From contig PCAK01000039.1 of the NCBI GenBank assembly GCA_002730525.1, forward strand, positions 1 through 63,860: 63,860 nucleotides of DNA. The letters are read 5' to 3'. The translations under genes were made by a program, and so were the position numbers. This stretch comes from Acidobacteriota bacterium (GTDB lineage Bacteria > Acidobacteriota > Vicinamibacteria > Vicinamibacterales > UBA823). Positions 1 through 63,860 of this stretch are shown piece by piece; the first letter of the stretch is position 1, and every line of letters starts with the position of its first letter. The notes below the pieces were generated by a model. That model did not search any database. It worked only from the letters and a program-made list of their open reading frames with translations, and had not been told where the DNA came from.

Positions 1-118
1 TAATGCCCTGATCCAGCGCCCACTGCGCAGCAGCCCCCGACATGCCGAAGTCGTCAAACGTCACCAGGTACGAGTTGATCGTCACCGTCGCGCCACTCGT
101 GATAGCTTGCTCTCTCAT
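1..118 (-). CDS. Partial ORF, 5' end only, unrecognised
   Basis: An ATG at 118 on the minus strand opens a frame that runs off the window after about 39 codons. The first 14 codons and the upstream leader are identical to the start of the IS110-type transposase at the other end of the window. After that the frame changes abruptly to a sequence beginning NSYLVTFDDFGMSG, which I do not recognise and which lacks the IS110 GLDLGD motif. It may be a different gene joined to a mobile-element start, or an assembly chimera. Too little is present to assign a function. Confidence 0.35.
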   Translation of the reverse strand, partial: MREQAITSGATVTINSYLVTFDDFGMSGAAAQWALDQGI

Positions 119-133
119 CCCATCTGCCGGGGC
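77..133. repeat. Left copy of 57-bp inverted repeat
   Basis: Positions 77-133 are the exact reverse complement of 63760-63816, 57 of 57 bases, and the match ends sharply on both sides. The repeat covers the leader and first 14 codons of the two divergent end ORFs. The right copy leads into an IS110-type transposase, so the repeat is probably part of an IS110-family element or its end. Confidence 0.85.
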
Positions 134-153
134 GAGCCCGAAAGGCGGGCCCC

Positions 154-1077
154 CTACGAACCCAACACGGTGCTGGCCGTGACGCCGGCGCCCGCGGCCC
201 AGTCGCGCGCCGAGCCGCGCTTGGCGCCGTCGGGCGTCGCGGTGTCGACGCGGACGGCGCCGCCCGCGCAGGCGATGGTGACGCCCTCCGGGCCCGCGGC
301 GGTCACCGTGCCGGGCGCCGCCGATCCGTCGGCGAGGGCCGAGCCGTAGAGCTTGACCGTCGCGCCACCAGCCGTCGTCCACGCCCCGGGCTGTCGGTCG
401 CTGCCCCGGATCAGGTTGTGCACCTCGCCAACCGGCCGGGTCCAGTCGATCCGCGCCGCATCGCCCTCCCACGGCGCGTCGTAGGTCGCCGCGCTCTCGT
501 CCTGGACGACCCGCGGCGCCGCTCCGGTCACCACCAGACCCACCGCTTCCGCGAGCGCATCGACGCCCTGCGGAAAGAAGTGTTCGCGGTAGAGGCTGTT
601 CACTGTGTCGTTCTCGCCGATCGGGAACCGCTTCTGCAGCAGTACGGGTCCGGTGTCGATCCCCTCGTCGACCCAGAAGATCGTGAGGCCGGTCTCGGCA
701 TCGCCGGCCAGCAACGCGTGGTTGATGGCGCTCCGGCCGCGATGCTTCGGCAGCAGGCTCGGGTGGTATTGAATCGTCTGCTGCGGCGGATGCTCGAGGA
801 CCCGCGCCGGAATGATCTGGGTGACGAACGCCATCACGTTCAACTCGGGTCCAGTCGCCGCGTAGGCCTCGAACGCCGGCTCGTCGACCACGCCCTTGCG
901 CTGCCACCGCGCGGGCTGTACCAGCGCGACCCCGTCGCGCCGCGCCGCCTCGGCCAGCGGATCCGGCCGCGACTTCTCGGCTGGACCGTACACGCCGACG
1001 AGCGTGTGGCCCTGCTCCTTCAATCGCTCGTAGACTGCCGCGCCGAACGGCATCTGCCCGAAGAGTCCGATCCTCAT
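154..1077 (-). CDS. Formyltransferase, 10-formyltetrahydrofolate hydrolase-like
   Basis: 307 residues resembling the N-terminal hydrolase domain of 10-formyltetrahydrofolate dehydrogenase (ALDH1L1) and methionyl-tRNA formyltransferase. The formyltransferase fold covers about residues 1-200. The catalytic loop HPSLLPKHRG starts at H105 and the catalytic Asp lies in the IDTG motif (D141). A C-terminal OB-like domain with the family motif IRGSDRQPGAW follows. The similarity to ALDH1L1 (QYHPSLLP, DEGIDTGPVLLQK) is closer than to Fmt, so it probably acts on 10-formyl-THF or transfers formyl to a metabolite. The aldehyde dehydrogenase domain of ALDH1L1 is absent. It is cytoplasmic and stands alone, with no operon partner. 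Confidence 0.85.
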   Translation of the reverse strand: MRIGLFGQMPFGAAVYERLKEQGHTLVGVYGPAEKSRPDPLAEAARRDGVALVQPARWQRKGVVDEPAFEAYAATGPELNVMAFVTQIIPARVLEHPPQQTIQYHPSLLPKHRGRSAINHALLAGDAETGLTIFWVDEGIDTGPVLLQKRFPIGENDTVNSLYREHFFPQGVDALAEAVGLVVTGAAPRVVQDESAATYDAPWEGDAARIDWTRPVGEVHNLIRGSDRQPGAWTTAGGATVKLYGSALADGSAAPGTVTAAGPEGVTIACAGGAVRVDTATPDGAKRGSARDWAAGAGVTASTVLGS

Positions 1078-1331
1078 CTATCCGTCGCTCCGTGAAGGAC
1101 CTAAGATCCGATGGCCGCCCGTCGACCCTGAAAACGGGCGCAGAATAGCACACGCCCGGCGGACTCTCCGGCTGACACAGGCCCGACGATTCCGCGTAGT
1201 GGTACGTAGCGGCGCCCGGAACTCTTAACCGGGGCGAACCGTAACTGACGGTAGATTGGGCCAGTTCATTCCCTAGCCCTCGGATCTTGTGGCGCAGGGC
1301 TTCAGCCTTACGACGTTGCCAGGTCAACCCT

Positions 1332-3275
1332 ATGTCCCTACTTTCAGACATCCGTTTCGGCGCCAAGATGCTCACCAAGCGTCCGGGCCTGAGTTCCATC
1401 GCCGTTCTGGCGCTCGCGCTCGGTATCGGCCTGACCACCACGATGTTCTCCATCGTCTACGGCGCGGTCCTCAAGGGCCTGCCGTTCGAGAACAGTGAGG
1501 AGTTGGTCCAGGTCTTCCGGACGCGACCATCCCAGGGCGCCCGGTTCATTGGCACCACGATCCACGACTTCACCGACTGGCGCGATCAGCAGACCAACTT
1601 CGACGACATCGCCGCGTTCTTCGCCTAGACGGTCAACGTCAGCGGCTCCGAGGGGCGGCCGATCCGCTACCTCGGCGCCTACACCAGCGCCCACATGTTC
1701 AACGTGCTGGGTGTCCAGCCGATCCTCGGCCGGACGTTCCGGCCCGAAGAAGATCATCCCTCGACACCGCCGGTGATGATCCTCAGCTACCGCGCCTGGC
1801 AGGACCGCTTCGAGGGCGACCCGGAGATCCTCGGCAGGGTCCTGCAAGCCAACGCCGAGGCAACGACCGTCGTTGGCGTGATGCCGGAGAAGTTCGGTTT
1901 CCCGCAGCAGATGGACGCCTGGCTGCCGCTGCGGATCGACCCGTTGGAGTTCGCGCGCGGCAGCGACCCGGCACTCGAAGAGACGCAGCTGAACGCGATC
2001 GCGCGGTTAAGAGACGGCGTCTCGCTCGAGGAGGCCCAGGCCGAGATGTCGGCGATCGCCGGCCGGCTCGCCGCCGAGTACCCGGAGTCGAACGAAGGGA
2101 CCGGCGTCGAGGTGATGCCGCAGGTCGATCTGACGGTCGGGCCGGAAGGCCAGACGCTCCTGTTCGTCATGCTCGGCGCCGTCTTCGGCGTCCTGCTGAT
2201 CGCCTGCGCGAACGTCGCCAACCTGCTCCTGGCGCGCACGGTATTGCGCTCGAAGGAGGTCGCCATCCGGACGGCGCTCGGCTCGAGCCGGTGGCGGACG
2301 ATCTCGCAGCTCCTGGCTGGCACGGTGCCGGCGTTTCGGGCCTCGAGCACCGACCTCAACGAGGTGTTGAACGACGAGGCGCGCGGAGCATCGGGTCTCC
2401 GCCTCGGCCGGATCAGCAAGGCGCTCGTCATCGCGGAGATCGCGCTCTCGTGCGGCCTGCTGGTCGCCGTCGGCCTGATGATCAAGACCGTCGTCAACGT
2501 CGCGCAGTTCGACCGAGGGTTCACCACGGAGAACATCTTCACGTCGCGCCTCGGCCTGTTCGTGCTGGACTACCCGACTCCAGAATCGCAGTGGCAGTTC
2601 TATGACGCACTCCTCCGCCGCCTCGACGTGCAGCCGGGGATCCAGGGGGCAGCCTTCACCTACAACCTGCCGACGCGCGGCGGCCAGATGCCCGGCTGAC
2701 GGTCGACGGCGAGACGTACGCCTCCGAAGACGATCACCCGCCCGCGCGGCGGATCGTCATCACCGGCAACTACTTCGATCTGTTCGACGTATCGCTCGTG
2801 CGTGGGCGGACGTTCAGCTCGACCGACACGGCGGACAACCTGCAGGTTGCGATCGTCAGCGAGCGCTTCGTCGAGTTGTTCTATCCGGACGAGGATCCGG
2901 TCGGCCAGCGAGTCAAGCTGGGTGACGACGACGAGCCGTGGCGGACGATCGTCGGTATCGTCCCCGACATGCACCTGGGCGGCGCCATCGGCGCGAACAA
3001 CCCGCGGCACGAGGGCGTCTACATCCCGCTGCAGCAGAACGTCATCAACTTCATGAGCCTGGTCGCCCGGACCGAGCAGAATCCGTTGGGCTACACGGCG
3101 ACAATTCAGAGCGAGGTCAACGCGATCGACATCGATCTGCCGCTCTACTGGGTCCGCTCGCTGGAGGAGCAGTACGCGCTGGACACCTGGGCCTTCCGAA
3201 CGTTCGGCACGCTGTTCATGGCATTCGGCTTCGCCGCGCTCGCGCTGGCAACAATCGGCCTCTACGAATCGGTCG
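1332..3275 (+). pseudogene. Decayed ADOP/MacB-like ABC permease
   Basis: Remnant of the roughly 800-residue acidobacterial duplicated orphan permease family (FtsX/MacB fold). It opens with ATG 1332 (MSLLSDIRFGAKML) and a first membrane segment at about residues 20-45. Four lesions are visible. An in-frame TAG lies at 1626-1628, with homology continuing in the same frame. A deletion near 2318 joins the first FtsX core directly to PAFRAS, losing several membrane helices. A frameshift near 2690-2697 moves the frame to one readable from 2696 ([12 protein letters not shown]). The 3' end is truncated after TIGLYE near 3270, where the convergent hydrolase begins. Such proteins are thought to be membrane exporters or regulators; this copy cannot be functional. 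Confidence 0.9.
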
Positions 3276-4731
3276 GCGGCGGCACGACCGGTGGATGCCC
3301 GACGGCGGCCAGGATCCCCGCAAGAACCCGGTTGAGGTTGTCGCTGAGCGCCGCGCCGTCGAGGCTGTAGCCCATCCGGACGACCACCAGATCCGCGGAC
3401 GGAATGACGACCGTGTGCTGGCCGCGCGCACCCAACGCCCAGAAGGCGTCGGCCGGCACATCGGGCCAGACGCCGCCACGATTCAGCCAGAACAACCCGC
3501 CGTAGTTCTGATCCGGCCAGGCCGGTGCGGGCGTCGTGACCGCGTCGACCCACCCCTCGGGCAGAATCCGCTCCCCGTCCCAGACGCCGTCCCTTAGATG
3601 CAAGAGACCGAAGCGCGCCCAGTCGCGCGCCGTGCCATGGTCGTAGCCTGTCAAGATCATGTTGCCGTACGGGTCGCGCTCCAGAACCATGTCCCGCATC
3701 CCGATCCGGTCGAACAAGGCGCGCTGCGGAAAGGTGAAGTAGTCCTCACCACGGGCTTCGACCGTGTCGCGGATGATCTTGCCGATCGCGAGCGGATCGG
3801 CGTTCCGGTAGCGCCCCACCGTCCCCGGCGAATGTTCGAGCACCGGCCGAACGGCGTGAGCAAAGACGTCGATCCCCTCGTTGTAGACGTAGTTGTGGGC
3901 GTTCCGATGCGTATAGAACTCGGGATCGTCGCCCGTGAGGCGGCTGAACTCGAGGCCGCTGCTCATCCGCAGCAGTTGCCGGATCGTGATCGCGGCGCGA
4001 GGGTCACCTGGCTGCCGCCAGGCGAGCACCGGCGCCGGATCGTCGAGCGAAAAGTGACCGTCCCCGACCAGGATGCCGATGAGCGCGGCCGTGATGCTCT
4101 TCCCCATCGACCAGGAGATCATCACACTATCCTGGTCGAAGCCCTCGGCGTAGCGCTCGGCAATCAACCGCTCCCGATGAACGACCGCAACGGCGCGGGT
4201 ACCGAGCGGCGTCCCGGCGGAATCCTCGTCCTCGTCTTCAAACGCCGACGCAACGGCCACCTCGAGCGCGTCCCCGTCGACATCCAAAGGCAGCGGCGCG
4301 TCGGACAGCCGGTCGCCCATCGGCCAGTCGAGCAGCGTGCCGCCGGGGAAGGCGGACCGCACGGGTGCCGGGTCGAACAAGACGTCGGTCTGGCCGAGCG
4401 GCAGCATGGTGCAGCCATGGCCTTCGTGGAAGATGGCCAACCGGACCAATTCGGCCGCCCCTTCATCCCCGGCCACCGTGACGCTCACGCGCCGGCTGGC
4501 GCGGTCGACGCCGACGGCGAGGTCGCTGAGGTCGACGAAGGTCAGGTCGTTGGCGAGGAAACCGGCTTCGTCGCGGCCGCCAACGAAGACCCCGGAGCAG
4601 ACATTCTTGGCGACGAAGCCGGCGCGCAGGCTGGTGGCCTCATCGATGGGCGGCGTGCCGCAGCCGGCGACACCAGCTACGCCGAGCATCGCCGCCGCTA
4701 GACCGGCCGGCCAGAGCTCTGATCGCCGCAT
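3262..4731 (-). CDS. Serine hydrolase, class C beta-lactamase family, lipoprotein
   Basis: 489 residues. An N-terminal signal with lipobox VAGC (C24) implies a membrane-anchored periplasmic or outer-membrane lipoprotein. About 130 residues of unassigned sequence precede the beta-lactamase/PBP-like domain. The nucleophile motif is S208-M-G-K211 (SxxK), the second motif Y308-R-N310 (YxN), and a third-strand motif GQHTVV sits near residue 450 in place of KTG. Such proteins act as esterases, D-amino-acid amidases or peptidases more often than as true beta-lactamases; the substrate cannot be told. It is convergent with the decayed permease and overlaps its broken 3' end. Confidence 0.85.
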   Translation of the reverse strand: MRRSELWPAGLAAAMLGVAGVAGCGTPPIDEATSLRAGFVAKNVCSGVFVGGRDEAGFLANDLTFVDLSDLAVGVDRASRRVSVTVAGDEGAAELVRLAIFHEGHGCTMLPLGQTDVLFDPAPVRSAFPGGTLLDWPMGDRLSDAPLPLDVDGDALEVAVASAFEDEDEDSAGTPLGTRAVAVVHRERLIAERYAEGFDQDSVMISWSMGKSITAALIGILVGDGHFSLDDPAPVLAWRQPGDPRAAITIRQLLRMSSGLEFSRLTGDDPEFYTHRNAHNYVYNEGIDVFAHAVRPVLEHSPGTVGRYRNADPLAIGKIIRDTVEARGEDYFTFPQRALFDRIGMRDMVLERDPYGNMILTGYDHGTARDWARFGLLHLRDGVWDGERILPEGWVDAVTTPAPAWPDQNYGGLFWLNRGGVWPDVPADAFWALGARGQHTVVIPSADLVVVRMGYSLDGAALSDNLNRVLAGILAAVGHPPVVPPPTDS

Positions 4732-4824
4732 CGCGCCTCCGTTTCTGATCTTCGAGACTGACCCCGGGCGGCACCCCGGGACGGGGCCATTATCGCCCTG
4801 TCCGGGCCAGACAGCACAGTTTGC

Positions 4825-4830
4825 TACAAT
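4825..4830 (+). promoter_or_regulatory. Putative -10 box of the lytic transglycosylase
   Basis: TACAAT at 4825-4830 lies about 45 bases upstream of the ATG at 4876, in a locally AT-rich stretch between divergent genes. No clear -35 box is seen. A run of nine G (4861-4869) occupies the ribosome-binding position. Confidence 0.4.
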
Positions 4831-4875
4831 ATTTCACAACATCGACCGATAGAATCCTCTGGGGGGGGGTGCTTG

Positions 4876-6087
4876 ATGAGGCGATTCACGACTTCTGGGT
4901 GGGTCTGTACGGGATTGGCCCTGCTGCTGCTGATGCCGGCTGCGCACGTCTCCGCGCAGGCGCCGACCGCGGCGACCGACACGCTGCTGCCGGTCGAGCA
5001 GCTCTCTCCGTCGTTTCTGGGCATGTACCGGAAAGTGATGGAGATCGAGGACGAGATCCGCGGCCACACCGACCGCTACGGCCTGCATTTCGACCTGGCG
5101 CGCGCCGTCTGCCTCTACGAATCGGGCGGCAATGCGGCCCTGTCGTCGTGGGTCGGCGCCCGCGGCTACTTCCAGGTGATGCCGGCGACCTTCCGGTCGC
5201 TTCGGGTCGAGACGAACATCGAGGCCGGCATCAAGTATCTCAGCCAGTTGGTCGACCGGTTCGACCGAGAGGACTACGCCATCGCCGGGTACAACGGCGG
5301 TCCGACGCGCGTCGGCCGGCGGAGCCCGATGCCGCTCGAAACGCTCCAGTACGTCCTGGGTGTCGGCCACTTCCGGAGCGTGCTGAAGACCCATGAGGCC
5401 TCGATCCGGCACCACGCCAGCCAGATTCAGCTCACGACCGTCGCCGAGGGCGACGACTGGTGGCAGCTCTCACAGCGCCTCGGCCTGCCGATCGTCCAAC
5501 TGCGGATGCACAATCCATTTCTGGCCAATCGTCAGCTCCGTGTCGGGCAACTCATCGCCTACCCGATGGCGCCCCGGACCGATCTCTTCCGGGAATTCGC
5601 GGACGGCAGCCTCGAGTACATCACCCGGACTGGAGACAACTACTTCAACATCGCCTTCACCCTCGACGTCGACCTGAACGACATGCGGGACGAAAACGAC
5701 CTCTGGCGGCTGCAGACGCTACCGGTGGGCCTCCGCCTGACGCTGCCCACCGCCTGGGAGGCTAAGCACACGGTGCATACGGTCCGCGCCGGCGAGACGG
5801 TCGAGACGATCGCGGAGAACTTGAAGTCCCAGCCGTGGCGGATCATCCGCGACAACGGCATCTGGAACCAGGACCTTCAGGTCGGTGCAACGCTTCGCGT
5901 CCGCGAGGTGCCGCCCCGGCCGACCTACCTCGTCCATCGGGTGACACGCGGCGAGAACCTCGGCGCCATCGCCCGGCGGTACGGCACGAGCGTCAGCGCC
6001 ATTCAGTCGACGAATTCGCTCGGACGGCGGACGTTGATCCGGATCGGCCAGCAGCTCCGGATTCCGACCCTGGCGGCGGATCAGTAG
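4876..6087 (+). CDS. LysM-repeat lytic transglycosylase, MltD-like
   Basis: About 403 residues. A signal peptide (to about residue 28, ending AQA) exports it. The SLT domain (about 45-160) carries the catalytic Glu in CLYESGGN and the motifs GYFQVMPATF and AIAGYNGG, typical of MltD-type murein lytic transglycosylases that cleave glycan strands to 1,6-anhydro ends. C-terminal LysM-type modules follow at roughly 185-235, 240-295, 305-350 and 355-400, the last beginning HRVTRGENLGAIA. ATG 4876 is preferred over TTG 4873. A 9-G tract sits seven bases upstream in place of a normal Shine-Dalgarno. Likely role: peptidoglycan remodelling in the periplasm. Confidence 0.9.
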   Translation: MRRFTTSGWVCTGLALLLLMPAAHVSAQAPTAATDTLLPVEQLSPSFLGMYRKVMEIEDEIRGHTDRYGLHFDLARAVCLYESGGNAALSSWVGARGYFQVMPATFRSLRVETNIEAGIKYLSQLVDRFDREDYAIAGYNGGPTRVGRRSPMPLETLQYVLGVGHFRSVLKTHEASIRHHASQIQLTTVAEGDDWWQLSQRLGLPIVQLRMHNPFLANRQLRVGQLIAYPMAPRTDLFREFADGSLEYITRTGDNYFNIAFTLDVDLNDMRDENDLWRLQTLPVGLRLTLPTAWEAKHTVHTVRAGETVETIAENLKSQPWRIIRDNGIWNQDLQVGATLRVREVPPRPTYLVHRVTRGENLGAIARRYGTSVSAIQSTNSLGRRTLIRIGQQLRIPTLAADQ

Positions 6088-6103
6088 AGACGATCTCAGA
6101 CGT

Positions 6104-8416
6104 CTACGGCGTTCCCGCCCCAAGCTCGGCGAGGAGTTGTCGCGCGGCCGGATCCTCAGGGGCAACCGCTGCGAACTGCTTTGCGCGACTGAGCGCCAGC
6201 ACCCGGGACCCGGCATCACGGTGCATCGTGATCAGCGCGATATGCAGATCGCGGTCCGTCGGGTGGCGCCCGAGCGCCGCTTCCAGCACCCGGAAGGCCT
6301 CTTCGACATTCCCCGACGATTGCAGGGCGACGCCGTACACATAAGCGTAGCGAGGAAGATCGGACCGGAGGCCTGCGGCACGCTCCAGTTCCGTGAGCGC
6401 CTCGGGCAGCCTCCGAACCCGCACGAGCAGCAGGCCGAGCGCGTGTGCGACCGGCGCTGGGTCAGGAGCGAGTTCAAGCGCCGCGCGCAGCAGCGGCTCC
6501 CCCTCCGCGTCACGTCCACGTTGACGGTACAGATCGGCAAGGTTGAGGTAGCTCGGGACAAACGCGGGATCCAGATCCAGTGCCGTTCGGTACGCGCGCT
6601 CGGCGTCGTCGAGTTCGCCGAGCTGCGCGTGCAGGACACCGAGATTCAGGTGCGCCTCCGCCCGGTCGGCGCTAGCCAGCTGCGCGTCCCGGTACTCATC
6701 GAGTGCCCGATTCAGCGTGACCCGCTGATCCCCAGGTAACTGCACCGCCGCCGGCGCCAGGATTCGCGCCGCGGCCAGCCGGACGCCGCGCACCGGATCG
6801 GAGAGCATCGGAAACGCGAACTGGCTCCGCGCGGCGGGCGGCAGGCCCTCGAGCGCGTCGATAGCCGCCGCTCTGACCAGCGGATCGTCATCCCCGAGTG
6901 CCCGTCGCACGACGGCCGCCGTATCGGCGGTGAAGGCGCCGCCGGCAAGCGACAGCGCCGTCGCCCGAGCGATACCCGGCATCAACAGGTCGTCGGCCAG
7001 ATCGAGGAGCGCCCCAGCGGCACCGGGCTGCCCCATCCGACCGGCGTGCAGCGCCTCGCCGTAGTGCGACTCGGCCGCCAACTCGGGTCCATACGACTGG
7101 GCGACGGCATCCGCCGCCCACTGGTCTGACTGCTCGGTATGGCATGCGGTGCAGGCGTTCGGTGTATCCAACGTCAGCGACAGGTCGGGCCGCGGCACGC
7201 GCAGGCTGTGATCGCGGCGCGGATCCACGACCATATAAGTCCAGGCCGGCATGTGGCAGGCGACGCACGCCGCGCCAGACGAGCCGATCTTGTGAGAATG
7301 GTGCTCAGGCGTGTCGAACCGCTCGGGCAGGTGGCAACCGGCGCAGATCGCATTCCCCTCTCCCCGAACCTCGAGGCTGTGTGGATCGTGACAGTCCTTG
7401 CAGGTGACACCCTCGGCGTACATCTTGCTCTGCAGGAACGACCCGTAGACATACACCTCGTCGGCGATCTGTCCGTCCGCGTGGTACAGCTGCTCGTCGA
7501 GCAGCGCCGGTCGGTGCGAGTCCATCAACGGCCGTCCGTAGACGTAGTCGCCGGTCAGCACCGCACGCCGCGCGTGGCAGCGAGCGCAGGTCTCGACTTC
7601 AGCCCGCGACTCGCGCGACGGCGTACGCTCGGCCAAGCCCGTGTCAATGTCGCCGATCCAGTTTCCAGGCGCGCGGTCCTTCAGCGAGACGGCGAGGCCA
7701 CGCGCGCCATCCGCCGCGGCCGCGCTCCCGTCGACCACCGCCTCGGCCAACGCCACGTGCTGCGACGCCGGGCCGTGGCAGGCCTCGCAGGACACGTCGA
7801 TCTCCGAGAACGTGGTGTCGTAGGTCCTCGTGTCGAGGTCGAAGTTCTTCTCGAGATTGGTCGAATGACACTCCGCGCACATGAAGTTCCAGTTCTGATA
7901 CGAACCCGTCCAGTGGAGCGGATCATCCGAGGCGATCCGCTCGTCGGGATACAGATGAAACCAGCGCTGGCCGCCCGCATCGGCCGGCCGCGCATCCCAC
8001 GCCACGCTCAACGCTTGCAGCCGGCCACCGGGAAACTCGACCAGATACTGCTGGAGCGGATCGACACCGAAAGTGTAGGCCACCGGGTAGTCCAGCAGCC
8101 CGCCGTCCGGCCCTTCGGTCCTCACGACGAACGCGTCGCCCTGCCTGAAAAACGTTGAGGTTATTCCGAAATGCGTTAGTGTCGCATCGTCGAAGTCACC
8201 GAGCACCGTTCCAGAATCGGGAATCTGCATCGCTAGATCGTGGTGCGACCCTTCCCACAGTCGCAGCTCCGCCTCGTGGCACGCGGCACACGCTGCCCGG
8301 CCGACGAACGTCGCGGTCTCGTCGTCGTCGCGAATGTTGGGCGGCCCGGCGCAGGCCGCCATGAGCGAGGTGACGGCCACAACTGACACGAAGCGTGGGC
8401 CCAGAGGCTTCGTCAT
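6104..8416 (-). CDS. Octaheme c-type cytochrome lipoprotein with HEAT and TPR repeats
   Basis: 770 residues. The signal ends in a lipobox-like MAAC (C22). Eight CXXCH haem sites are visible: CAACH 43, CAECH 180, CEACH 210, CARCH 277, CKDCH 339, CAGCH 358, CVACH 384 and CTACH 422. About residues 430-570 form HEAT-like helical repeats (ALGDDDPLVRAAAIDAL) and about 575-770 form TPR repeats (AEAHLNLGVLHAQLG, PSYLNLADLY). The protein is probably periplasmic or outer-membrane-anchored, carrying electrons through the haem domain while the repeats bind partners. Substrate and redox partner are unknown. It is transcribed alone, downstream of an amidohydrolase on the same strand. Confidence 0.88.
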   Translation of the reverse strand: MTKPLGPRFVSVVAVTSLMAACAGPPNIRDDDETATFVGRAACAACHEAELRLWEGSHHDLAMQIPDSGTVLGDFDDATLTHFGITSTFFRQGDAFVVRTEGPDGGLLDYPVAYTFGVDPLQQYLVEFPGGRLQALSVAWDARPADAGGQRWFHLYPDERIASDDPLHWTGSYQNWNFMCAECHSTNLEKNFDLDTRTYDTTFSEIDVSCEACHGPASQHVALAEAVVDGSAAAADGARGLAVSLKDRAPGNWIGDIDTGLAERTPSRESRAEVETCARCHARRAVLTGDYVYGRPLMDSHRPALLDEQLYHADGQIADEVYVYGSFLQSKMYAEGVTCKDCHDPHSLEVRGEGNAICAGCHLPERFDTPEHHSHKIGSSGAACVACHMPAWTYMVVDPRRDHSLRVPRPDLSLTLDTPNACTACHTEQSDQWAADAVAQSYGPELAAESHYGEALHAGRMGQPGAAGALLDLADDLLMPGIARATALSLAGGAFTADTAAVVRRALGDDDPLVRAAAIDALEGLPPAARSQFAFPMLSDPVRGVRLAAARILAPAAVQLPGDQRVTLNRALDEYRDAQLASADRAEAHLNLGVLHAQLGELDDAERAYRTALDLDPAFVPSYLNLADLYRQRGRDAEGEPLLRAALELAPDPAPVAHALGLLLVRVRRLPEALTELERAAGLRSDLPRYAYVYGVALQSSGNVEEAFRVLEAALGRHPTDRDLHIALITMHRDAGSRVLALSRAKQFAAVAPEDPAARQLLAELGAGTP

Positions 8417-8493
8417 GTCACTTCACGTTCGACGACCGCCGGACCGTGGGCGCGCGCCCCAGGCGGTTGTCGGCAGCTACCGGGCCTCTAGCG

Positions 8494-10116
8494 TCATCGG
8501 CCGCCCGCCGTCGTCTCGTTCGCCTCACGACGCTTGGCACGCTCGACCATCCCGCGCACATCGGCGAGCAGTTCCTTGGCGTCGTAGACGATGCCGTCCT
8601 TGATCGTGTAGCGGACGCCGCCGACGCGCTCGGCCAGGCCGGTCTCGTCGTTCAACCGTTCGGCGCCGGTACCGTAGAGCACCTGGAAGTTCTCGAGCGG
8701 GTTCTCGTCGACGATGACCAGGTCGGCCAGCAGCCCCGGCCGGATGATGCCGTACTCGATCGGGATCCCCTTCGGCTCGTGTAGCGTTTCGGCGCCGTTC
8801 AGCGTCGCCGAGCGGACGACCTCGAGCGGATGGAAGCCGGCCTCCTGCAGCAACTCGAACTCGCGAATGTAGCCGAAGCCGTACAGCTTGTAGATGAAGC
8901 CCGAGTCGGACCCGGTCGTCACGCGGCCGCCCTGATTCTTGAAGTCGTTCAGGAACGACATCCAGACCTGGTAGAAGTTCTTCCAGGCGACCTCGTCGTG
9001 CGTCGTCCAGTAGTACCAGTAGGCGCCGTGGTTCACCCGGCTCGGCTCGAAGAACTCCCACTGCGACGGCAGCGTGTAGTCGGCGTGCCAATCGGCGTTC
9101 TTCGCCCGCATGACGTCGCGCCCGGCTTCGTAGATCGTCATCGTCGGGTCGAGCGTCGTGCCCAGCTCGAGGAACTCGTCGATGAGCGCCTGCCATTCGT
9201 CGCTGCCGCGGGGGTAGATCTGGTTCCAGAGGCGCGCGACCTGGCCGAACCGATCCTGCTCGTTGCTCTGGTTCTGTCCAGCCGGCCAGTCCTGAACGGT
9301 GTAGTCCTTGAGCAGCGCCTCGAAGAGCCCGTAGTAGTGGGTGACCGTGCCCAGGCCGAGCCGCGCCGCGTCGATCGCATTCATGCGGGCGACGCCGTTC
9401 TGGCCCAGATGCGCCATCGACCCCATGCCGTGCTGTTCGGCTTCGTCGATCAGCGCTTCCATGATCGAGGGGTCGTAGCTCCCGAGCTTCAGCCCTTCCA
9501 CGCCCTTGGCTGCGGCCCAACGCACCCATTCGCGCGCCGCCTCGGGCGTGCGGATCGACCCGCCGTCCCAGCCGTCACCGGTGCCCGGCCGGCCGTAGGC
9601 GACGATCCGTGGCGCGACGATCTCGTTACGCGCGCTGCGATCGCGCTCGCTAAGCACCCAATCGCGCGCGCCGGCGCCGGCGTCGCGCACCGTGGTGACG
9701 CCGTGGCCCATCCAGAGCTTGTAGGTGTACTCCGCCTCCGGCGCCTTCGGCACGCCGCCGATATGCGTGTGCAGGTCGACGAAGCCGGGCATGACGTACA
9801 TTCCCTCGGCGTCGATCTCGCGCGTGGCGTCCTGCGGCCTGCGCTCGTCGTCGATCGGCGAACCCGGCGTCCCGACGCCGCGCACCTCGGCGATCCGGTT
9901 CCCTTCGACGACGAGATCCATCGGACCCTGCGGAGGCGCGCCGGCACCGTCGATCACAATCGCACCGCGGATGATGAGCCGCTCGAACGGCCCCTCCCCC
10001 TGATCGCCACGGTCGGGCGCCGGAATCATCTGGCCGGCCTCCTGCGCCAACGCGCCGGTTCCGACCGCCAAGCCGACGACAACCGCGCCGGCGACGAGCC
10101 ACTTACTCACGTTCAT
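8494..10116 (-). CDS. Exported amidohydrolase family protein
   Basis: About 540 residues from ATG 10116, preferred over 10134 because GGGAG stands just upstream and the Sec signal (VSKWLVAGAVVVGLAVGTGALAQ) then begins at residue 1. The metal-dependent TIM-barrel amidohydrolase domain carries DLHTHIGG (HxH), a downstream metal-region His in MAHLGQ, and a C-terminal composite beta-sandwich typical of imidazolonepropionase/prolidase-like enzymes. The family hydrolyses cyclic amides or Xaa-Pro-type bonds; the substrate is not predictable. It lies just downstream of the MoaD-like and AOR genes on the same strand (about 40-base gap) and may be co-transcribed. Confidence 0.82.
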   Translation of the reverse strand: MNVSKWLVAGAVVVGLAVGTGALAQEAGQMIPAPDRGDQGEGPFERLIIRGAIVIDGAGAPPQGPMDLVVEGNRIAEVRGVGTPGSPIDDERRPQDATREIDAEGMYVMPGFVDLHTHIGGVPKAPEAEYTYKLWMGHGVTTVRDAGAGARDWVLSERDRSARNEIVAPRIVAYGRPGTGDGWDGGSIRTPEAAREWVRWAAAKGVEGLKLGSYDPSIMEALIDEAEQHGMGSMAHLGQNGVARMNAIDAARLGLGTVTHYYGLFEALLKDYTVQDWPAGQNQSNEQDRFGQVARLWNQIYPRGSDEWQALIDEFLELGTTLDPTMTIYEAGRDVMRAKNADWHADYTLPSQWEFFEPSRVNHGAYWYYWTTHDEVAWKNFYQVWMSFLNDFKNQGGRVTTGSDSGFIYKLYGFGYIREFELLQEAGFHPLEVVRSATLNGAETLHEPKGIPIEYGIIRPGLLADLVIVDENPLENFQVLYGTGAERLNDETGLAERVGGVRYTIKDGIVYDAKELLADVRGMVERAKRREANETTAGGR

Positions 10117-10154
10117 GACGTCTCCCTCTATCAAGGTTTCAACGTATCAACCGA

Positions 10155-10433
10155 TCAGCCGCCTTCCAGGGCTGAGAGAATCTGAATCTGGTCGCCGCTC
10201 CGGGTCGGCGTCGTCAACTCCTCAGGGCGCAACTGCCGGCCGTTGAGAAAGACCGCCATCACCGGGTTCAACTCGTGCTCGGGCCGCCAGACCAGCGGGG
10301 CCAACTCGCCGTGCCGGTCGGTCAAGGCGCGGAGCGCCGCGCCGACGGTCTCCCCTTCCAGTTCCAGCTCCACCGCCTCCACGCCGCCGATGCGCTCGGC
10401 GAAGAGCGCCGGGAAGGCAACGGTCACGCTCAC
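10155..10433 (-). CDS. MoaD/ThiS family ubiquitin-like protein
   Basis: 92 residues with a beta-grasp fold and the C-terminal Gly-Gly (SALEGG) needed for adenylation and thiocarboxylation. It resembles MoaD and small archaeal modifier proteins. Its start codon overlaps the AOR stop by four bases, so the two are translationally coupled. By family knowledge, such proteins supply sulfur for the dithiolene of molybdopterin or tungstopterin, so this copy probably serves the adjacent tungsten enzyme. A general MoaD function cannot be excluded because no other moa gene is in the window. Confidence 0.88.
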   Translation of the reverse strand: MSVTVAFPALFAERIGGVEAVELELEGETVGAALRALTDRHGELAPLVWRPEHELNPVMAVFLNGRQLRPEELTTPTRSGDQIQILSALEGG

Positions 10434-12256
10434 AGCGCGGCGATCTCCGGCTCGAAGACCTCCCAGACCTTCTGCTGCAACTCGGCGAGGAAGTCGCGCG
10501 TGATGAAGGACGGCGTCTTGACCTTCGGATTCGGCGCGTCGACCGCCTCCGCGGGCAGCGTGTACTCGTCGAGCCCGTAGCCCTGCTTACGCTCGATCGC
10601 CAGGCCGCGCAGGTAGGCGCGGCGCACCGCGGCCAGGAGATCCTCGAGCGGGATGTCGATGCCGCCCTCGACCTGTACCGCCCCGATCGCCATCTTCTGC
10701 CCCATGCCGGCGAACTTGCAGGTGCCCAACAGATCGTCGCGCACCTGGTAGAGGCCCTTCTGGGTGATCGCCTTCACCCAGTAGTCCATCGACGTGTCGC
10801 CTTCCATGACCAGGCTCATGAAGGTGCCCATCGTCATATGGCCGCCGGCAATCGCCCACGGGTAGCCCGGGTTCGTCTCGGGCAGATAGGCCGGCAGTTC
10901 GAGGCCCTTCACGTGCATCGCGTAGCCGGTCTCGCCGGTCTTGACCGACAGCCGCTTGACGCCCTGCCCCACCTCGGGCATCGTCCCGCGCCCGGCGCCC
11001 TCGATCAGTTCGCGGATCTTCTCGAAGTCGCCGAACGTGGCACCGTTCAGAAGCGGCGCGTCGGGATGACGGCCGTTGTAGTCGAGGACGTAGCCGACCG
11101 TCGAGCCGCACGAGATCGCGTCCATGCCGAGGTTGTCGACGAGCTGCACGAGCTGCCAGGCCTGCTCGGCGTCGTGCACGCCGAGGTTCGTCGCCAGCAG
11201 GTTGAGCGGCTCGTAGTCGAACTTGGCCCGGAACGCGCCGCGCGAGCCGTCGTCCTTCTTCTCGTAGATGTTCTTGTGGCAGCTGATGCCGCAGCGGTAA
11301 CACGACTCGGCCTTGATGACGAAGTCGTCCTCGAGATTCTCCCGGAACAGCCGATCCACCGAGCCGTCGGCCTTCGGACGGAAGTTGTCGTGCGGCACGG
11401 CGTGAAACTTCTCGAGGATCGGAAAATTCGACCAGGTGCCGCCCAGCCCGCCCTTGTCGGCCTCGCGGAACTTGACCGAGCCCGGGCCGGTCGAGATCTT
11501 CTTGTTGATCTCCTTCACCTCGGGCGCCAGCTTCGTCCGCTTGTCCGGCGATTGCGCCACGAGCGCGATGAGATTCTTCGAACCCATGACGGTGCCCATG
11601 CCGCCGCGGCCCGCGAACCGGCACTTGTCGTCGCCCGACTTCAGCTCGTTCTCGGTGCTGAGCGCCACGGCGGCGAAGAAGCAGGACTCGTATGCCTCGC
11701 CCGCCGGGCCGATGGCGGCGAAGTGCGCGTCGGCGTAGTCCTTCCGGAGCGCCATGATCTTGTCGTGGGTGTCGAGCCCGAGGAGCGCATCGGCCGGCTT
11801 CAACGTGAGCCGCGGGCCGTCGTCGCCCGTCTGGATGACGATCATCAACGGCCGGCTCGCCTGGCCTTCGACGACGATCTCGTCGAGCCCGGTCCACTTC
11901 ATCTTCGAACCGAACTTTCCGCTGGACGCCGACCAGATGGCGGCCGGGAGTCCGGAGTCCGAGTGCTTCAGCGGACTGAACGCCGAGAAGTACGTCCGGA
12001 GGCCGGTCATGACGTTGGTGCCGGTGAGGATCCCGGTGTTGATGATGAGCGGATTATCCGGCGCGAGCGCATCGCTGACGTCGCGCGCCATCAGCATCTG
12101 AAACGATCGGCCGAAGCCGCCGAGGACGTCCTCGAAATTGGCGCACGGCACTTCCTCGACCGCGATCGATTCGGCGGCGAGATCGATCATCGCGCGCGTG
12201 TAGAGCACCTTCGCGGGGTCGACGTTCGAGCCGTCGCCGCTATTCAGGTTTCGCAT
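10430..12256 (-). CDS. aor: Tungsten aldehyde ferredoxin oxidoreductase
   Basis: 608 residues, close to the usual size of about 605 for the AOR family. The [4Fe-4S] ligands are C319-x2-C322-x3-C326 (SCYRCGISC) with C513 (LLGTCKF) as the fourth. Family motifs GRGGMGTVMGSKN and LPAYLPETNPGYPWAIAGGH are present. The enzyme oxidises aldehydes to carboxylic acids with ferredoxin, using bis-tungstopterin, in the cytoplasm. A TATAAT box lies upstream at 12307-12312. The gene heads an apparent operon AOR, MoaD-like, amidohydrolase. The 5' end overlaps the frameshift-extended tail of the nucleoside hydrolase gene by 17 bases. Confidence 0.93.
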   Translation of the reverse strand: MRNLNSGDGSNVDPAKVLYTRAMIDLAAESIAVEEVPCANFEDVLGGFGRSFQMLMARDVSDALAPDNPLIINTGILTGTNVMTGLRTYFSAFSPLKHSDSGLPAAIWSASSGKFGSKMKWTGLDEIVVEGQASRPLMIVIQTGDDGPRLTLKPADALLGLDTHDKIMALRKDYADAHFAAIGPAGEAYESCFFAAVALSTENELKSGDDKCRFAGRGGMGTVMGSKNLIALVAQSPDKRTKLAPEVKEINKKISTGPGSVKFREADKGGLGGTWSNFPILEKFHAVPHDNFRPKADGSVDRLFRENLEDDFVIKAESCYRCGISCHKNIYEKKDDGSRGAFRAKFDYEPLNLLATNLGVHDAEQAWQLVQLVDNLGMDAISCGSTVGYVLDYNGRHPDAPLLNGATFGDFEKIRELIEGAGRGTMPEVGQGVKRLSVKTGETGYAMHVKGLELPAYLPETNPGYPWAIAGGHMTMGTFMSLVMEGDTSMDYWVKAITQKGLYQVRDDLLGTCKFAGMGQKMAIGAVQVEGGIDIPLEDLLAAVRRAYLRGLAIERKQGYGLDEYTLPAEAVDAPNPKVKTPSFITRDFLAELQQKVWEVFEPEIAAL

Positions 12257-13385
12257 CGTCGAATGGGGTCTTGTGACGCGCGCGGTGTGCGGGCGCGGAT
12301 GCCGGAATTATACCGCTCCGGCCGGCTTCACTTCGGCCGGACCAGCCGCGCCAGCAGATCGGCCTTGAAGGCCGGGGTGACGTCGTGGCAGTAGCGAACT
12401 CGGCGCGCCGTCGCCAGCGCTTCGGCGACGACGAGACAGGCTTGTCGGGCGCGGCCTCACCCATCGACGGCACCTTCACGTCGTCTGGCGCGGTCTGGAT
12501 CGCCGCGGGCAGGTCGTCGCACGTGAGCCAGGCCGGCGATGTGAGATAGGCGACGGCCAGCGTGTCGAACGGATAGAACCCCTCGACGCCGAAGCGGCTC
12601 TCCCACCATTCGAGCCAGCCCGACGCCGGGCCGGCCAGCCAGCGGGTCGCCTCACCACCCTGGGCGAGGCGGTCCATGTCGGCTTGGGTCAGGACGACCT
12701 TCGACGAGATCTCGAACGGCGCAAGCACGATCTCGACCTCCGCGTCGAGCAGGAGCTGGAATGCGGACACGTCCAACTCGAAGTTCAGATCCATGAGCGG
12801 CTCGCTGCGCGTCGTCTCGGCAACGAACCGCTGTCCCGGACGTCGCCCGGCGACGGCGACCACACGGTCGATCCGGTCGACGAGCTCGGGATGGTTCCGT
12901 ACGACGGTGGCGACCGTCGTCACCGGACCGAGTGCCAGAATGGTGAGCGGCGCGGCGCGAAGCGCCGAGGCCAGCGCGCGCGACGCATCGGTCGCTCGAC
13001 CGAGTTCGTCGCCGCTCTCGGCGCCGCGATGGACGACCATGCCGGCAGGTCCGAACCGTTCCATCACATCCCGGGCAATGCGCAGTGTCTCGTCGATCCC
13101 GGCGTTGCCGAACGTCGCGCTGACACCGCGGACGTCGAGTTCGGGCGAGTGGAAGGCCTGGGCGAGCGCGAGGCCCTCGTCGTTGATCACCAGGCAGTAC
13201 CCGCCGGCCGCCGAGGGATCGACGTCAATCCAGACCGGAATCGGCTCGGTTGGCTGCGCCGATGCGGCGCTAGAGACGAGCGCCAGGACAGCGACCAGCA
13301 CTACGCTACAAGCGGAAGCGCAGCCCCTAGGGGCTGTGGCATCGCAGGGCTCAAGCCCTGCGCTACGTGACATAGAGGCTCGCAA
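12240..13385 (-). CDS. Exported nucleoside hydrolase-like protein, frameshifted C-terminus
   Basis: The frame encodes 381 residues of the inosine-uridine nucleoside hydrolase family, which splits ribonucleosides into base and ribose. The N-terminus has a Sec-like segment ending SAASAQ. The metal/ribose-binding Asp cluster is split as DVDPS and NDEGLALAQ, a variant arrangement. The last 60 residues are low-complexity and unlike the family. In another frame the same DNA encodes ACLVVAEALATARRVRYC and ends at TGA 12328-12330, so a one-base indel near 12440 is likely. The true start is uncertain because palindromic repeats fill the upstream sequence and the annotated ATG overlaps the peptidase stop. 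Confidence 0.75.
   Translation of the reverse strand: MRASMSRSAGLEPCDATAPRGCASACSVVLVAVLALVSSAASAQPTEPIPVWIDVDPSAAGGYCLVINDEGLALAQAFHSPELDVRGVSATFGNAGIDETLRIARDVMERFGPAGMVVHRGAESGDELGRATDASRALASALRAAPLTILALGPVTTVATVVRNHPELVDRIDRVVAVAGRRPGQRFVAETTRSEPLMDLNFELDVSAFQLLLDAEVEIVLAPFEISSKVVLTQADMDRLAQGGEATRWLAGPASGWLEWWESRFGVEGFYPFDTLAVAYLTSPAWLTCDDLPAAIQTAPDDVKVPSMGEAAPDKPVSSSPKRWRRRAEFATATTSPRPSRPICWRGWSGRSEAGRSGIIPASAPAHRARHKTPFDDAKPE
12307..12312 (-). promoter_or_regulatory. Putative -10 box of the AOR operon
   Basis: TATAAT on the minus strand, about 50 bases upstream of the AOR start at 12256. No good -35 hexamer is visible at 16-18 bases. It falls in the spacer left after the ancestral nucleoside hydrolase stop at 12328, which supports the idea that the upstream gene originally ended before this promoter. 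Confidence 0.45.
13321..13361. repeat. Paired palindromic (REP-like) repeats
   Basis: Two adjacent perfect palindromes, CAGCCCCTAGGGGCTG (13321-13336) and GCAGGGCT-CA-AGCCCTGC (13344-13361). They lie directly after the M3-type peptidase stop and inside the annotated 5' end of the nucleoside hydrolase. The second is of the GCAGGGCTNNAGCCCTGC type. In RNA they would form strong hairpins that could protect or terminate the upstream transcript. Confidence 0.75.
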
Positions 13386-14979
13386 ACGCTTCGGCCGAGA
13401 GCGGCGCCCCGGTGCAGCGCTCGGTCAACTCGTGCCAGGGATAGCGGTTGCCGGGTGCGAACACCTCGTCGCGAAGGTAGCGGCCGGCGTCGGCGCGGTC
13501 GTAGAAACAGGTCGCCGCCGGATCGGTGCCATCACCCAGCGTGTCGGCCAGACGCCGACGCAGCTGGGTCCCGAACAGATCGCCCATCACGTAGCTCTGG
13601 TAGTACGCCGGATAGACGGCGATGTGGACCTTCGCGGCGTAGTCGGGCGCGATCCGATCGGGCGGCGGCAGCAGCTGGTAGCGCTGCTTCAACTCCCACC
13701 AGAGCGCGCCCAGGTCGCCGTCGTGTCCGGCGTACATCGCATGCTCGAAGCGCACGACCACCTGGGCCCACCGGCTGAAGATCAACTTCTCGGCCGCGAG
13801 GCTGCGTCGTGCTGCTTCGACGAGCCGCGTGGCTTCGCCGACCGCCGCCCCCAGCCCTCGGACGAGGAACTCCTCGTTCTTCGCCATCGACCCCATCATC
13901 ATCGCGATCCCCTCGGTGGTGATCGCGCTCGAGGCCTCCTTCAGCACGAACGGCAGCGCGGCGTCGAGATGGACGTCGTACACGGCGTGGCCGAGCTCGT
14001 GCAGCAGCGTGTCCATCCAGCGGGTGCTCGGCTTCAGGTTGCACAGGATCCGGACGTCGCCCGCGCGGTCGAGGTCGACGGAGAACGCGTGCGGGCTCTT
14101 GGTGTCGCGCTCGTAGAGATCGCTGCGTGCCAGGACCGCCTCGACCGGCATCCCCAGGCTGGCGTAGTACCCACGCGCGACCTCGATCAGGTCACGATCT
14201 CGAAAAACGGCGTCGAGGCCGGACTCGCCTTCGCCGATCGCTTCTTGAAAGAAGAGATCGCCGAAATGCCAGGGGCGAAGCGCCGCTGGCTCGAGACCGA
14301 ACCGCTCGGCCTGGCGCGTGTCGAGTTCGGCCTTGAGTGCGGCGAACGGGCTGCGCGTCAGGTCGTCCAGATCGTCGAACAACCGGAGCAGCGCATCGGC
14401 GTCGATCTCCTGCAGGTCGAGCGCCATGGCGAAGTAGTTCGCGTAGCCCAGTTCGCGAGCGATGGTGTTGCGGAGCTCGACGACCTCGCGCACGCGATCG
14501 GCCACCTGGGCGCCGACCGCCATGTAGCTCTTCCATGCCGCCTCGACCGCGCGGCTCTCGCGAGACTCGCTCAGCACCTCGCGCACCTCGTTCTCGGTGA
14601 GCGACCGTCCGTCGACTGTGCTCCGATGCGTGTTGAAGGTCTGCTCGATCGAGTTCTCGATCTCCACGATCCGCTTCTGGCGCGCGGGGTCAGCCTGCCG
14701 GCCGAGGCAGGTGCGGTAGAGCACGTCCACCTGGCGGCGCAGCACCGGATCGTCGAGTCCCGCATCGCGAAAGCGCACGAGGTCGGCGAAGACCGCACGG
14801 TCGCTCTGCAGCTCGATGATCGCCGCCTCGGCGCGCGCCTTGCGCCCGAACGCCGCGTCCGAGCCGGTCACGTTGGCGTCCCACCAGGCGTACGAGCTTT
14901 CCAGGTGAAGCGGGCGGTACCGGTCGAGATAGTTCGCGATAAACGCGGTGACGGCGCGCGCGTCGGCGGTCTTAGTCAT
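13363..14979 (-). CDS. M3/M2-type zinc metallopeptidase
   Basis: 538 residues from ATG 14979. The gluzincin motif HELGH (327-331) sits within LLHELGHAVYDVHLD, and a downstream Glu (ITTEGIAM, about residue 356) is the likely third zinc ligand. Overall layout matches the M3/M2 oligopeptidase superfamily (thimet oligopeptidase and ACE-like), which cleaves short peptides in a closed channel. No signal peptide is seen, so it is probably cytoplasmic. The longer upstream frame is a shadow. The start overlaps the aminotransferase stop by four bases, so translation is coupled. REP-like palindromes follow the stop. Confidence 0.88.
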   Translation of the reverse strand: MTKTADARAVTAFIANYLDRYRPLHLESSYAWWDANVTGSDAAFGRKARAEAAIIELQSDRAVFADLVRFRDAGLDDPVLRRQVDVLYRTCLGRQADPARQKRIVEIENSIEQTFNTHRSTVDGRSLTENEVREVLSESRESRAVEAAWKSYMAVGAQVADRVREVVELRNTIARELGYANYFAMALDLQEIDADALLRLFDDLDDLTRSPFAALKAELDTRQAERFGLEPAALRPWHFGDLFFQEAIGEGESGLDAVFRDRDLIEVARGYYASLGMPVEAVLARSDLYERDTKSPHAFSVDLDRAGDVRILCNLKPSTRWMDTLLHELGHAVYDVHLDAALPFVLKEASSAITTEGIAMMMGSMAKNEEFLVRGLGAAVGEATRLVEAARRSLAAEKLIFSRWAQVVVRFEHAMYAGHDGDLGALWWELKQRYQLLPPPDRIAPDYAAKVHIAVYPAYYQSYVMGDLFGTQLRRRLADTLGDGTDPAATCFYDRADAGRYLRDEVFAPGNRYPWHELTERCTGAPLSAEAFASLYVT

Positions 14980-16175
14980 GCGTCGTGGCCCACGTGATCC
15001 CGCAGGACGTCGAGCAGGGCGGCCACGTCCGACGCGTCGTTGTAGACGTGGGGTGACACGCGGATCGCGCTGCCCCGCAGCGAGACCGACACCTTCCGCG
15101 CTTGCAGTTGCCGCTTGACCGCCTCGAGGTCGACGCGCGCCGGCGCGTGCAGACCGAAGAGATGCCCGGCTCGCCACTCGTCGCTCTCGACGCCGAATCC
15201 GAGGTCGCGCACCGCATCGAACAGATCGGTCGTGATCGCGTGGCAGTAGGCCTGGACGTCCTGGAGATCCCACGCGAGCACCTGCTCCAGAGCGGCGAGC
15301 AGCATCGGCATCAGGACGAAGTTCGACCGCTCCCCCACGTCGTAGCGCAGCGCGCCCGGATGATAGTCGTCCTGGTAGTCGATGAGGCGACGGAAGTCGT
15401 CGCTGCCCCGGCGGGCGGCCCAGCCTTCCTCGAGCGGGATGCCGCCGTCGAAGCGGGGCCCGTAATACGCGAGCCCGACCGAGTACGGGCCGAGTAGCCA
15501 CTTGTAGCCGGCGCAGACCAGCGCGTCGGGTTGCACGCGGGCCACGTCGAACGGCATCGCCCCGACGGCCTGCGTGCCGTCGACGACAAAGGCCGCGTCG
15601 CAGTCGCGCGCCCGCGCGCCGATCGCTTCGAGATCGAAACAGGTGCCGTCGGTCCAGTGCACTGGCGCCGAGGCCACGACGACCGTCTCCGAATCGACGG
15701 CCTCGATGACGCGCGTCGTCCATTCTTCCCCGCGCTGGACGTGCTCGGGCGGCGTCACCGTGCGCAGATCGACCCCGTGGCGGCGCGCCGCCTCGCGCCA
15801 GGCGTAGACGTTGCTCGGAAACTGCCCGTCGGCGACGACGATGTTCTGCCCCCGCGCGAACGCCAGGTTGCGCGCCACCGTCGCGATTCCGTAGGAGGCT
15901 GCCGGGACGATGGCGACGCGCTCGGGCGCTGACGCGCCGATGAGCCGCGCGAAGAGCTGCCGGACCGTCTCGTTGTCCCGGAAGAAGTCGTCGGCGTGGA
16001 TGCCGCTCGGCGCCGCCTTCCGCATGATGCCGCCGATGCCGGCTTCGACGACCGTCTTCGGCGTCGGCGACATGTAGGCGCAGTTCAGATAGTGCTCGCC
16101 GTCGGGCAGTGAGAAGAGGTGCTTCTGGTTGGTCAGCACGGTGCGTCGTCGTCCATCATAGTAACTGACGCTCAC
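14976..16175 (-). CDS. Class V PLP-dependent aminotransferase
   Basis: 399 residues of the cysteine desulfurase / isopenicillin-N epimerase-like fold. The PLP Schiff-base lysine is K225 in CAGYKWLLGP, and the PLP-ring Asp is D199 in VVDGTQAVG. The mobile-loop Cys expected of cysteine desulfurases is not obvious, favouring an aminotransferase, epimerase or kynureninase-like role. It overlaps the upstream transporter and the downstream peptidase by four bases each, so the three proteins are produced together. This suggests import or export of an amino compound coupled to peptide breakdown, but the substrate is unknown. Confidence 0.88.
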   Translation of the reverse strand: MSVSYYDGRRRTVLTNQKHLFSLPDGEHYLNCAYMSPTPKTVVEAGIGGIMRKAAPSGIHADDFFRDNETVRQLFARLIGASAPERVAIVPAASYGIATVARNLAFARGQNIVVADGQFPSNVYAWREAARRHGVDLRTVTPPEHVQRGEEWTTRVIEAVDSETVVVASAPVHWTDGTCFDLEAIGARARDCDAAFVVDGTQAVGAMPFDVARVQPDALVCAGYKWLLGPYSVGLAYYGPRFDGGIPLEEGWAARRGSDDFRRLIDYQDDYHPGALRYDVGERSNFVLMPMLLAALEQVLAWDLQDVQAYCHAITTDLFDAVRDLGFGVESDEWRAGHLFGLHAPARVDLEAVKRQLQARKVSVSLRGSAIRVSPHVYNDASDVAALLDVLRDHVGHDA

Positions 16176-17053
16176 GTGCGACGCGGCGCGGCGGTCGCTA
16201 CGGCGATACCGACAATGACCACGCCCGCGCCGGCGAGCGATTGACCGGCGAGCGTTTCGCCGAGCAGGAGATAGCCCAGGAGCAACGCCGCGACCGGAAA
16301 GGTGTAGGTCACGAATGCCAACGTGCTGACCGCGACCTGTTTCAGGAGCGTGTAAAAGATGACGAACGCGGCCACGGAGCCGAACAGGCCCAGGTAGACG
16401 ACGCTACCCACGGCGGTGGGAGTCCAGACGACCCCGGACGGATCCTCCGTCATCCACGACATGGTGAAGAGCCCCACCGACGCGTAGGTCATCGGCAACG
16501 CCGTGAGGGTGTAAGGGTGCAGGTGCCCGCCCCACCGTTTGATGGCGACGTTGCTGACCGCGGCCGCAAGCGGCGACAGCAACGTCACGCCGGCGGCCGT
16601 CACAGCGAGCGGATGCGCCATCTGGAGATCGTCTCGGAAGATGAGCGCCACGCCGGCGAATCCGACCACCATCCCGACCAGACGCCGGCCGGTCACTCGC
16701 TCGCCGGCGATAACGAGGTGCGCGAGCAGCATCACGAAGAACGGATTGGTCGCAAACAGCACCGCGCTCAAACCCGACGGAATGTACTGCTCGCCCCAGT
16801 AGACCGCGCCGTACGACAGGCCGATGCCGATCAGTCCGTGGGCCAGCAGCGCCAGATGGGTCCGCGCGCGGCGCGGAATCGCGACACCCTGTGCCCAGCT
16901 CAGACCGAACAGGACGGCCGCCGCGAGAGCGAACCGAAACCCCGCCCCGTGGAACGGCGGCAGCGTTTCGAGGCCGATCTTGATGACCGGCCAGGTCGAG
17001 CCCCAGATGAGACAGAGCGCGACGACGAGGACAACACGGATGGGAACGGACAT
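16172..17053 (-). CDS. EamA/DMT family transporter
   Basis: 293 residues with about ten hydrophobic helices in two EamA repeats (roughly 5-135 and 150-290). Family motifs include WGSTWPVIKIGLETLPP near the N-terminus and VAAFVIFYTLLKQ in the second half. DMT proteins export amino acids, purines or related metabolites, or exchange nucleotide sugars. It is the first gene of a three-gene overlapping operon with an aminotransferase and a peptidase, so an amino-acid-like substrate is plausible. Confidence 0.88.
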   Translation of the reverse strand: MSVPIRVVLVVALCLIWGSTWPVIKIGLETLPPFHGAGFRFALAAAVLFGLSWAQGVAIPRRARTHLALLAHGLIGIGLSYGAVYWGEQYIPSGLSAVLFATNPFFVMLLAHLVIAGERVTGRRLVGMVVGFAGVALIFRDDLQMAHPLAVTAAGVTLLSPLAAAVSNVAIKRWGGHLHPYTLTALPMTYASVGLFTMSWMTEDPSGVVWTPTAVGSVVYLGLFGSVAAFVIFYTLLKQVAVSTLAFVTYTFPVAALLLGYLLLGETLAGQSLAGAGVVIVGIAVATAAPRRT

Positions 17054-17128
17054 GACCTAGTCGGCGATCGGGAGTAGTGCAGAACGCCCGGGCTGGAGCC
17101 GAGAACCTCTCCGAGAACGCAACCCACC

Positions 17129-17710
17129 GTGCTGAAGGTCGAACTCCATACGCATGCGGCCGGCGACCCCGAAGACGCGATTCCGTACGGGCCGACCGAA
17201 CTCATCGACCGCGCCGCGGCGCTCGGGTACGACGCCGTGGCGTTGACGCTGCACAACCGGTAGCTCGACCTGGCCGACCTCGCGACGCACCCGTTCTTCC
17301 CGATCAGCCACTGTCTGCGGGACCGGATGGATCGCCACGCCGCCGTCATCGACGCCGTGGAGGTCAGCTACTTTCACACGCCGCTCATCGACTTCAACGG
17401 CGCGGCGCGGCGGTAGGCTCACGCCCACGACAAGCCCCTGGTCGGATCGTCCGACGTGCACCGGCTCTGCCAACTCGGACGCACCTATTCGCTGGTGGAT
17501 GCGGTACCGACGCCAGACGCGATCTGCGCGGCGATCCGCGCGGGGCGCGTGGAGGTACGAGCGCGCCCGGTGTCGCTCGTTCGGATCGCCGCGCTGCTCG
17601 CCGCGATCAGTATCCGCAACTTCACCACGCGCCTCCGCCCCGCGGCAGACGCAGCCGAACACGACGCCGACCCACCGGATGCCTCGCGCCGCGGAATCGT
17701 CAGCAGCTGA
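17129..17710 (+). pseudogene. Decayed PHP-domain phosphoesterase
   Basis: Read from GTG 17129 in one frame, the sequence gives VLKVELHTHAAGDPEDAIPYG and then LIDRAAALGYDAVALTLHN, the N-terminal metal-binding block of PHP-domain proteins. A TAG stops it at 17261-17263 and another at 17414-17416. Between them, homology jumps to HPFFPISHCLRDRMDRH and DAVEVSYFHT, so an internal segment appears lost. The C-terminal block KPLVGSSDVHRL (17438 onward) and a Gly-Arg tail are recognisable to the end at 17710. Two nonsense codons plus a deletion make function impossible. The end overlaps the agmatinase-like gene. Confidence 0.82.
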
Positions 17711-18509
17711 GCATCCGATCGGCCACCTCCTTCATACACTTCGCGGCGACCATGGCGGTGACGCCGTTGAGATCCCGTACCGGGTTGTACTCCACGATGT
17801 CGGCACCGACGATCGGCACCTGGATCGCCTGGATCACCTTCAGCACGTCCCGAACGCTGACGCCGCCCGGCTCGTGATGCGAGAGACCGGGCGCGAAGGC
17901 CGGATCGAGCACGTCGAGGTCCAGCGAGAGGTAGAGCGGCACCTCGAGTGAGGCCAACACGTCGGCAGGCCAGTCCGCCGCCGTCACCACCTCGACGCCG
18001 AACCGCTCGGCCTGGTCGCGCTGATGCGGCGTCATCGTCCGGATCCCCAGCTGCACCAGCCGGGACGCCAGATTCGCCTCCATGATCCGCGCGAACGGAC
18101 AGGCATGGGACAGCTTGTCGCCCTCGAGTTCGTCGTAGAGATCGGGGTGCGCGTCGAGGTGGAGAATCGTCAGCCGGTCGTAGCGTCCGGCGAACGCGCG
18201 AACCACGGGATACGTGATCGCGTGGTCACCGCCGAGAATGAGCAGGCGGTCACCGCTTTCCAGCAGCTCGGCCACCCCCCGCTCGATCGCCCCGAACGCC
18301 GCGGCGCCGGTCGGCAGCTGAAGGTCGCCGGCATCCCGGAATCGGTCCTCGGCACCGAGGTCGCGACCCGCTTCAGTCGCCAGATTCGCCGACGGCGAGT
18401 GCAGCGCCTCGCGGATCTTGGGCGGCGCCTCGGCCGGCCCGCGCAGAAATGACGAGCTTTCGTCGAACGGGATGCCGACCAGCGTGACGTTGGGAGATGT
18501 CGGGTTCAT
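17700..18509 (-). CDS. Agmatinase/arginase family ureohydrolase
   Basis: About 269 residues from ATG 18509 (MNPTSPNVTLVG); the longer upstream extension is low-complexity. Binuclear Mn ligands are visible in GGDHA, HLDAHPDLYDE and SLDLDVLDPAFAPG, the three signature blocks of the ureohydrolase family. These enzymes release urea from agmatine, arginine or guanidino acids, or act on formiminoglutamate; which one cannot be settled here. A TATAAT box lies about 70 bases upstream. It is divergent from the SelA-like gene. Confidence 0.88.
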   Translation of the reverse strand: MNPTSPNVTLVGIPFDESSSFLRGPAEAPPKIREALHSPSANLATEAGRDLGAEDRFRDAGDLQLPTGAAAFGAIERGVAELLESGDRLLILGGDHAITYPVVRAFAGRYDRLTILHLDAHPDLYDELEGDKLSHACPFARIMEANLASRLVQLGIRTMTPHQRDQAERFGVEVVTAADWPADVLASLEVPLYLSLDLDVLDPAFAPGLSHHEPGGVSVRDVLKVIQAIQVPIVGADIVEYNPVRDLNGVTAMVAAKCMKEVADRMLSC

Positions 18510-18576
18510 CTGAACTCTTCGGCTGGATGAGGGTCGCGCCGGCACGGAAGAGTTGATCGCGCGGGCCGAAGGCGGA

Positions 18577-18582
18577 ATTATA
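18577..18582 (-). promoter_or_regulatory. Putative -10 box of the ureohydrolase gene
   Basis: TATAAT on the minus strand, 68 bases upstream of ATG 18509, in the short divergent spacer shared with the SelA-like gene. No convincing -35 box is seen. Confidence 0.4.
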
Positions 18583-18623
18583 GCCGACACAGAGACACCG
18601 CCATGCCGGCGGAGGGAGGCCCC

Positions 18624-19874
18624 ATGCAACATTCGACGAGGTACACGCCCCAGAATTGGTCGCGCCGCCGGTTCCTGGCATCTGCCGGCACGGCGCCGGT
18701 CGCCGGTCTCCTGGCCACCGGCTGCGCGCCGCCCGCGCCGGCGCCGGCCGAGACCGCCGAAGCCGTCGACGTCTATGGCCGCCTGGGCGTCCAGCCGTTC
18801 ATCAACGCGGCCGGCACCTACACCGCGCTGACCGCCTCGCTGGTCCCGGCCGAGGTGCGCACCGCCATGGCCGCGGCGTCACAGCAGTACGTCGCGCTCG
18901 CCGAGCTGCACGCCGCTGCCGGGGGCCGGATCGCCGGACTGGTCGGCGCGGAAGCCGCCCTCGTCACCTCGGGTGCGGCGGCCGCGCTGACCCAGGCGAC
19001 GGCGGCCTGCGTCTGCGGCACCGATCAGGACGCGATCCGCCAGGTGCCCGACACGACCGGTCTCAAGAACCAGGTCGTGATCCAGCGGTCGCACCGATTC
19101 GGCTACGACCACGCCATCCGTAACGTCGGGATCGAACTGGTCGAGGTGGAGACGCGCGCCGAGCTGGAAGCCGCGATCGGCGACGACACGGCGATGCTCT
19201 TCTACCTGAACTCAGCGACCAATCAGGGGCAGATTTCCCGCGAGGAGTTCGCCGAGGTCGGTCAGACCGCCGGCGTCCCGACCCTGATCGACGCGGCGGC
19301 CGACGTGCCGCCCGTCGATAACCTACGCACATTCACGCGGATGGGCTTCTCGCTCGTCGCGTTCAGCGGCGGCAAGGGCCTGCGCGGGCCGCAGTGCTCG
19401 GGCCTGCTGCTAGGCCGCCGCGATCTCGTAGACGCGGCATATCTGAACGGCTCACCCCACGGGAATTCGATCGCGCGCATCGCCAAGGTCGGCAAGGAGG
19501 AGATCGTCGGCCTGACGCGCGCCGTCGAGCTGTACGTCGAGAAGGATCACGAAGCCGAGTGGGCCGACTGGGAAGCACGCGTCCAGGCGATCGTCGACGC
19601 GGTCGCCGGCATCCCCAGCGTCGAAGCCGAGCAGTTCGTCCCGGAGCTGGCCAACATGGTGCCGCACGCCGGCATCACCTGGGATCCGGAGCGGATCCCG
19701 CTGATGCGTAGCGACGTCGCCGAGGCGCTGCGCGACGGCGAGCCGCGGATCGAGCCACGGCCGGGTCCCGCCGACGCGCCCCGGCTCGACATCGGCGTCT
19801 GGATGATGCAGCCGGGCGATCACGAGGTGGTCGCCGCACGCATCGCCGAGATCCTGTCCGCGGCAGCGGCGTAG
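18624..19874 (+). CDS. TAT-exported SelA-like PLP enzyme
   Basis: About 416 residues from ATG 18624, chosen because GGGAGG lies just upstream; ATG 18603 is an alternative. A twin-arginine signal (SRRRFL, 13-18) is followed by a possible lipobox ATGC (C34). The fold is that of the SelA / DgaE family (D-glucosaminate-6-phosphate ammonia-lyase), which uses PLP. The Schiff-base Lys is K251 in FSGGKGLRGP and the ring Asp is D223 in LIDAAAD. Known relatives are cytoplasmic lyases, so export of a folded cofactor enzyme is notable. The convergent neighbour is an exported amidohydrolase of the type often paired with this family, which suggests one periplasmic pathway. Confidence 0.85.
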   Translation: MQHSTRYTPQNWSRRRFLASAGTAPVAGLLATGCAPPAPAPAETAEAVDVYGRLGVQPFINAAGTYTALTASLVPAEVRTAMAAASQQYVALAELHAAAGGRIAGLVGAEAALVTSGAAAALTQATAACVCGTDQDAIRQVPDTTGLKNQVVIQRSHRFGYDHAIRNVGIELVEVETRAELEAAIGDDTAMLFYLNSATNQGQISREEFAEVGQTAGVPTLIDAAADVPPVDNLRTFTRMGFSLVAFSGGKGLRGPQCSGLLLGRRDLVDAAYLNGSPHGNSIARIAKVGKEEIVGLTRAVELYVEKDHEAEWADWEARVQAIVDAVAGIPSVEAEQFVPELANMVPHAGITWDPERIPLMRSDVAEALRDGEPRIEPRPGPADAPRLDIGVWMMQPGDHEVVAARIAEILSAAAA

Positions 19875-19884
19875 GGCCGGGCAA

Positions 19885-19918
19885 GGTGGCGCGGTGAAGG
19901 CTGGTGGCCCGCGCCACC
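19885..19918. terminator. Hairpin between convergent genes
   Basis: Arms GGTGGCGCG (19885-19893) and CGCGCCACC (19910-19918) with a 16-base loop, sitting just after the SelA-like stop and before the convergent amidohydrolase stop. No T-run follows. It shares GGTGGCGCG with the repeat at 31185 and may be a dispersed repeat that doubles as a bidirectional terminator. Confidence 0.5.
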
Positions 19919-19947
19919 ACCGTGGAGATGGGGCGCGCCACCATACT

Positions 19948-21192
19948 CTAGGGCGTCCAGGGGGTGCCGGCGCGGCCGTTCAGGTCCCAGACGATCCGCC
20001 CGGCGCGCACGGTCAACTCCGCCTCGAGCTTCCGGCTGCCCTGCATCGTCTGACCGCCGACGTCGAGGAACCCGAACTCGCCTTCCCGCACGGCGATGAC
20101 CGCGACGTCGGCTTCGGCGCCGACGCTCAGGTGGCCGATGTCGTCGCGGTGAATCGCCTGTGCCGCCGCCCAGGTCGACTTGGCCACGACGTCGGGCAGC
20201 GACATCCCGATGTTCAGGAACTTCGACCCCACGTTGAGCATGTCCTTCATTCCGCCGTTCATGCTACCGATGTGGAGGTCGGTGCTGATCGTGTCTGGCG
20301 GGAACGCCTGCTGCATCGCCGGCACCGCCTGACTGAACCTGAAGCTGCCGCCACCGTGCCCGACGTCGAAGACGATGCCTCGCGCGCGCGCGTCGGCCAG
20401 GTAGGGCTTCAGACGGCCCTCGTCATCGACGATCGCCTCGCGTCCACCCACCTGCGCGTAGGCGTGCGTGAAGATGTCGCCCGGCCGGAGGTGGTCGAGG
20501 AACAGCTCCTGGAGCGGCAGGTCCGGCTCCTGGCGGCCGAAATCGACCGCGACGGGGATCCCGGCCAGGTTGCCCGCCTCGACCGCGCGGTCCACCGGCT
20601 CCCACTCGTTGCCGATGTAGTGCGCGACCTTGACGCCGACGATGATGTCGGAGAACTGCGCCGCGCGCTGCGCCGTCAGCTTCGGGTCCATGTCGCTGAC
20701 ATCCTGCTCGATCGGCCCACCCTTCATCCCGCGACCGACGATGTTGAGGAACGCGAGGACCCGCGTCTGGGAGCGGTCGATCACCTGCTCCTTGAACTGG
20801 ACGAAGTCGCGCCAGCCGGCATCACCCAGGTCGATGACCGTCGTCACGCCGGACCTGAACGTGAAGCCGTCGGGTTGCACCGCGCTGTAGCCGTCGCTGT
20901 AGGCCTGATCCGGCTGCGTGCCCCAGAAAACGTGCGCGTGCAGATCGATCAGCCCCGGCGCCACGACGAGGCCGGTCGCGTCGACGACCGTCTCGGCCCG
21001 TGCCGGGTCGATCCCGGCCGCGACTTCCGCGATGACGCCGTCGGCGATTCCGACGTCCATGACGGCATCGATGCCGTTGCGCGGGTCGATGACGCGACCG
21101 CCCTGGATCAGCAGGTCGAGCGACTGGGCGTAGGCCCCGGTCGCACCGGCGAGTAACACGAAGACGGGAATCGCAGCAAATCGAGCGCGCAT
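19948..21192 (-). CDS. Exported dihydroorotase-like amidohydrolase/deacetylase
   Basis: 414 residues. A Sec signal (MRARFAAIPVFVLLAGATGAYAQ) predicts periplasmic location. The amidohydrolase barrel carries GLIDLHAHVFWG (HxH), a candidate carboxylated lysine in VGVKVAHYIG, FTHAY, VFDVGHGGGSF and the metal Asp in DTISTDLH. This is the deacetylase/dihydroorotase-like subgroup. Relatives of this subgroup are commonly found beside SelA/DgaE-like PLP enzymes, and such a gene converges on it here. A combined N-acyl or cyclic-amide removal followed by PLP-dependent elimination is a reasonable inference; the substrate is unknown. Confidence 0.85.
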   Translation of the reverse strand: MRARFAAIPVFVLLAGATGAYAQSLDLLIQGGRVIDPRNGIDAVMDVGIADGVIAEVAAGIDPARAETVVDATGLVVAPGLIDLHAHVFWGTQPDQAYSDGYSAVQPDGFTFRSGVTTVIDLGDAGWRDFVQFKEQVIDRSQTRVLAFLNIVGRGMKGGPIEQDVSDMDPKLTAQRAAQFSDIIVGVKVAHYIGNEWEPVDRAVEAGNLAGIPVAVDFGRQEPDLPLQELFLDHLRPGDIFTHAYAQVGGREAIVDDEGRLKPYLADARARGIVFDVGHGGGSFRFSQAVPAMQQAFPPDTISTDLHIGSMNGGMKDMLNVGSKFLNIGMSLPDVVAKSTWAAAQAIHRDDIGHLSVGAEADVAVIAVREGEFGFLDVGGQTMQGSRKLEAELTVRAGRIVWDLNGRAGTPWTP

Positions 21193-21270
21193 GAAACCTC
21201 CTGGGAAACGGGTGACCCTCGGGCCCCGATTCTACGCCCGGCCGGTCCTGAACGCCATGCCTCGGGCCAG

Positions 21271-22317
21271 ATGCTATCGTGGTCAGAGGTCGACTCTGCC
21301 GATGCGCCCAGCCATCCTCGCCCTCGCCGTCCTCGCGCTCGCCGTCCTGACCGGCTCCTGGCAGCGGAGCCCGCCGGCGCGCAGGAGGTGCTGACCGTCG
21401 CGGAGCGGGACGCGGTCCGGCAGATCGGGACTCGGGTGGAAGGACGCATCGTCTGGTCGTCAAACCGCGGCGGGAATCACGACCTGTACCTCGTGGACCT
21501 GGCGACAGGCGAGACCCACCAGCTAACCGATCATCCTTCGGTCGACTTCTTTTCGCGCTTCTCACCCGACGGGCAACAGATCTCGTTCCTGCGCAGCCGA
21601 CGACCGTACGTGTCGTTCCGGGAACGGACCGGCTGGGACCTGTACATCATGGATGCCGATGGCGGCCGGCAGCGCCGCCTGGCACGGCGCGCGTATCACG
21701 CCACGTGGACGCCCGACGGCTCGGGCCGGGTCTTCGAGCGCCGCGGACGGATCGTCCGGTACGACCTCGCCACGGGCGAGGAAACGCTCGTGCACGGCGG
21801 ACGGGGCGCGCCAATCAAGGGACGCCTCGAAGAACCCGAGATGCTGACCGACTCGCTCATGAGTGTCGCCGTGCGCCGGGTGCCACGCGAGACCGTCGGC
21901 GTCATCGATCTCGCGGCCGGCGTCTACACGCCGATGTCGACCGACAGCGACTGCCAGATCACGTGGATTCCCGGCCAGCGCCACGTCGTCTGGATCGCCG
22001 GCCAGGGGCACGGCGGCACGCGCGTCGAGCACCGGCGGCTGGGCGACGCCGCGCCAGAGGTACTGATCGATCTGCCGTTGGAGTACAGCCACGAATACTT
22101 CCCGCACGTGACCGCTGACGGCCAGTGGCTGATCTGGGGCGCGGCCGCCGAAGGACACGAGCGCGACCTCGCCGACTACGAACTCTTCGTCTGGAAGATC
22201 GGCGAGCCCTGGGACTCGGCACTGCGACTCACCCACTCACCGGCCAACGATCAGTGGCCCGATTTATGGGTCGCGCCACCGTCGACCGATGCCGCGCCCC
22301 GGTCGGCGGTCAGATAG
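21271..22317 (+). CDS. TolB/PD40 beta-propeller protein, frameshift in signal peptide
   Basis: 348-residue frame. From about residue 38 it shows PD40/TolB-like propeller blades: GRIVWSSNRGGNHDLYLVDL, FSRFSPDGQQISFL, DLYIMDADGG and PHVTADGQWLIWG. The first 35 residues are Pro/Arg-rich and not a signal. In the next frame ATG 21302 encodes MRPAILALAVLALAVLTG, an ideal Sec signal, and would join the propeller after a one-base indel near 21350-21375. The protein was therefore probably periplasmic; the present frame predicts a cytoplasmic product unless the indel is an assembly error. The 3' end overlaps the convergent symporter by 67 bases. Confidence 0.7.
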   Translation: MLSWSEVDSADAPSHPRPRRPRARRPDRLLAAEPAGAQEVLTVAERDAVRQIGTRVEGRIVWSSNRGGNHDLYLVDLATGETHQLTDHPSVDFFSRFSPDGQQISFLRSRRPYVSFRERTGWDLYIMDADGGRQRRLARRAYHATWTPDGSGRVFERRGRIVRYDLATGEETLVHGGRGAPIKGRLEEPEMLTDSLMSVAVRRVPRETVGVIDLAAGVYTPMSTDSDCQITWIPGQRHVVWIAGQGHGGTRVEHRRLGDAAPEVLIDLPLEYSHEYFPHVTADGQWLIWGAAAEGHERDLADYELFVWKIGEPWDSALRLTHSPANDQWPDLWVAPPSTDAAPRSAVR

Positions 22318-23702
22318 ACCACGAGACCGACCCCGGCGCAGGCCAGCCCGGTCGGCGGCGGGACGCTCCACGCCGCGGTCGCCGGCCCGAGAAAACTCTC
22401 CCAGCCGAGCGCGAGGTGCGGCAGCCACACGGCGGTCGCCACCAGCATCGACGCGAGCGCGGCGCGTTCACCTCCTCGCCGGCGGTAGAGGCCCATCGTG
22501 AGCGGCACGACGAGCGCGACCAACCCCACCTCGTAGGCGCTCTCGAGCAGTTCGTAGGCGTCGCCCCCGATGTAGGCCAGCACCAGACTTCCCGCGGTGA
22601 CGCCAACGACCGCCGCCCGGTTCAGCGCCAGCGGGGAGAAGCGCCGCCCCGGCAGGCGCGGCAGCAGGTTCTGCGCCAGGACGCTCGATGGCGCCAGGAT
22701 GCCCGAGTCGATCGTCGAGAGCACCGCCGAGGTGACGGCGAGCACGAAGATGAGCGTCAGCCAGGGATCGAGGACCAGTTGCGCGATGAGCGGGATGATC
22801 GCGCGCGCCCCGGCATCAGGCGCGATCAGATTCGCGGCCAGTCCGATGAGCGGCGGGAGGCAGCCGATGACGAGATAGGCGATGCCCGCCACCCAGCAGG
22901 CGCGCGCGGCGACGCCGGCCGACTTCGCCGCGAAGAAGCGCTGCGTGAGGTCCTGGCCGGGAATGTTCCCGAGCGAGCCAGCGGCCAGCACGCCGAGCCA
23001 CCCGACGAACAGCGCCATCGATTCGGTCGGCACGGCGTCGAGCATCTCCGGCGGCACCTCCTCGAGGACGCGGCTCCAGCCGGCGCCGGCACTGCCGGCG
23101 CCGAGCGTGGTCAGGACGTTCCACGCCACCAGAACCAGACCGAGCACCAGCAGTCCGGTCTGCACGCAGTCGGTCATCGTCACCGACCACATCCCGCCGA
23201 CGAGCGTGTAGCTCATGCCGACGAGCGCCACGAGCGCGATACCCGTCCCGAGGGGAATCCCGAAGAACAGTTCGAGAATGCCGGCGAGCGCCACGAACTG
23301 CGCGGCGATCCAGCCGAAGTATCCCGGCACCATGATGGCGCTGCAGACAATCTCGGCCCGCGGGCCGAACCGCCGCCCGAAGTAGTCGGGCAAGGTGAGC
23401 AGCCGCATCCGCCAGAGCGGCTTGGCATAGAACCAGCCGGCCAGCAGCAGGCAGAGGCCGGCGCCGAACGGGTCGAGCGCGGCCTTGACCATCCCCTCGG
23501 CGCGAATCTCGTCGGTCGCGGTGAGCAGTGTGCCCGCGCCGAACCAGGTGGCAAACAGCGTTGGGGCGGCGAGCCAGAGGCCGAGCCGACGGCCAGCGAC
23601 GAGGTAGTCCTCGGTGTCGTGGATCCGCCCCCGTGCCCAGAGGCCGATCGCGAACATCACGGCCACGTAGACGATCAGGGCGATGGCCAGCAACGTGGTC
23701 AT
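22251..23702 (-). CDS. Sodium:solute symporter (SSF family)
   Basis: About 483 residues from ATG 23702 (MTTLLAIALIVY); the longer frame upstream is non-homologous. Thirteen or so membrane helices are evident. SSF motifs include FATWFGAGTLLTATDEIRAEG in the first part, GGMWSVTMTDCVQTGLL, and LAVTSAVLSTIDSGILAPSSVLAQN, the sodium-site helix. The family couples Na+ influx to uptake of sugars, amino acids, urea or carboxylates; this one resembles the proline/pantothenate/urea-type branch, without a clear substrate. A hairpin repeat lies between it and the upstream metallo-beta-lactamase gene. Confidence 0.87.
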   Translation of the reverse strand: MTTLLAIALIVYVAVMFAIGLWARGRIHDTEDYLVAGRRLGLWLAAPTLFATWFGAGTLLTATDEIRAEGMVKAALDPFGAGLCLLLAGWFYAKPLWRMRLLTLPDYFGRRFGPRAEIVCSAIMVPGYFGWIAAQFVALAGILELFFGIPLGTGIALVALVGMSYTLVGGMWSVTMTDCVQTGLLVLGLVLVAWNVLTTLGAGSAGAGWSRVLEEVPPEMLDAVPTESMALFVGWLGVLAAGSLGNIPGQDLTQRFFAAKSAGVAARACWVAGIAYLVIGCLPPLIGLAANLIAPDAGARAIIPLIAQLVLDPWLTLIFVLAVTSAVLSTIDSGILAPSSVLAQNLLPRLPGRRFSPLALNRAAVVGVTAGSLVLAYIGGDAYELLESAYEVGLVALVVPLTMGLYRRRGGERAALASMLVATAVWLPHLALGWESFLGPATAAWSVPPPTGLACAGVGLVVYLTADRGAASVDGGATHKSGH

Positions 23703-23766
23703 GGCATCATCAAGATCAGCATCCGGGAGAACCCGACTACGGTCGGAATAGGCACGGGACGGGATC

Positions 23767-23784
23767 GCGGGACTGAAGTCCCGC
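23767..23784. repeat. Short palindromic repeat
   Basis: GCGGGACT-GA-AGTCCCGC, perfect 8-base arms and a 2-base loop, between two co-directional minus-strand genes. It has the same architecture (8-2-8) as the palindrome at 13344-13361 with a different core, and is flanked by GCGCCAC as in the repeats near 19932 and 31284. Confidence 0.7.
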
Positions 23785-23798
23785 GCCACAGCATCGTC

Positions 23799-24731
23799 CT
23801 AAAACACGTCGAGGTCCTGGCCGCTGACCAACGGTCCTTCGTAGCCAGCCTCGCGAACCTCCTCGACTAGCTCCTCGTCGCTGACCCCGAAGTACAACTG
23901 ATGGTAGAGCACCAGCGTGCCTGGTCGAACCGCGTTTGCGATCCGCGCGACCTGCGCGGGAGAGCTATGCGCGGCGCGATGGTACGCCTGCCAATCCTCG
24001 GTCCGGCGCACGAGACCGCGTTCAGAGAAGATCTCGTGGACGAGAATATCGGCGTCCTGCGCATGCTCGATGGCGCTGTCGCAGTAGGTCGTATCGCCCG
24101 ACACGACGACGACGCGATCGGCCGTCTCGAACCGGTAGCCGTACGCAGCCTGGCCGTCGTGGCAGACGGGGAACCCGACCACTCGCACCCGCTCGTCCTC
24201 GAACCGGAGCGTGCCGTCGATCTCGTGAACCTCGGGCACGTAGCCGCGCGTCACGATCGGCTGCGAGCCCTCGTTGCGCATCCGGATATCCTCGGCGAAC
24301 GCCGTCTGGAGCCCCGCCGTCATCGCCGCGAGCCCGCGCGGCCCGTAGGCCGTCACGCCATCCTCGCGGCGCCACCAGAGGGCCCAGAGCAGATCGGCGT
24401 AGTCGAGCACGTGATCGCTATGCAGGTGGGTCAGGAACAGCCGTGTCGGCCAGGCCAGGGCCTCCACGCCACGCTGCGCCGCTTCGACCGTTCGAAGATA
24501 GGCACCCGGCCCGAGGTCGACGAGGTAGGCGACACCGCCGGTGACGATCGCGACCGACGCGCCGACCTTCGCGGCGTCTAGGAATGGCGTGCCAGTTCCG
24601 AGGAGGATCACCTGCGTTCGGTCGGGGTCGACCGGCAGCGGCGTCCGGTCACCGGCCGGCGCCTGGGCCGACGTTGGCCCGAGCCCTGACGCCATCGCGA
24701 CCAGGGCGCAGGCCGCCGCCAGCCGTCTCAC
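23799..24731 (-). CDS. Exported metallo-beta-lactamase fold hydrolase, RNase Z-like
   Basis: About 310 residues if read from GTG 24731, which places a clean signal (RRLAAACALVAMASGLGPTSAQA) at the N-terminus; ATG 24806 gives a longer, less plausible leader. The metal motif THLHSDH, downstream His in VCHDG, Asp in SGDTTY and final His in LYHQLYF fit the RNase Z / arylsulfatase-like branch of metallo-beta-lactamases. With an export signal it is unlikely to process tRNA and more likely hydrolyses an ester or lactone in the periplasm. The substrate is unknown. Confidence 0.8.
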   Translation of the reverse strand: MRRLAAACALVAMASGLGPTSAQAPAGDRTPLPVDPDRTQVILLGTGTPFLDAAKVGASVAIVTGGVAYLVDLGPGAYLRTVEAAQRGVEALAWPTRLFLTHLHSDHVLDYADLLWALWWRREDGVTAYGPRGLAAMTAGLQTAFAEDIRMRNEGSQPIVTRGYVPEVHEIDGTLRFEDERVRVVGFPVCHDGQAAYGYRFETADRVVVVSGDTTYCDSAIEHAQDADILVHEIFSERGLVRRTEDWQAYHRAAHSSPAQVARIANAVRPGTLVLYHQLYFGVSDEELVEEVREAGYEGPLVSGQDLDVF

Positions 24732-24846
24732 GATCCGGACGGCACGGCCTCGGTGCGTGCCGGTGGCCCGCTCTGGTTGACCGGGACAAGACAGGCTCAT
24801 GTACATTCTTCGTTCCTATGAATCGATTGGCGGCCGACAGGTAGAG

Positions 24847-24852
24847 TATAAT
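24847..24852 (+). promoter_or_regulatory. Putative -10 box of the cytochrome c gene
   Basis: TATAAT 62 bases upstream of ATG 24914, in the divergent spacer. The leader carries a strong GAGGAGG ribosome-binding site (24900-24906). Confidence 0.5.
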
Positions 24853-24913
24853 GGCGCGCTTCAAGGCAATCCGCCGCGAATAACGGGTCGGAACCCGTTC
24901 CGAGGAGGCATCC

Positions 24914-25348
24914 ATGCGGAAGCAGGCGTGGCTGGCAATGGTCGGCATGCTCGTGGCCGGTGTTGTCGGCGTCGCTCAATCGGACGAGATCGCGAATGCG
25001 GAGGACTTCGACGCGGCCATGAAGGACGTCGGCAAGAATTTCGAGGCCGTGCGATCGGGGATGGAGGCACGCGACGGTGCAGCGGTCACCGGCGGAACAG
25101 AGAATCTCGTCGCGATCTTCGGGCGCGTGGAAGCGTTCTTCGAGGCGCGTGAACTCGAGGCCGGCATCACCGCGGCCGGCGAGGCCAAACAGGCGGCCTC
25201 CGACATCGTCTCGGCGCTCGAGAACCAGGCGTTCGACCAGCTGGCGGGCGCCCGCGATCGGCTCGGCGGGACCTGCCGCTCGTGCCACACCGAGTATCGC
25301 GAACAGATCGAGAGTGGGGGCTACAAGTTCAAGGACGGCGTCCTCTAG
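24914..25348 (+). CDS. Cytochrome c'-like periplasmic protein
   Basis: 144 residues. A Sec signal (to about residue 22, GVAQS) precedes a helical bundle with one haem-binding motif CRSCH near the C-terminus (about residues 120-124), the placement typical of cytochrome c' and related four-helix c-type cytochromes. Such proteins bind NO or CO, or transfer electrons. A strong GAGGAGG ribosome-binding site and a TATAAT box precede it. The neighbour downstream is a catalase-peroxidase, compatible with an oxidative or nitrosative stress role, but they are separated by about 300 bases and need not be co-transcribed. Confidence 0.85.
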   Translation: MRKQAWLAMVGMLVAGVVGVAQSDEIANAEDFDAAMKDVGKNFEAVRSGMEARDGAAVTGGTENLVAIFGRVEAFFEARELEAGITAAGEAKQAASDIVSALENQAFDQLAGARDRLGGTCRSCHTEYREQIESGGYKFKDGVL

Positions 25349-25585
25349 CGAGCGCTTGGGCATCGCTGGTGACGGCGGCCTCTTTGGAACAAGACTTCGA
25401 AGAAGCCGTCGCGCCGGACAATCCCGACCAGCTCGCGGTTCCGCGCGGCTACCAGCGTGAGCTCGAGCACGCTCCCCTGCCGACTGCTGTGACGTGGGTG
25501 GCGAACAGCATGCCGAGGCCGGTGCTATCCAGCAGCGGCACTGCATCGAGATTCAGCGCGATTCGACGCCGCGCCTATCGCCGTA
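25345..25585 (-). pseudogene. STAS-domain (anti-sigma antagonist-like) remnant
   Basis: On the minus strand this gap encodes RRRIALNLDAVPLLDSTGLGMLFATHVTA (written here only as a guide to the core DSTGLG and LDAVPLLDS blocks) and then, after a frameshift near 25475, LELTLVAARNRELVG and RRDGFFEVL. These are the phospho-acceptor strand-loop and the C-terminal helix of STAS proteins such as SpoIIAA. No start codon or ribosome-binding site is present, the N-terminal strand is missing, and the frame is broken. It overlaps the cytochrome stop by a few bases. Confidence 0.6.
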
Positions 25586-25586
25586 G

Positions 25587-27851
<2,265 letters not shown>

Positions 27852-27971
27852 TCTCAGCGAGCGATCACGCCGCAACGGACATCGTCGCGCGCGGGCGCAT
27901 CCCGGACGCCGGTTCGGGCGTCGTAGAGAAGAAGGCCCCGTTGCGTCCGCCGCTCGGGCGCCAAGGCTGTC

Positions 27972-28479
27972 ATGCAGGGCACGACCCTTTCTCACTACTC
28001 GATTCATCGAACGCCTCGGGGAAGGCGCCATGGGCGATGTGTATCGCGCTCGTGACGAACGCCTCGGCCGCACCGTGGCCATCAAGGTGCTCCGCGCCGC
28101 ACTCAACGCCGATCGAGAACAGTGGGCCCGGTTCCTGCGCGAGGCGCAGGCCGCCTCGGCGCTGCAGTCGTCGAACATCGCCACCATCTACGACATCGGC
28201 GAGCAAGACGGCGCCGATCGGCACTGCGAGCTGGCCGTCCGGGGCTTCAAGGACCGGGTCGGAATGGGCGTCAACGACGGCTCGACGACCTACTACATCG
28301 CCAGCCTCCACGGCCTCCGTGGCGACGCCGACGCCGCCGTCAAGCACCTCGCGAAGGCGGTCGAGCTGCTCCCGGCCCTCGCGCGGGTGCGCGCCGGGAT
28401 CGACCCCGACTTCGACCCGGTCCGCGAGGAAGCTGCCTTCAAAGAGCTCATGGCCGAGGCCCCGGCCTCCACGGCCTGA
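27972..28479 (+). pseudogene. Deleted and frameshifted Ser/Thr protein kinase with TPR tail
   Basis: ATG 27972 opens [11 protein letters not shown], a typical start of bacterial Hanks-type kinases. After a frameshift near 28005 the glycine-rich loop and Lys strand appear as [20 protein letters not shown] and [11 protein letters not shown]. The N-lobe ends at [12 protein letters not shown]; the sequence then jumps to a C-terminal TPR-like segment ([25 protein letters not shown]) and stops at 28479. The C-lobe with the HRD and DFG motifs and most repeats are missing, so a large internal deletion has occurred. The joined second part is in frame, but the product cannot be an active kinase. Confidence 0.82.
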
Positions 28480-28571
28480 GTCCGGTCGCACCGAATCTGG
28501 AAGTTTTCGGGCCATTTCGCAGTTCCACTCCCGCTCCTGCCCTGGCTCCTGCTGCCTCCGGAACAATCCTC

Positions 28572-28600
28572 TTGACATCGGCCCGCACTCTATTTACTCT
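28572..28600 (+). promoter_or_regulatory. Putative sigma-70 promoter of the arsR-methyltransferase gene
   Basis: TTGACA (28572-28577) and TACTCT (28595-28600) with 17-base spacing, ending 21 bases before ATG 28622. This is the best -35 box in the window. The dyad at 28604-28619 lies at the expected transcription start, where a bound repressor would block initiation. Confidence 0.6.
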
Positions 28601-28603
28601 TTA

Positions 28604-28619
28604 ATCCGGATATACGGAT
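28604..28619. promoter_or_regulatory. Putative ArsR-type operator dyad
   Basis: ATCCGGATATACGGAT matches its own reverse complement at 14 of 16 positions. It sits between the putative promoter and the ATG of the ArsR-methyltransferase gene, ending two bases before the start codon. The most direct reading is autoregulation by the encoded ArsR protein, perhaps extending to ahcY. Confidence 0.6.
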
Positions 28620-28621
28620 AG

Positions 28622-29581
28622 ATGAATCAAAGCGCCGTCGCCATCCTCGACCATATGTCGGCCCTCGCCGAGCCGACGCGGACCCGGATCCTGCTGCTCC
28701 TGGAGCGGCACGAACTGACGGTCACGGAACTGTGCGCCGTCCTCCAGCTGCCGCAGTCGACGACGAGCCGGCACCTCCGCGCGCTCGCCGACGCCGGCTG
28801 GGTCACCGCCCGTGCCGAGGGCACGAGCAACTGGTACACGATGTTCCGCGACGGCCTCGACGCGGCGGCCGAGCGCCTCTGGCGTCTGGTCCGCGAGCAG
28901 GCCGCGGCGAGCCCGGCCGCCGCGCAGGACCATCGCCGCCTCGAGGGCGTCCTCGCCAAGCGCCGGACGACGTCGCAGGCGTTCTTCAGCTCCTCCGCCG
29001 GGCAATGGGACCGGCTGCGGGACGAGCTGTTCGGGGAACGGTTCCATCTGCTGGCGCTGCCGGGCCTCGCCGGCGACGACTGGACCGTGGGTGACCTCGG
29101 GTGCGGCACCGGCCAGGTCGCCGCGTCGCTCGCGCCGTTCGTCGAACGCGTGATCGCGGTCGACGGGTCGGCGGCGATGCTGCAGGCGGCCAAGCAGCGG
29201 CTGCGCGGGACGGACAACGTCGAGCTGCGACGCGGCGAGTTGGAATCGCTGCCGATCGACGACGCCATGCTCGACGCCGTCACCGTGATGCTGGTGCTGC
29301 ACCACGTCCCCGAACCCGAGCGCGTCTTCACCGAACTGGCCCGCGTCCTGCGACCGGGCGGCCGGGTGCTGCTGACCGACATGCTGCCGCACGATCGGGA
29401 GCAGTACCGACAGCAGATGGGACACGTCTGGCTCGGGTTCTCGGAAACTCAGATCGCGCGGTATCTGGAAGATGCGGGGTTCGACTGCGTGCGGGTCACG
29501 GCGTTGCCGACCGATTCGCGCGTCAAGGGACCCGCCCTGTTCGCGGCCACCGCCCGTCGAACATCACAGGTGCGCGCCTAG
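28622..29581 (+). CDS. ArsR-family regulator fused to SAM methyltransferase domain
   Basis: 319 residues. An N-terminal winged helix (about 8-75, [21 protein letters not shown]) lacks the CxC metal site of ArsR/SmtB sensors. A class I SAM-dependent methyltransferase domain follows (about 120-315) with motif I DLGCGTG (158-164) and motif VLHHVPEP. Proteins of this architecture commonly lie next to ahcY or methionine genes, and the natural inference is that SAM or S-adenosylhomocysteine binding controls DNA binding. ahcY starts 37 bases downstream on the same strand. No Shine-Dalgarno is visible; an operator-like dyad occupies that place. Confidence 0.85.
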
Positions 29582-29618
29582 GCGCGCGCCAACGTTGCAC
29601 ACAGCGAGGGAGGACACG

Positions 29619-31118
<1,500 letters not shown>

Positions 31119-31140
31119 GAAGTCTCGGCGTACACGCGAG

Positions 31141-31180
31141 GGGCCGCAGCTGAACCGTTCGGCTGCGGCCCTTCATTTCT
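31141..31180 (+). terminator. Rho-independent terminator after ahcY
   Basis: Stem GGGCCGCAGC (31141-31150) with GCTGCGGCCC (31162-31171), 11-base loop, then TTCATTTCTTT. It starts 22 bases after the ahcY stop and is the clearest intrinsic terminator in the window. Confidence 0.85.
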
Positions 31181-31184
31181 TTCA

Positions 31185-31292
31185 GGTGGCGCGGCCCTTT
31201 AGGGCCGCGAACGGTGCGGCCAAGCCGCGCCTTGAGCTTCCCTGGACGATCCTTCGGATCGTCCCTTCGCGCCCCTAAAGGGCCGCGCCACC
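31185..31292. repeat. Nested inverted repeat between ahcY and CBM9-like gene
   Basis: Outer arms of 20 bases at 31185-31204 and 31273-31292 are perfect inverse complements. Each half also has its own palindromic core around CCCTTTAGGG. The centre holds a second hairpin, GGACGATCC-ttc-GGATCGTCC. The outer GGTGGCGCG motif also occurs at 19885. It looks like a small non-coding mobile or REP-type element lying between convergent genes. Confidence 0.75.
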
Positions 31293-31333
31293 CCGGTCTG
31301 AGTCCGGCGCCACCCGCTGGCGCCGGTACCGAA

Positions 31334-32083
31334 CTATTCCGACTCCGGGTCGAAGATGAGGTCGCGGAAGACGGCGGGCTCGTGGAAGCTCTCTCCGGTG
31401 ATCGGCGACCAGGATGCGAAGACGGCGTCCTGGGTCGGGCGCTGCGCGCCGCCTGGCCGCTTGATCCGGAAGACGTTGAACCGCCAGCGGTCGGCGGGCG
31501 CCGGCGGCACCTCGATCGTTTCGGCCGACGGCAGCGTCTGAAAGCCCGCCCACGGCAGGAACGCCACGGCCGTCCACCCGGCGGTCGACCCGTCCCGGTA
31601 CTTGTTCAGCCGCACGTGGCTCTCGAGCCCCTCGAGATCCCACTCGATGTCGCCCTCGATGTCGGGCACGCCCCGCAGCATCCTGAGGTCAGTGACGACG
31701 TTGTTCGGGTTGATCTCGATCTCGGCGTAGTTCGTGCCCGACCGGTCGAGGTCGATGAAGATCTCCACGACCTCCTCCTGCCAGATCCGATCGTCGCGAT
31801 TGGTCATCGTGAACCACGGATTCGTGTCGGTCGCGTCGAAGCGTACATACAGGCCGTCGGGATTCCACAGCGCACGGAACTCGGTCTCGTAGAGCGCCGG
31901 GCCGAAGCGAAATCGGTGAGCGTCCCACCACGGCGACTCGTCGTCGATGATCGAGGTCGCCGACTCCTCGGTCCAGGCGACGTGGAATTCAGTCGCGGGC
32001 TCCTGCGCACTCGCGCTAGTCATCACCGTCGCGAACAGGCCCGCGCCGAGCACCGCCACGACGCTGTCTAGTCCACTTCGCAT
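31334..32083 (-). CDS. Exported CBM9-like carbohydrate-binding protein
   Basis: 249 residues with a Sec signal ending ASAQ (about residue 27). The rest resembles the family 9-like carbohydrate-binding fold (DOMON/CBM9): ALWNPDGLYVRFDATDTNPW, EEVVEIFIDLDRSG and WTAVAFLPWAGF. Proteins of this type are found as periplasmic or cell-surface sugar-binding modules and in degradative clusters. There is no catalytic domain. It is followed on the same strand by nothing coding and preceded by the TAT amidohydrolase and TAT dipeptidase, with which it may form an operon (30-base gap). Confidence 0.8.
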   Translation of the reverse strand: MRSGLDSVVAVLGAGLFATVMTSASAQEPATEFHVAWTEESATSIIDDESPWWDAHRFRFGPALYETEFRALWNPDGLYVRFDATDTNPWFTMTNRDDRIWQEEVVEIFIDLDRSGTNYAEIEINPNNVVTDLRMLRGVPDIEGDIEWDLEGLESHVRLNKYRDGSTAGWTAVAFLPWAGFQTLPSAETIEVPPAPADRWRFNVFRIKRPGGAQRPTQDAVFASWSPITGESFHEPAVFRDLIFDPESE

Positions 32084-32113
32084 AGCCGCCCGTCCCTCCC
32101 GACGCCGAAGGCG

Positions 32114-33352
32114 TCATGCCGCGAGCCCCAGTACCCGTTCGGCGTTCTGATGATAAACCTTCCGAAGAATCGGCTCCGGCAAACCGAGGCCGTGAATCCG
32201 CCAGCGCCCCTGAGGCGGAACCGGCGCCGGCGCGTAGTCGAAGTACTCGTCTTCCGTTTCGAGGAACCGGTAGTAGATCTCGTACAGCGCATCGCCGAAG
32301 ACCTGCTGCGGTGTCGCGTCGCCCTCGGGCGAGGGAATCGCATCGGTGCCGAACAGGATCCGGTCCTGGTAGGCCTCGAAGAAGCGTCGCGCTCCGCGCG
32401 GCTGACGGCCCAGTTCCCCGACGCGCGCGCCGATCTCCACATGAAAATTCGGAAACCGGTCGAGCGCCTCACCCACCGCCGCCAGGTTCTCCGCCCAATG
32501 CCCCACGTGTAGACCGATGAAGGTCGTCCCGGGATGGCGCGCCAACACGCGATCGCGCGCGGCCAGCAGTTCGGCGTTGCTGGGAAAGTCACTGCCGTGG
32601 AACGACCAGTCCGGATGCGCGTGCAGTTCTTCGTATCGCTCGTTGAACCGATCGATCGGCAGGAAGAATGCCTCCGGATCAGAGACGTGAATCGCCACGG
32701 GCATGTTCAGCGCGGCGCAGGTCTCCCACATCGGATCGAACCGCGCATCGTCGACGGCAACGAGCGGGCCGCTCGTGATCTGCTCGCGCAGGTACAGACC
32801 AAGCGTCTTCGTGAGTTTGAGGCCGCGCGCGCCCGCCGCGTGGTCCCGCTCGAGCTGCTCGGCCTGAAACCGCGGATAGTCGGGGTCGGCGGCCCGATTC
32901 CACGACGGTTCGGTGAAGGTGATGAATCGTCCCGGGTGCGCCTCGTCGAACTGGCGCCGCGCGACCATCAGGCCCGGACCGACGCCGCCAGTCAAGTTGA
33001 CCATCGTCCGCACGCCCTTGCGATCCATCACCGGCAACACGGCCGAGGGTTCGCCCAACTTGCGGATCCGCTCGCCGAACGGATCCGGGCCGAGCGGCAC
33101 GTCGGACCACGTCAGGTGCGTATGCACGTCGATGACCGGAAACCGAGGCTGCTCCACCCGTGTTTCGGAGACGTGGAGCATGCTGCGGGGTTCGAACTCC
33201 GGGAGCGCGACGGCGCTCTCCCCCGCGTCGCCGACATCGGCATCGGCAAAGGGCGCGGGCGCCTCGCCCGCCGGGGCGCAACCCGCGCCGAAGGCCGCCG
33301 CGGTACCGGCCAGCCACTCCCGCCGACTCCACCCCGTCCGCCTCATCATCAT
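32114..33352 (-). CDS. TAT-exported amidohydrolase (amidohydrolase-2 type)
   Basis: 412 residues (start at any of three successive ATG). A twin-arginine signal (SRREWLAG) is followed by a lipobox-like GAGC, suggesting a TAT lipoprotein. The barrel has VIDVHTHLTW (HxH), VAIHVSDPEAF, FIGLHVGHWAENL and the metal Asp in RILFGTDAIPSPEG, the layout of the amidohydrolase-2 / ACMSD-like family that decarboxylates or hydrolyses aromatic and amide substrates. The start overlaps the stop of the upstream M19 dipeptidase by four bases, so the two exported enzymes are coupled. Confidence 0.87.
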   Translation of the reverse strand: MMMRRTGWSRREWLAGTAAAFGAGCAPAGEAPAPFADADVGDAGESAVALPEFEPRSMLHVSETRVEQPRFPVIDVHTHLTWSDVPLGPDPFGERIRKLGEPSAVLPVMDRKGVRTMVNLTGGVGPGLMVARRQFDEAHPGRFITFTEPSWNRAADPDYPRFQAEQLERDHAAGARGLKLTKTLGLYLREQITSGPLVAVDDARFDPMWETCAALNMPVAIHVSDPEAFFLPIDRFNERYEELHAHPDWSFHGSDFPSNAELLAARDRVLARHPGTTFIGLHVGHWAENLAAVGEALDRFPNFHVEIGARVGELGRQPRGARRFFEAYQDRILFGTDAIPSPEGDATPQQVFGDALYEIYYRFLETEDEYFDYAPAPVPPQGRWRIHGLGLPEPILRKVYHQNAERVLGLAA

Positions 33353-34491
33353 CCGACGACCTCCCTGAACACCCGCACGTAGTTGCCGCCGAGGATCTTC
33401 TCGATCGTCGCCGGCCGATAGCCACGCGCGTCCAGCGCCTCGGCCAGGTGCAACAACCGCCGCGGGTGGCTCAGTTCGGGCACGCGCATGTGCCGGATCT
33501 CCCAGGCCAGCTCGGGATACTCCTGTCGGCGCCGCTCGAAACTCCCGTTGTGATCGGCCACCTCGGTCGGCCGCATCGCCGTCATGTCGACGGCGTCCTG
33601 ATCGGTGCCCACGCCGACGGCATCCTCGCCGCCCAGGTCGATGACATGCGCGAGGTGGGCGATGAAGTGATCGATCGAGATCTCGGGGTCCTGGGTGAGC
33701 CAGCCGCTCTGGTTGTAGACGCAGAACACGCCCCCGCGTTCCGCGAGCGCCCGGACGTTGCGGTCGCTGACGTTACGCGGGTGCGGGCACAGCGGCAGAC
33801 ATCCCGAGTGCGAGTAGATCGCTGGATTCGGCGACGCCAGGATGGCGTCGAGCGACGACCGCTCGCCGACGTGCGACAGATCGACGAGGATGCCAAGCTC
33901 GGCGAACGCTTCGACGGTCTGGTGACCGAACCGGCTCAAGCCGGCGTTCGTGTGCTCCCAGCAGCTGTCGACGAGATAGTTGCGGCTGCCGTCCGCCAGC
34001 TGGATCTGACGGACGCCCAGCTCGGCGAACGTCCGGAGCTTCGCCAGGTCCCACCCGAACGGCGCGGACATCTGGAAGCAATAGATGAAACCGACGTGCC
34101 CCGACTGCTTGACTGCATCCAACTCCGCGGTCGTCGTCACCTTGCGAAACACGTCGGGATTGGCCGCCACGATCGCGTCCCACGTGGCGATCCGATCCTT
34201 CACCGCCCCGAACATGTTCTCGACCTGGCTCAACTCCGCGAAGTTCGAGGTCATGTTCATGGCCATCGCCGTGAGACCAGACGTGCGGAGCGCCTCGACC
34301 TTGTCGGGGGTCAGGTACTGCACGAAGGTGGCCGGCGGCGGGGCCATCGCGAAGCACATCGCGTCGATGGCGTAGGCGCGCGCGTAGATCTCCGCGGGTG
34401 CACCGGAGGCCTGTGGCATGGCCGCCGGCCGGGCCGTGGCTCCGGCGACGGCGCCCGCACCGACCGTGCCGAGGAATTCGCGGCGGTTCAT
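33349..34491 (-). CDS. TAT-exported M19 membrane dipeptidase-like protein, variant metal site
   Basis: 380 residues from ATG 34491, preceded by AAGGAG. A TAT signal NRREFLGT opens the protein. M19 features are clear: DLSHVGE (H207) and IYSHSGCLPLCPHPRNVSD (H228) supply one zinc site, and GVGTDQDAVD carries the late Asp. The first metal pair HxD, normally in a DGHND-like motif, is replaced by IDAMCFAM (42-49), and the bridging Glu position reads YCFQ (137-140). One of the two zinc sites is therefore missing. Usual substrates are dipeptides, often with a D-residue at the C-terminus. Coupled to the amidohydrolase by a four-base overlap. Confidence 0.85.
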   Translation of the reverse strand: MNRREFLGTVGAGAVAGATARPAAMPQASGAPAEIYARAYAIDAMCFAMAPPPATFVQYLTPDKVEALRTSGLTAMAMNMTSNFAELSQVENMFGAVKDRIATWDAIVAANPDVFRKVTTTAELDAVKQSGHVGFIYCFQMSAPFGWDLAKLRTFAELGVRQIQLADGSRNYLVDSCWEHTNAGLSRFGHQTVEAFAELGILVDLSHVGERSSLDAILASPNPAIYSHSGCLPLCPHPRNVSDRNVRALAERGGVFCVYNQSGWLTQDPEISIDHFIAHLAHVIDLGGEDAVGVGTDQDAVDMTAMRPTEVADHNGSFERRRQEYPELAWEIRHMRVPELSHPRRLLHLAEALDARGYRPATIEKILGGNYVRVFREVVG

Positions 34492-34564
34492 GAGAGGCTC
34501 CTTGTGTTCCAGGGTTGACGCCACCGGAATATAGCATGCGCCCCAACGCCCGGAGACGTCGGGC

Positions 34565-34570
34565 TATAAT
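34565..34570 (+). promoter_or_regulatory. Putative -10 box of the amidase gene
   Basis: TATAAT 36 bases upstream of ATG 34607, in the divergent spacer with the M19 gene. GAGGGA at 34594-34599 serves as ribosome-binding site. Confidence 0.5.
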
Positions 34571-34606
34571 ACCGGTTCCACCAATCCACAACGCGAGGGA
34601 ATCGTC

Positions 34607-36241
34607 ATGCGACTGCTCGCTCGAAACATCCGGCGCCGCTCGGGCGGGCTCGCCTGTCTGGCGCTCGGCATGCTCCCCGTGATCTCCCTGGTCGGATGCC
34701 GGCCGACGGCATCGGTCTCTCCCGATGCATCATTCGACGTCGTCGAGGCGTCGATCGCGGAGATTCACGCGGCGATGGAGGCCGGTGATCTGACCGCCCG
34801 CGCCCTGGTGGAAGGCTACCTCTCGCGCATCGAGGCCTACGACAAACAGGGCCCGGCCTTGAACGCCATCGTGACGCTGAACCCGAACGCGCTCAGCCGC
34901 GCCGACGAACTCGATGCCGCGTTCGAGCAGTCGGGACTGATCGGGCCGCTGCACGGGATCCCGATCATCGTCAAGGACAACTACGACACGTTCGATCTGC
35001 CCACGAGTGCGGGATCGCTGTCGCTCGCCTCATCGGTTCCGCCCGACGACGCGTTCCAGGTGCGAAGGATCCGCGAGGCGGGCGCGATCGTCCTGGCGAA
35101 GTCGAACATGGCCGAGTTCGCCTTTTCACCCTACGAGACGGTGGGCTCGGCGTTGCCCGGCTACACGCGAAACCCCTACGCCCTGAGCCGGGTCACCGCG
35201 GGGTCGAGCGGCGGCACCGCGGCGGCTGTCGCCGCGAGCCTGGGCGCCGTCGGCCTCGGCACCGACACCGGCAACTCGATCCGCGGACCGTCGTCGCACC
35301 AGAGCCTGGTGGGCATCCGTTCGACGATGGGGTTGACCAGCCGGGACGGCATCGTGCCGCTCAGCATGGCGCGTGACATCGGCGGGCCGATGGCCCGGAC
35401 CGTGGCCGACGCGGTGGCGGTCTTCGACGTCATCGCCGGCAGCGATCCCGCTGACGCAGCGACCACCGAGGGCGATGCCCGCCGCGCCGACCGTTACCTC
35501 GAGTTTCTGGATCCGAATGGGCTCCAGGGAAAACGGATCGGCGTCCTCCGCGAAATGTCGGACGAGACGGCTGACCCCGAGATCATCGCCCGGCTCGACG
35601 AGGCGGTCGCCGACCTCGAGCGGCTGGGCGCGACCGTCATCGACCCGGTCGCCCTGCCGGCCGACGAGGAAGCCGACGCCGCCGCCGACACCCAGGCTCG
35701 CCGGCGGGCGTCCAGCGCGGCACGGCCACGCTGCGATCGCTTCAGGTACGATCTCGATCAGTACCTCGCCGGCCTCGGGCCCGATGCCGCGATGACCTCA
35801 CTCGAAGCGATCGTCGAGTCGCGCGACGTCCACCCCACCGTCCGTGCGCGCCTGGAATCGGCCCTGGAGGCGACGGACGTTCCCGCCGACCAACCCGGCT
35901 GCGCCGAACAGGCCGCACGTGACGACCGTGTTCGGCAACGCGTGCGCGAAACCCTCGAGGCGGATCAACTGGACGCGCTCATCTATCCGACCTGGGATAA
36001 TCCGCCGCGGCTCATCGGCGATCTGAACACGCCGCACGGCAACAACAGTTTCCAGCTGTCACCGCCAACCGGCTTTCCGGCGCTCACCGTCCCGATGGGA
36101 TTCGTCGGCGAGGGCTTGCCCGCCGGGCTCCAGATCCTCGGCGAGACCTGGTCGGAGCCGACGCTGATCGCCATCGCCTACGCCTACGAGCAGGGCACGC
36201 GCCATCGCGTCCCGCCCCCGACGGCGCCGCCGATCGACTAA
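34607..36241 (+). CDS. Amidase signature family lipoprotein
   Basis: 544 residues. A signal with lipobox SLVGC (about C32) anchors it at the cell surface or in the periplasm. The amidase-signature triad is present: Lys in [10 protein letters not shown], cis-Ser in [11 protein letters not shown] and nucleophile Ser in [19 protein letters not shown]. It hydrolyses an amide, with no substrate evident. The length is about 60 longer than the core family because of the leader and an Asp-rich linker. It starts a plus-strand run with a small membrane protein, a TAT D-threonine-aldolase-like protein and a metallo-beta-lactamase, suggesting joint use in D-amino-acid or amide catabolism. Confidence 0.9.
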
Positions 36242-36256
36242 GCTTCGAGGGGACGA

Positions 36257-36884
36257 ATGACTGAGACACCGTCGCCACCATCGACGCCGGCATCTCCCTC
36301 GGCGACGATTGCCGTCCCGCGATGGCTCGTCTGGGGAGCCGGGGGCGCGCTCGTCGTCTGCTTGCTGAGCCTTGGGTACTTCGTCGGCCGGGACTCGGCT
36401 CGACCCGAGACCGAGACCGAGACGGCGCCGGCCCCGGCCCGCACGACGTCACCGCCGCGCTCGACTCCGTCACCAGCGCCCGCGGAACGGCTGTCCGCGA
36501 CGGCACCGGCGAATCCGCAGCGCGAGGCGGTCGGCGGGGGGGGGCCTGTCGGCCGATGATCCGGAACAGTTGGCCATGGCGATTCTGAGCCAGGCCACGA
36601 CAGGCGACGCCACCGCGTTCGACCAACTTGCGGACGCGCAGGAATCTTCGCTCGCCGCTCTCCGGCGGGTGCAGCCGCCCGCCGCGGCGCGAGAGCACCA
36701 TCAACGGTCGGTCGAACTCCTCGAGCGGTCGACCCGGCTCCTAGCACGCCTCGAGGACGGCCTGCTCAACGGCAACATCGCGGCACTCGGGGAGCTGTCG
36801 GCGCAGGCGGAACAGATGAAGAGCCAGGCGGAGGGTCTCGACTGGCTGGCGGCGCAGATTCGACAGCGCGCAGGTTCCGACTAG
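36257..36884 (+). CDS. Single-pass membrane protein, frameshift in G9 tract
   Basis: Two frames join into one protein of about 208 residues. The first (ATG 36257) has a Pro/Ser/Thr-rich N-terminus, a membrane helix (WLVWGAGGALVVCLLSLGYFVG) and a Pro-rich linker, and stops soon after a run of nine G (36536-36544). The second continues as LSADDPEQLAMAILSQATTG and a helical, coiled-coil-like C-terminus (HHQRSVELLERSTRLLARLED) ending at 36884. Family not recognised. The break in a homopolymer can be slippage, phase variation or a sequencing error. It follows the amidase by 15 bases and is likely co-transcribed. Confidence 0.6.
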
Positions 36885-36927
36885 AGCCGCGCTACCCCGA
36901 ACGGTCGCTCACAGAAAGGGAACGATC

Positions 36928-38160
36928 ATGACCAGGAATGAATTCTCTCGGCGGCGGTTCCTGCGTGACGGTGCGGTCGCCTCAGCCGCAGCCTGGGCGG
37001 CCCCGGCAGCGCTCTCCGGAGCCACGCACCCGTCCAACGCCGACTATCTCGAAGTGGGCCTACCGAAGTCAGAATTGCTGACGCCGGCGCTCTGCATCGA
37101 CCTGGATGCCCTGGAGGCAAACATCGACACGATGCAGTCGACCGTCTCCGCGAACGGGATCGGCGTCCGTCCCCACACCAAGACCCACAAGACCCCGGCG
37201 ATCGCCCATATGCAGATGGCGCGGGGCGCTGTCGGCATCTGCACCGCCAAGCTCACGGAAGCCGAGGTGATGTTCGAGCACGGCCTCGACGAGATCCTGC
37301 TGACGACCCCCAACGTGTCGGCGGCGAAGATTCGCCGCGCGATGCAGCTTCGCACACGGTGCGACGGTTTCGTGCAGGCGGTGGACACGGAGGCGAATGC
37401 GCGCGACCTCGGCGACGCGGCACGCGAGGCCGGCATCGTCGCCGACATCGTGATCGACGTCGACCCGGGTGGCCACCGCACCGGCGTCACGGCAGGCGAG
37501 CCCGCTCTGGCCCTCGCGCAGCTCGTCGACAGCCTTCCGAGCCTCCGCCTGCGCGGCATGCTCTGCTACGACGGCGGCGCCCAGCACGTCTCCGGCTTCG
37601 AGGCGCGTCGAACGCGGGCGATCGAAGGGCTGGCGCCGGCAGCCGAGACGTTCTCGCGGATGCAGCAGTCGGGGCTGAACGTCGAGATCTTCAGCGGTGG
37701 CGGCACCGGCACCTACAACATCGATCACGCGACGCCAGGCTTCACCGACGTCCAGGGCGGGAGCTACGTCTTCCTCGACGCGCAGTATCTGTCCATTGGC
37801 GGCGAGGACGACGACGACACCTACAACGACTTCCGGCCGTCGTTGACGATCCTCACGACGGTCGTCAACGCGGAGTACGAAGGGCGCGCGACGACCGATG
37901 CCGGCGCGAAGTCGTGCACGATCAACCGGCCCTGGTCGATCGTCATCGGTGAGACCGGCATGAGCTACACGAGCGGCTCGGACGAGTTCGGCACGATCCG
38001 CTACGAGAATCCGAGTCGGATCTACCAGGCCGCCGACCGTCTGGAACTGATCGTGTCGCACTGCGATCCGGTCGTGAATCTCTACGACAAGATGTACGCG
38101 ACGCGGAACGACCGCGTGGAGGCGGTCTGGCCGATCGCCTGCCGCGGCAGGAATCAGTGA
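36928..38160 (+). CDS. TAT-exported D-threonine aldolase-like PLP protein
   Basis: 410 residues with a twin-arginine signal (SRRRFLRD, 7-14). The fold type III (alanine racemase-like) barrel carries the PLP lysine K85 in RPHTKTHK. The DSD1/D-threonine-aldolase C-terminal metal motif H-x-D appears in VSHCDPVVNLYD. Known relatives cleave D-threonine to glycine and acetaldehyde, or deaminate D-serine. Export of this cofactor enzyme is unusual. AGAAAGGGAACG upstream may serve as ribosome-binding site. The next gene overlaps its stop by four bases. Confidence 0.88.
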   Translation: MTRNEFSRRRFLRDGAVASAAAWAAPAALSGATHPSNADYLEVGLPKSELLTPALCIDLDALEANIDTMQSTVSANGIGVRPHTKTHKTPAIAHMQMARGAVGICTAKLTEAEVMFEHGLDEILLTTPNVSAAKIRRAMQLRTRCDGFVQAVDTEANARDLGDAAREAGIVADIVIDVDPGGHRTGVTAGEPALALAQLVDSLPSLRLRGMLCYDGGAQHVSGFEARRTRAIEGLAPAAETFSRMQQSGLNVEIFSGGGTGTYNIDHATPGFTDVQGGSYVFLDAQYLSIGGEDDDDTYNDFRPSLTILTTVVNAEYEGRATTDAGAKSCTINRPWSIVIGETGMSYTSGSDEFGTIRYENPSRIYQAADRLELIVSHCDPVVNLYDKMYATRNDRVEAVWPIACRGRNQ

Positions 38161-39295
38161 CCCACGGCCGTCGAGGCGCGGCGGCGCGGCTGACGCTCGC
38201 CGCCGCCTGCCTGCTGGCGAGTGCCGGGACGGGCCGGGCGCAAGTCACCCTCGAGTACATCGCCCACGCCGCGTTCGTGATCGAGGCGGACGGCACGCGG
38301 CTCGTGATCGATCCGTACAACGGCGCGCGCTGGCTGGGCTACGAGTTCCCGGAAGGCGTCGAGGCCGACGCGGTCGCCATCACCCACCCGCACTACGATC
38401 ACGACGCCGGCTACTATCTGGCGGGCACCCAACGTTCCGGGAGCCTGGGCGCTACCGCGTCGGCGCGATCACGCTCCTCGGCGTGCCGGGCCGACACGCC
38501 GATCCCTACGGCCGTGAGTTTGGCCAGCTGAACACGATCTGGGTGGTGGAAGCCGGCGGCCTGCGCGTCGCCCACCTCGGCGACAACGTCCCGCTGACCG
38601 GAGCGATGGCCGACGCGATCGGCGACGTCGACGTGCTCCTGATTCCGGTCGACGACCAGGATCACATTCTGACCGCCGCGGAGGTCGACCTGCTCCGCGA
38701 GCGCTTGGCGCCGCGCGTCACCGTGCCGATGCACTACCGGCTCACGAGCCTGTCCGATCTCCCCGCATCGGTCGGACCGATCGACGACTGGTTGAGCCGG
38801 CAGCGCAACGTGCGACGCCTCGAGAGCCATTGGGCCACGCTGTCAGCCGAGACGCTGCCGGCCGCGCCCAGCGTCTGGGCGTTTCAGCCATCGCCCGCCG
38901 TGCGGCCGTGGCGCCAGGCCGTCAGGGCCGTCTGGGCACTTCGAGACGAGGCGCGGCAACGCGCGCGTGACGGCGATCGGGCTGGGGCGATCGAGCGGTT
39001 GCGGGAGGCGGTCCGGCTCGCGCCGGACGTATCGGTCTTCGGTTTCGACCTCGCCGTGAGCCTGCGCGACGCCTCGCGCGACGCGGCCGCGATGTCGGTC
39101 CTGACGACGAGCCTCGCGGGCGCGGGCCGCCACGATCGCGCCTACACGATGCGATCGCGGAAACTGCTGGCCGAGTTACATGACGAGGCCGGCGATGGCG
39201 ACCTGGCCGCCGAGCAGTATCGACTCATTCCCGCGGGCAGTCACAACATCGAACAGCGTGAGCGCGCCACGCGCTATCTCGCGGCGCATCAGTGA
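38157..39295 (+). CDS. Exported UlaG-like metallo-beta-lactamase with C-terminal TPR, frameshifted
   Basis: Starts at GTG 38157, overlapping the upstream stop by four bases. A signal ending GRAQ precedes the metallo-beta-lactamase domain, with THPHYDHDAGYY giving the metal His/Asp cluster. Near 38420 the frame shifts; the other frame continues HPTFREPGRYRVGAITLLG, GREFGQLNTIWVVEAGG and HLGDNVPL, the rest of the domain. About 150 C-terminal residues look TPR-like (ALRDEARQRARDGDRAGAIERLREA). The whole gene would encode about 379 residues. A one-base indel in GGCGGG is enough to explain the break, so this may be an assembly error or a recent mutation. Confidence 0.75.
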
Positions 39296-40191
39296 GACCC
39301 GCTCCGCGACTTGGCCGTGACGATCACGACGACCCCCGTGATGATCACGGCCGAACAGCTGATGGTCCAGCCGCTGATCTGCTCGCCGCCGATGGCGGCG
39401 CCGAGCACGAGCGCAATAATCGGATTGACGTAGGCGTAGGTCGCCGCCTTGGTCGGCGTCGACGCGCGCAGCAGGAACAGGTAGGCCGCGTACGCCAGCG
39501 ACCCCGGCCCGATCAGATACGCCAGCGCCAGGACTGACTTGGACGAGATGGCACCCAGGTCGACGGTCGCCAGTTCGCCCGTCGCGCCGCTGACCGCCAT
39601 CAGGATCACCCCACCGGCCAGCATCGGCATCCCGATAGCGACGACCTGCGACTCCGACTGCCGCGCGTGGCGCGAATAGACCGACCCGCACGCCCAGCTC
39701 AACGTGGCGCCGACGATGGCCATGGCCCCGATGGGCGCGACCTCGCCGGCACCGGTGGGATTGACGAGCAGCACCATCCCGGTCAGGCCGATGACGAGGC
39801 CGACGAACACCGCCGCGCCCGGATAGGTGCCGGCCGGCCGGATCCAATCGATCAACACGACCCACAACGGCACCATGGCGATCAGTAGCGCCGTCAGCCC
39901 CGACGGCACGAACTGCTCCGCCCAGGTGACGCCGCCGATGCCCCCCACGATCATCAAGGCACCGACGAGCGCGGCCGGTGGCCAGAGCGATCGCTCGGGC
40001 GGCGGCGCGCCCCGGGCCACGGCCCAGCTGACGAACAACGTCCCACCGATGCAGAAGCGCACCCCGGCCATGAAGAACGGCGGGATCGTCTCGATGCCGA
40101 ACCGGATCGCCAGGTAGGTCGACCCCCAGACGACGTAGACCGTCACGAAGGCAAGCAGGACCAGCAGGGTGCGATCGCGCGTCGGCGTCAT
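39289..40191 (-). CDS. EamA/DMT family transporter
   Basis: About 300 residues from ATG 40191 (MTPTRDRTLLVLL); the longer frame upstream is antisense to the aquaporin gene. Ten membrane helices in two EamA halves, with WGSTYLAIRFGIETIPP and GGVTWAEQFVPSGLTALLIAMVP in the first and RASTPTKAATYAYVNPIIALVLG in the second, the pattern of YdcZ/RhtA-like metabolite exporters. The substrate is unknown. It follows the glycerol-facilitator gene by 34 bases on the same strand and ends seven bases into the convergent metallo-beta-lactamase gene. Confidence 0.87.
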   Translation of the reverse strand: MTPTRDRTLLVLLAFVTVYVVWGSTYLAIRFGIETIPPFFMAGVRFCIGGTLFVSWAVARGAPPPERSLWPPAALVGALMIVGGIGGVTWAEQFVPSGLTALLIAMVPLWVVLIDWIRPAGTYPGAAVFVGLVIGLTGMVLLVNPTGAGEVAPIGAMAIVGATLSWACGSVYSRHARQSESQVVAIGMPMLAGGVILMAVSGATGELATVDLGAISSKSVLALAYLIGPGSLAYAAYLFLLRASTPTKAATYAYVNPIIALVLGAAIGGEQISGWTISCSAVIITGVVVIVTAKSRSGSH

Positions 40192-40225
40192 CGGATGCAG
40201 GCGTTCAGGCTCTGGGCGGCCGAGA

Positions 40226-40957
40226 TCAGGCCAGCCAGAGCAGGCGGTAGCAGAGCGCGCCGAGCACGCCGCCGACGAGCGGACCGACGACCGGGACCCA
40301 GGCGTAGGCCCAGTCGGAATCTCGCTTGCCGGGAATCGGCAGCAGATGGTGCGCGATCCGCGGACCAAGGTCACGCGCGGGATTGATGGCGTATCCGGTC
40401 GGCCCGCCCAACGACAGGCCGATCGACCAGACCAGCATCCCAACGAGGAATGGCCCGAGGCCGGTCGGGAAGCCGGTCGCGGGATCGAGGTTGGCGGGCG
40501 ACAGAATGGCCAGCACGCCGAGCACCAGCATGAACGTGCCGATGACCTCGGTCACGACGTTCGCGCCGAACTGGCGAACGGCCGGAGCGGTGCAGAAGAC
40601 GGCAAGCTTGAGATCGGGATCGGACGTCTCGCACCAGTGGGGTCGGTAGGCCAGCCAGACGACTACGCCGCCTGCAATCGCGCCGAGCACCTGCCCGGCG
40701 ACGTACACCGGCACCGCCGTCCAGGGAAAACGCCCGATGGCCGCCAGGCCGACGGTCACGGCCGGGTTGATGTGCGCGCCGCTCACACTGCCGACGGCGT
40801 AGACCGCCACGGCCACCGCCAGCCCCCACCCGGTCGCGATCACCATCCACCCGCTGCCCTCACCCTTCGAGCGAGCCAGCAGGACGTTGGCCACGACGCC
40901 GTCACCCAGAACGACGAGAATCATCGTGCCCAGCAGTTCGGCAACAAAGGTCGACAT
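40226..40957 (-). CDS. Aquaporin/glycerol facilitator (MIP family)
   Basis: 243 residues with six membrane helices and the two half-helix motifs: AHINPAVTVG (NPA 64-66) and YAINPARDLGPR (NPA 192-194). The Asp after the second NPAR (NPARD) favours the GlpF glycerol-conducting subgroup over pure water channels. No glpK or glpD is nearby. A TATAAT box at 40967-40972 ends only nine bases before the ATG, so the transcript may be leaderless. Confidence 0.93.
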   Translation of the reverse strand: MSTFVAELLGTMILVVLGDGVVANVLLARSKGEGSGWMVIATGWGLAVAVAVYAVGSVSGAHINPAVTVGLAAIGRFPWTAVPVYVAGQVLGAIAGGVVVWLAYRPHWCETSDPDLKLAVFCTAPAVRQFGANVVTEVIGTFMLVLGVLAILSPANLDPATGFPTGLGPFLVGMLVWSIGLSLGGPTGYAINPARDLGPRIAHHLLPIPGKRDSDWAYAWVPVVGPLVGGVLGALCYRLLWLA

Positions 40958-40966
40958 GGATCGCGG

Positions 40967-40972
40967 ATTATA
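40967..40972 (-). promoter_or_regulatory. Putative -10 box, leaderless arrangement
   Basis: TATAAT on the minus strand with nine bases between it and the MIP ATG (40957). The usual start point 6-8 bases downstream of a -10 box would fall at or next to the A of the start codon. No ribosome-binding site could fit. Confidence 0.5.
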
Positions 40973-41022
40973 GCAGCGCCCAGGCCGAGTTCAGCCGTAC
41001 GCCGACGATCAATAATGAGACC

Positions 41023-42081
41023 GTGCCACTTCGAATCGACGGCCCGCATCGACGGTACAACCCCCTTCTCGACGAATGGGTCCTGACCTCACCGGGCCGC
41101 CTCGACCGTCCGTGGCAGGGCCAGACCGAACCCGCGACGCCTGGCGCGCGACCGGCCTACGACCCTGAGTGCTACCTCTGTCCGGGTAATCGACGCGCCG
41201 GCGGCGCCGAGAACCCACGATACGACACCACGTTCGCCTTCGACAACGACTTCTCCGCGCTCGCCGGGCCGCAGGTCGACGGCCGACGGCCGACGGACGG
41301 CCTGCTCCGGGCCGACCCGGTGACGGGACACTGCCGTGTGCTCTGCTTCTCGCCTCGTCACGACCTCACGCTGGCCACGATGGCGCCGCCCGAAGTGCAG
41401 GCCGTGGTCGAGGCGTGGTGTGCCGAAGCCGAACGCGCGGCGGCACGCGAGGCGATCCGGTACGTCCAGGTCTTCGAGAATCGTGGCGACGTCATGGGGT
41501 GCAGCAATCCGCACCCCCACTGCCAGATCTGGGCGGTGGATCACGTACCGACGATTCCGAGCCGGAAACTGGCGACGCAGCGCGCCTACCACGACGCCCA
41601 CGGCCGCGACCTGCTGGGTGACTATCTCGACGAGGAGCTCGCGGAGCGCGAGCGGATCGTCTTCACCAACGACCGCTGGGTCGCGCTGGTGCCGTTCTGG
41701 GCGATCTGGCCGTTCGAGGTCATGGTGCTCCCGCGGCGCCCGGTCGCCAGCCTGGCCGAACTCGACGAGGACGACCGCCGTTCACTCGCAGAGGTGGTCG
41801 GCGAACTCACGGCGCGATACGACGCGCTCTTCACCTGCGAATTCCCCTACTCGATGGGGTGGCACGGTCAACCGGCCGACGGCCGGACTCAGCCGGCCTG
41901 GCGCCTCCACGCCGTCTACTACCCGCCGCTCCTCCGATCGGCCACGATCCGGAAGTTCCTCGTCGGCTACGAGATGACGGCCGAGCCGCAGCGTGACCTG
42001 ACGGCGGAGGAAGCCGCGACGCGGCTCCGCGCGACTCCAGGGCGCGGCGCCGGCCGCGATCTCGGAGCGCCCGACCCGTGA
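41023..42081 (+). CDS. galT: Galactose-1-phosphate uridylyltransferase
   Basis: 352 residues from GTG 41023. Transfers UMP between UDP-glucose and galactose-1-phosphate in the Leloir pathway. Motifs: a zinc-binding C50-x2-C53 (ECYLCPGN) and the active site SNPHPHCQIW with H164 and nucleophile H166, which would form the uridylyl-enzyme. FENRGDVMGCSNPH and FPYSMGWHG are conserved. The stop overlaps the galK start by four bases. AATAAT lies six bases upstream of the GTG, possibly a -10 box of a leaderless message. Confidence 0.95.
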   Translation: MPLRIDGPHRRYNPLLDEWVLTSPGRLDRPWQGQTEPATPGARPAYDPECYLCPGNRRAGGAENPRYDTTFAFDNDFSALAGPQVDGRRPTDGLLRADPVTGHCRVLCFSPRHDLTLATMAPPEVQAVVEAWCAEAERAAAREAIRYVQVFENRGDVMGCSNPHPHCQIWAVDHVPTIPSRKLATQRAYHDAHGRDLLGDYLDEELAERERIVFTNDRWVALVPFWAIWPFEVMVLPRRPVASLAELDEDDRRSLAEVVGELTARYDALFTCEFPYSMGWHGQPADGRTQPAWRLHAVYYPPLLRSATIRKFLVGYEMTAEPQRDLTAEEAATRLRATPGRGAGRDLGAPDP

Positions 42082-43265
42082 GCGCGGCGCCCGGGCGGAT
42101 CGCCGACGGCTTCCGGAATGCCTTCGGAGGGCACGCTCCGGCTGTCGTCGTTCGCGCGCCTGGCCGCGTCAACCTAATCGGCGATCACACCGACTATCAC
42201 GAAGGCTTCGCCCTACCTGCCGCGATCGACCGCGAGGTGCAACTCGCGGCCGCCCCGCGAACCGACCAGATACTGCGGGTCGTCTCCTCCGTCTCCGACG
42301 AGCCCGTGAACGTGGAACTCGAGCTGGGCGCCTTGGCGCCGACCGGACGGAACCGCTGGCACGACTACGTCGCCGGCACAGCCTGGGCGCTCGCCGAGGC
42401 GGGCCACGAACTTGGCGGCGCCGACATCGCGATCGGCACCGATCTGCCGATCGGCGCCGGCCTGTCGTCGTCGGCCGCGATCGAAATGGGCGTCGCACGG
42501 GCGCTGTGCGCGCTCGGCCGGATTGCGTGGGACACGGCGTCGATGGCTCGTGTGGCCCGCCGCGCCGAAAACGACTACGTCGGCCTCGGCTGCGGCATCA
42601 TGGACCAGTTGGCCGTCGGCGCCGGCGTCGCCGGTCACGCGCTGCTCCTCGACTGTCGATCGCTCGCCGTCGAGCCGGTCGCGCTGCCCTCGGACCTCAC
42701 GATCGTCGTGATGGACACCGGCGTCCGGCGGTCGCTGGCCGCCACCGAGTACGATGCGCGGCGGGCGGGCTGCGACAGCGCGCTCGACGCGATCCGCCGG
42801 CGGTGGCCCGACGTCAGGACGCTCCGCGATGCCGACGCGTCACAGCTCGAGGCGGTCCGCGGCGATCTTGATCCAGCCGACCGCGACGCCGCCTATCGCC
42901 GCGCGGCCCACGTGATCACCGAAAACCTTCGCCCCACCCAGCTCGCGGCGGCGCTCGATGCCCGCGACTACGCCGAGGCCGGACGCCTCGTCGACGCCTC
43001 GCATGCCAGCCTGCGGGATCTCTACGAAGTGTCGTGCCCGGAGCTCGACCGGATCACGGCCCTGGCGCGGCGGACGTCGGGCTGCTACGGCGCGCGGATG
43101 ACAGGCGGCGGCTTCGGCGGGAGCGCCGTCGCGCTCGTGGCCTCGGAGGCATCCGAGGCGTTCGCGGAGGATCTGTCGGCCGCCTACGACGCGGCCGGTC
43201 CGCTCACCGGATCGGTCTTCACCTGCCACACGGCAGGCGGTGTGTCGGTGCTGGAATCGGGATAG
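42078..43265 (+). CDS. galK: Galactokinase
   Basis: 395 residues, GHMP kinase fold. Phosphorylates galactose at C1 using ATP. The galactokinase signature RVNLIGDHTDYHEGFALP lies at about 30-47, the ATP-binding GHMP loop is PIGAGLSSSAAIEMG (about 125-140), and the C-terminal motif reads MTGGGFGGSAVALV. The GTGA start overlaps the galT stop, so the two form a galTK operon. galE and galM are absent from the window; the next gene downstream is an MFS transporter that may carry sugar. Confidence 0.95.
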   Translation: MSAAPGRIADGFRNAFGGHAPAVVVRAPGRVNLIGDHTDYHEGFALPAAIDREVQLAAAPRTDQILRVVSSVSDEPVNVELELGALAPTGRNRWHDYVAGTAWALAEAGHELGGADIAIGTDLPIGAGLSSSAAIEMGVARALCALGRIAWDTASMARVARRAENDYVGLGCGIMDQLAVGAGVAGHALLLDCRSLAVEPVALPSDLTIVVMDTGVRRSLAATEYDARRAGCDSALDAIRRRWPDVRTLRDADASQLEAVRGDLDPADRDAAYRRAAHVITENLRPTQLAAALDARDYAEAGRLVDASHASLRDLYEVSCPELDRITALARRTSGCYGARMTGGGFGGSAVALVASEASEAFAEDLSAAYDAAGPLTGSVFTCHTAGGVSVLESG

Positions 43266-43356
43266 GGCGCGAGGCGAACTGCGGGCTGAACTCGATCCGC
43301 CCGACTGCCTTCCCCGGCCAGGCTCCGTTGTTACCGCGGCGGCATCCGGGACCGGT

Positions 43357-44610
43357 ATGATGGCCGACGCGATGCCGCCCCCCGCCGCCCGCTATGCGCT
43401 CGTCTTCTCGTGCCTCGGCCACGCCTACATGCACCTCTTCGCGGTCTACTTCTTCCTGGTCGTGCTGCCGCTCGAAGGCGAGTGGGCGATGCCGTATCAC
43501 GAACTGATTGAGCTGTGGACGTTCGGCTCGCTCCTCGTCGGCGCCATGGCGCTCCCGGCTGGCTGGCTCGGCGACCGCTGGAGTGCGCCGGGCATGCTCG
43601 TCGTCTTCTTCCTGGGGCTCGGGGGCGCGGCGATCCTCTGCGGGCTGGCGACGACGCCGTCCGCCATGTGGGCCGGCCTCTGCCTGCTCGGCGTCTTCGC
43701 CGCGATCTACCACCCGGTCGGCGTCGCCTGGCTCGTGCGCAGCACCACGTCGAGCCGCGGTAAGGCGCTCGGCATCAACGGCATCTTCGGCAGTGCCGGC
43801 GTCGCCAGCGCCGGGCTCGTCGCGGGCACGCTGATCGATCTCTACGGGTGGCGGATGGCCTTCTTCGTACCCGGCGCCCTCTCGGTCGTCACGGGCGGGG
43901 TCATGCTCTGCTACCTGGTTGGCGGCCGCCTCATCGACAAGCCAACCGTTCACGCCGCCACGCCCGCCGACGGGCACGCCGGCCAGATGCGGGCCTTCGT
44001 GCTCTTGCTCGTGACGATGTTCGGCGGCGCGATCATCTACCAGGCGACGCAGACCGCAATGCCCAAGGTCTTCGCGCTGCGCCTCGCGGACCTCGTCGGC
44101 GGCTCGACGCTCGGGGTCGGCGTGTTCGTCGCGATCGTGTACGGGTGCGCCGGGCTCACGCAGGTCGTGTCGGGACACCTCGCGGATCGTTTCGACCTCA
44201 AGCGGGTGTACATCGCCACGTTTCTGATCCAGGTGCCGGTCCTCTGGGTCACCGCCAGCGCGACTGGATTTTCGCTCGTCGCCGCATCGGCCGTCTTGGT
44301 CATGGCCAACACCGGCTCGCTGCCGGCCGAGAACATGCTCCTGGCCGCCGCAACGCCGGAGCGGCGACACGGCGTCGCGTTCGGGATCAAGTTCGTCCTG
44401 GCGTTCGGCGCCGCCCCGGTGGCGATCCGCCTGGTGGCCTACATCAACGACGTCACCGGTGAATTCACGAGCCTCTTCCTGATCCTGGCCGCCGTCGGGC
44501 TGGGCGTCGTCGTCGCGTCCGCACTCCTTCCGAAACTCCAGCGGCCGGGCGCGGTGGCGCCCGGGCCGCCCGACTCAAACGTACTCGCGGAGCGCGCGCC
44601 GACACTATGA
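43357..44610 (+). CDS. MFS transporter
   Basis: About 417 residues with twelve membrane helices. N-terminal features include HAYMHLFAVYFFLVVLP and the loop 2-3 region AGWLGDRWSAPGM, an MFS motif A variant; the second half repeats it as SGHLADRFDLKRVY. The start is uncertain among ATG 43357, 43360 and 43372; the last lies ten bases after TATGAT (43356-43361) and could be a leaderless start. It follows galTK by about 90 bases, so a sugar or sugar-derived substrate is possible but unproven. Confidence 0.85.
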   Translation: MMADAMPPPAARYALVFSCLGHAYMHLFAVYFFLVVLPLEGEWAMPYHELIELWTFGSLLVGAMALPAGWLGDRWSAPGMLVVFFLGLGGAAILCGLATTPSAMWAGLCLLGVFAAIYHPVGVAWLVRSTTSSRGKALGINGIFGSAGVASAGLVAGTLIDLYGWRMAFFVPGALSVVTGGVMLCYLVGGRLIDKPTVHAATPADGHAGQMRAFVLLLVTMFGGAIIYQATQTAMPKVFALRLADLVGGSTLGVGVFVAIVYGCAGLTQVVSGHLADRFDLKRVYIATFLIQVPVLWVTASATGFSLVAASAVLVMANTGSLPAENMLLAAATPERRHGVAFGIKFVLAFGAAPVAIRLVAYINDVTGEFTSLFLILAAVGLGVVVASALLPKLQRPGAVAPGPPDSNVLAERAPTL

Positions 44611-45161
44611 CGACGCGCGGGCCCAGCGCCCGGCCTGGCGGCCGGACACTCCAGTGGGCTGTCGCCGCCGCGATCGTGCTGACAGTCGCCACGGCCCCAC
44701 CGGCCGAGGCGCAACTCGGCGACGCGCGCTGGACGATCACCCCATCGGCTGGCGCGAGTTTCGGCTCCGATGTCGACGGCTCCAGCGGCGCGCTCGCCCT
44801 GGGCGTCGGCCGGACGGTCTCGTCACGGATCGCGCTCGAGGGTGAGGTCGGGTGGTTGTCGGATCTCGCGCACGACGGTCGGTCCTACGGCGCGACGACG
44901 CTCTTCGGCGGGCGCGCGGTGTTCCTGGTCGGCCCACTCGCGGGGCCCGTGGTCCCCTACGGCTCGGTCGGCGGGCTGCTCGCACGGCTCGATCCGCCCA
45001 CGACCGGCGCCACCGTCGAGATCGCGCTGACCGCGGGAGGCGGCGGACTCGTGCAGGTGCACGATCGCGCCTGGCTCAGAGGTGATCTACGCTTCGTGCA
45101 CGTGAACGACGCGCCGAACTTCTGGCGCGCCCTCGTCGGCCTCACGGTCGGCCTCGACTGA
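44607..45161 (+). CDS. Small outer-membrane beta-barrel-like protein
   Basis: 184 residues overlapping the MFS stop by four bases. A Sec signal ends PAEAQL (about residue 36). The mature part alternates polar and hydrophobic residues with aromatic ends (PSAGASFGSDVDGSSGALALGVG, RIALEGEVGWLSD, LRGDLRFVHVND), as in eight-stranded OmpA/OmpW-like barrels. It has no functional signature. Its position between a transporter and a membrane hydrolase suggests an envelope role. Confidence 0.65.
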   Translation: MTTRGPSARPGGRTLQWAVAAAIVLTVATAPPAEAQLGDARWTITPSAGASFGSDVDGSSGALALGVGRTVSSRIALEGEVGWLSDLAHDGRSYGATTLFGGRAVFLVGPLAGPVVPYGSVGGLLARLDPPTTGATVEIALTAGGGGLVQVHDRAWLRGDLRFVHVNDAPNFWRALVGLTVGLD

Positions 45162-45178
45162 CGCCCACACTCGACAGC

Positions 45179-46282
45179 ATGGATCCGATTGCTCACACCC
45201 TCGTCGGCGCGAGCCTGGCACAGACCGGACTGAAGCGGCTGTCGACCTTCGGCACCCTGACGCTCCTGCTGGCCGCCAACGCTCCGGACATCGACGCGTT
45301 CACGATGTTTCTCGGCCGTGACGTCTCGCTCGGCGCGCGTCGGGGATGGACCCACGGCGTACTGGCCATGGCCGTCCTGCCCGTGGCGCTCGCCGGCCTC
45401 GTCTGGCTACTCGGGCGGATCCGCGCGCCGCGTGACGGCGCGCAGGCACCCAGCTTCACCCCGCTGCTCGTGCTGTCCGGGGTCGGGGTCTTGACCCATC
45501 CGCTCCTCGACTGGCTGAACACCTACGGCATCCGGCTGCTGATGCCATTCGACGACCGGTGGTTCTACGGCGACGCGCTGTTCATCGTCGACCCGTGGGT
45601 CTGGTTACTCGCCGCCACCCCGGCCGTGCTGGCCTCGAGCGCCCACTGGCCGAGCCGGCTCGCCTGGCTCCTCGGAGGTGCCGTCGCCACCTGGATCGTC
45701 GTCGGCACGGGACTGGCCTCATGGGGAATCCAGGCGGCGTGGCTCGGCGGCTTGGGTGGCATCGCTGTACTCGCCCGGTCGCGGCAGCCGCGGGCGCGCG
45801 GCCGGTTCGCCGTGGCGTGCCTCGGGGCCGTGGCGCTGTACGCCGGCGCGATGGTCGTGGGAAGTCGCGTCGCCGCTGGACAGGCCGATCGCTGGCTGGC
45901 GAGCCGAGGCGTCGAGGCCGTCTCCTCGATGGCCGGCCCGGTGGCCGGCAACCCCTTCGCACGCGACATCATCGCCTCGACCGGCGACCGCTACCACTTC
46001 GTACTCGTCGACTGGCTGTCCGATCGGCCGATCCAGCTGAGCGACGAGAGCGTCCCCATCGGCGAGGTCGGCCCCATCGTCCGCGCGGCACTGGCCGCGC
46101 CCGATATTCAGGGCACGCGGCGCTGGCTCCGCTTCCCGATCTACACGGTCGAGCCCGACGCAGACGGCTACCGGGTGACCATTCGCGACATGCGCTTCGC
46201 GCGCCGCGCGCCGGCTGGCCTCGGCGTCATCGAGATCGACCTCACCAACGACCTGCGATCGCGTGCAACCGTGAGCCGCTGA
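45179..46282 (+). CDS. YdjM-family membrane-bound metal-dependent hydrolase
   Basis: 367 residues. The N-terminus MDPIAHTLVGASLAQTGL with LLAANAPDIDAF and GWTHGVLAMAV is the signature of the YdjM/LexA-regulated inner-membrane hydrolase family, with conserved His and Asp residues at the membrane face. Five or so membrane helices follow (to about residue 235), then a soluble C-terminal domain of about 130 residues probably facing the periplasm. The enzymatic reaction of this family is not firmly known. The gene starts 17 bases after the beta-barrel gene and probably ends the operon. Confidence 0.85.
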   Translation: MDPIAHTLVGASLAQTGLKRLSTFGTLTLLLAANAPDIDAFTMFLGRDVSLGARRGWTHGVLAMAVLPVALAGLVWLLGRIRAPRDGAQAPSFTPLLVLSGVGVLTHPLLDWLNTYGIRLLMPFDDRWFYGDALFIVDPWVWLLAATPAVLASSAHWPSRLAWLLGGAVATWIVVGTGLASWGIQAAWLGGLGGIAVLARSRQPRARGRFAVACLGAVALYAGAMVVGSRVAAGQADRWLASRGVEAVSSMAGPVAGNPFARDIIASTGDRYHFVLVDWLSDRPIQLSDESVPIGEVGPIVRAALAAPDIQGTRRWLRFPIYTVEPDADGYRVTIRDMRFARRAPAGLGVIEIDLTNDLRSRATVSR

Positions 46283-46290
46283 ACATCGTC

Positions 46291-46296
46291 TACAAT
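46291..46296 (+). promoter_or_regulatory. Putative -10 box of the DUF3014 gene
   Basis: TACAAT 25 bases upstream of ATG 46322, in a 39-base spacer. It gives the DUF3014 gene its own promoter apart from the upstream operon. Confidence 0.4.
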
Positions 46297-46321
46297 GAGA
46301 GAGTCCAGCCCCTAGACGACG

Positions 46322-47167
46322 ATGACTGAACTCGGCGACTTCCAGTTCGATCCCGAACCGGTGCCAACGCCCGGCGGCCCTCCGCGCTGGCAGTCCACGG
46401 CCATCGTCGTGGGTGGCGTGGCGCTCCTGGCCGCGGCGATTCTCGCCGTCTACCTGGTGCGGCGCAGTCCCACCGAAATGGTGCCGGCCGAGGCTCCGCC
46501 GGTAGCCGAGGCGGCGCCCGACGAGTCGGTCGACGCCACCGAGGAGATCCTGGACGAAACGGACGAGGTCGAACTGATCGACCTGCCGCCCCTTGATGAG
46601 AGCGACAGCCTCGTTCGAGATCTGATCGCCACGCTGTCCGCCCACCCGACCTTCGTCGCCTGGATGGCCACCGAGGACCTGATCCGCACCTTCGTCGTCG
46701 TCATCGAGAACGTGGCCGATGGCCAGACGCCGGCCCGCCACCTGGGAAACCTGTCGCCGCGTGAGCCATTTCGCACGGCGGGTGGCCGACAACGTTCGGT
46801 CATCGACCCGCGGAGCTACGAGCGCTACGACCTCATCGCTGACGCATTCGATTCACTGGACGTAGCGGGCGCCACCCAGCTCTTGGTTCAGCTCGAACCG
46901 CTGCTCGACGACGCCTACCGCGACCTCGGGCATCCCGATGGAGCATTCCGGCCGGTGCTGGCGCGCGCGGTCCGTGAGATCCTGGAGGCGCCGATCGTCG
47001 ATGGCGAGATCGCCGTCGTCTCTCGCAGCGTCGTGTTCGAGTTCGTCGATCCGTCGCTCGAGGCGCTGACCCCGGTCCAGCACCAGGCGTTGCGAATGGG
47101 ACCGCGCAATCTCCGCCTCGTGCAGCGGAAGCTCCGGGATCTGTCGGATGCGCTCGGACTCGACTAG
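46322..47167 (+). CDS. DUF3014 domain membrane protein
   Basis: 281 residues. A short cytoplasmic N-terminus is followed by one membrane helix (about 24-47), an acidic Pro/Glu-rich linker (about 55-90) and the DUF3014 domain (about 95-275), with LPPLDESDSLVRDLI, LIRTFVVVIENVADG and YDLIADAFDSLD. The domain's function is unknown. The stop codon lies inside the left arm of a perfect 25-bp palindrome. Confidence 0.85.
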   Translation: MTELGDFQFDPEPVPTPGGPPRWQSTAIVVGGVALLAAAILAVYLVRRSPTEMVPAEAPPVAEAAPDESVDATEEILDETDEVELIDLPPLDESDSLVRDLIATLSAHPTFVAWMATEDLIRTFVVVIENVADGQTPARHLGNLSPREPFRTAGGRQRSVIDPRSYERYDLIADAFDSLDVAGATQLLVQLEPLLDDAYRDLGHPDGAFRPVLARAVREILEAPIVDGEIAVVSRSVVFEFVDPSLEALTPVQHQALRMGPRNLRLVQRKLRDLSDALGLD

Positions 47168-47215
47168 CAGCCCGTGGTGAAAGTGCCGTTCGGCACTTTC
47201 ACCACGGGCTGCTAG
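47164..47215 (+). terminator. Perfect 25-bp palindrome at the DUF3014 stop
   Basis: Arms 47164-47188 and 47191-47215 are exact inverse complements separated by TT. The DUF3014 stop TAG (47165-47167) lies within the left arm. As RNA it would be an extremely stable hairpin that could block 3' exonucleases or stop transcription, although no T-run follows. In DNA it could extrude as a cruciform. Confidence 0.8.
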
Positions 47216-47390
47216 CTCACCGGCGGCGCCTGAGGGCGCCGATGGCCGTACTCCAGACCGGACGCTGCTGGCCACGGAACATGACAACCGGCCGGGAGTG
47301 CTCGGAATGGCGGTGTATTTTCGGGCCGATCAGGCTGGTACGAAGACTGCACCCGCCCAGGTGTCGACCGTTCAGCGAAAGGAGCGCGTC

Positions 47391-48155
47391 ATGAGACACG
47401 GCACACGAACGCTCGCCGTCAGCCTCGCCTGGATTCTGACGACCCTGGTGCCGGTGGCGGTCGCCGACGCCGGTCAGGTGACCCGGCGCGGCTACCGGGC
47501 CCCTTCAGGTTCATCCGCTCAGCCTGCCGGCGGTGCGCCGACGCGAGCGCCACAGCGCGCGACGCGGCCGACGCGTGCCACCCGCGCCCCAGGCGTCTCC
47601 GGCACACGGCCCGGCGTGCCCGGCCAGATCCGCGGCCGGGTCGACGGCCGGGTCGGTGGTCGGGTCGGTGGTCGGTCCGGCGGTCGCGTTGGCCGCGTGC
47701 CCCCCGGGCGAAGCTGGGGCCGTGGCCCCTCGTTCAGCGCCGGATTCGGCGTCTCCGGACGCTACGGCGGATTTCGTCCACCGCGATACAGCAGGCGGTA
47801 TCGCCCGTACGGATACGCCAGCGCCTACGTCTACCCGTACCGCGCCTATGCCTATCGTCCTTACCGCTATCCCGGATACGCCTACGGGGTGGGCTACGGA
47901 TCGTTCGCGGTCGCCCGCGACTACCTCGGCGGCGTGCGGCTGCAGGTCAGCCCGCGCCACGCAGAGGTCTTCGTCGGCGGGCACTACGTCGGCCTGGTGG
48001 ACGACTTCGACGGTACGTTTCAGCGACTGAAGCTGGAAGACGGCGTCTACGAGATCGTCATCGAGGCCCCGAGCTACGTGCCGCTGGCCCTCGACGTCCG
48101 GGTCCTGGCGGGGCAAACCGTCAAGTATCACGGACGGCTTCGGCCGATCCCGTAG
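47391..48155 (+). CDS. Exported PEGA-domain protein with Arg/Gly-rich and Tyr-rich regions
   Basis: 254 residues from ATG 47391, preceded by AAAGGAG. A Sec signal ends VADAG (about residue 25). The mature protein has an Arg/Gly/Pro/Thr-rich region with GRVDGRVGGRVGGRSGG repeats (about 80-105), a Tyr-rich repeat region (YPYRAYAYRPYRYPG) and a C-terminal PEGA domain (about 185-254: RLQVSPRHAEVFVGGHYVG, GTFQRLKLEDGVYEIVIEAP). PEGA domains are surface modules of the beta-sandwich type. The low-complexity part is basic and may bind nucleic acid, polyanionic polymers or the outer membrane; function is not known. Confidence 0.85.
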   Translation: MRHGTRTLAVSLAWILTTLVPVAVADAGQVTRRGYRAPSGSSAQPAGGAPTRAPQRATRPTRATRAPGVSGTRPGVPGQIRGRVDGRVGGRVGGRSGGRVGRVPPGRSWGRGPSFSAGFGVSGRYGGFRPPRYSRRYRPYGYASAYVYPYRAYAYRPYRYPGYAYGVGYGSFAVARDYLGGVRLQVSPRHAEVFVGGHYVGLVDDFDGTFQRLKLEDGVYEIVIEAPSYVPLALDVRVLAGQTVKYHGRLRPIP

Positions 48156-48200
48156 GGAAACGGGGGCGACGCTCGAAGGCGGCGCTGCGCGGACGCGTTC

Positions 48201-48443
48201 ATGGCACGAGGCTGGGAAAGCAAGGCGATCGAGTCGCAGCAGGAAGAGGCGTCTCGCGACCGGCGACCGCCCGACCGGCGAACCGACGCCGAGCGAGCAG
48301 CGGATGCGAAGCGCCACGACCTCGCCCTGTCACGGACGCGAACTCTGGCCGATTTCGAGCGTGCGACACATCCCGGCCATCGCGAAATGTTGACTCGCTC
48401 GCTCGAGGCGCTCGACCAGCAGCTCCAGGCGATCGACGATTGA
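48201..48443 (+). CDS. Small charged conserved protein
   Basis: 80 residues starting MARGWESKAIESQQEEASRD, highly charged and helical, with no signal or membrane segment. I recognise it only as a small conserved type in this bacterial group; function unknown. No good ribosome-binding site is visible. Confidence 0.65.
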   Translation: MARGWESKAIESQQEEASRDRRPPDRRTDAERAADAKRHDLALSRTRTLADFERATHPGHREMLTRSLEALDQQLQAIDD

Positions 48444-48521
48444 GCGCCCGGAGCCCTCGAGCTAGCGCGCGACCCAGGTGGGTGGCGGAAACAGCTGTCT
48501 GTAGCACAGCGCGCCGAGCCG

Positions 48522-48842
48522 CTAGGGCCGCGTCGCGCCGCAGTTCCAGCACTCGCTGAACTGCCCCTCAATGACCTCTCGACAGACCGCGCAGCGCCAG
48601 GTCGGGCGAGGCCCCGACGCCTGATCGCCCTGCGTGTACTCGTCCGCCAGCGTCCGCGCGCGAGTGGCGTCGTCGTCGTCCATGACCCAGACGGACGGCA
48701 GCGTGTCGAACGTCACCGGCGCTTCTCCACGCGCGCCGAAGAGCGCTTCGCCGCGCACGAGCGCCTCGATGCCCTGGTTCTCGAGGATGCCCTTAAACAG
48801 ATGCGCATCAGCCGGATGCCGGGCCACGTAGACTCGCGTCAT
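48522..48842 (-). CDS. DUF2007 protein with C-terminal zinc ribbon
   Basis: 106 residues from ATG 48842; the longer frame upstream is antisense to the neighbour. The N-terminal DUF2007 domain (MTRVYVARHPADAHLFKGIL, LVRGEALFGA, PSVWVMDDDDATRARTL) is annotated as a putative signal-transducing fold. A zinc ribbon CAVC-x12-CWNC closes the protein. The start overlaps the stop of the next upstream gene by four bases, so they are coupled. Biological role unknown. Confidence 0.82.
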   Translation of the reverse strand: MTRVYVARHPADAHLFKGILENQGIEALVRGEALFGARGEAPVTFDTLPSVWVMDDDDATRARTLADEYTQGDQASGPRPTWRCAVCREVIEGQFSECWNCGATRP

Positions 48843-49605
48843 CCATCTGCCCCGGACATCGCGAGGTGGTCGCGTGCGGCCTCGAGCGTGCGCATCAGCA
48901 GGTCTCTCGGCACGCTGGTCACCAGCGGCGTGACTACCCAGCGCAACAGCCACGGAATGCTCCGGCTGAGACCTATCCACTCGCACTGCATGAGCGCCTG
49001 GTCGCCACGCTCGTCGAACGAACAGTACATGTTGAGGCGCCAGAGGAGCCCGTGATCGCGGCCCGCGGGGAGCGTCCGCTCTTCCGGCGTGTCGGCAGTG
49101 TCGACCTCGACGATCCGGGTCGCGTAGCTCGCGACGAACGCCCGCCGGTCGCCGATCGCCTCGAACACCACGTCGTACTCGGTGTCGAGAACGACCGTCA
49201 CGATCTTCTTCATGAAGACGCGGAGGTATACGGCAAATCGGCCGTCGTCCGCGCTCAGCCGCTCGAAGCGCTGGACATGAAAGTCGTAGATCTCCGCGTA
49301 GCGGTCGTAGTCCTGCACCAGCTCCAGCGCCTCGGCCAGGGTCGCGCCTGGCAGCGCGATCGTCCCGACCCAGTGGTGGATCATGCCATCCGGCAGTTCG
49401 ATTTCCTCACCCGCATCGAGGCTCTGCAGCCGCTCGATGACGACCTCGCCGCGCGCGCTTCGTCCGGCTCACGATCTGTCCGGAGGAATGCGTCCGGGGT
49501 CGACCGCTCCGCGTCGATTCGGAATTCGGTGAGGCGTACGTAGCGCTCGAACGCGGCGAGCGTCGCGGGCGTCAGCTCGACCGCGGTTGCCGCGAGACTG
49601 AACAC
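48839..49605 (-). CDS. START/cyclase-like conserved protein, frameshifted
   Basis: Two frames form one gene. The first (GTG 49605) encodes FSLAATAVELTPATLAAFERYVRLTEFRIDAER and then leaves homology. In the next frame, from about 49460, RGEVVIERLQSLDAGEEIELPDG leads directly into the intact ORF at 49384 (MIHHWVGTIALPGATLAEAL). The 181-residue C-terminal part resembles START/polyketide-cyclase-like lipid-binding folds (QDYDRYAEIYDF, LRVFMKKIVTVVLDTEY, LWRLNMYCSFDERG). A one-base indel near 49465 explains the break. The start may lie further upstream, since the GTG cuts a probable signal sequence short. Confidence 0.7.
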
Positions 49606-49689
49606 AGCGACCCACCACCCAACCCGTCGGCCGACGCGGCATGAGAACCGGGTCTCACGGTTGGCTCGATGGACACCTGAGCCGCCTCG

Positions 49690-50658
49690 TCAACTGGACC
49701 GACCCGCGCGCCAGCGGTCGACCGCCACCGCCACGATGATGATGTGGCCGACGATCATCTCTTCGACGAAGTTCGGCCAGCCCAGCACGGTGCTCCGGTT
49801 CCGAAGGTAGGCCATCAGGACGGCGCCGGCCAGCGTCCCGACGATCGAGCCCTGGCCGCCGCTGAGCGATCCCCCGCCGATGACGACCGCCGCGATGATG
49901 TCCAGTTCGAGGCCGATCGCCACCGTCGGATCGCCCTGCGTCAGGCGCGCGAACTGCATCAGCCCGGCGAGCCCGGTGAGGAGCCCCGCCACGACGTAGA
50001 TGGCGACCTTGGTCCGCGCGACGCGGATGCCGCACAGCCGCGCCGTGGCCTCGTTGGACCCGATCGCCAGGGCATGCTGCCCGAGCACCGAGTAGCGCAG
50101 GACGAGCACGAACCCGATGCCCAGGGCGGCCATCAGCCAGACGCCCGGCGCCACGAGCAGCCACGGCGGGTCGGGAATCGGGTTGACCCAGCGTTCGAGG
50201 CCGCGCGTCGGCGCCGTGACCGGAATGCTGCCGGAGATCCACTTCGCCGCGCCGCGATAGAAACCCAGCGTGCCGAGCGTGGCGATAAACGGCGGCAGTC
50301 GCAGTCCGGTGATCAGCAGGCCGTTGTAGAGCCCGCACAATGCGCCGGTCGCCAGCGCCACGACGACGGCGGCGCCGACACCGCCGCCGTCCTCGAGCAC
50401 CAGCGCCGCGGCGACGCTGACCAGCGCGATGGCGGAGCCGACCGACAGGTCGATGCCCGCGCTGATGATGATGAACGTCATCCCGATCGCCGCCGTCCCG
50501 ACGATCATCGCGTGCACCGCCACGAGCCGCAGGTCGAACAGCGTGAGCGGTGGATGCGGCGGGATCGCGTAGAAGACGAGCACCGCGGCGGCCAGACTCA
50601 GCGCGGGCGCCAGCGTCCGCAGCCAGGCCGTGGCGGGTCGACCGGCGAAGCGGCTCAT
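49690..50658 (-). CDS. Sugar ABC transporter permease, RbsC-like
   Basis: 322 residues with eight to ten membrane helices. Branched-chain/sugar permease motifs are present: GIDLSVGSAIALVSV, GLYNGLLITGLRLPPFIATLGTLGFYRG, GSNEATARLCGIRV and the C-terminal GGGSLSGGQGSIVGTLAGA. It forms the membrane channel for the ATPase and lipoprotein encoded upstream. The ATG overlaps the ATPase stop by four bases. Only one permease gene is present, so it probably homodimerises. Confidence 0.92.
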   Translation of the reverse strand: MSRFAGRPATAWLRTLAPALSLAAAVLVFYAIPPHPPLTLFDLRLVAVHAMIVGTAAIGMTFIIISAGIDLSVGSAIALVSVAAALVLEDGGGVGAAVVVALATGALCGLYNGLLITGLRLPPFIATLGTLGFYRGAAKWISGSIPVTAPTRGLERWVNPIPDPPWLLVAPGVWLMAALGIGFVLVLRYSVLGQHALAIGSNEATARLCGIRVARTKVAIYVVAGLLTGLAGLMQFARLTQGDPTVAIGLELDIIAAVVIGGGSLSGGQGSIVGTLAGAVLMAYLRNRSTVLGWPNFVEEMIVGHIIIVAVAVDRWRAGRSS

Positions 50659-52181
50659 GCCGCCAGCCCCTCACCGCTGGTCGCCACGGCCATGATGTCG
50701 TGCTCGGTCCAGTCCTTCGCGAGCCGGGTGGCGACCAGCCGCCCCCGGTGCATGACCGCGATCCGATCGCAGACGCCGAGCAACTCCGGCACGTAGTCCG
50801 AGACGAGCACGACGCCCTTGCCGCGCCCGGCCAACTCGCCTATCCATTCGTAGATCTGCGCCTTGCTAGCCACGTCGATCCCGCGCGTCGGCTCATCCAG
50901 AAGCAGGAGGTCGACGTCGTGATGGAGCAAGCGCGCGAACGCCACCTTCTGCTGGTTGCCGCCCGACAGTTCGCCGACCGGTTGGCCCGCTGCGCGGGCG
51001 CGGATGCCCAGCCGCTCGATGAGCTCGTCGACCGTGCGTGCCATCGCGCGCGTGTCGAGCCAGCCCCAGCGAGCGAACGGCGCCAGGCGGATCAGCAGCA
51101 TGTTCAGACCGACCGAACACCCGAGCGCGAGCCCCTCCGCCTGGCGATTCTCGCTCAGCAGGCCGACAGCGGGCGTGAGCCCGCTCGCGGCCCGCTTCCC
51201 TCCCGTGACCCCGGCCAGGGTCACCTCGCCGGAGACGATCGGGTCAAGCCCGTAGATGCCCCGCAACAGTTCGGTGCGGCCGGCGCCCACGAGCCCGGCC
51301 AGGCCCAGGATCTCGCCCCGATGCACCGTGAGATCGATCCGCGCCGCGGCGCCGCCGGTGGCCACGCCATCGAGCGCCAGCAGCGGCGCTCCGAGCGCGC
51401 GCGCCGACACCGGAAACATGTCGGGCAAGCGCCGTCCGATCATCAGCTCGACGAGCGCCCCGACCGTCACGCCCTCGGTCGCGCCGTCACCGACGACGCG
51501 TCCATCGCGCAACACGACGTATCGATCGGCGATCCGCTGCACCTCCTCGAGGAAATGGGAGATGTAGATCACCGCGACTCCCTCGCGACGCAGTCCGTCG
51601 ATGACGCCGAAGAGCTTCTCAATCTCGACGAGCCCCAGACTGCTCGTGGGCTCGTCCATCACGACGACCCGCGCGTCGGTCAGCAGCGCCCGTGCGATCT
51701 CGACCAGTTGCCGATCGCCCGGGGAGAGCGCGGATACCGGCGCCACGAGGGGCAGGTCGGCGCGGCCCAGACGCGCCAGCACGTCGCGGATCCGGCGCCG
51801 GTGGGACGGGCGGTCGATGAATCCGAACCGATGACGCTCGGCGCCAAGAATCAGGTTCGCCTCGACACTCAGATCCGGTGCGACGTTCGACTCCTGGTAG
51901 ATCATGGCGACGCCCGAGGCGCGCGCCGCCAGCGGGCTGTCGGGCTCGAATCGCTCACCGTCGAGCTGGATGCCGCCCGCATCGGGGCGCACCGCGCCGG
52001 ACAGGATCTTCATCAACGTCGACTTGCCCGCACCGTTCTCGCCGACGAGCGCGAGCACCTGGCCCGCCTCGACGCGCAGGTCGACGGCGTCGAGCGCGAC
52101 GGTCGCGCCGAAGTGCTTCGCGATGCCGGACATCTCCAGCCGCGGGTGGCGACCCGAAGTCGGCTGTCCCGCGGTCGTCAT
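50655..52181 (-). CDS. Sugar ABC transporter ATP-binding protein, RbsA-like
   Basis: 508 residues with two ABC domains in tandem, as in RbsA/MglA. Domain 1 (about 10-240): Walker A GENGAGKS, signature LSPGDRQ, Walker B VVMDEP. Domain 2 (about 255-500): Walker A replaced by GLVGAGRTE, signature LSGGNQQK, Walker B LLLLDEPTRGIDV. Domain 2's altered Walker A is normal for this family. It powers import of a pentose, hexose or AI-2-like ligand. Four-base overlaps on both sides tie it to the permease and the binding protein. Confidence 0.94.
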   Translation of the reverse strand: MTTAGQPTSGRHPRLEMSGIAKHFGATVALDAVDLRVEAGQVLALVGENGAGKSTLMKILSGAVRPDAGGIQLDGERFEPDSPLAARASGVAMIYQESNVAPDLSVEANLILGAERHRFGFIDRPSHRRRIRDVLARLGRADLPLVAPVSALSPGDRQLVEIARALLTDARVVVMDEPTSSLGLVEIEKLFGVIDGLRREGVAVIYISHFLEEVQRIADRYVVLRDGRVVGDGATEGVTVGALVELMIGRRLPDMFPVSARALGAPLLALDGVATGGAAARIDLTVHRGEILGLAGLVGAGRTELLRGIYGLDPIVSGEVTLAGVTGGKRAASGLTPAVGLLSENRQAEGLALGCSVGLNMLLIRLAPFARWGWLDTRAMARTVDELIERLGIRARAAGQPVGELSGGNQQKVAFARLLHHDVDLLLLDEPTRGIDVASKAQIYEWIGELAGRGKGVVLVSDYVPELLGVCDRIAVMHRGRLVATRLAKDWTEHDIMAVATSGEGLAA

Positions 52182-53194
52182 TGTTCGAGATAACGCGCGA
52201 GATCCGGGGTCAGCAGTTCGGCGATCTCCGGGTCGTTCATGTTGTCGCGGGTCGCGAGCCTGACGCCGGTGTCCTGCCGGAGATCCACGGGGGCGCCCTG
52301 CAGATGGGCGACGGCGGTCCTGACGCCCTCATAGCCCATGCCCATCGGGTTCTGAACGACGAGGCCGGCCAGTTCACCCTCCGCGAGCGCGGCGACCAGG
52401 CTCTCGTTGGCGTCGAAGCCGATGAATGTGATCTCTCCAGCCAGCTCACGGCTGCGCAGCGCGAGCAGCATGCCGAATGTCGACGACTCGTTCGCGCAGA
52501 AGATCCCGTCGACGTCGTCGTGGGTCGTCAGGAGGCTCTCGGCGGCCACCTGCGCCGTGGCCGTCGTGACACCCGAGTAGCGCTGGGGATCGACCAGTTC
52601 GATATCCGGGAACGTCGCCAGCGCCTCCACGAAGCCTTCCTCCCGGCGCATCGTGCTCTCGGACCCCTCGGCATGGCGCAGCAGCAGGACGCGGCCCCGA
52701 CCCTCGAGCAACTCCCCCATCTGGCGACCGGCGATCCGTCCGCCCTCGACGTTGTCGGTGGCGACATAGCTCACGTAGTCGGTCCCGGCTTCGGCGGCGA
52801 GCCCAGAATCGATAACCACGACCGGAATGCCGGACTGCATGGCCAGTCGAACCGAGGGCACCAGGGCGTGTTCGTCGAGCGGCGCCAGGACGATGGCGTC
52901 GACGCCGCTGCTCACCAAGTTCTGGACGAGCGAGATCTGCTGATCGCGGTTGTCCTCGCGCTCGGGCCCGCGGTAGATCACCTCGACGTTGCCCAGCTCC
53001 TCCTCGGCACGGAGCGCACCGGCGTGAATCGACTTCCAGAAATCGTGCGAGGTGCCCTTCGGCACGACGGCAATCCGCAGCCGTTCAGGCTCGCCGGCCC
53101 CGCCCGACTCGGTCCCGCCGCAGCCAGCAACCAGGAGGCTGGCCACCACCACCCCGAGACCGAACCGGCCCTTCCCCAAAGCTATTCCTCGCAT
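52178..53194 (-). CDS. Sugar ABC transporter substrate-binding lipoprotein, RbsB-like
   Basis: 338 residues. Signal with lipobox LVAGC (C25). Periplasmic-binding protein type I fold: LRIAVVPKGTSHDFWKSIHAGA, DAIVLAPLDEHAL, GRQMGELLEG and DDVDGIFCANESSTFGMLLAL. It captures the ligand for the RbsA/RbsC pair. It is the first gene of a BAC operon. The ligand cannot be predicted, but ribose-like sugars are the default for the family. Confidence 0.92.
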   Translation of the reverse strand: MRGIALGKGRFGLGVVVASLLVAGCGGTESGGAGEPERLRIAVVPKGTSHDFWKSIHAGALRAEEELGNVEVIYRGPEREDNRDQQISLVQNLVSSGVDAIVLAPLDEHALVPSVRLAMQSGIPVVVIDSGLAAEAGTDYVSYVATDNVEGGRIAGRQMGELLEGRGRVLLLRHAEGSESTMRREEGFVEALATFPDIELVDPQRYSGVTTATAQVAAESLLTTHDDVDGIFCANESSTFGMLLALRSRELAGEITFIGFDANESLVAALAEGELAGLVVQNPMGMGYEGVRTAVAHLQGAPVDLRQDTGVRLATRDNMNDPEIAELLTPDLARYLEQ

Positions 53195-53313
53195 CGCCGT
53201 AGATTAGCAGCCCTAACCCCAAAGTTCACTTGTCTTGACGTGCCTCGCTTGTTCTGGGCGACGAGGGCGGCGGGAGACAGAACAGGGGACATCGCGCGTC
53301 GCCGCCTCGCTCG

Positions 53314-54831
53314 TCAGCGTCCCGCGAGGAACTCCTCGGCCACCGCCCTGGGCGTCAGCCCGTCGGCATCGACCGAGAGATTCATCGCGCGCATCCGGTC
53401 GGCGTCGATCGTGCCGACGAGTACCTGCAGTGCCGTCACGACCTCGGGTTGCTCCCGCATCAGGCGGTCGCTGACCAGGAGCACCGCGTCGTAGGGCGGG
53501 ACGGCGCCCCGATCGTCCTCGAGCAAGGTCAGGTCGAGCGCAGCAATCCGGCCGTCGGTCGAAAATGCGCTGATCACGTCCACGTCACCCTGCGCCACCG
53601 CCTGATACATGAGCGACGGATCCATCGTCCGCCGTTCGGCGAAGGCAAGCCCGTAGCGCTCCTGCAGCGACACCCATTCGGGGCGCCCGAAGAATTCGTA
53701 GTCGCCGCCGAAGACGAGGCGTGCGGCGTGCGGAATCAGGTCGCTGATCCGGCGGAGGCCGAGCGCGCGCACGTCGGCCGATCGCATCGCCAGCGCGTAG
53801 GTATTCTCGAACCCCAGCGCGCCGACGACGTGAACCCCGTAGTCGGCCGCCAGCTCCCGCTCGACGCCGCCCAGCACCTCGGACCGATTCTCGGTCGTCG
53901 CCTCGCGTCGCAGAATCGTCGCCCAGATCGTGCCCGAGTAATCGACGTACACATCCAGGTCGCCCGACCGCAGCGCGTCGAAGGCGACCGTCGATCCCAG
54001 CGACTGAATCAGCGTCGTACCGAGCCCGGTCTCGGCGGTCACTTGACCCGACACGATCTCGGACAGGATGTACTGCTCCGTGAAGCCCTTGCTGCCAACG
54101 ACGACCTGGCGCGCCGCGTCACCGGCAAGCAGCGGACGAACCAGGGTCACGCCCGCAAACAGGTACAGCGCCGCCAGCACCGACAACGCGGCGGCGACGG
54201 GCGCCCGGCGATGCAACCGCACACCCTGCTCGAGGGCTCGCACGAGCCCGTCGAGCAGCTGCGCCAGCAGCGCGGCGGCGACGCAGCCGACCATGACGGC
54301 AGTGTAGTTCCGGGTCTGCAAGCCGGCGAAGATGTAGTTGCCGAGGCTCGTCGCGCCGACCGGCGTCGAGAGCGTGGCCATCCCCACGACCCAGACACTC
54401 GAGGTCCGCAGCCCGGCGACGATCACCGGCATCGCCAACGGCAGCTCCACGCGCCAGAGCTGCTGCCGCTCGGTCATACCGACACCGCGGGCCGCCTCGG
54501 TGTACGCCGGATCGACGCCCGCGATGCCGATGACGGTGTTTCGCAGGATCGGCAGCGTGCTGTAGAGCGTGAGGCCGATGATCGCCGGCAGGTAGCCGAT
54601 GCTCTGCACCTGCAACGCGGCGAGCAGCGGCACCATGATGGCGAGCAGCGCGAGGCTCGGGATCGTCTGGATGATGCCGGCAACGCCCAGGACCACCTGC
54701 TCGAGCCACCGGACACGGGTCGCAACGATGCCGAGCGGCACGCTGATGGCCGTGCCCAGTAGCAATGCGACGAGCGTCAGCTGCACATGTCCCGTCAGAT
54801 AGGCCGGGAGCAGCGCCAGTTGCTCGCTCAT
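53314..54831 (-). CDS. Fused permease and substrate-binding protein, OpuC/OsmF family
   Basis: 505 residues. The N-terminal permease (about 15-235, five to six helices) has the EAA-like loop DPAYTEAARGVGMTERQQLWRVELPLAMPVIVAGLR. The C-terminal half (about 243-505) is an OpuAC/ProX-type binding domain: VVGSKGFTEQYILSEIVSG, GDLDVYVDYSGTIW and a Cys-free core. Fusion of the two is known in glycine betaine/choline/carnitine importers. It works with the ATPase upstream (four-base overlap). Osmoprotectant uptake is the likely role. Confidence 0.92.
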   Translation of the reverse strand: MSEQLALLPAYLTGHVQLTLVALLLGTAISVPLGIVATRVRWLEQVVLGVAGIIQTIPSLALLAIMVPLLAALQVQSIGYLPAIIGLTLYSTLPILRNTVIGIAGVDPAYTEAARGVGMTERQQLWRVELPLAMPVIVAGLRTSSVWVVGMATLSTPVGATSLGNYIFAGLQTRNYTAVMVGCVAAALLAQLLDGLVRALEQGVRLHRRAPVAAALSVLAALYLFAGVTLVRPLLAGDAARQVVVGSKGFTEQYILSEIVSGQVTAETGLGTTLIQSLGSTVAFDALRSGDLDVYVDYSGTIWATILRREATTENRSEVLGGVERELAADYGVHVVGALGFENTYALAMRSADVRALGLRRISDLIPHAARLVFGGDYEFFGRPEWVSLQERYGLAFAERRTMDPSLMYQAVAQGDVDVISAFSTDGRIAALDLTLLEDDRGAVPPYDAVLLVSDRLMREQPEVVTALQVLVGTIDADRMRAMNLSVDADGLTPRAVAEEFLAGR

Positions 54832-55598
54832 GCGGGCGTCCCCCGACCGAGCAGGTCGTCGACGAGCTGCGCCTGCCGCTTTGGCGTGCCGATCATCTGC
54901 TCGACGAACTCGTCGACCGGGTTCACCATCAACTCGTGCGGCGTACCCTCCTGCACCAGGTGGCCGTCACGCATGACGACGATCCGATCACCCAGCAGCA
55001 GCGCCTCCGTCAGATCGTGCGTGACGAAGACCGCCGTGACCCCGAGTTGCGACCGGATGCGGCTGAAAGACTGCTGCAACCGGTCGCGGGTCAGCGGATC
55101 CAGCGCGCCGAACGGCTCGTCGAGGAGCATCACGGTCGGTTCGGCGGCGAGCGCGCGTGCGACGCCGATCCGCTGCTGCTGCCCTCCCGACAGTTCGTCC
55201 GGACGGCGATCGCGCATCTCCGCCGCGTCCAACTCCACCAGTTCCAGTAGTTCGTCGACCCGCCGGCGGATCCGATCCGCGGACCAGTCGAGCAGCGTTG
55301 GCGTGATGCTGATGTTCTCGAAGACCGTCATGTGAGGAAACAGGCCGACCTTCTGGAAGACGTAGCCGATTCGACGCCGCAGCTCGTGCTGCGGCAGCGA
55401 GCCGACATCGGCGCCGTCGAGCAGCACGCGCCCGTCGGACGGTTCGACGAGCCGGTTGATCATCTTGAGCGTCGTCGTCTTGCCGCACCCCGACGTCCCG
55501 AGCAAGACGACGAGTTCACCGCGTTCGACCCGCAGCGAGAGCCGGTCGACGACGACCTGATCGCCGTAGCGTTTCGTCAGGGCATCCAGCTCGATCAT
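54828..55598 (-). CDS. Osmoprotectant ABC transporter ATPase, OpuCA/ProV-like
   Basis: 256 residues from ATG 55598; the longer frame runs antisense through the dipeptidase. Walker A is GTSGCGKTTT, Q-loop VFQKVGLFPHMTV, signature LSGGQQQRIGVARAL and Walker B VMLLDEPFGALDPLTR. The CBS domains of full OpuCA are absent, as in shorter OsmV/ProV-like forms. It energises uptake of compatible solutes by the fused permease/binding protein. The dipeptidase ends five bases before its start, so all three are probably one operon. Confidence 0.92.
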   Translation of the reverse strand: MIELDALTKRYGDQVVVDRLSLRVERGELVVLLGTSGCGKTTTLKMINRLVEPSDGRVLLDGADVGSLPQHELRRRIGYVFQKVGLFPHMTVFENISITPTLLDWSADRIRRRVDELLELVELDAAEMRDRRPDELSGGQQQRIGVARALAAEPTVMLLDEPFGALDPLTRDRLQQSFSRIRSQLGVTAVFVTHDLTEALLLGDRIVVMRDGHLVQEGTPHELMVNPVDEFVEQMIGTPKRQAQLVDDLLGRGTPA

Positions 55599-55603
55599 CG
55601 CAC

Positions 55604-56653
55604 TCAGGGTGTCCAGACCTGGTCGTAGATCCGCAGGAAGTTGCCGCCGAGAATCCGGCCGATGTCGTCGTCGTCGTAACCCCGGCGACCCAGCCCCTCG
55701 ATCAGCGTGCCGATCTCCGCGTAGTCGGAGAAGCCATCGACCTGCCGGAGCGGCGAGCGAACGTCGGGCGTCACGGCCTCGGCGTACGCCGCCCCCGGGT
55801 TCGGGTAATCCGGCTCCCCCCATGGATCGTGTTCGTGGTCTGGATAGGTGCCGAGCGACGCGTCCGTGGAGATGCCGATATGCTCCGCGTCCCCGGTCAA
55901 CTGCGCCACGTGATCGACGTGCGCCAGAAAGTCCTCGACATTCGGGCGCTGCCGCGCGCCCGGCTGGAGCACCAGCGGCCCCCAAGAGGCGAGTCCGATG
56001 ACGCCGCCCCGCGCGGTGCAGGCCCGGATCTGTTCGTCGTCGATGTTCCGAGGGTTCGGCGCCAACGCGCTCGCATTCGAGTGACTGAAGATGCAGGGCT
56101 TCGCGCTGTGCTCGATGATCTCGAGCGTCGAGCGCTTGCCGGTGTGCGTGCAATCGAGCACGACGCCGACCCGGTTGCACTCGTCGACCACCAGGCGCCC
56201 GAATCGCGTCAGCCCGCCGTCGGTGCTGTCCAGCGCGCCGTCACACAACAGGTTCGTCGCGTTGTAGGCCAGCAACATGATGCGCAGCCCGAGCCGCTGC
56301 AACGCCTCGACTCGATGCAGCTTGTTACCCACGAAGTCGCCGCCCTGGGCGTGCAGGATCAACGCCGCCTTGCCGTCGGCCTTCGCGCGCCGGATGTCGT
56401 CGGCCGTGGTCGCGACCACCAGATTCGGATGACGGCGCGCGACCAGATGCCAGAACATGGCGCGCTCGACCGCCTCCGCGACATCGTCGTGCGGCTCCCA
56501 CGCCGTCACCGCGTAGGCGGTCACGCCGTGGCGATGCGCGTTCTCGAAGTCGGCATCAGGCCAGATCTGCATGCACGTATCGATGAAGACGTAGGGATGG
56601 TCCGCTTCGAGAATGGAGTGAAACCCGCCGCGTGTTCGAACGCCTGTCGACAT
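55604..56653 (-). CDS. M19 dipeptidase-like protein, cytoplasmic, variant metal site
   Basis: 349 residues without signal peptide. M19 motifs DCTHTGKRS (H170), CIFSHSNASALAPNPRN (H191) and GISTDASLG are kept. The first metal pair HxD is missing: the strand reads VFIDTCMQIWPD (D25-T-C-M-Q), and the bridging Glu position is Gln in HAQGGDF (101-107). This is the same double loss as in the TAT-exported paralogue at 33349. It lies five bases upstream of the osmolyte importer, which suggests that cleavage of a peptide or betaine-linked compound feeds or follows import, but this is only an inference. Confidence 0.87.
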   Translation of the reverse strand: MSTGVRTRGGFHSILEADHPYVFIDTCMQIWPDADFENAHRHGVTAYAVTAWEPHDDVAEAVERAMFWHLVARRHPNLVVATTADDIRRAKADGKAALILHAQGGDFVGNKLHRVEALQRLGLRIMLLAYNATNLLCDGALDSTDGGLTRFGRLVVDECNRVGVVLDCTHTGKRSTLEIIEHSAKPCIFSHSNASALAPNPRNIDDEQIRACTARGGVIGLASWGPLVLQPGARQRPNVEDFLAHVDHVAQLTGDAEHIGISTDASLGTYPDHEHDPWGEPDYPNPGAAYAEAVTPDVRSPLRQVDGFSDYAEIGTLIEGLGRRGYDDDDIGRILGGNFLRIYDQVWTP

Positions 56654-56789
56654 GTCGAGCGATCTCCTGAGGAAAGATGCGGCGCCGTCAGGCCGGCGCC
56701 AACCGAACCAGTATAGTTCGCGCCTGCTATGATCGGCGGTGGCCCCAGGGCAATTCCCGCCAGGCTGGCGTGGCCGTCGAGAGCACCAG

Positions 56790-56940
56790 ATGTCGAGTTT
56801 TTCCGAACGGATGATCGGCGCGGCGCAGCTGCGATCGCGGATCTACGAGGAAGTCGAGCACGACCCGAAGGTAACCCGCCAGGCCGTCGCTGTCGTCCTC
56901 ATCGCGAGCGTCGGCGCCGGCGGCGGCGGGTGCTATGTTT
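56790..56940 (+). pseudogene. Truncated Yip1-family N-terminal fragment
   Basis: The frame from 56790 encodes MSSFSERMIGAAQLRSRIYEEVEHDP, the amphipathic N-terminus of YIP1-family membrane proteins, then VTRQAVAVVLIASVGAGGGG, the start of the first membrane helix. It then runs into the leader and, in frame, into the BlaI regulator. The four or five remaining helices are absent. The fragment is the leftover of a deletion; expression as an N-terminal extension of BlaI is possible but unlikely. Confidence 0.6.
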
Positions 56941-56953
56941 CCAGCACTGCTGG
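56941..56953. promoter_or_regulatory. Possible BlaI operator
   Basis: CCAGCA-C-TGCTGG, a perfect 13-base dyad, 41 bases upstream of the BlaI ATG, next to an AT-rich patch and followed by a second half-copy GCTGG...AGCAGC. BlaI/MecI repressors bind short dyads in their own promoters, so an autoregulatory site is plausible. Confidence 0.45.
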
Positions 56954-56993
56954 TGTTTTAGCAGCAACCACATCCGGCACGAGGACACGACGC

Positions 56994-57377
56994 ATGGCAG
57001 AGACGAGAGGGTTGACCCGACGTGAACGGCAGATCATGGACATCGTCTACCGCCGGGGCCGCGCGTCCGCAGCCGAGGTGATGGAGGACCTGCCTGATCC
57101 ACCCAGCTACTCGGCGACCCGGGCCCTGCTGCGCATCCTCGAGGAAAAAGGCCACGTCCGCCACGAGCAGCAGGGACCGCGCTATGTCTTCCTCCCCGTG
57201 GTGGCTCCGGACAAGGCACGCCGCTCGGCACTGAAGCAGGTTGTCCAGACGTTCTTCGGCGGCTCGACGTCCGACGCCGTCGCGGCGTTGCTCGACATGC
57301 CGTCCAGGCAATTGAGCAAGGCGGATCGAGCCCGCCTGTCCGCGTTTATCAATCAAGCGCGCAAGGAAGGACGGTAG
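56994..57377 (+). CDS. BlaI/MecI-family transcriptional repressor
   Basis: 127 residues from ATG 56994. The winged-helix domain (about 1-75) reads LTRRERQIMDIVYRRGRASAAEVME and SATRALLRILEEKGHVRHEQQG, and the C-terminal helices (about 80-125: VVQTFFGGSTSDAVAALL) mediate dimerisation. In the classic system BlaI is inactivated through the sensor peptidase BlaR1. Here the partner M56 gene just downstream is broken, and upstream only a Yip1 fragment remains, so the repressor is an orphan unless a second BlaR1 acts in trans. The longer in-frame start at 56739 reads through the fragment. Confidence 0.88.
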   Translation: MAETRGLTRRERQIMDIVYRRGRASAAEVMEDLPDPPSYSATRALLRILEEKGHVRHEQQGPRYVFLPVVAPDKARRSALKQVVQTFFGGSTSDAVAALLDMPSRQLSKADRARLSAFINQARKEGR

Positions 57378-57380
57378 CCA

Positions 57381-57620
57381 ATGACCGGGTTCCTGACATT
57401 CCTGCAGGTGAGCGGCCCCGACTGACTCTGGACCCTCGCCGACGCGACGGTCAAGGGCGCGGCGCTGCTCGGCGGCGCCGGGCTCCTGGTCGCCAGCGCG
57501 CCCAGCATCTCGCTTCCGCAGGCACGCCAGATCGACCGAACGAGAAAAGTGCTGAAAAACGCGGGGCTGGAGGGGCTGGATGCGGTATCCGAATTCGAGC
57601 AGGCTAGCCCGCAATCGGGA
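57381..57620 (+). pseudogene. Remnant of M56/BlaR1-type sensor peptidase
   Basis: ATG 57381, three bases after the BlaI stop, opens MTGFLTFLQVSGPD and hits TGA at 57423-57425. The same frame continues LWTLADATVKGAALLGGAGLL, the first membrane helix typical of M56 genes that follow BlaI. After about 57500 it loses homology; a short charged tail ends in the convergent gene. The metallopeptidase core (HExxH) is absent. Nonsense codon and deletion together make it a pseudogene. Confidence 0.75.
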
Positions 57621-57629
57621 CGCTGGGCG

Positions 57630-57830
57630 TCAGCTCCGCTCGATCCACTCGATGAAACGCGGTGGGTCTTCGTCAGCGACGATCATCACCCGCGTCACGC
57701 GGCCGCTCTCGGAAATGAGCTGCTTCGAACTCTCACGCGCGTCATCGACGGTCTCGTAGCGCTGGAACACGCGGGGTGAGTTCGTCGACCCGCCCCGGAC
57801 CGTGGGTATCAACTTGAACATGTCAGGCAT
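57630..57830 (-). CDS. Small conserved hypothetical protein
   Basis: 66 residues from ATG 57830 (MPDMFKLIPTVRGGSTNSPR); ATG 57821 is an alternative. The compact alpha/beta pattern (FQRYETVDDARESSKQLI, VTRVMIVADEDPPRFIEWIERS) looks like a real small domain rather than a shadow. I recall similar short proteins in Acidobacteria, but no function is known. It lies just downstream of the NTF2-like lipoprotein gene, nine bases after its stop. Confidence 0.6.
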   Translation of the reverse strand: MPDMFKLIPTVRGGSTNSPRVFQRYETVDDARESSKQLISESGRVTRVMIVADEDPPRFIEWIERS

Positions 57831-57838
57831 TCGCGCGC

Positions 57839-58393
57839 TCAGGGTGCGACCGGGAGGTCGCTGCTCCAGATGAGGTTCTCGATGCGCCACACTCCGCCCA
57901 ATTTTCGAACCGAGATGAGCCACTTGCCACGATCGCGCGACTCGACCATTTCGACCTCGGCCTCGCCCTCGTCCTCATCGGGCCCGCCGTCGTCCTCGGA
58001 CTCCCCTTCGTCGTCGTCGCCATCCGCGGGCGCGGGCGTCAACGTCACGGTTCGGAATGTGCCCTGCGCGAACGCCAGCGCGCCCTCACCCGCCAAATCG
58101 GCTGTCTCCAGCTCGACTTCGGACTCGCCCGTCGCGAACAAGTTGCTGTAGTAGCCGCCAGCCGATTCCGGACCACGAACCGTGGACGAGTTCGGCGGCA
58201 TTAAGCTGATGTTCCCCGAAAACATCACCTGGATGGCTTCGACATCCTTGGCGTTGTACGCGGCCGCGTAGTCGTCGACCATCACTCGAATGGCCTCACC
58301 GTCAACGCGACTGAACTCCGGCCCGCTCGAACCGCCCGAACACGACGCCACCATCATGCTCGCCACCAGAACGCCGATGCCTCGTCGCAACAT
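57839..58393 (-). CDS. NTF2-like (SnoaL/DUF4440) lipoprotein with acidic insert
   Basis: 184 residues from ATG 58393, with an AGGAAGGG site upstream. Lipobox VASC (about C18) anchors it. The fold resembles SnoaL/DUF4440 NTF2-like proteins: IRVMVDDYAAAYNAKDVEAIQVMFSG and WLISVRKLGGVWRIENLIWSSD. About residues 123-150 are an Asp/Glu-rich insert (GDDDEGESEDDGGPDEDEGEAE). NTF2-like domains bind small ligands or act as enzymes; this one is unassigned. The acidic insert could bind Ca2+ or be a flexible linker. Confidence 0.72.
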   Translation of the reverse strand: MLRRGIGVLVASMMVASCSGGSSGPEFSRVDGEAIRVMVDDYAAAYNAKDVEAIQVMFSGNISLMPPNSSTVRGPESAGGYYSNLFATGESEVELETADLAGEGALAFAQGTFRTVTLTPAPADGDDDEGESEDDGGPDEDEGEAEVEMVESRDRGKWLISVRKLGGVWRIENLIWSSDLPVAP

Positions 58394-58567
58394 ACTGCCA
58401 GCCCTTCCTTCTCTACACGGGGCGCGCTGTGCGCGCCGTGGTCTTCCAGTCACGGCTCCTGTCCGCCGCTGACTGCCGACCCGCATGGTTGACGCCATGC
58501 AGGCCCGCCCAACACCCCATCATACCCGCAGGCTCGGGCGCTGTCGACCGGCGGCCGATACCAACCC

Positions 58568-59656
58568 CTACTCCGCCGGCTCAACGCGAGCGCCGAGCAC
58601 CAGATCGACCACGCCACCGTAGCTCGCGATCCCGCTCGAGACACGATTGGCGCGCAGATACCGATCGTACACCCGGTTCGCCTGGCGTCGCACGACCGGC
58701 GACGCACGCGCAAGTCGCGCGTCGATCGCCGACAGATCGCGCACGGGCCCATCGTGGAGAGTCGAGACGATCGATCGTCGCGTCTCGCGGTCGAGTTGCC
58801 GCACTAGGTGGGGATACAGAAACAGCCAGGCGCTGTAGCGGGTCGCCGCGTCGCCCGACTGGCAGGTCAGCCACGCGACGAAGCTCGCCTCGGCCTCGTC
58901 GGCATAGCCTGCGAGATGTGCCCATTCGTGCGCGATGAGAAACGGCCGCTCGAACGGCAGCACCTCAGCATTGACGAGCGTCTCGAGCAGGAACGGATCG
59001 GTCATCCCATCGATCGCCGCGCGGCGGAAGTAGTACCCGAGCAGCGAAGTCTTGGGTCGCGCCGGCAGTGCGTCGGCGCCGGCCGGCAGCCGCGCCTGCG
59101 CCTCCCGAAACGGATCGACGAGCCGTTCGGGCGCCGCGTCGAGGGCCGGCCACGATCGACGCTGCGCCGGACCGTGCAGTCGATTGAGCGCGTTGACTGA
59201 CGTTCGGGCCAGGGCCTCGAGCGACGCCGACGTGATGCGGGCCTGGTCGAAATCGAGCTTGGTCCGCAGCGGTTTCCGGCGGTAGTTGAAGCCCCAGCAG
59301 AGGAGGAACACGAGATAGCCGGCCGCGAGTAAGATGGCGGTGTCGCGGGCCAGGCCGAAGACGACCCGAGCCCGTCGGACCGTGGACGGGCGCCGTAGGA
59401 CGAGGACCCACCAGACGACCAGTCCGAGGACCACGCCGAGCAGCAGGAGGTCGAACAGGGCGACAGGCGCCAGGTTGGAGAGCGACGTCAGGATGCGCTG
59501 AATCGTCGGGTAGATTCCGCGCGAGTACATCTGCTCCACGCACCCGCTGGACGTCGGCACCACGGCGGCCACCAGGGCCGCCAGGAGAATCATCAGGCGC
59601 CAGGGTGGGCACGTCGGCCGAGCGCCTGGTCGGCCGGCTCTGTCACGTTCGGTCAC
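58568..59656 (-). CDS. DUF3810 membrane protein with HExxH-type motif
   Basis: 362 residues. Three membrane helices in the first 125 residues are followed by a soluble domain with FLIAHEWAHLAGYADEAEASF, a HExxH-like zinc-binding motif (HEWAH, plus a downstream Glu), as found in DUF3810 proteins. It is probably a membrane-bound peptidase, unproven. It is divergent from the molybdopterin oxidoreductase gene, with a short spacer that both genes' 5' ends share. Confidence 0.85.
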   Translation of the reverse strand: MTERDRAGRPGARPTCPPWRLMILLAALVAAVVPTSSGCVEQMYSRGIYPTIQRILTSLSNLAPVALFDLLLLGVVLGLVVWWVLVLRRPSTVRRARVVFGLARDTAILLAAGYLVFLLCWGFNYRRKPLRTKLDFDQARITSASLEALARTSVNALNRLHGPAQRRSWPALDAAPERLVDPFREAQARLPAGADALPARPKTSLLGYYFRRAAIDGMTDPFLLETLVNAEVLPFERPFLIAHEWAHLAGYADEAEASFVAWLTCQSGDAATRYSAWLFLYPHLVRQLDRETRRSIVSTLHDGPVRDLSAIDARLARASPVVRRQANRVYDRYLRANRVSSGIASYGGVVDLVLGARVEPAE

Positions 59657-59745
59657 GTCGCGTCCGGATCATAGTCCAGAGTCCGACCGGAGCCTCGCCC
59701 GCCGCGAGGCATGGCGCAAGATGCCCGATGATAAGCTGGGCGCCG

Positions 59746-61845
59746 ATGGCGAAAACGGATTCCGACGAACGCTGGGGACACGCCACAGTCGACACCGCCT
59801 GCCCGCTCGATTGCCCGGACTCGTGCAGCCTGGCCATCACGGTCGAGCAGGGCAAGCTGATCGGGATCGACGGATCGACGCGCCAGGACGAGACCGGCGG
59901 CTACATCTGCGGCAAGGTCCGTCGATTCGATCGACGCGTCTACGGCAGCGACCGGCTCCTGCGTCCCGCGATCCGGCAGGGCCCCAAGGGCCGAGACGCC
60001 ACCTTCAAGGAAGTCGACTGGGACGAGGCGCTGGGGGAAATTGCCGCTCGCCTGACGGACGTGCGCGACCGCTGGGGCGGCGAGGCGATTCTGCCGTTCT
60101 CCTACGGTGGCTCGAACGGACTCATCTCCCAGGACACGAGCGACGCGGCGCTCTTCCGGCGACTCGGCGCCTCGCGGCTCGCGCGCACGGTCTGCGCCGC
60201 CCCGACCAGCACCGCGGCCGCGGCGCTCTACGGCAAGATGGCCGGCGTGACGCCGGCCGACTACCCTCATAGCCGGCTCATCGTGATCTGGGGCGCGAAC
60301 CCCTCGGAATCCGGAATCCATCTCGTTCCGTACGTGCGTGAGGCGCAGCGGAACGGCGCGACGCTGGTCGTCGTCGACCCGCGGTGCACCAAGCTGGCGC
60401 TGCAGGCCGACATCCACCTGCCGGTGCGGCCGGGCACCGATCTGCCAGTGGCGCTCGCACTACATCGCTACCTGTTCGAGCAGGGCCTGGCGGACACCGC
60501 CTTCCTCGACGCTCGCACGCGGGGCGCCGAGCGCGTTCGTCTCCGCGCCGAGGCCTGGTCGATCGCGCGCGCCGCGGAGGTCGCCGGCATCGACGCGGCC
60601 GCGCTGCAGCGGGTGGCCGAACTCTACGGCGCCACGTCGCCCGCGGTCATCCGGTGTGGCTGGGGGCTCGAACGGAACCGGAACGGCGGCAGCGCGGCGA
60701 TGGCGGTCATGGCGCTGCCGGCAGTCGCGGGCAAGTTTGGGGTGCGCGGCGGGGGCTATTCGATGAGCAACTCGAGCGTCTGGCCGCTCGACGACGAGCA
60801 ATGGATCGGCGTCGACGAACCGCCGACGCGGACCGTCAACATGAATCACCTCGGGCGCGCGCTCAACGAATACGACGCGCCGACGATCAAGGCGCTGTTC
60901 GTCTACAACTGCAATCCGGTGGCGACGATGCCCGATCAGAACCGGGTCATCAGCGGCTTGAGCCGGGACGACCTCTTCACGGTCGTCTTCGACCAGGTCC
61001 AAACCGATACAGCTGCGTACGCCGACGTGGTGCTGCCCGCGACGACGTTCCTCGAAACGTACGACATTGCCAAGAGCTACGGGCTCATCAGCCTGCAGCT
61101 CGTCCGGCCGGTCATCGATTCGGTCGGCGAGTCTCGCCCCAATATCGAAGTGTTCGCCGACCTCGCAGCGCGCCTGGGCTTCGACGACGCCTGGTCGGGC
61201 GACACCGAAGCCGAGGCCTTGTTGCGGATCTCGGCCGCCATGCCCGACGCCATCCGCACGTCGCTGCTCGAGGACGGCGCCGCAACGCCGCCGATGGGCG
61301 CCACGCCCATTCAGTTCGTCGACGTGGAGCCGCGAACGCCTGACGGCCAGATCAACCTGTTCGACGAAGCCCTGGATGCCGAGACCCCGGAGGGTCTCTA
61401 CGTCTACCAGGAGGACTCGGCGAGCGACGACTATCCGCTGGCGCTCATCTCCCCCGCCACCAGCCGGACGATCAGTTCGTCACTGGGCGAGCTGTACGCG
61501 GGGCCGGCCGCGGTGGAGATGCACCCGGCCGATGCCGAGGCACGTCAGATCACCGACCGGGACACCGTCCGCCTCTACAACGCTCAGGGCGAGGTGCAGT
61601 GTCTGGTTCGGGTGACCGACCGGGTCCGGGAAGGCACGCTCAGCCTGCCCAAGGGCCTCTGGCGAAAGAGCACGTTCAACGGGTCCACGGCGAACGCCCT
61701 CGTGCCCGACACCCTGACCGACATCGGCGACGGGGCCTGCTTCAACGACGCTCGAGTGCAGGCCGAACGCGTGCTCGCCGCCGCGTTCGAGGGGCATGAC
61801 GTCACGCTGTCGGTGTCCGCGGAGTCGGAGTCTCGGGTCCATTGA
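59746..61845 (+). CDS. Molybdopterin oxidoreductase, formate dehydrogenase-like
   Basis: About 699 residues from ATG 59746 (59728 possible). DMSO-reductase superfamily. The N-terminal [4Fe-4S] ligands are C19-x3-C23-x3-C27 (TACPLDCPDSC) and C55 (YICGKVRR). Molybdopterin-binding blocks include VIWGANPSESGIH, VVDPRCTKLA, VRPGTDLPVALAL and the C-terminal GTLSLPKGLWRKST. No TAT signal is present, so it is cytoplasmic. No partner Fe-S or membrane subunit is adjacent. The exact substrate (formate, a sulfur or nitrogen oxide, or a hydroxylation reaction) is not clear. The stop overlaps the convergent exporter by 44 bases. Confidence 0.9.
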   Translation: MAKTDSDERWGHATVDTACPLDCPDSCSLAITVEQGKLIGIDGSTRQDETGGYICGKVRRFDRRVYGSDRLLRPAIRQGPKGRDATFKEVDWDEALGEIAARLTDVRDRWGGEAILPFSYGGSNGLISQDTSDAALFRRLGASRLARTVCAAPTSTAAAALYGKMAGVTPADYPHSRLIVIWGANPSESGIHLVPYVREAQRNGATLVVVDPRCTKLALQADIHLPVRPGTDLPVALALHRYLFEQGLADTAFLDARTRGAERVRLRAEAWSIARAAEVAGIDAAALQRVAELYGATSPAVIRCGWGLERNRNGGSAAMAVMALPAVAGKFGVRGGGYSMSNSSVWPLDDEQWIGVDEPPTRTVNMNHLGRALNEYDAPTIKALFVYNCNPVATMPDQNRVISGLSRDDLFTVVFDQVQTDTAAYADVVLPATTFLETYDIAKSYGLISLQLVRPVIDSVGESRPNIEVFADLAARLGFDDAWSGDTEAEALLRISAAMPDAIRTSLLEDGAATPPMGATPIQFVDVEPRTPDGQINLFDEALDAETPEGLYVYQEDSASDDYPLALISPATSRTISSSLGELYAGPAAVEMHPADAEARQITDRDTVRLYNAQGEVQCLVRVTDRVREGTLSLPKGLWRKSTFNGSTANALVPDTLTDIGDGACFNDARVQAERVLAAAFEGHDVTLSVSAESESRVH

Positions 61846-63247
61846 CGACCCCGGCCTCCGCCACCGGCCGTTCCTGGGGAAACCCCTTCGGGAATCTGAC
61901 GGTCGAGACGACGGCCACCGCCGCCACGCACGCGCCAAAGAAGAAGACCCTCTGGAGCGCCCCGGCCATCTCGGCCGGACTGGCGTCGCGGCCAACCGGC
62001 AGGGCCGAGACGACGATGGCACCCATCACGGCAACGCCAATCGCGCCGCCGATCGATCTCGTGAAGTGCCCGAGCGAGGTCGCGATGCCGAGTTGGGCAC
62101 GCGGCACGGCGTTCTGGATGGCGAGCACCAGCGTGAGCATCCCCATCCCCATCCCCGTCCCCATGAGCGCCAGGGCGGCCCGGACCGCCCACAACGACGA
62201 CTCGCTGTCGGCGCACGACAGCAGCAGGAAGCCGAGACTCACCAGCGACAGTCCACCAGATACCATCCGGCGATAGCCGACCCGCAGCAGGACCCGACCG
62301 GTGACGATCGACGTCAACACCCATCCGAGCAGGAGTGGCGTGAGCGCCGTTCCCGCCTGGGTCGCCGTCCCTCCCATGGCCGCCTGAACGAAGAGCGGCA
62401 CGAACGAGATCGCGCCGAACATCGACACGCCGATGAGAAAGCCGCTGACCATGGCGGGCCCGACGACCTTGTCGCGCAGCAACTCGACGGGCACCAGCGG
62501 CTCGGCCGCCCGGCGCTCGACGCGCACGAACGCGGTGCCGAGGACCGCGGCGCCGACCACCAGCAGTCCCAGCCCGACCGGGCCGACCAGGCGATCGCCT
62601 CCGGTCTGCCCGAGCGCGAGCAGCAAGAGCGTGACCGCGCCGCTCAGAAACAGGGCGCCCCGATAGTCGATCCGTGCCGTCGACGTCCGGCGCGGGCCGC
62701 CGAGCGCGAGACCGACCGCCGTCGCGGCGATGAACGCGAACGGCACGTTCACGTAGAAGACCCATCGCCATGACAGTGAATCGGTGAGGTAGCCGCCGAC
62801 GAGCGGTCCGGCAATCGACGCAACGCCCCACACCCCGGCGAACAGCCCTTGCATCCGACCCCGCTCGCGGACCGTGTACAGGTCGCCGATGATGGTCAGG
62901 CCCAGGGGCAGGATGCCGCCCGCCCCGATCCCCTGGATCAGCCGGAAGACGATGAGGGCCGGCATCGACCACGCCAGACCGCACAGCACCGATCCGAACA
63001 CGAAAAACGCGATGGCCCCCAGATAGAAGGCGCGGCGCCCGTGCAGATCCGACAGCTTGCCCCACAGCGGCACCGTCACCGTCGACGCCAGCAAGTAGGC
63101 CGCGAAGACCCAGCTGTAGTCCTCGAGCCCGCCGAGCTGCGAGACGACCGTGGGCATGGCGGCGGCGACGATCGTCTGTTCGATCGCCGCCAGAAAGTTC
63201 CCGCCAAGCACGCCGCCCGTGGCGACCATCCGTCGCGTGATCTTCAT
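61802..63247 (-). CDS. DHA2-family MFS drug exporter (EmrB/QacA type)
   Basis: 481 residues with fourteen membrane helices. Motif C (GIAGPLVGGYLT-like: WGVASIAGPLVGGYLTDSLSWRWVFYVNVP) and motif A (GKLSDLHGRRAFYLG) define the DHA2 proton-coupled antiporters. TM1 carries AIEQTIVAAAMPTV, the family's ion-pair region. Such proteins export hydrophobic drugs or lipids. A TetR-type regulator or EmrA partner is not nearby. Confidence 0.92.
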   Translation of the reverse strand: MKITRRMVATGGVLGGNFLAAIEQTIVAAAMPTVVSQLGGLEDYSWVFAAYLLASTVTVPLWGKLSDLHGRRAFYLGAIAFFVFGSVLCGLAWSMPALIVFRLIQGIGAGGILPLGLTIIGDLYTVRERGRMQGLFAGVWGVASIAGPLVGGYLTDSLSWRWVFYVNVPFAFIAATAVGLALGGPRRTSTARIDYRGALFLSGAVTLLLLALGQTGGDRLVGPVGLGLLVVGAAVLGTAFVRVERRAAEPLVPVELLRDKVVGPAMVSGFLIGVSMFGAISFVPLFVQAAMGGTATQAGTALTPLLLGWVLTSIVTGRVLLRVGYRRMVSGGLSLVSLGFLLLSCADSESSLWAVRAALALMGTGMGMGMLTLVLAIQNAVPRAQLGIATSLGHFTRSIGGAIGVAVMGAIVVSALPVGRDASPAEMAGALQRVFFFGACVAAVAVVSTVRFPKGFPQERPVAEAGVVNGPETPTPRTPTA

Positions 63248-63435
63248 CGATCGATCTAGTCCGGCTCGGCCCGCACGACGGGCGGCCGGTCGTCTTCGAG
63301 GCGCTGTGACGTCGACGTGTGGAGGGCAAAGACCAACCGTACGCCAGCACCAGCGCGACGAGGACGCGCCGGAAACACCCGGTCATTATAGCGAGAGCAG
63401 CTGGGGCGGATGTTGGCGCAACCTCGCGCGCACGG

Positions 63436-63441
63436 TACAAT
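63436..63441 (+). promoter_or_regulatory. Putative -10 box of the yggX gene
   Basis: TACAAT 17 bases upstream of ATG 63459, leaving a leader of about ten bases that still holds AAGGAG (63449-63453). Confidence 0.4.
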
Positions 63442-63458
63442 GCGAGCAAGGAGTCTCA

Positions 63459-63752
63459 ATGACAGGCGACCAACCCGCGCGCACGGTGCAGTGCGTGAAG
63501 TTTCAGAAGGAAATGCCCGGTCTCGACGAGCCGCCCTGGCCCGGCGAGCTGGGGAAACGCGTCTACGAGAGTGTCTCCGCCGAAGCCTGGAAGATGTGGG
63601 AAGAGCGGATGAAGATGATTCTCAACGAGTACCGGCTGATGCCCTGGCAGAAGGAAGCGCAGGAGCTGGTGGCGAAGCAGATGGAGGACTTCTTCTTCGG
63701 CGACGGCTCGGCCCTGCCGCCCGACTTCGTCCCCGAGCAAGCCAAGGGCTAG
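63459..63752 (+). CDS. yggX: Fe(II)-trafficking protein, YggX family
   Basis: 97 residues from ATG 63459 with AAGGAG upstream. The YggX signature is present: VQCVKFQKEMPGLDEPPWPGELGKRVYE (catalytic or metal-binding Cys at about residue 12), WKMWEERMKMILNEYRLMP and the C-terminal EMxxFFFG-like MEDFFFGDG. It protects Fe-S proteins from oxidative damage and delivers iron. It ends eight bases before the IS110-linked repeat. Confidence 0.93.
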   Translation: MTGDQPARTVQCVKFQKEMPGLDEPPWPGELGKRVYESVSAEAWKMWEERMKMILNEYRLMPWQKEAQELVAKQMEDFFFGDGSALPPDFVPEQAKG

Positions 63753-63759
63753 TCGCCCA

Positions 63760-63816
63760 GCCCCGGCAGATGGGATGAGAGAGCAAGCTATCACGAGTGG
63801 CGCGACGGTGACGATC
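63760..63816. repeat. Right copy of 57-bp inverted repeat
   Basis: Exact reverse complement of 77-133. It starts eight bases after the yggX stop, carries a GGGATG start context and gives the first codons of the transposase. See the left copy for details. Confidence 0.85.
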
Positions 63817-63860
63817 GGGTTGGATCTGGGTGACCGGATGACCGAGGGCTGTGTGATGGA
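63775..63860 (+). mobile_element. IS110-family transposase, 5' end
   Basis: ATG 63775 opens MREQAITSGATVTIGLDLGDR and continues MTEGCVMD to the window end. GLDLGDR is the first catalytic strand (Asp) of the RuvC-like DEDD domain in IS110/IS492 transposases. Only 28 codons are present. IS110 elements use a bridge RNA from their non-coding ends, so the sequence upstream may contain such an RNA, but the 57-bp repeat alone is too short to judge. Confidence 0.75.

Follow-up and report, generated by a model that had tools for sequence, protein, structure and literature searches.

Both PLP enzymes and RidA proteins are commonly regarded as cytoplasmic, and to our knowledge examples of exported ones are few. 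The locus described here pairs a PLP enzyme with an amidohydrolase, and several known systems resemble it in part. In the dga pathway of Salmonella, the PLP enzyme DgaE (PDB 7LC0) works on phosphorylated compounds (PMC9529869), whereas an unphosphorylated substrate is proposed in the current work. In the ong pathway of oxidative chitin use in Pseudoalteromonas, a deacetylase and a PLP deaminase convert N-acetylglucosaminate to 2-keto-3-deoxygluconate without phosphorylation; a RidA protein is essential, and an SSS-family transporter is part of the cluster (PMC9537276). OngB, however, is D-aminoacylase-like, and both OngB and OngC were predicted by the authors to be cytoplasmic (PMC9537276), whereas the enzymes at the present locus are of the cog3964 and DgaE types and carry export signals. 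PvdN of Pseudomonas is a periplasmic fold-type I PLP enzyme (PMC6411801, PMC7497351), but it belongs to a class V aminotransferase-like family and serves in O2-dependent siderophore tailoring, outside any catabolic module. Cap15 (PDB 8T7J), which together with DgaE is the closest solved structure, has a beta-hydroxy-alpha-amino acid substrate (PMC7497351); it differs in being an O2-dependent enzyme of antibiotic biosynthesis whose aligned chain has no export signal. For the amidohydrolase, Atu3266 (PDB 2OGJ) belongs to the same cog3964 group and shares the HxH, Lys, beta6 His and Asp ligands, but has a His at beta5 where the exported clade has Asp.

The two families also occur side by side in clusters whose proteins start without leaders (NF006689/TIGR03583-type amidohydrolase with a TIGR01437 enzyme), and the PLP lysine is kept there as in the pair studied here. 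The gene order is amidohydrolase, DgaE, KDGP aldolase and lactonase in Klebsiella, and amidohydrolase, DgaE, KDGP aldolase, sugar kinase and gluconate symporter in Priestia; a similar leaderless amidohydrolase/DgaE set is present in Enterococcus faecalis, and Aminobacter has an ABC transporter followed by leaderless amidohydrolase, RidA and DgaE-like genes. The premise of the first-pass annotation, that both families are partners in the cytoplasm, is borne out by the adjacent leaderless genes of Klebsiella, Priestia and Enterococcus. These clusters fill an aldolase slot as the exported module does, with a KDGP aldolase instead of RraA, and include a lactonase in Klebsiella. Unlike the exported clade, they have no signals, they keep His162/His163 and the three phosphate-binding arginines of DgaE, and their amidohydrolase has the beta5 His.

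The window, which is the whole stretch of 63,860 nucleotides analyzed, is contig C39 of a 3.3-Mb genome that is 99% complete; the closest relatives that bear a name are Acidobacteria MAGs, UBA823 among them. A Tat signal on the PLP enzyme, a Sec signal on the amidohydrolase and a convergent layout had been noticed at first reading, and the ORF coordinates and N-termini confirm all three (Table 1). In the N-terminus of the SelA-like protein, MQHSTRYTPQNWSRRRFLASAGTAPVAGLLATGC, a twin-arginine motif is followed by a hydrophobic stretch and then a lipobox-like Cys; GGAGGG lies upstream of the ATG, and an alternative in-frame ATG at 18603 would retain the same signal. The N-terminus of the amidohydrolase, MRARFAAIPVFVLLAGATGAYA/Q, is a Sec-type signal. 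The genes converge across a gap of 73 bp, in which no terminator-like site was found; folding of this intergenic sequence is no better than that of shuffles (z -0.40), and a terminator common to the pair was rejected. In the window the pair alone is adjacent, and genes for RidA, RraA or sugar oxidases do not lie beside it. The agmatinase-like gene is divergent from the SelA-like gene and probably starts near 18509, because the ORF as listed would overlap the start of the SelA-like gene. The agmatinase and EamA neighborhood recurs in two members of the family (L056, L191).

Table 1. Positions of the convergent pair, its signals and further genes of the window
Feature	Position	Strand	Basis
Tat-signal DgaE/SelA-like PLP enzyme, short type, 416 aa (ATG 18624, stop 19874)	18624..19874	+	profiles, alignment, structure model
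Twin-arginine signal WSRRRFLASAGTAPVAGLLATGC	18624..18725	+	sequence
cog3964 amidohydrolase/deacetylase with Sec signal, 414 aa (start 21192, stop 19948)	19948..21192	-	profile, sequence
Sec-type signal peptide MRARFAAIPVFVLLAGATGAYAQ, end approximate	21124..21192	-	sequence; kept in linked homologues
Agmatinase-like gene	17700..18632	-	TIGR01230, above cut-off
Tat-signal Amidohydro_2 protein, adjoining the M19 dipeptidase	32114..33352	-	
Tat-signal M19 membrane dipeptidase	33349..34524	-	
Tat-signal BhcC/D-serine-dehydratase-like fold-III PLP protein	36928..38160	+	PF01168 + PF14031

In profile searches, the PLP enzyme matched PF03841 (SelA) and the DgaE models TIGR01437 and NF047797, with DgaE-family scores far below the cut-offs (191.8 vs 385.3 and 171.4 vs 600 bits). 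A true selenocysteine synthase was rejected, as TIGR00474 gave 41.8 vs 267.9 bits and the genome has its own SelA on contig C12 (449 bits to PF03841). The amidohydrolase scored above the cut-off of NF006689, the cog3964 amidohydrolase/deacetylase family (431.6 vs 371 bits). Dihydroorotase (PyrC) was rejected for this protein, the best score against the NCBIfam dihydroorotase cut-offs being 64 vs 728 bits, and so was an OngB-type D-aminoacylase, since it belongs to NF006689 and matches D-aminoacylase structures only at E about 1e-4 over ~66 residues. In total, the genome encodes five DgaE-like genes, one cog3964 gene and the one separate true SelA.

Homologues of the PLP enzyme at E <= 1e-15 were detected in 20 of 60 relatives. 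The PLP enzyme is accompanied by a close amidohydrolase in 18 relatives and occurs without it in 2, which are both incomplete genomes; the amidohydrolase alone is present in 1, and neither in 39 (Fisher p = 3.7e-12, in a count that ignores the kinship of the genomes). Linked pairs were found in convergent, divergent and both tandem arrangements, which inheritance of a single arrangement would not give. Chance pairing is ruled out by the co-occurrence and the four orientations, and, as judged from these genomic patterns, the pairing of the exported PLP enzyme with the amidohydrolase is under selection. Across 85,000 species genomes, scanning yielded at least 80 loci in Acidobacteriota, Bacteroidota, Planctomycetota, Verrucomicrobiota and others. 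Among the 80 loci listed, the amidohydrolase lies within 8 kb in only 10 of the 57 outside Bacteroidota, contig ends being part of the cause. The pair, which the first-pass annotation proposed to look for in other genomes, recurs there with its export signals; signals and pairing are kept in both Acidobacteriota and Bacteroidota, and absence of the signals from homologues, which would have spoken against export, was not what was found.

In Bacteroidota and in other Acidobacteriota, the pair is accompanied by genes for an exported RidA, an exported RraA-type aldolase, a TonB receptor or TRAP transporter, and a sugar oxidase or lactonase. The 23 Bacteroidota loci among the 80 listed contain the amidohydrolase (22/23), RidA (23/23), a sugar-dehydrogenase-like protein (18/23), RraA (15/23) and BASS or TRAP transporters (17/23); most of their RidA proteins have Tat signals, and a second RidA resembles a lipoprotein. 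A relative of the same order has the arrangement RraA, amidohydrolase, triple RidA, short SelA-like enzyme, RidA, TonB receptor and long SelA-like enzyme, with export signals on the enzymes. On the plasmid of Granulicella tundricola, a cultured species, the order is RraA, short SelA-like enzyme, RidA, long SelA-like enzyme, amidohydrolase, lactonase and BBE-type FAD oxidase, and signals are evident on all products except the oxidase. The genome of the window itself has DgaE-like paralogues with Tat signals on contigs C32 (two) and C26; a Tat-signal RidA follows one DgaE-like paralogue, several further RidA proteins have signals, and so do both RraA proteins. For the paralogue on contig C9, the aligned match begins at query residue 5, inside the signal region.

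These companions suggest a periplasmic catabolic module with the pair at its core, and predicted export of both enzymes and their membership of such a module are well supported by sequence comparison. The module probably carries out deacylation and PLP-dependent beta-elimination on unphosphorylated N-acyl beta-hydroxy-alpha-amino acids, among which N-acetyl-amino-sugar acids are the most likely. The substrate would enter the periplasm, in some loci through a TonB receptor, and GSDH- or BBE-type enzymes may oxidize it to an aldonic acid, assisted by a lactonase. The Sec-exported amidohydrolase would then strip the acyl group, probably acetyl, from an N-acyl amino acid such as N-acetylglucosaminate. 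The Tat-exported PLP enzyme, which would leave the cytoplasm folded and with PLP bound, may eliminate water from the free amino acid to give an enamine/imine and finally a 2-keto-3-deoxy acid and ammonia, the enamine/imine being hydrolyzed by exported RidA proteins. Cleavage of the 2-keto-3-deoxy acid may fall to an exported RraA-type aldolase, and carboxylate transporters of the TRAP, BASS or SSF families would import the products. The computations show the two export signals and their conservation, the linkage, the fold, the active-site residues and the companions with signals. From these we infer the substrate, the chemistry, the order of steps and the flux, and the sugar-acid chemistry is suggested by the RraA companions and the sugar-acid neighbors in leaderless clusters, that is, by neighboring genes and not by the enzymes themselves. 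The periplasmic step of amino-sugar or amino-acid breakdown proposed earlier is thus upheld in outline and extended, on the strength of conserved signals and linkage, from a pair to a putative module. With genes for exported RidA, RraA and lactonase and for uptake in the same module, the case is stronger than could be known from the pair.

The best surviving alternative, which we consider unlikely, is that the same exported deacylase and PLP lyase act not on sugar acids but on ordinary or D-configured (hydroxy) amino acids in N-acylated or cyclic form, derived for instance from peptides or cell walls. The window encodes a BhcC/D-serine-dehydratase-like PLP enzyme and an M19 dipeptidase, both with Tat signals, and one paralogue in the genome adjoins an alanine racemase whose N-terminus has a signal/lipobox; this paralogue, however, is not the PLP enzyme of the window. 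Moreover, the conserved clusters hold sugar oxidase, lactonase, CBM9 and aldolase genes, and the leaderless counterparts hold sugar-acid genes, which speaks against this alternative.

The active sites bear on the nature of the substrate. The AlphaFold2 model of the mature PLP enzyme (pLDDT 94.7) matches DgaE (7lc0) and Cap15 (8t7j) best, both with TM 0.88, and SelA less well (TM about 0.63). The PLP lysine K251, aligned to DgaE K213, is invariant in 99 homologues; it is numbered Lys-217 in PMC9529869 and is residue 213 by the 7lc0 chain count. R265 is the carboxylate-binding residue. The phosphate-binding Arg301/Arg332/Arg346 of DgaE correspond to H348/R379/W393, with W at the third site in 85 of 99 homologues. 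This loss of phosphate-binding arginines points to a substrate without phosphate, which would be expected outside the cytoplasm, and DgaE and Cap15 both act on beta-hydroxy-alpha-amino acids (PMC9529869, PMC7497351). T199 stands where DgaE has H163; across the homologues His163 is replaced in 99/99 and His162 in 95/99, and the loop is shortened. The H163A variant of DgaE retains activity but lets the enamine escape into solution (PMC9529869). By analogy, the exported PLP enzyme may release its enamine in the same way, and the exported RidA would then deal with it. An association with RidA explained by loss of His163 alone is weakened, since cytosolic rhizobial homologues keep His162/His163 yet adjoin RidA.

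In the amidohydrolase, the ligands are H85, H87, K188, H243 and D305, which is the cog3964 metal-ligand set (HxH, Lys, beta6 His, Asp) except that the beta5 His is replaced by D217. This site is Asp in all 52 linked amidohydrolases that cover it, and His in 7/7 distant unlinked homologues and in three PDB relatives. By these sequence criteria, the amidohydrolase is a divergent clade of cog3964, the NF006689 cut-off being independent of the beta5 site.

The same structural comparison brings in a second and rather improbable alternative: the PLP enzyme would be an oxidase or oxygenase that needs O2, as Cap15 and the periplasmic PvdN do, its export would serve oxygen chemistry, and RidA would hydrolyze the imine it forms. 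PvdN and Cap15 are O2-using PLP enzymes, the former in the periplasm (PMC6411801, PMC7497351), and Cap15 is structurally as close as DgaE, whose His pair is missing here. The arginines common to Cap15 and DgaE (positions R301 and R346), however, are absent from the enzyme of the window, and the RraA companions and the parallels to DgaE-aldolase clusters fit a 2-keto-3-deoxy product.

Export signals were called from sequence motif and hydrophobicity rather than with a trained predictor. R14-R15 is invariant in 15 of 15 aligned homologues of the PLP enzyme, down to 39% identity, and Cys34, a possible lipobox cysteine, is kept in four orthologues (L027-L030). Among the 80 loci listed, about 74 of 82 SelA-like ORFs have a Tat-like N-terminus; the remaining 8 comprise one incomplete ORF, two over-long ones, of which L103 clearly reads NRRSFLDLVSSVPGLG further in, and five that appear leaderless (L069, L073, L084, L085, L120). 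Tat-like N-termini were also counted in 69 of 403 neighboring ORFs, a control that is not clean, as exported companions are included. Sec-type N-termini recur in the linked amidohydrolases. The PLP enzyme has the marks of a Tat substrate, namely the Arg-pair motif, a hydrophobic region, conservation in orthologues and a translocase in the genome, which encodes TatC. In the tree, the exported PLP enzymes form essentially one large clade in which the few leaderless members are nested, with five changes in all; the leaderless DgaE, Cap15, Natronococcus and Mesorhizobium proteins fall outside it, and a long-branched Sinorhizobium sequence falls inside. That neither N-terminal sequence works as a signal and both enzymes remain cytoplasmic is very improbable: the five apparently leaderless members indicate that the enzyme can exist without a leader, but close orthologues keep the invariant arginines, hydrophobic stretch and lipobox, the partners have independent signals of different types, RidA proteins also have Tat signals, and TatC is present.

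An exported DgaE/RidA/amidohydrolase pathway was not found described in the literature searched, the coverage of which was partial, with most subscription journals outside it. The setting had been called undescribed in the first-pass annotation; this stands for the exported pair, of which no account was found, but not for a periplasmic PLP enzyme as such, since PvdN is one (PMC6411801). A wider and more tentative reading, which may well prove too broad, is that Acidobacteriota and Bacteroidota conduct a complete PLP-based nutrient breakdown in the periplasm, comprising sugar oxidation, lactone opening, deacylation, ammonia elimination, enamine detoxification by exported RidA and aldol cleavage by exported RraA, with only the products imported. 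If the module exists as proposed, deamination of amino compounds, which are probably amino-sugar acids derived from chitin-like material, would take place outside the cytoplasm in soil and marine bacteria, and functions would be assigned to proteins annotated as "aminotransferase class V-fold", "amidohydrolase/deacetylase", "RidA family" and "RraA family". It also raises the questions of how such enzymes acquire PLP ahead of export through Tat, and whether cells keep enamine chemistry away from the cytoplasm because enamines damage PLP enzymes.

Further observations concern the relatives of the two enzymes. Distant cog3964 homologues (L154, L156-L161) bear Tat signals in place of Sec ones and retain the His at beta5; their hosts are relatives without the short PLP enzyme. 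The long-type DgaE-like homologues (e.g. L014 5563-7233) carry about 100 additional residues at the C-terminus, modeled as an all-beta domain, for which no match was found in NCBIfam (own protein) or Pfam (the L187 homologue). A HisC-like aminotransferase gene on contig C32 (L014 12244-13398) has a Tat signal by eye, and its product is a further predicted exported PLP enzyme. The alanine racemase gene with the signal/lipobox N-terminus lies on contig C9 (L016 5029-6597) immediately upstream of the DgaE-like paralogue, and the same order is found in a sister genome (L193).
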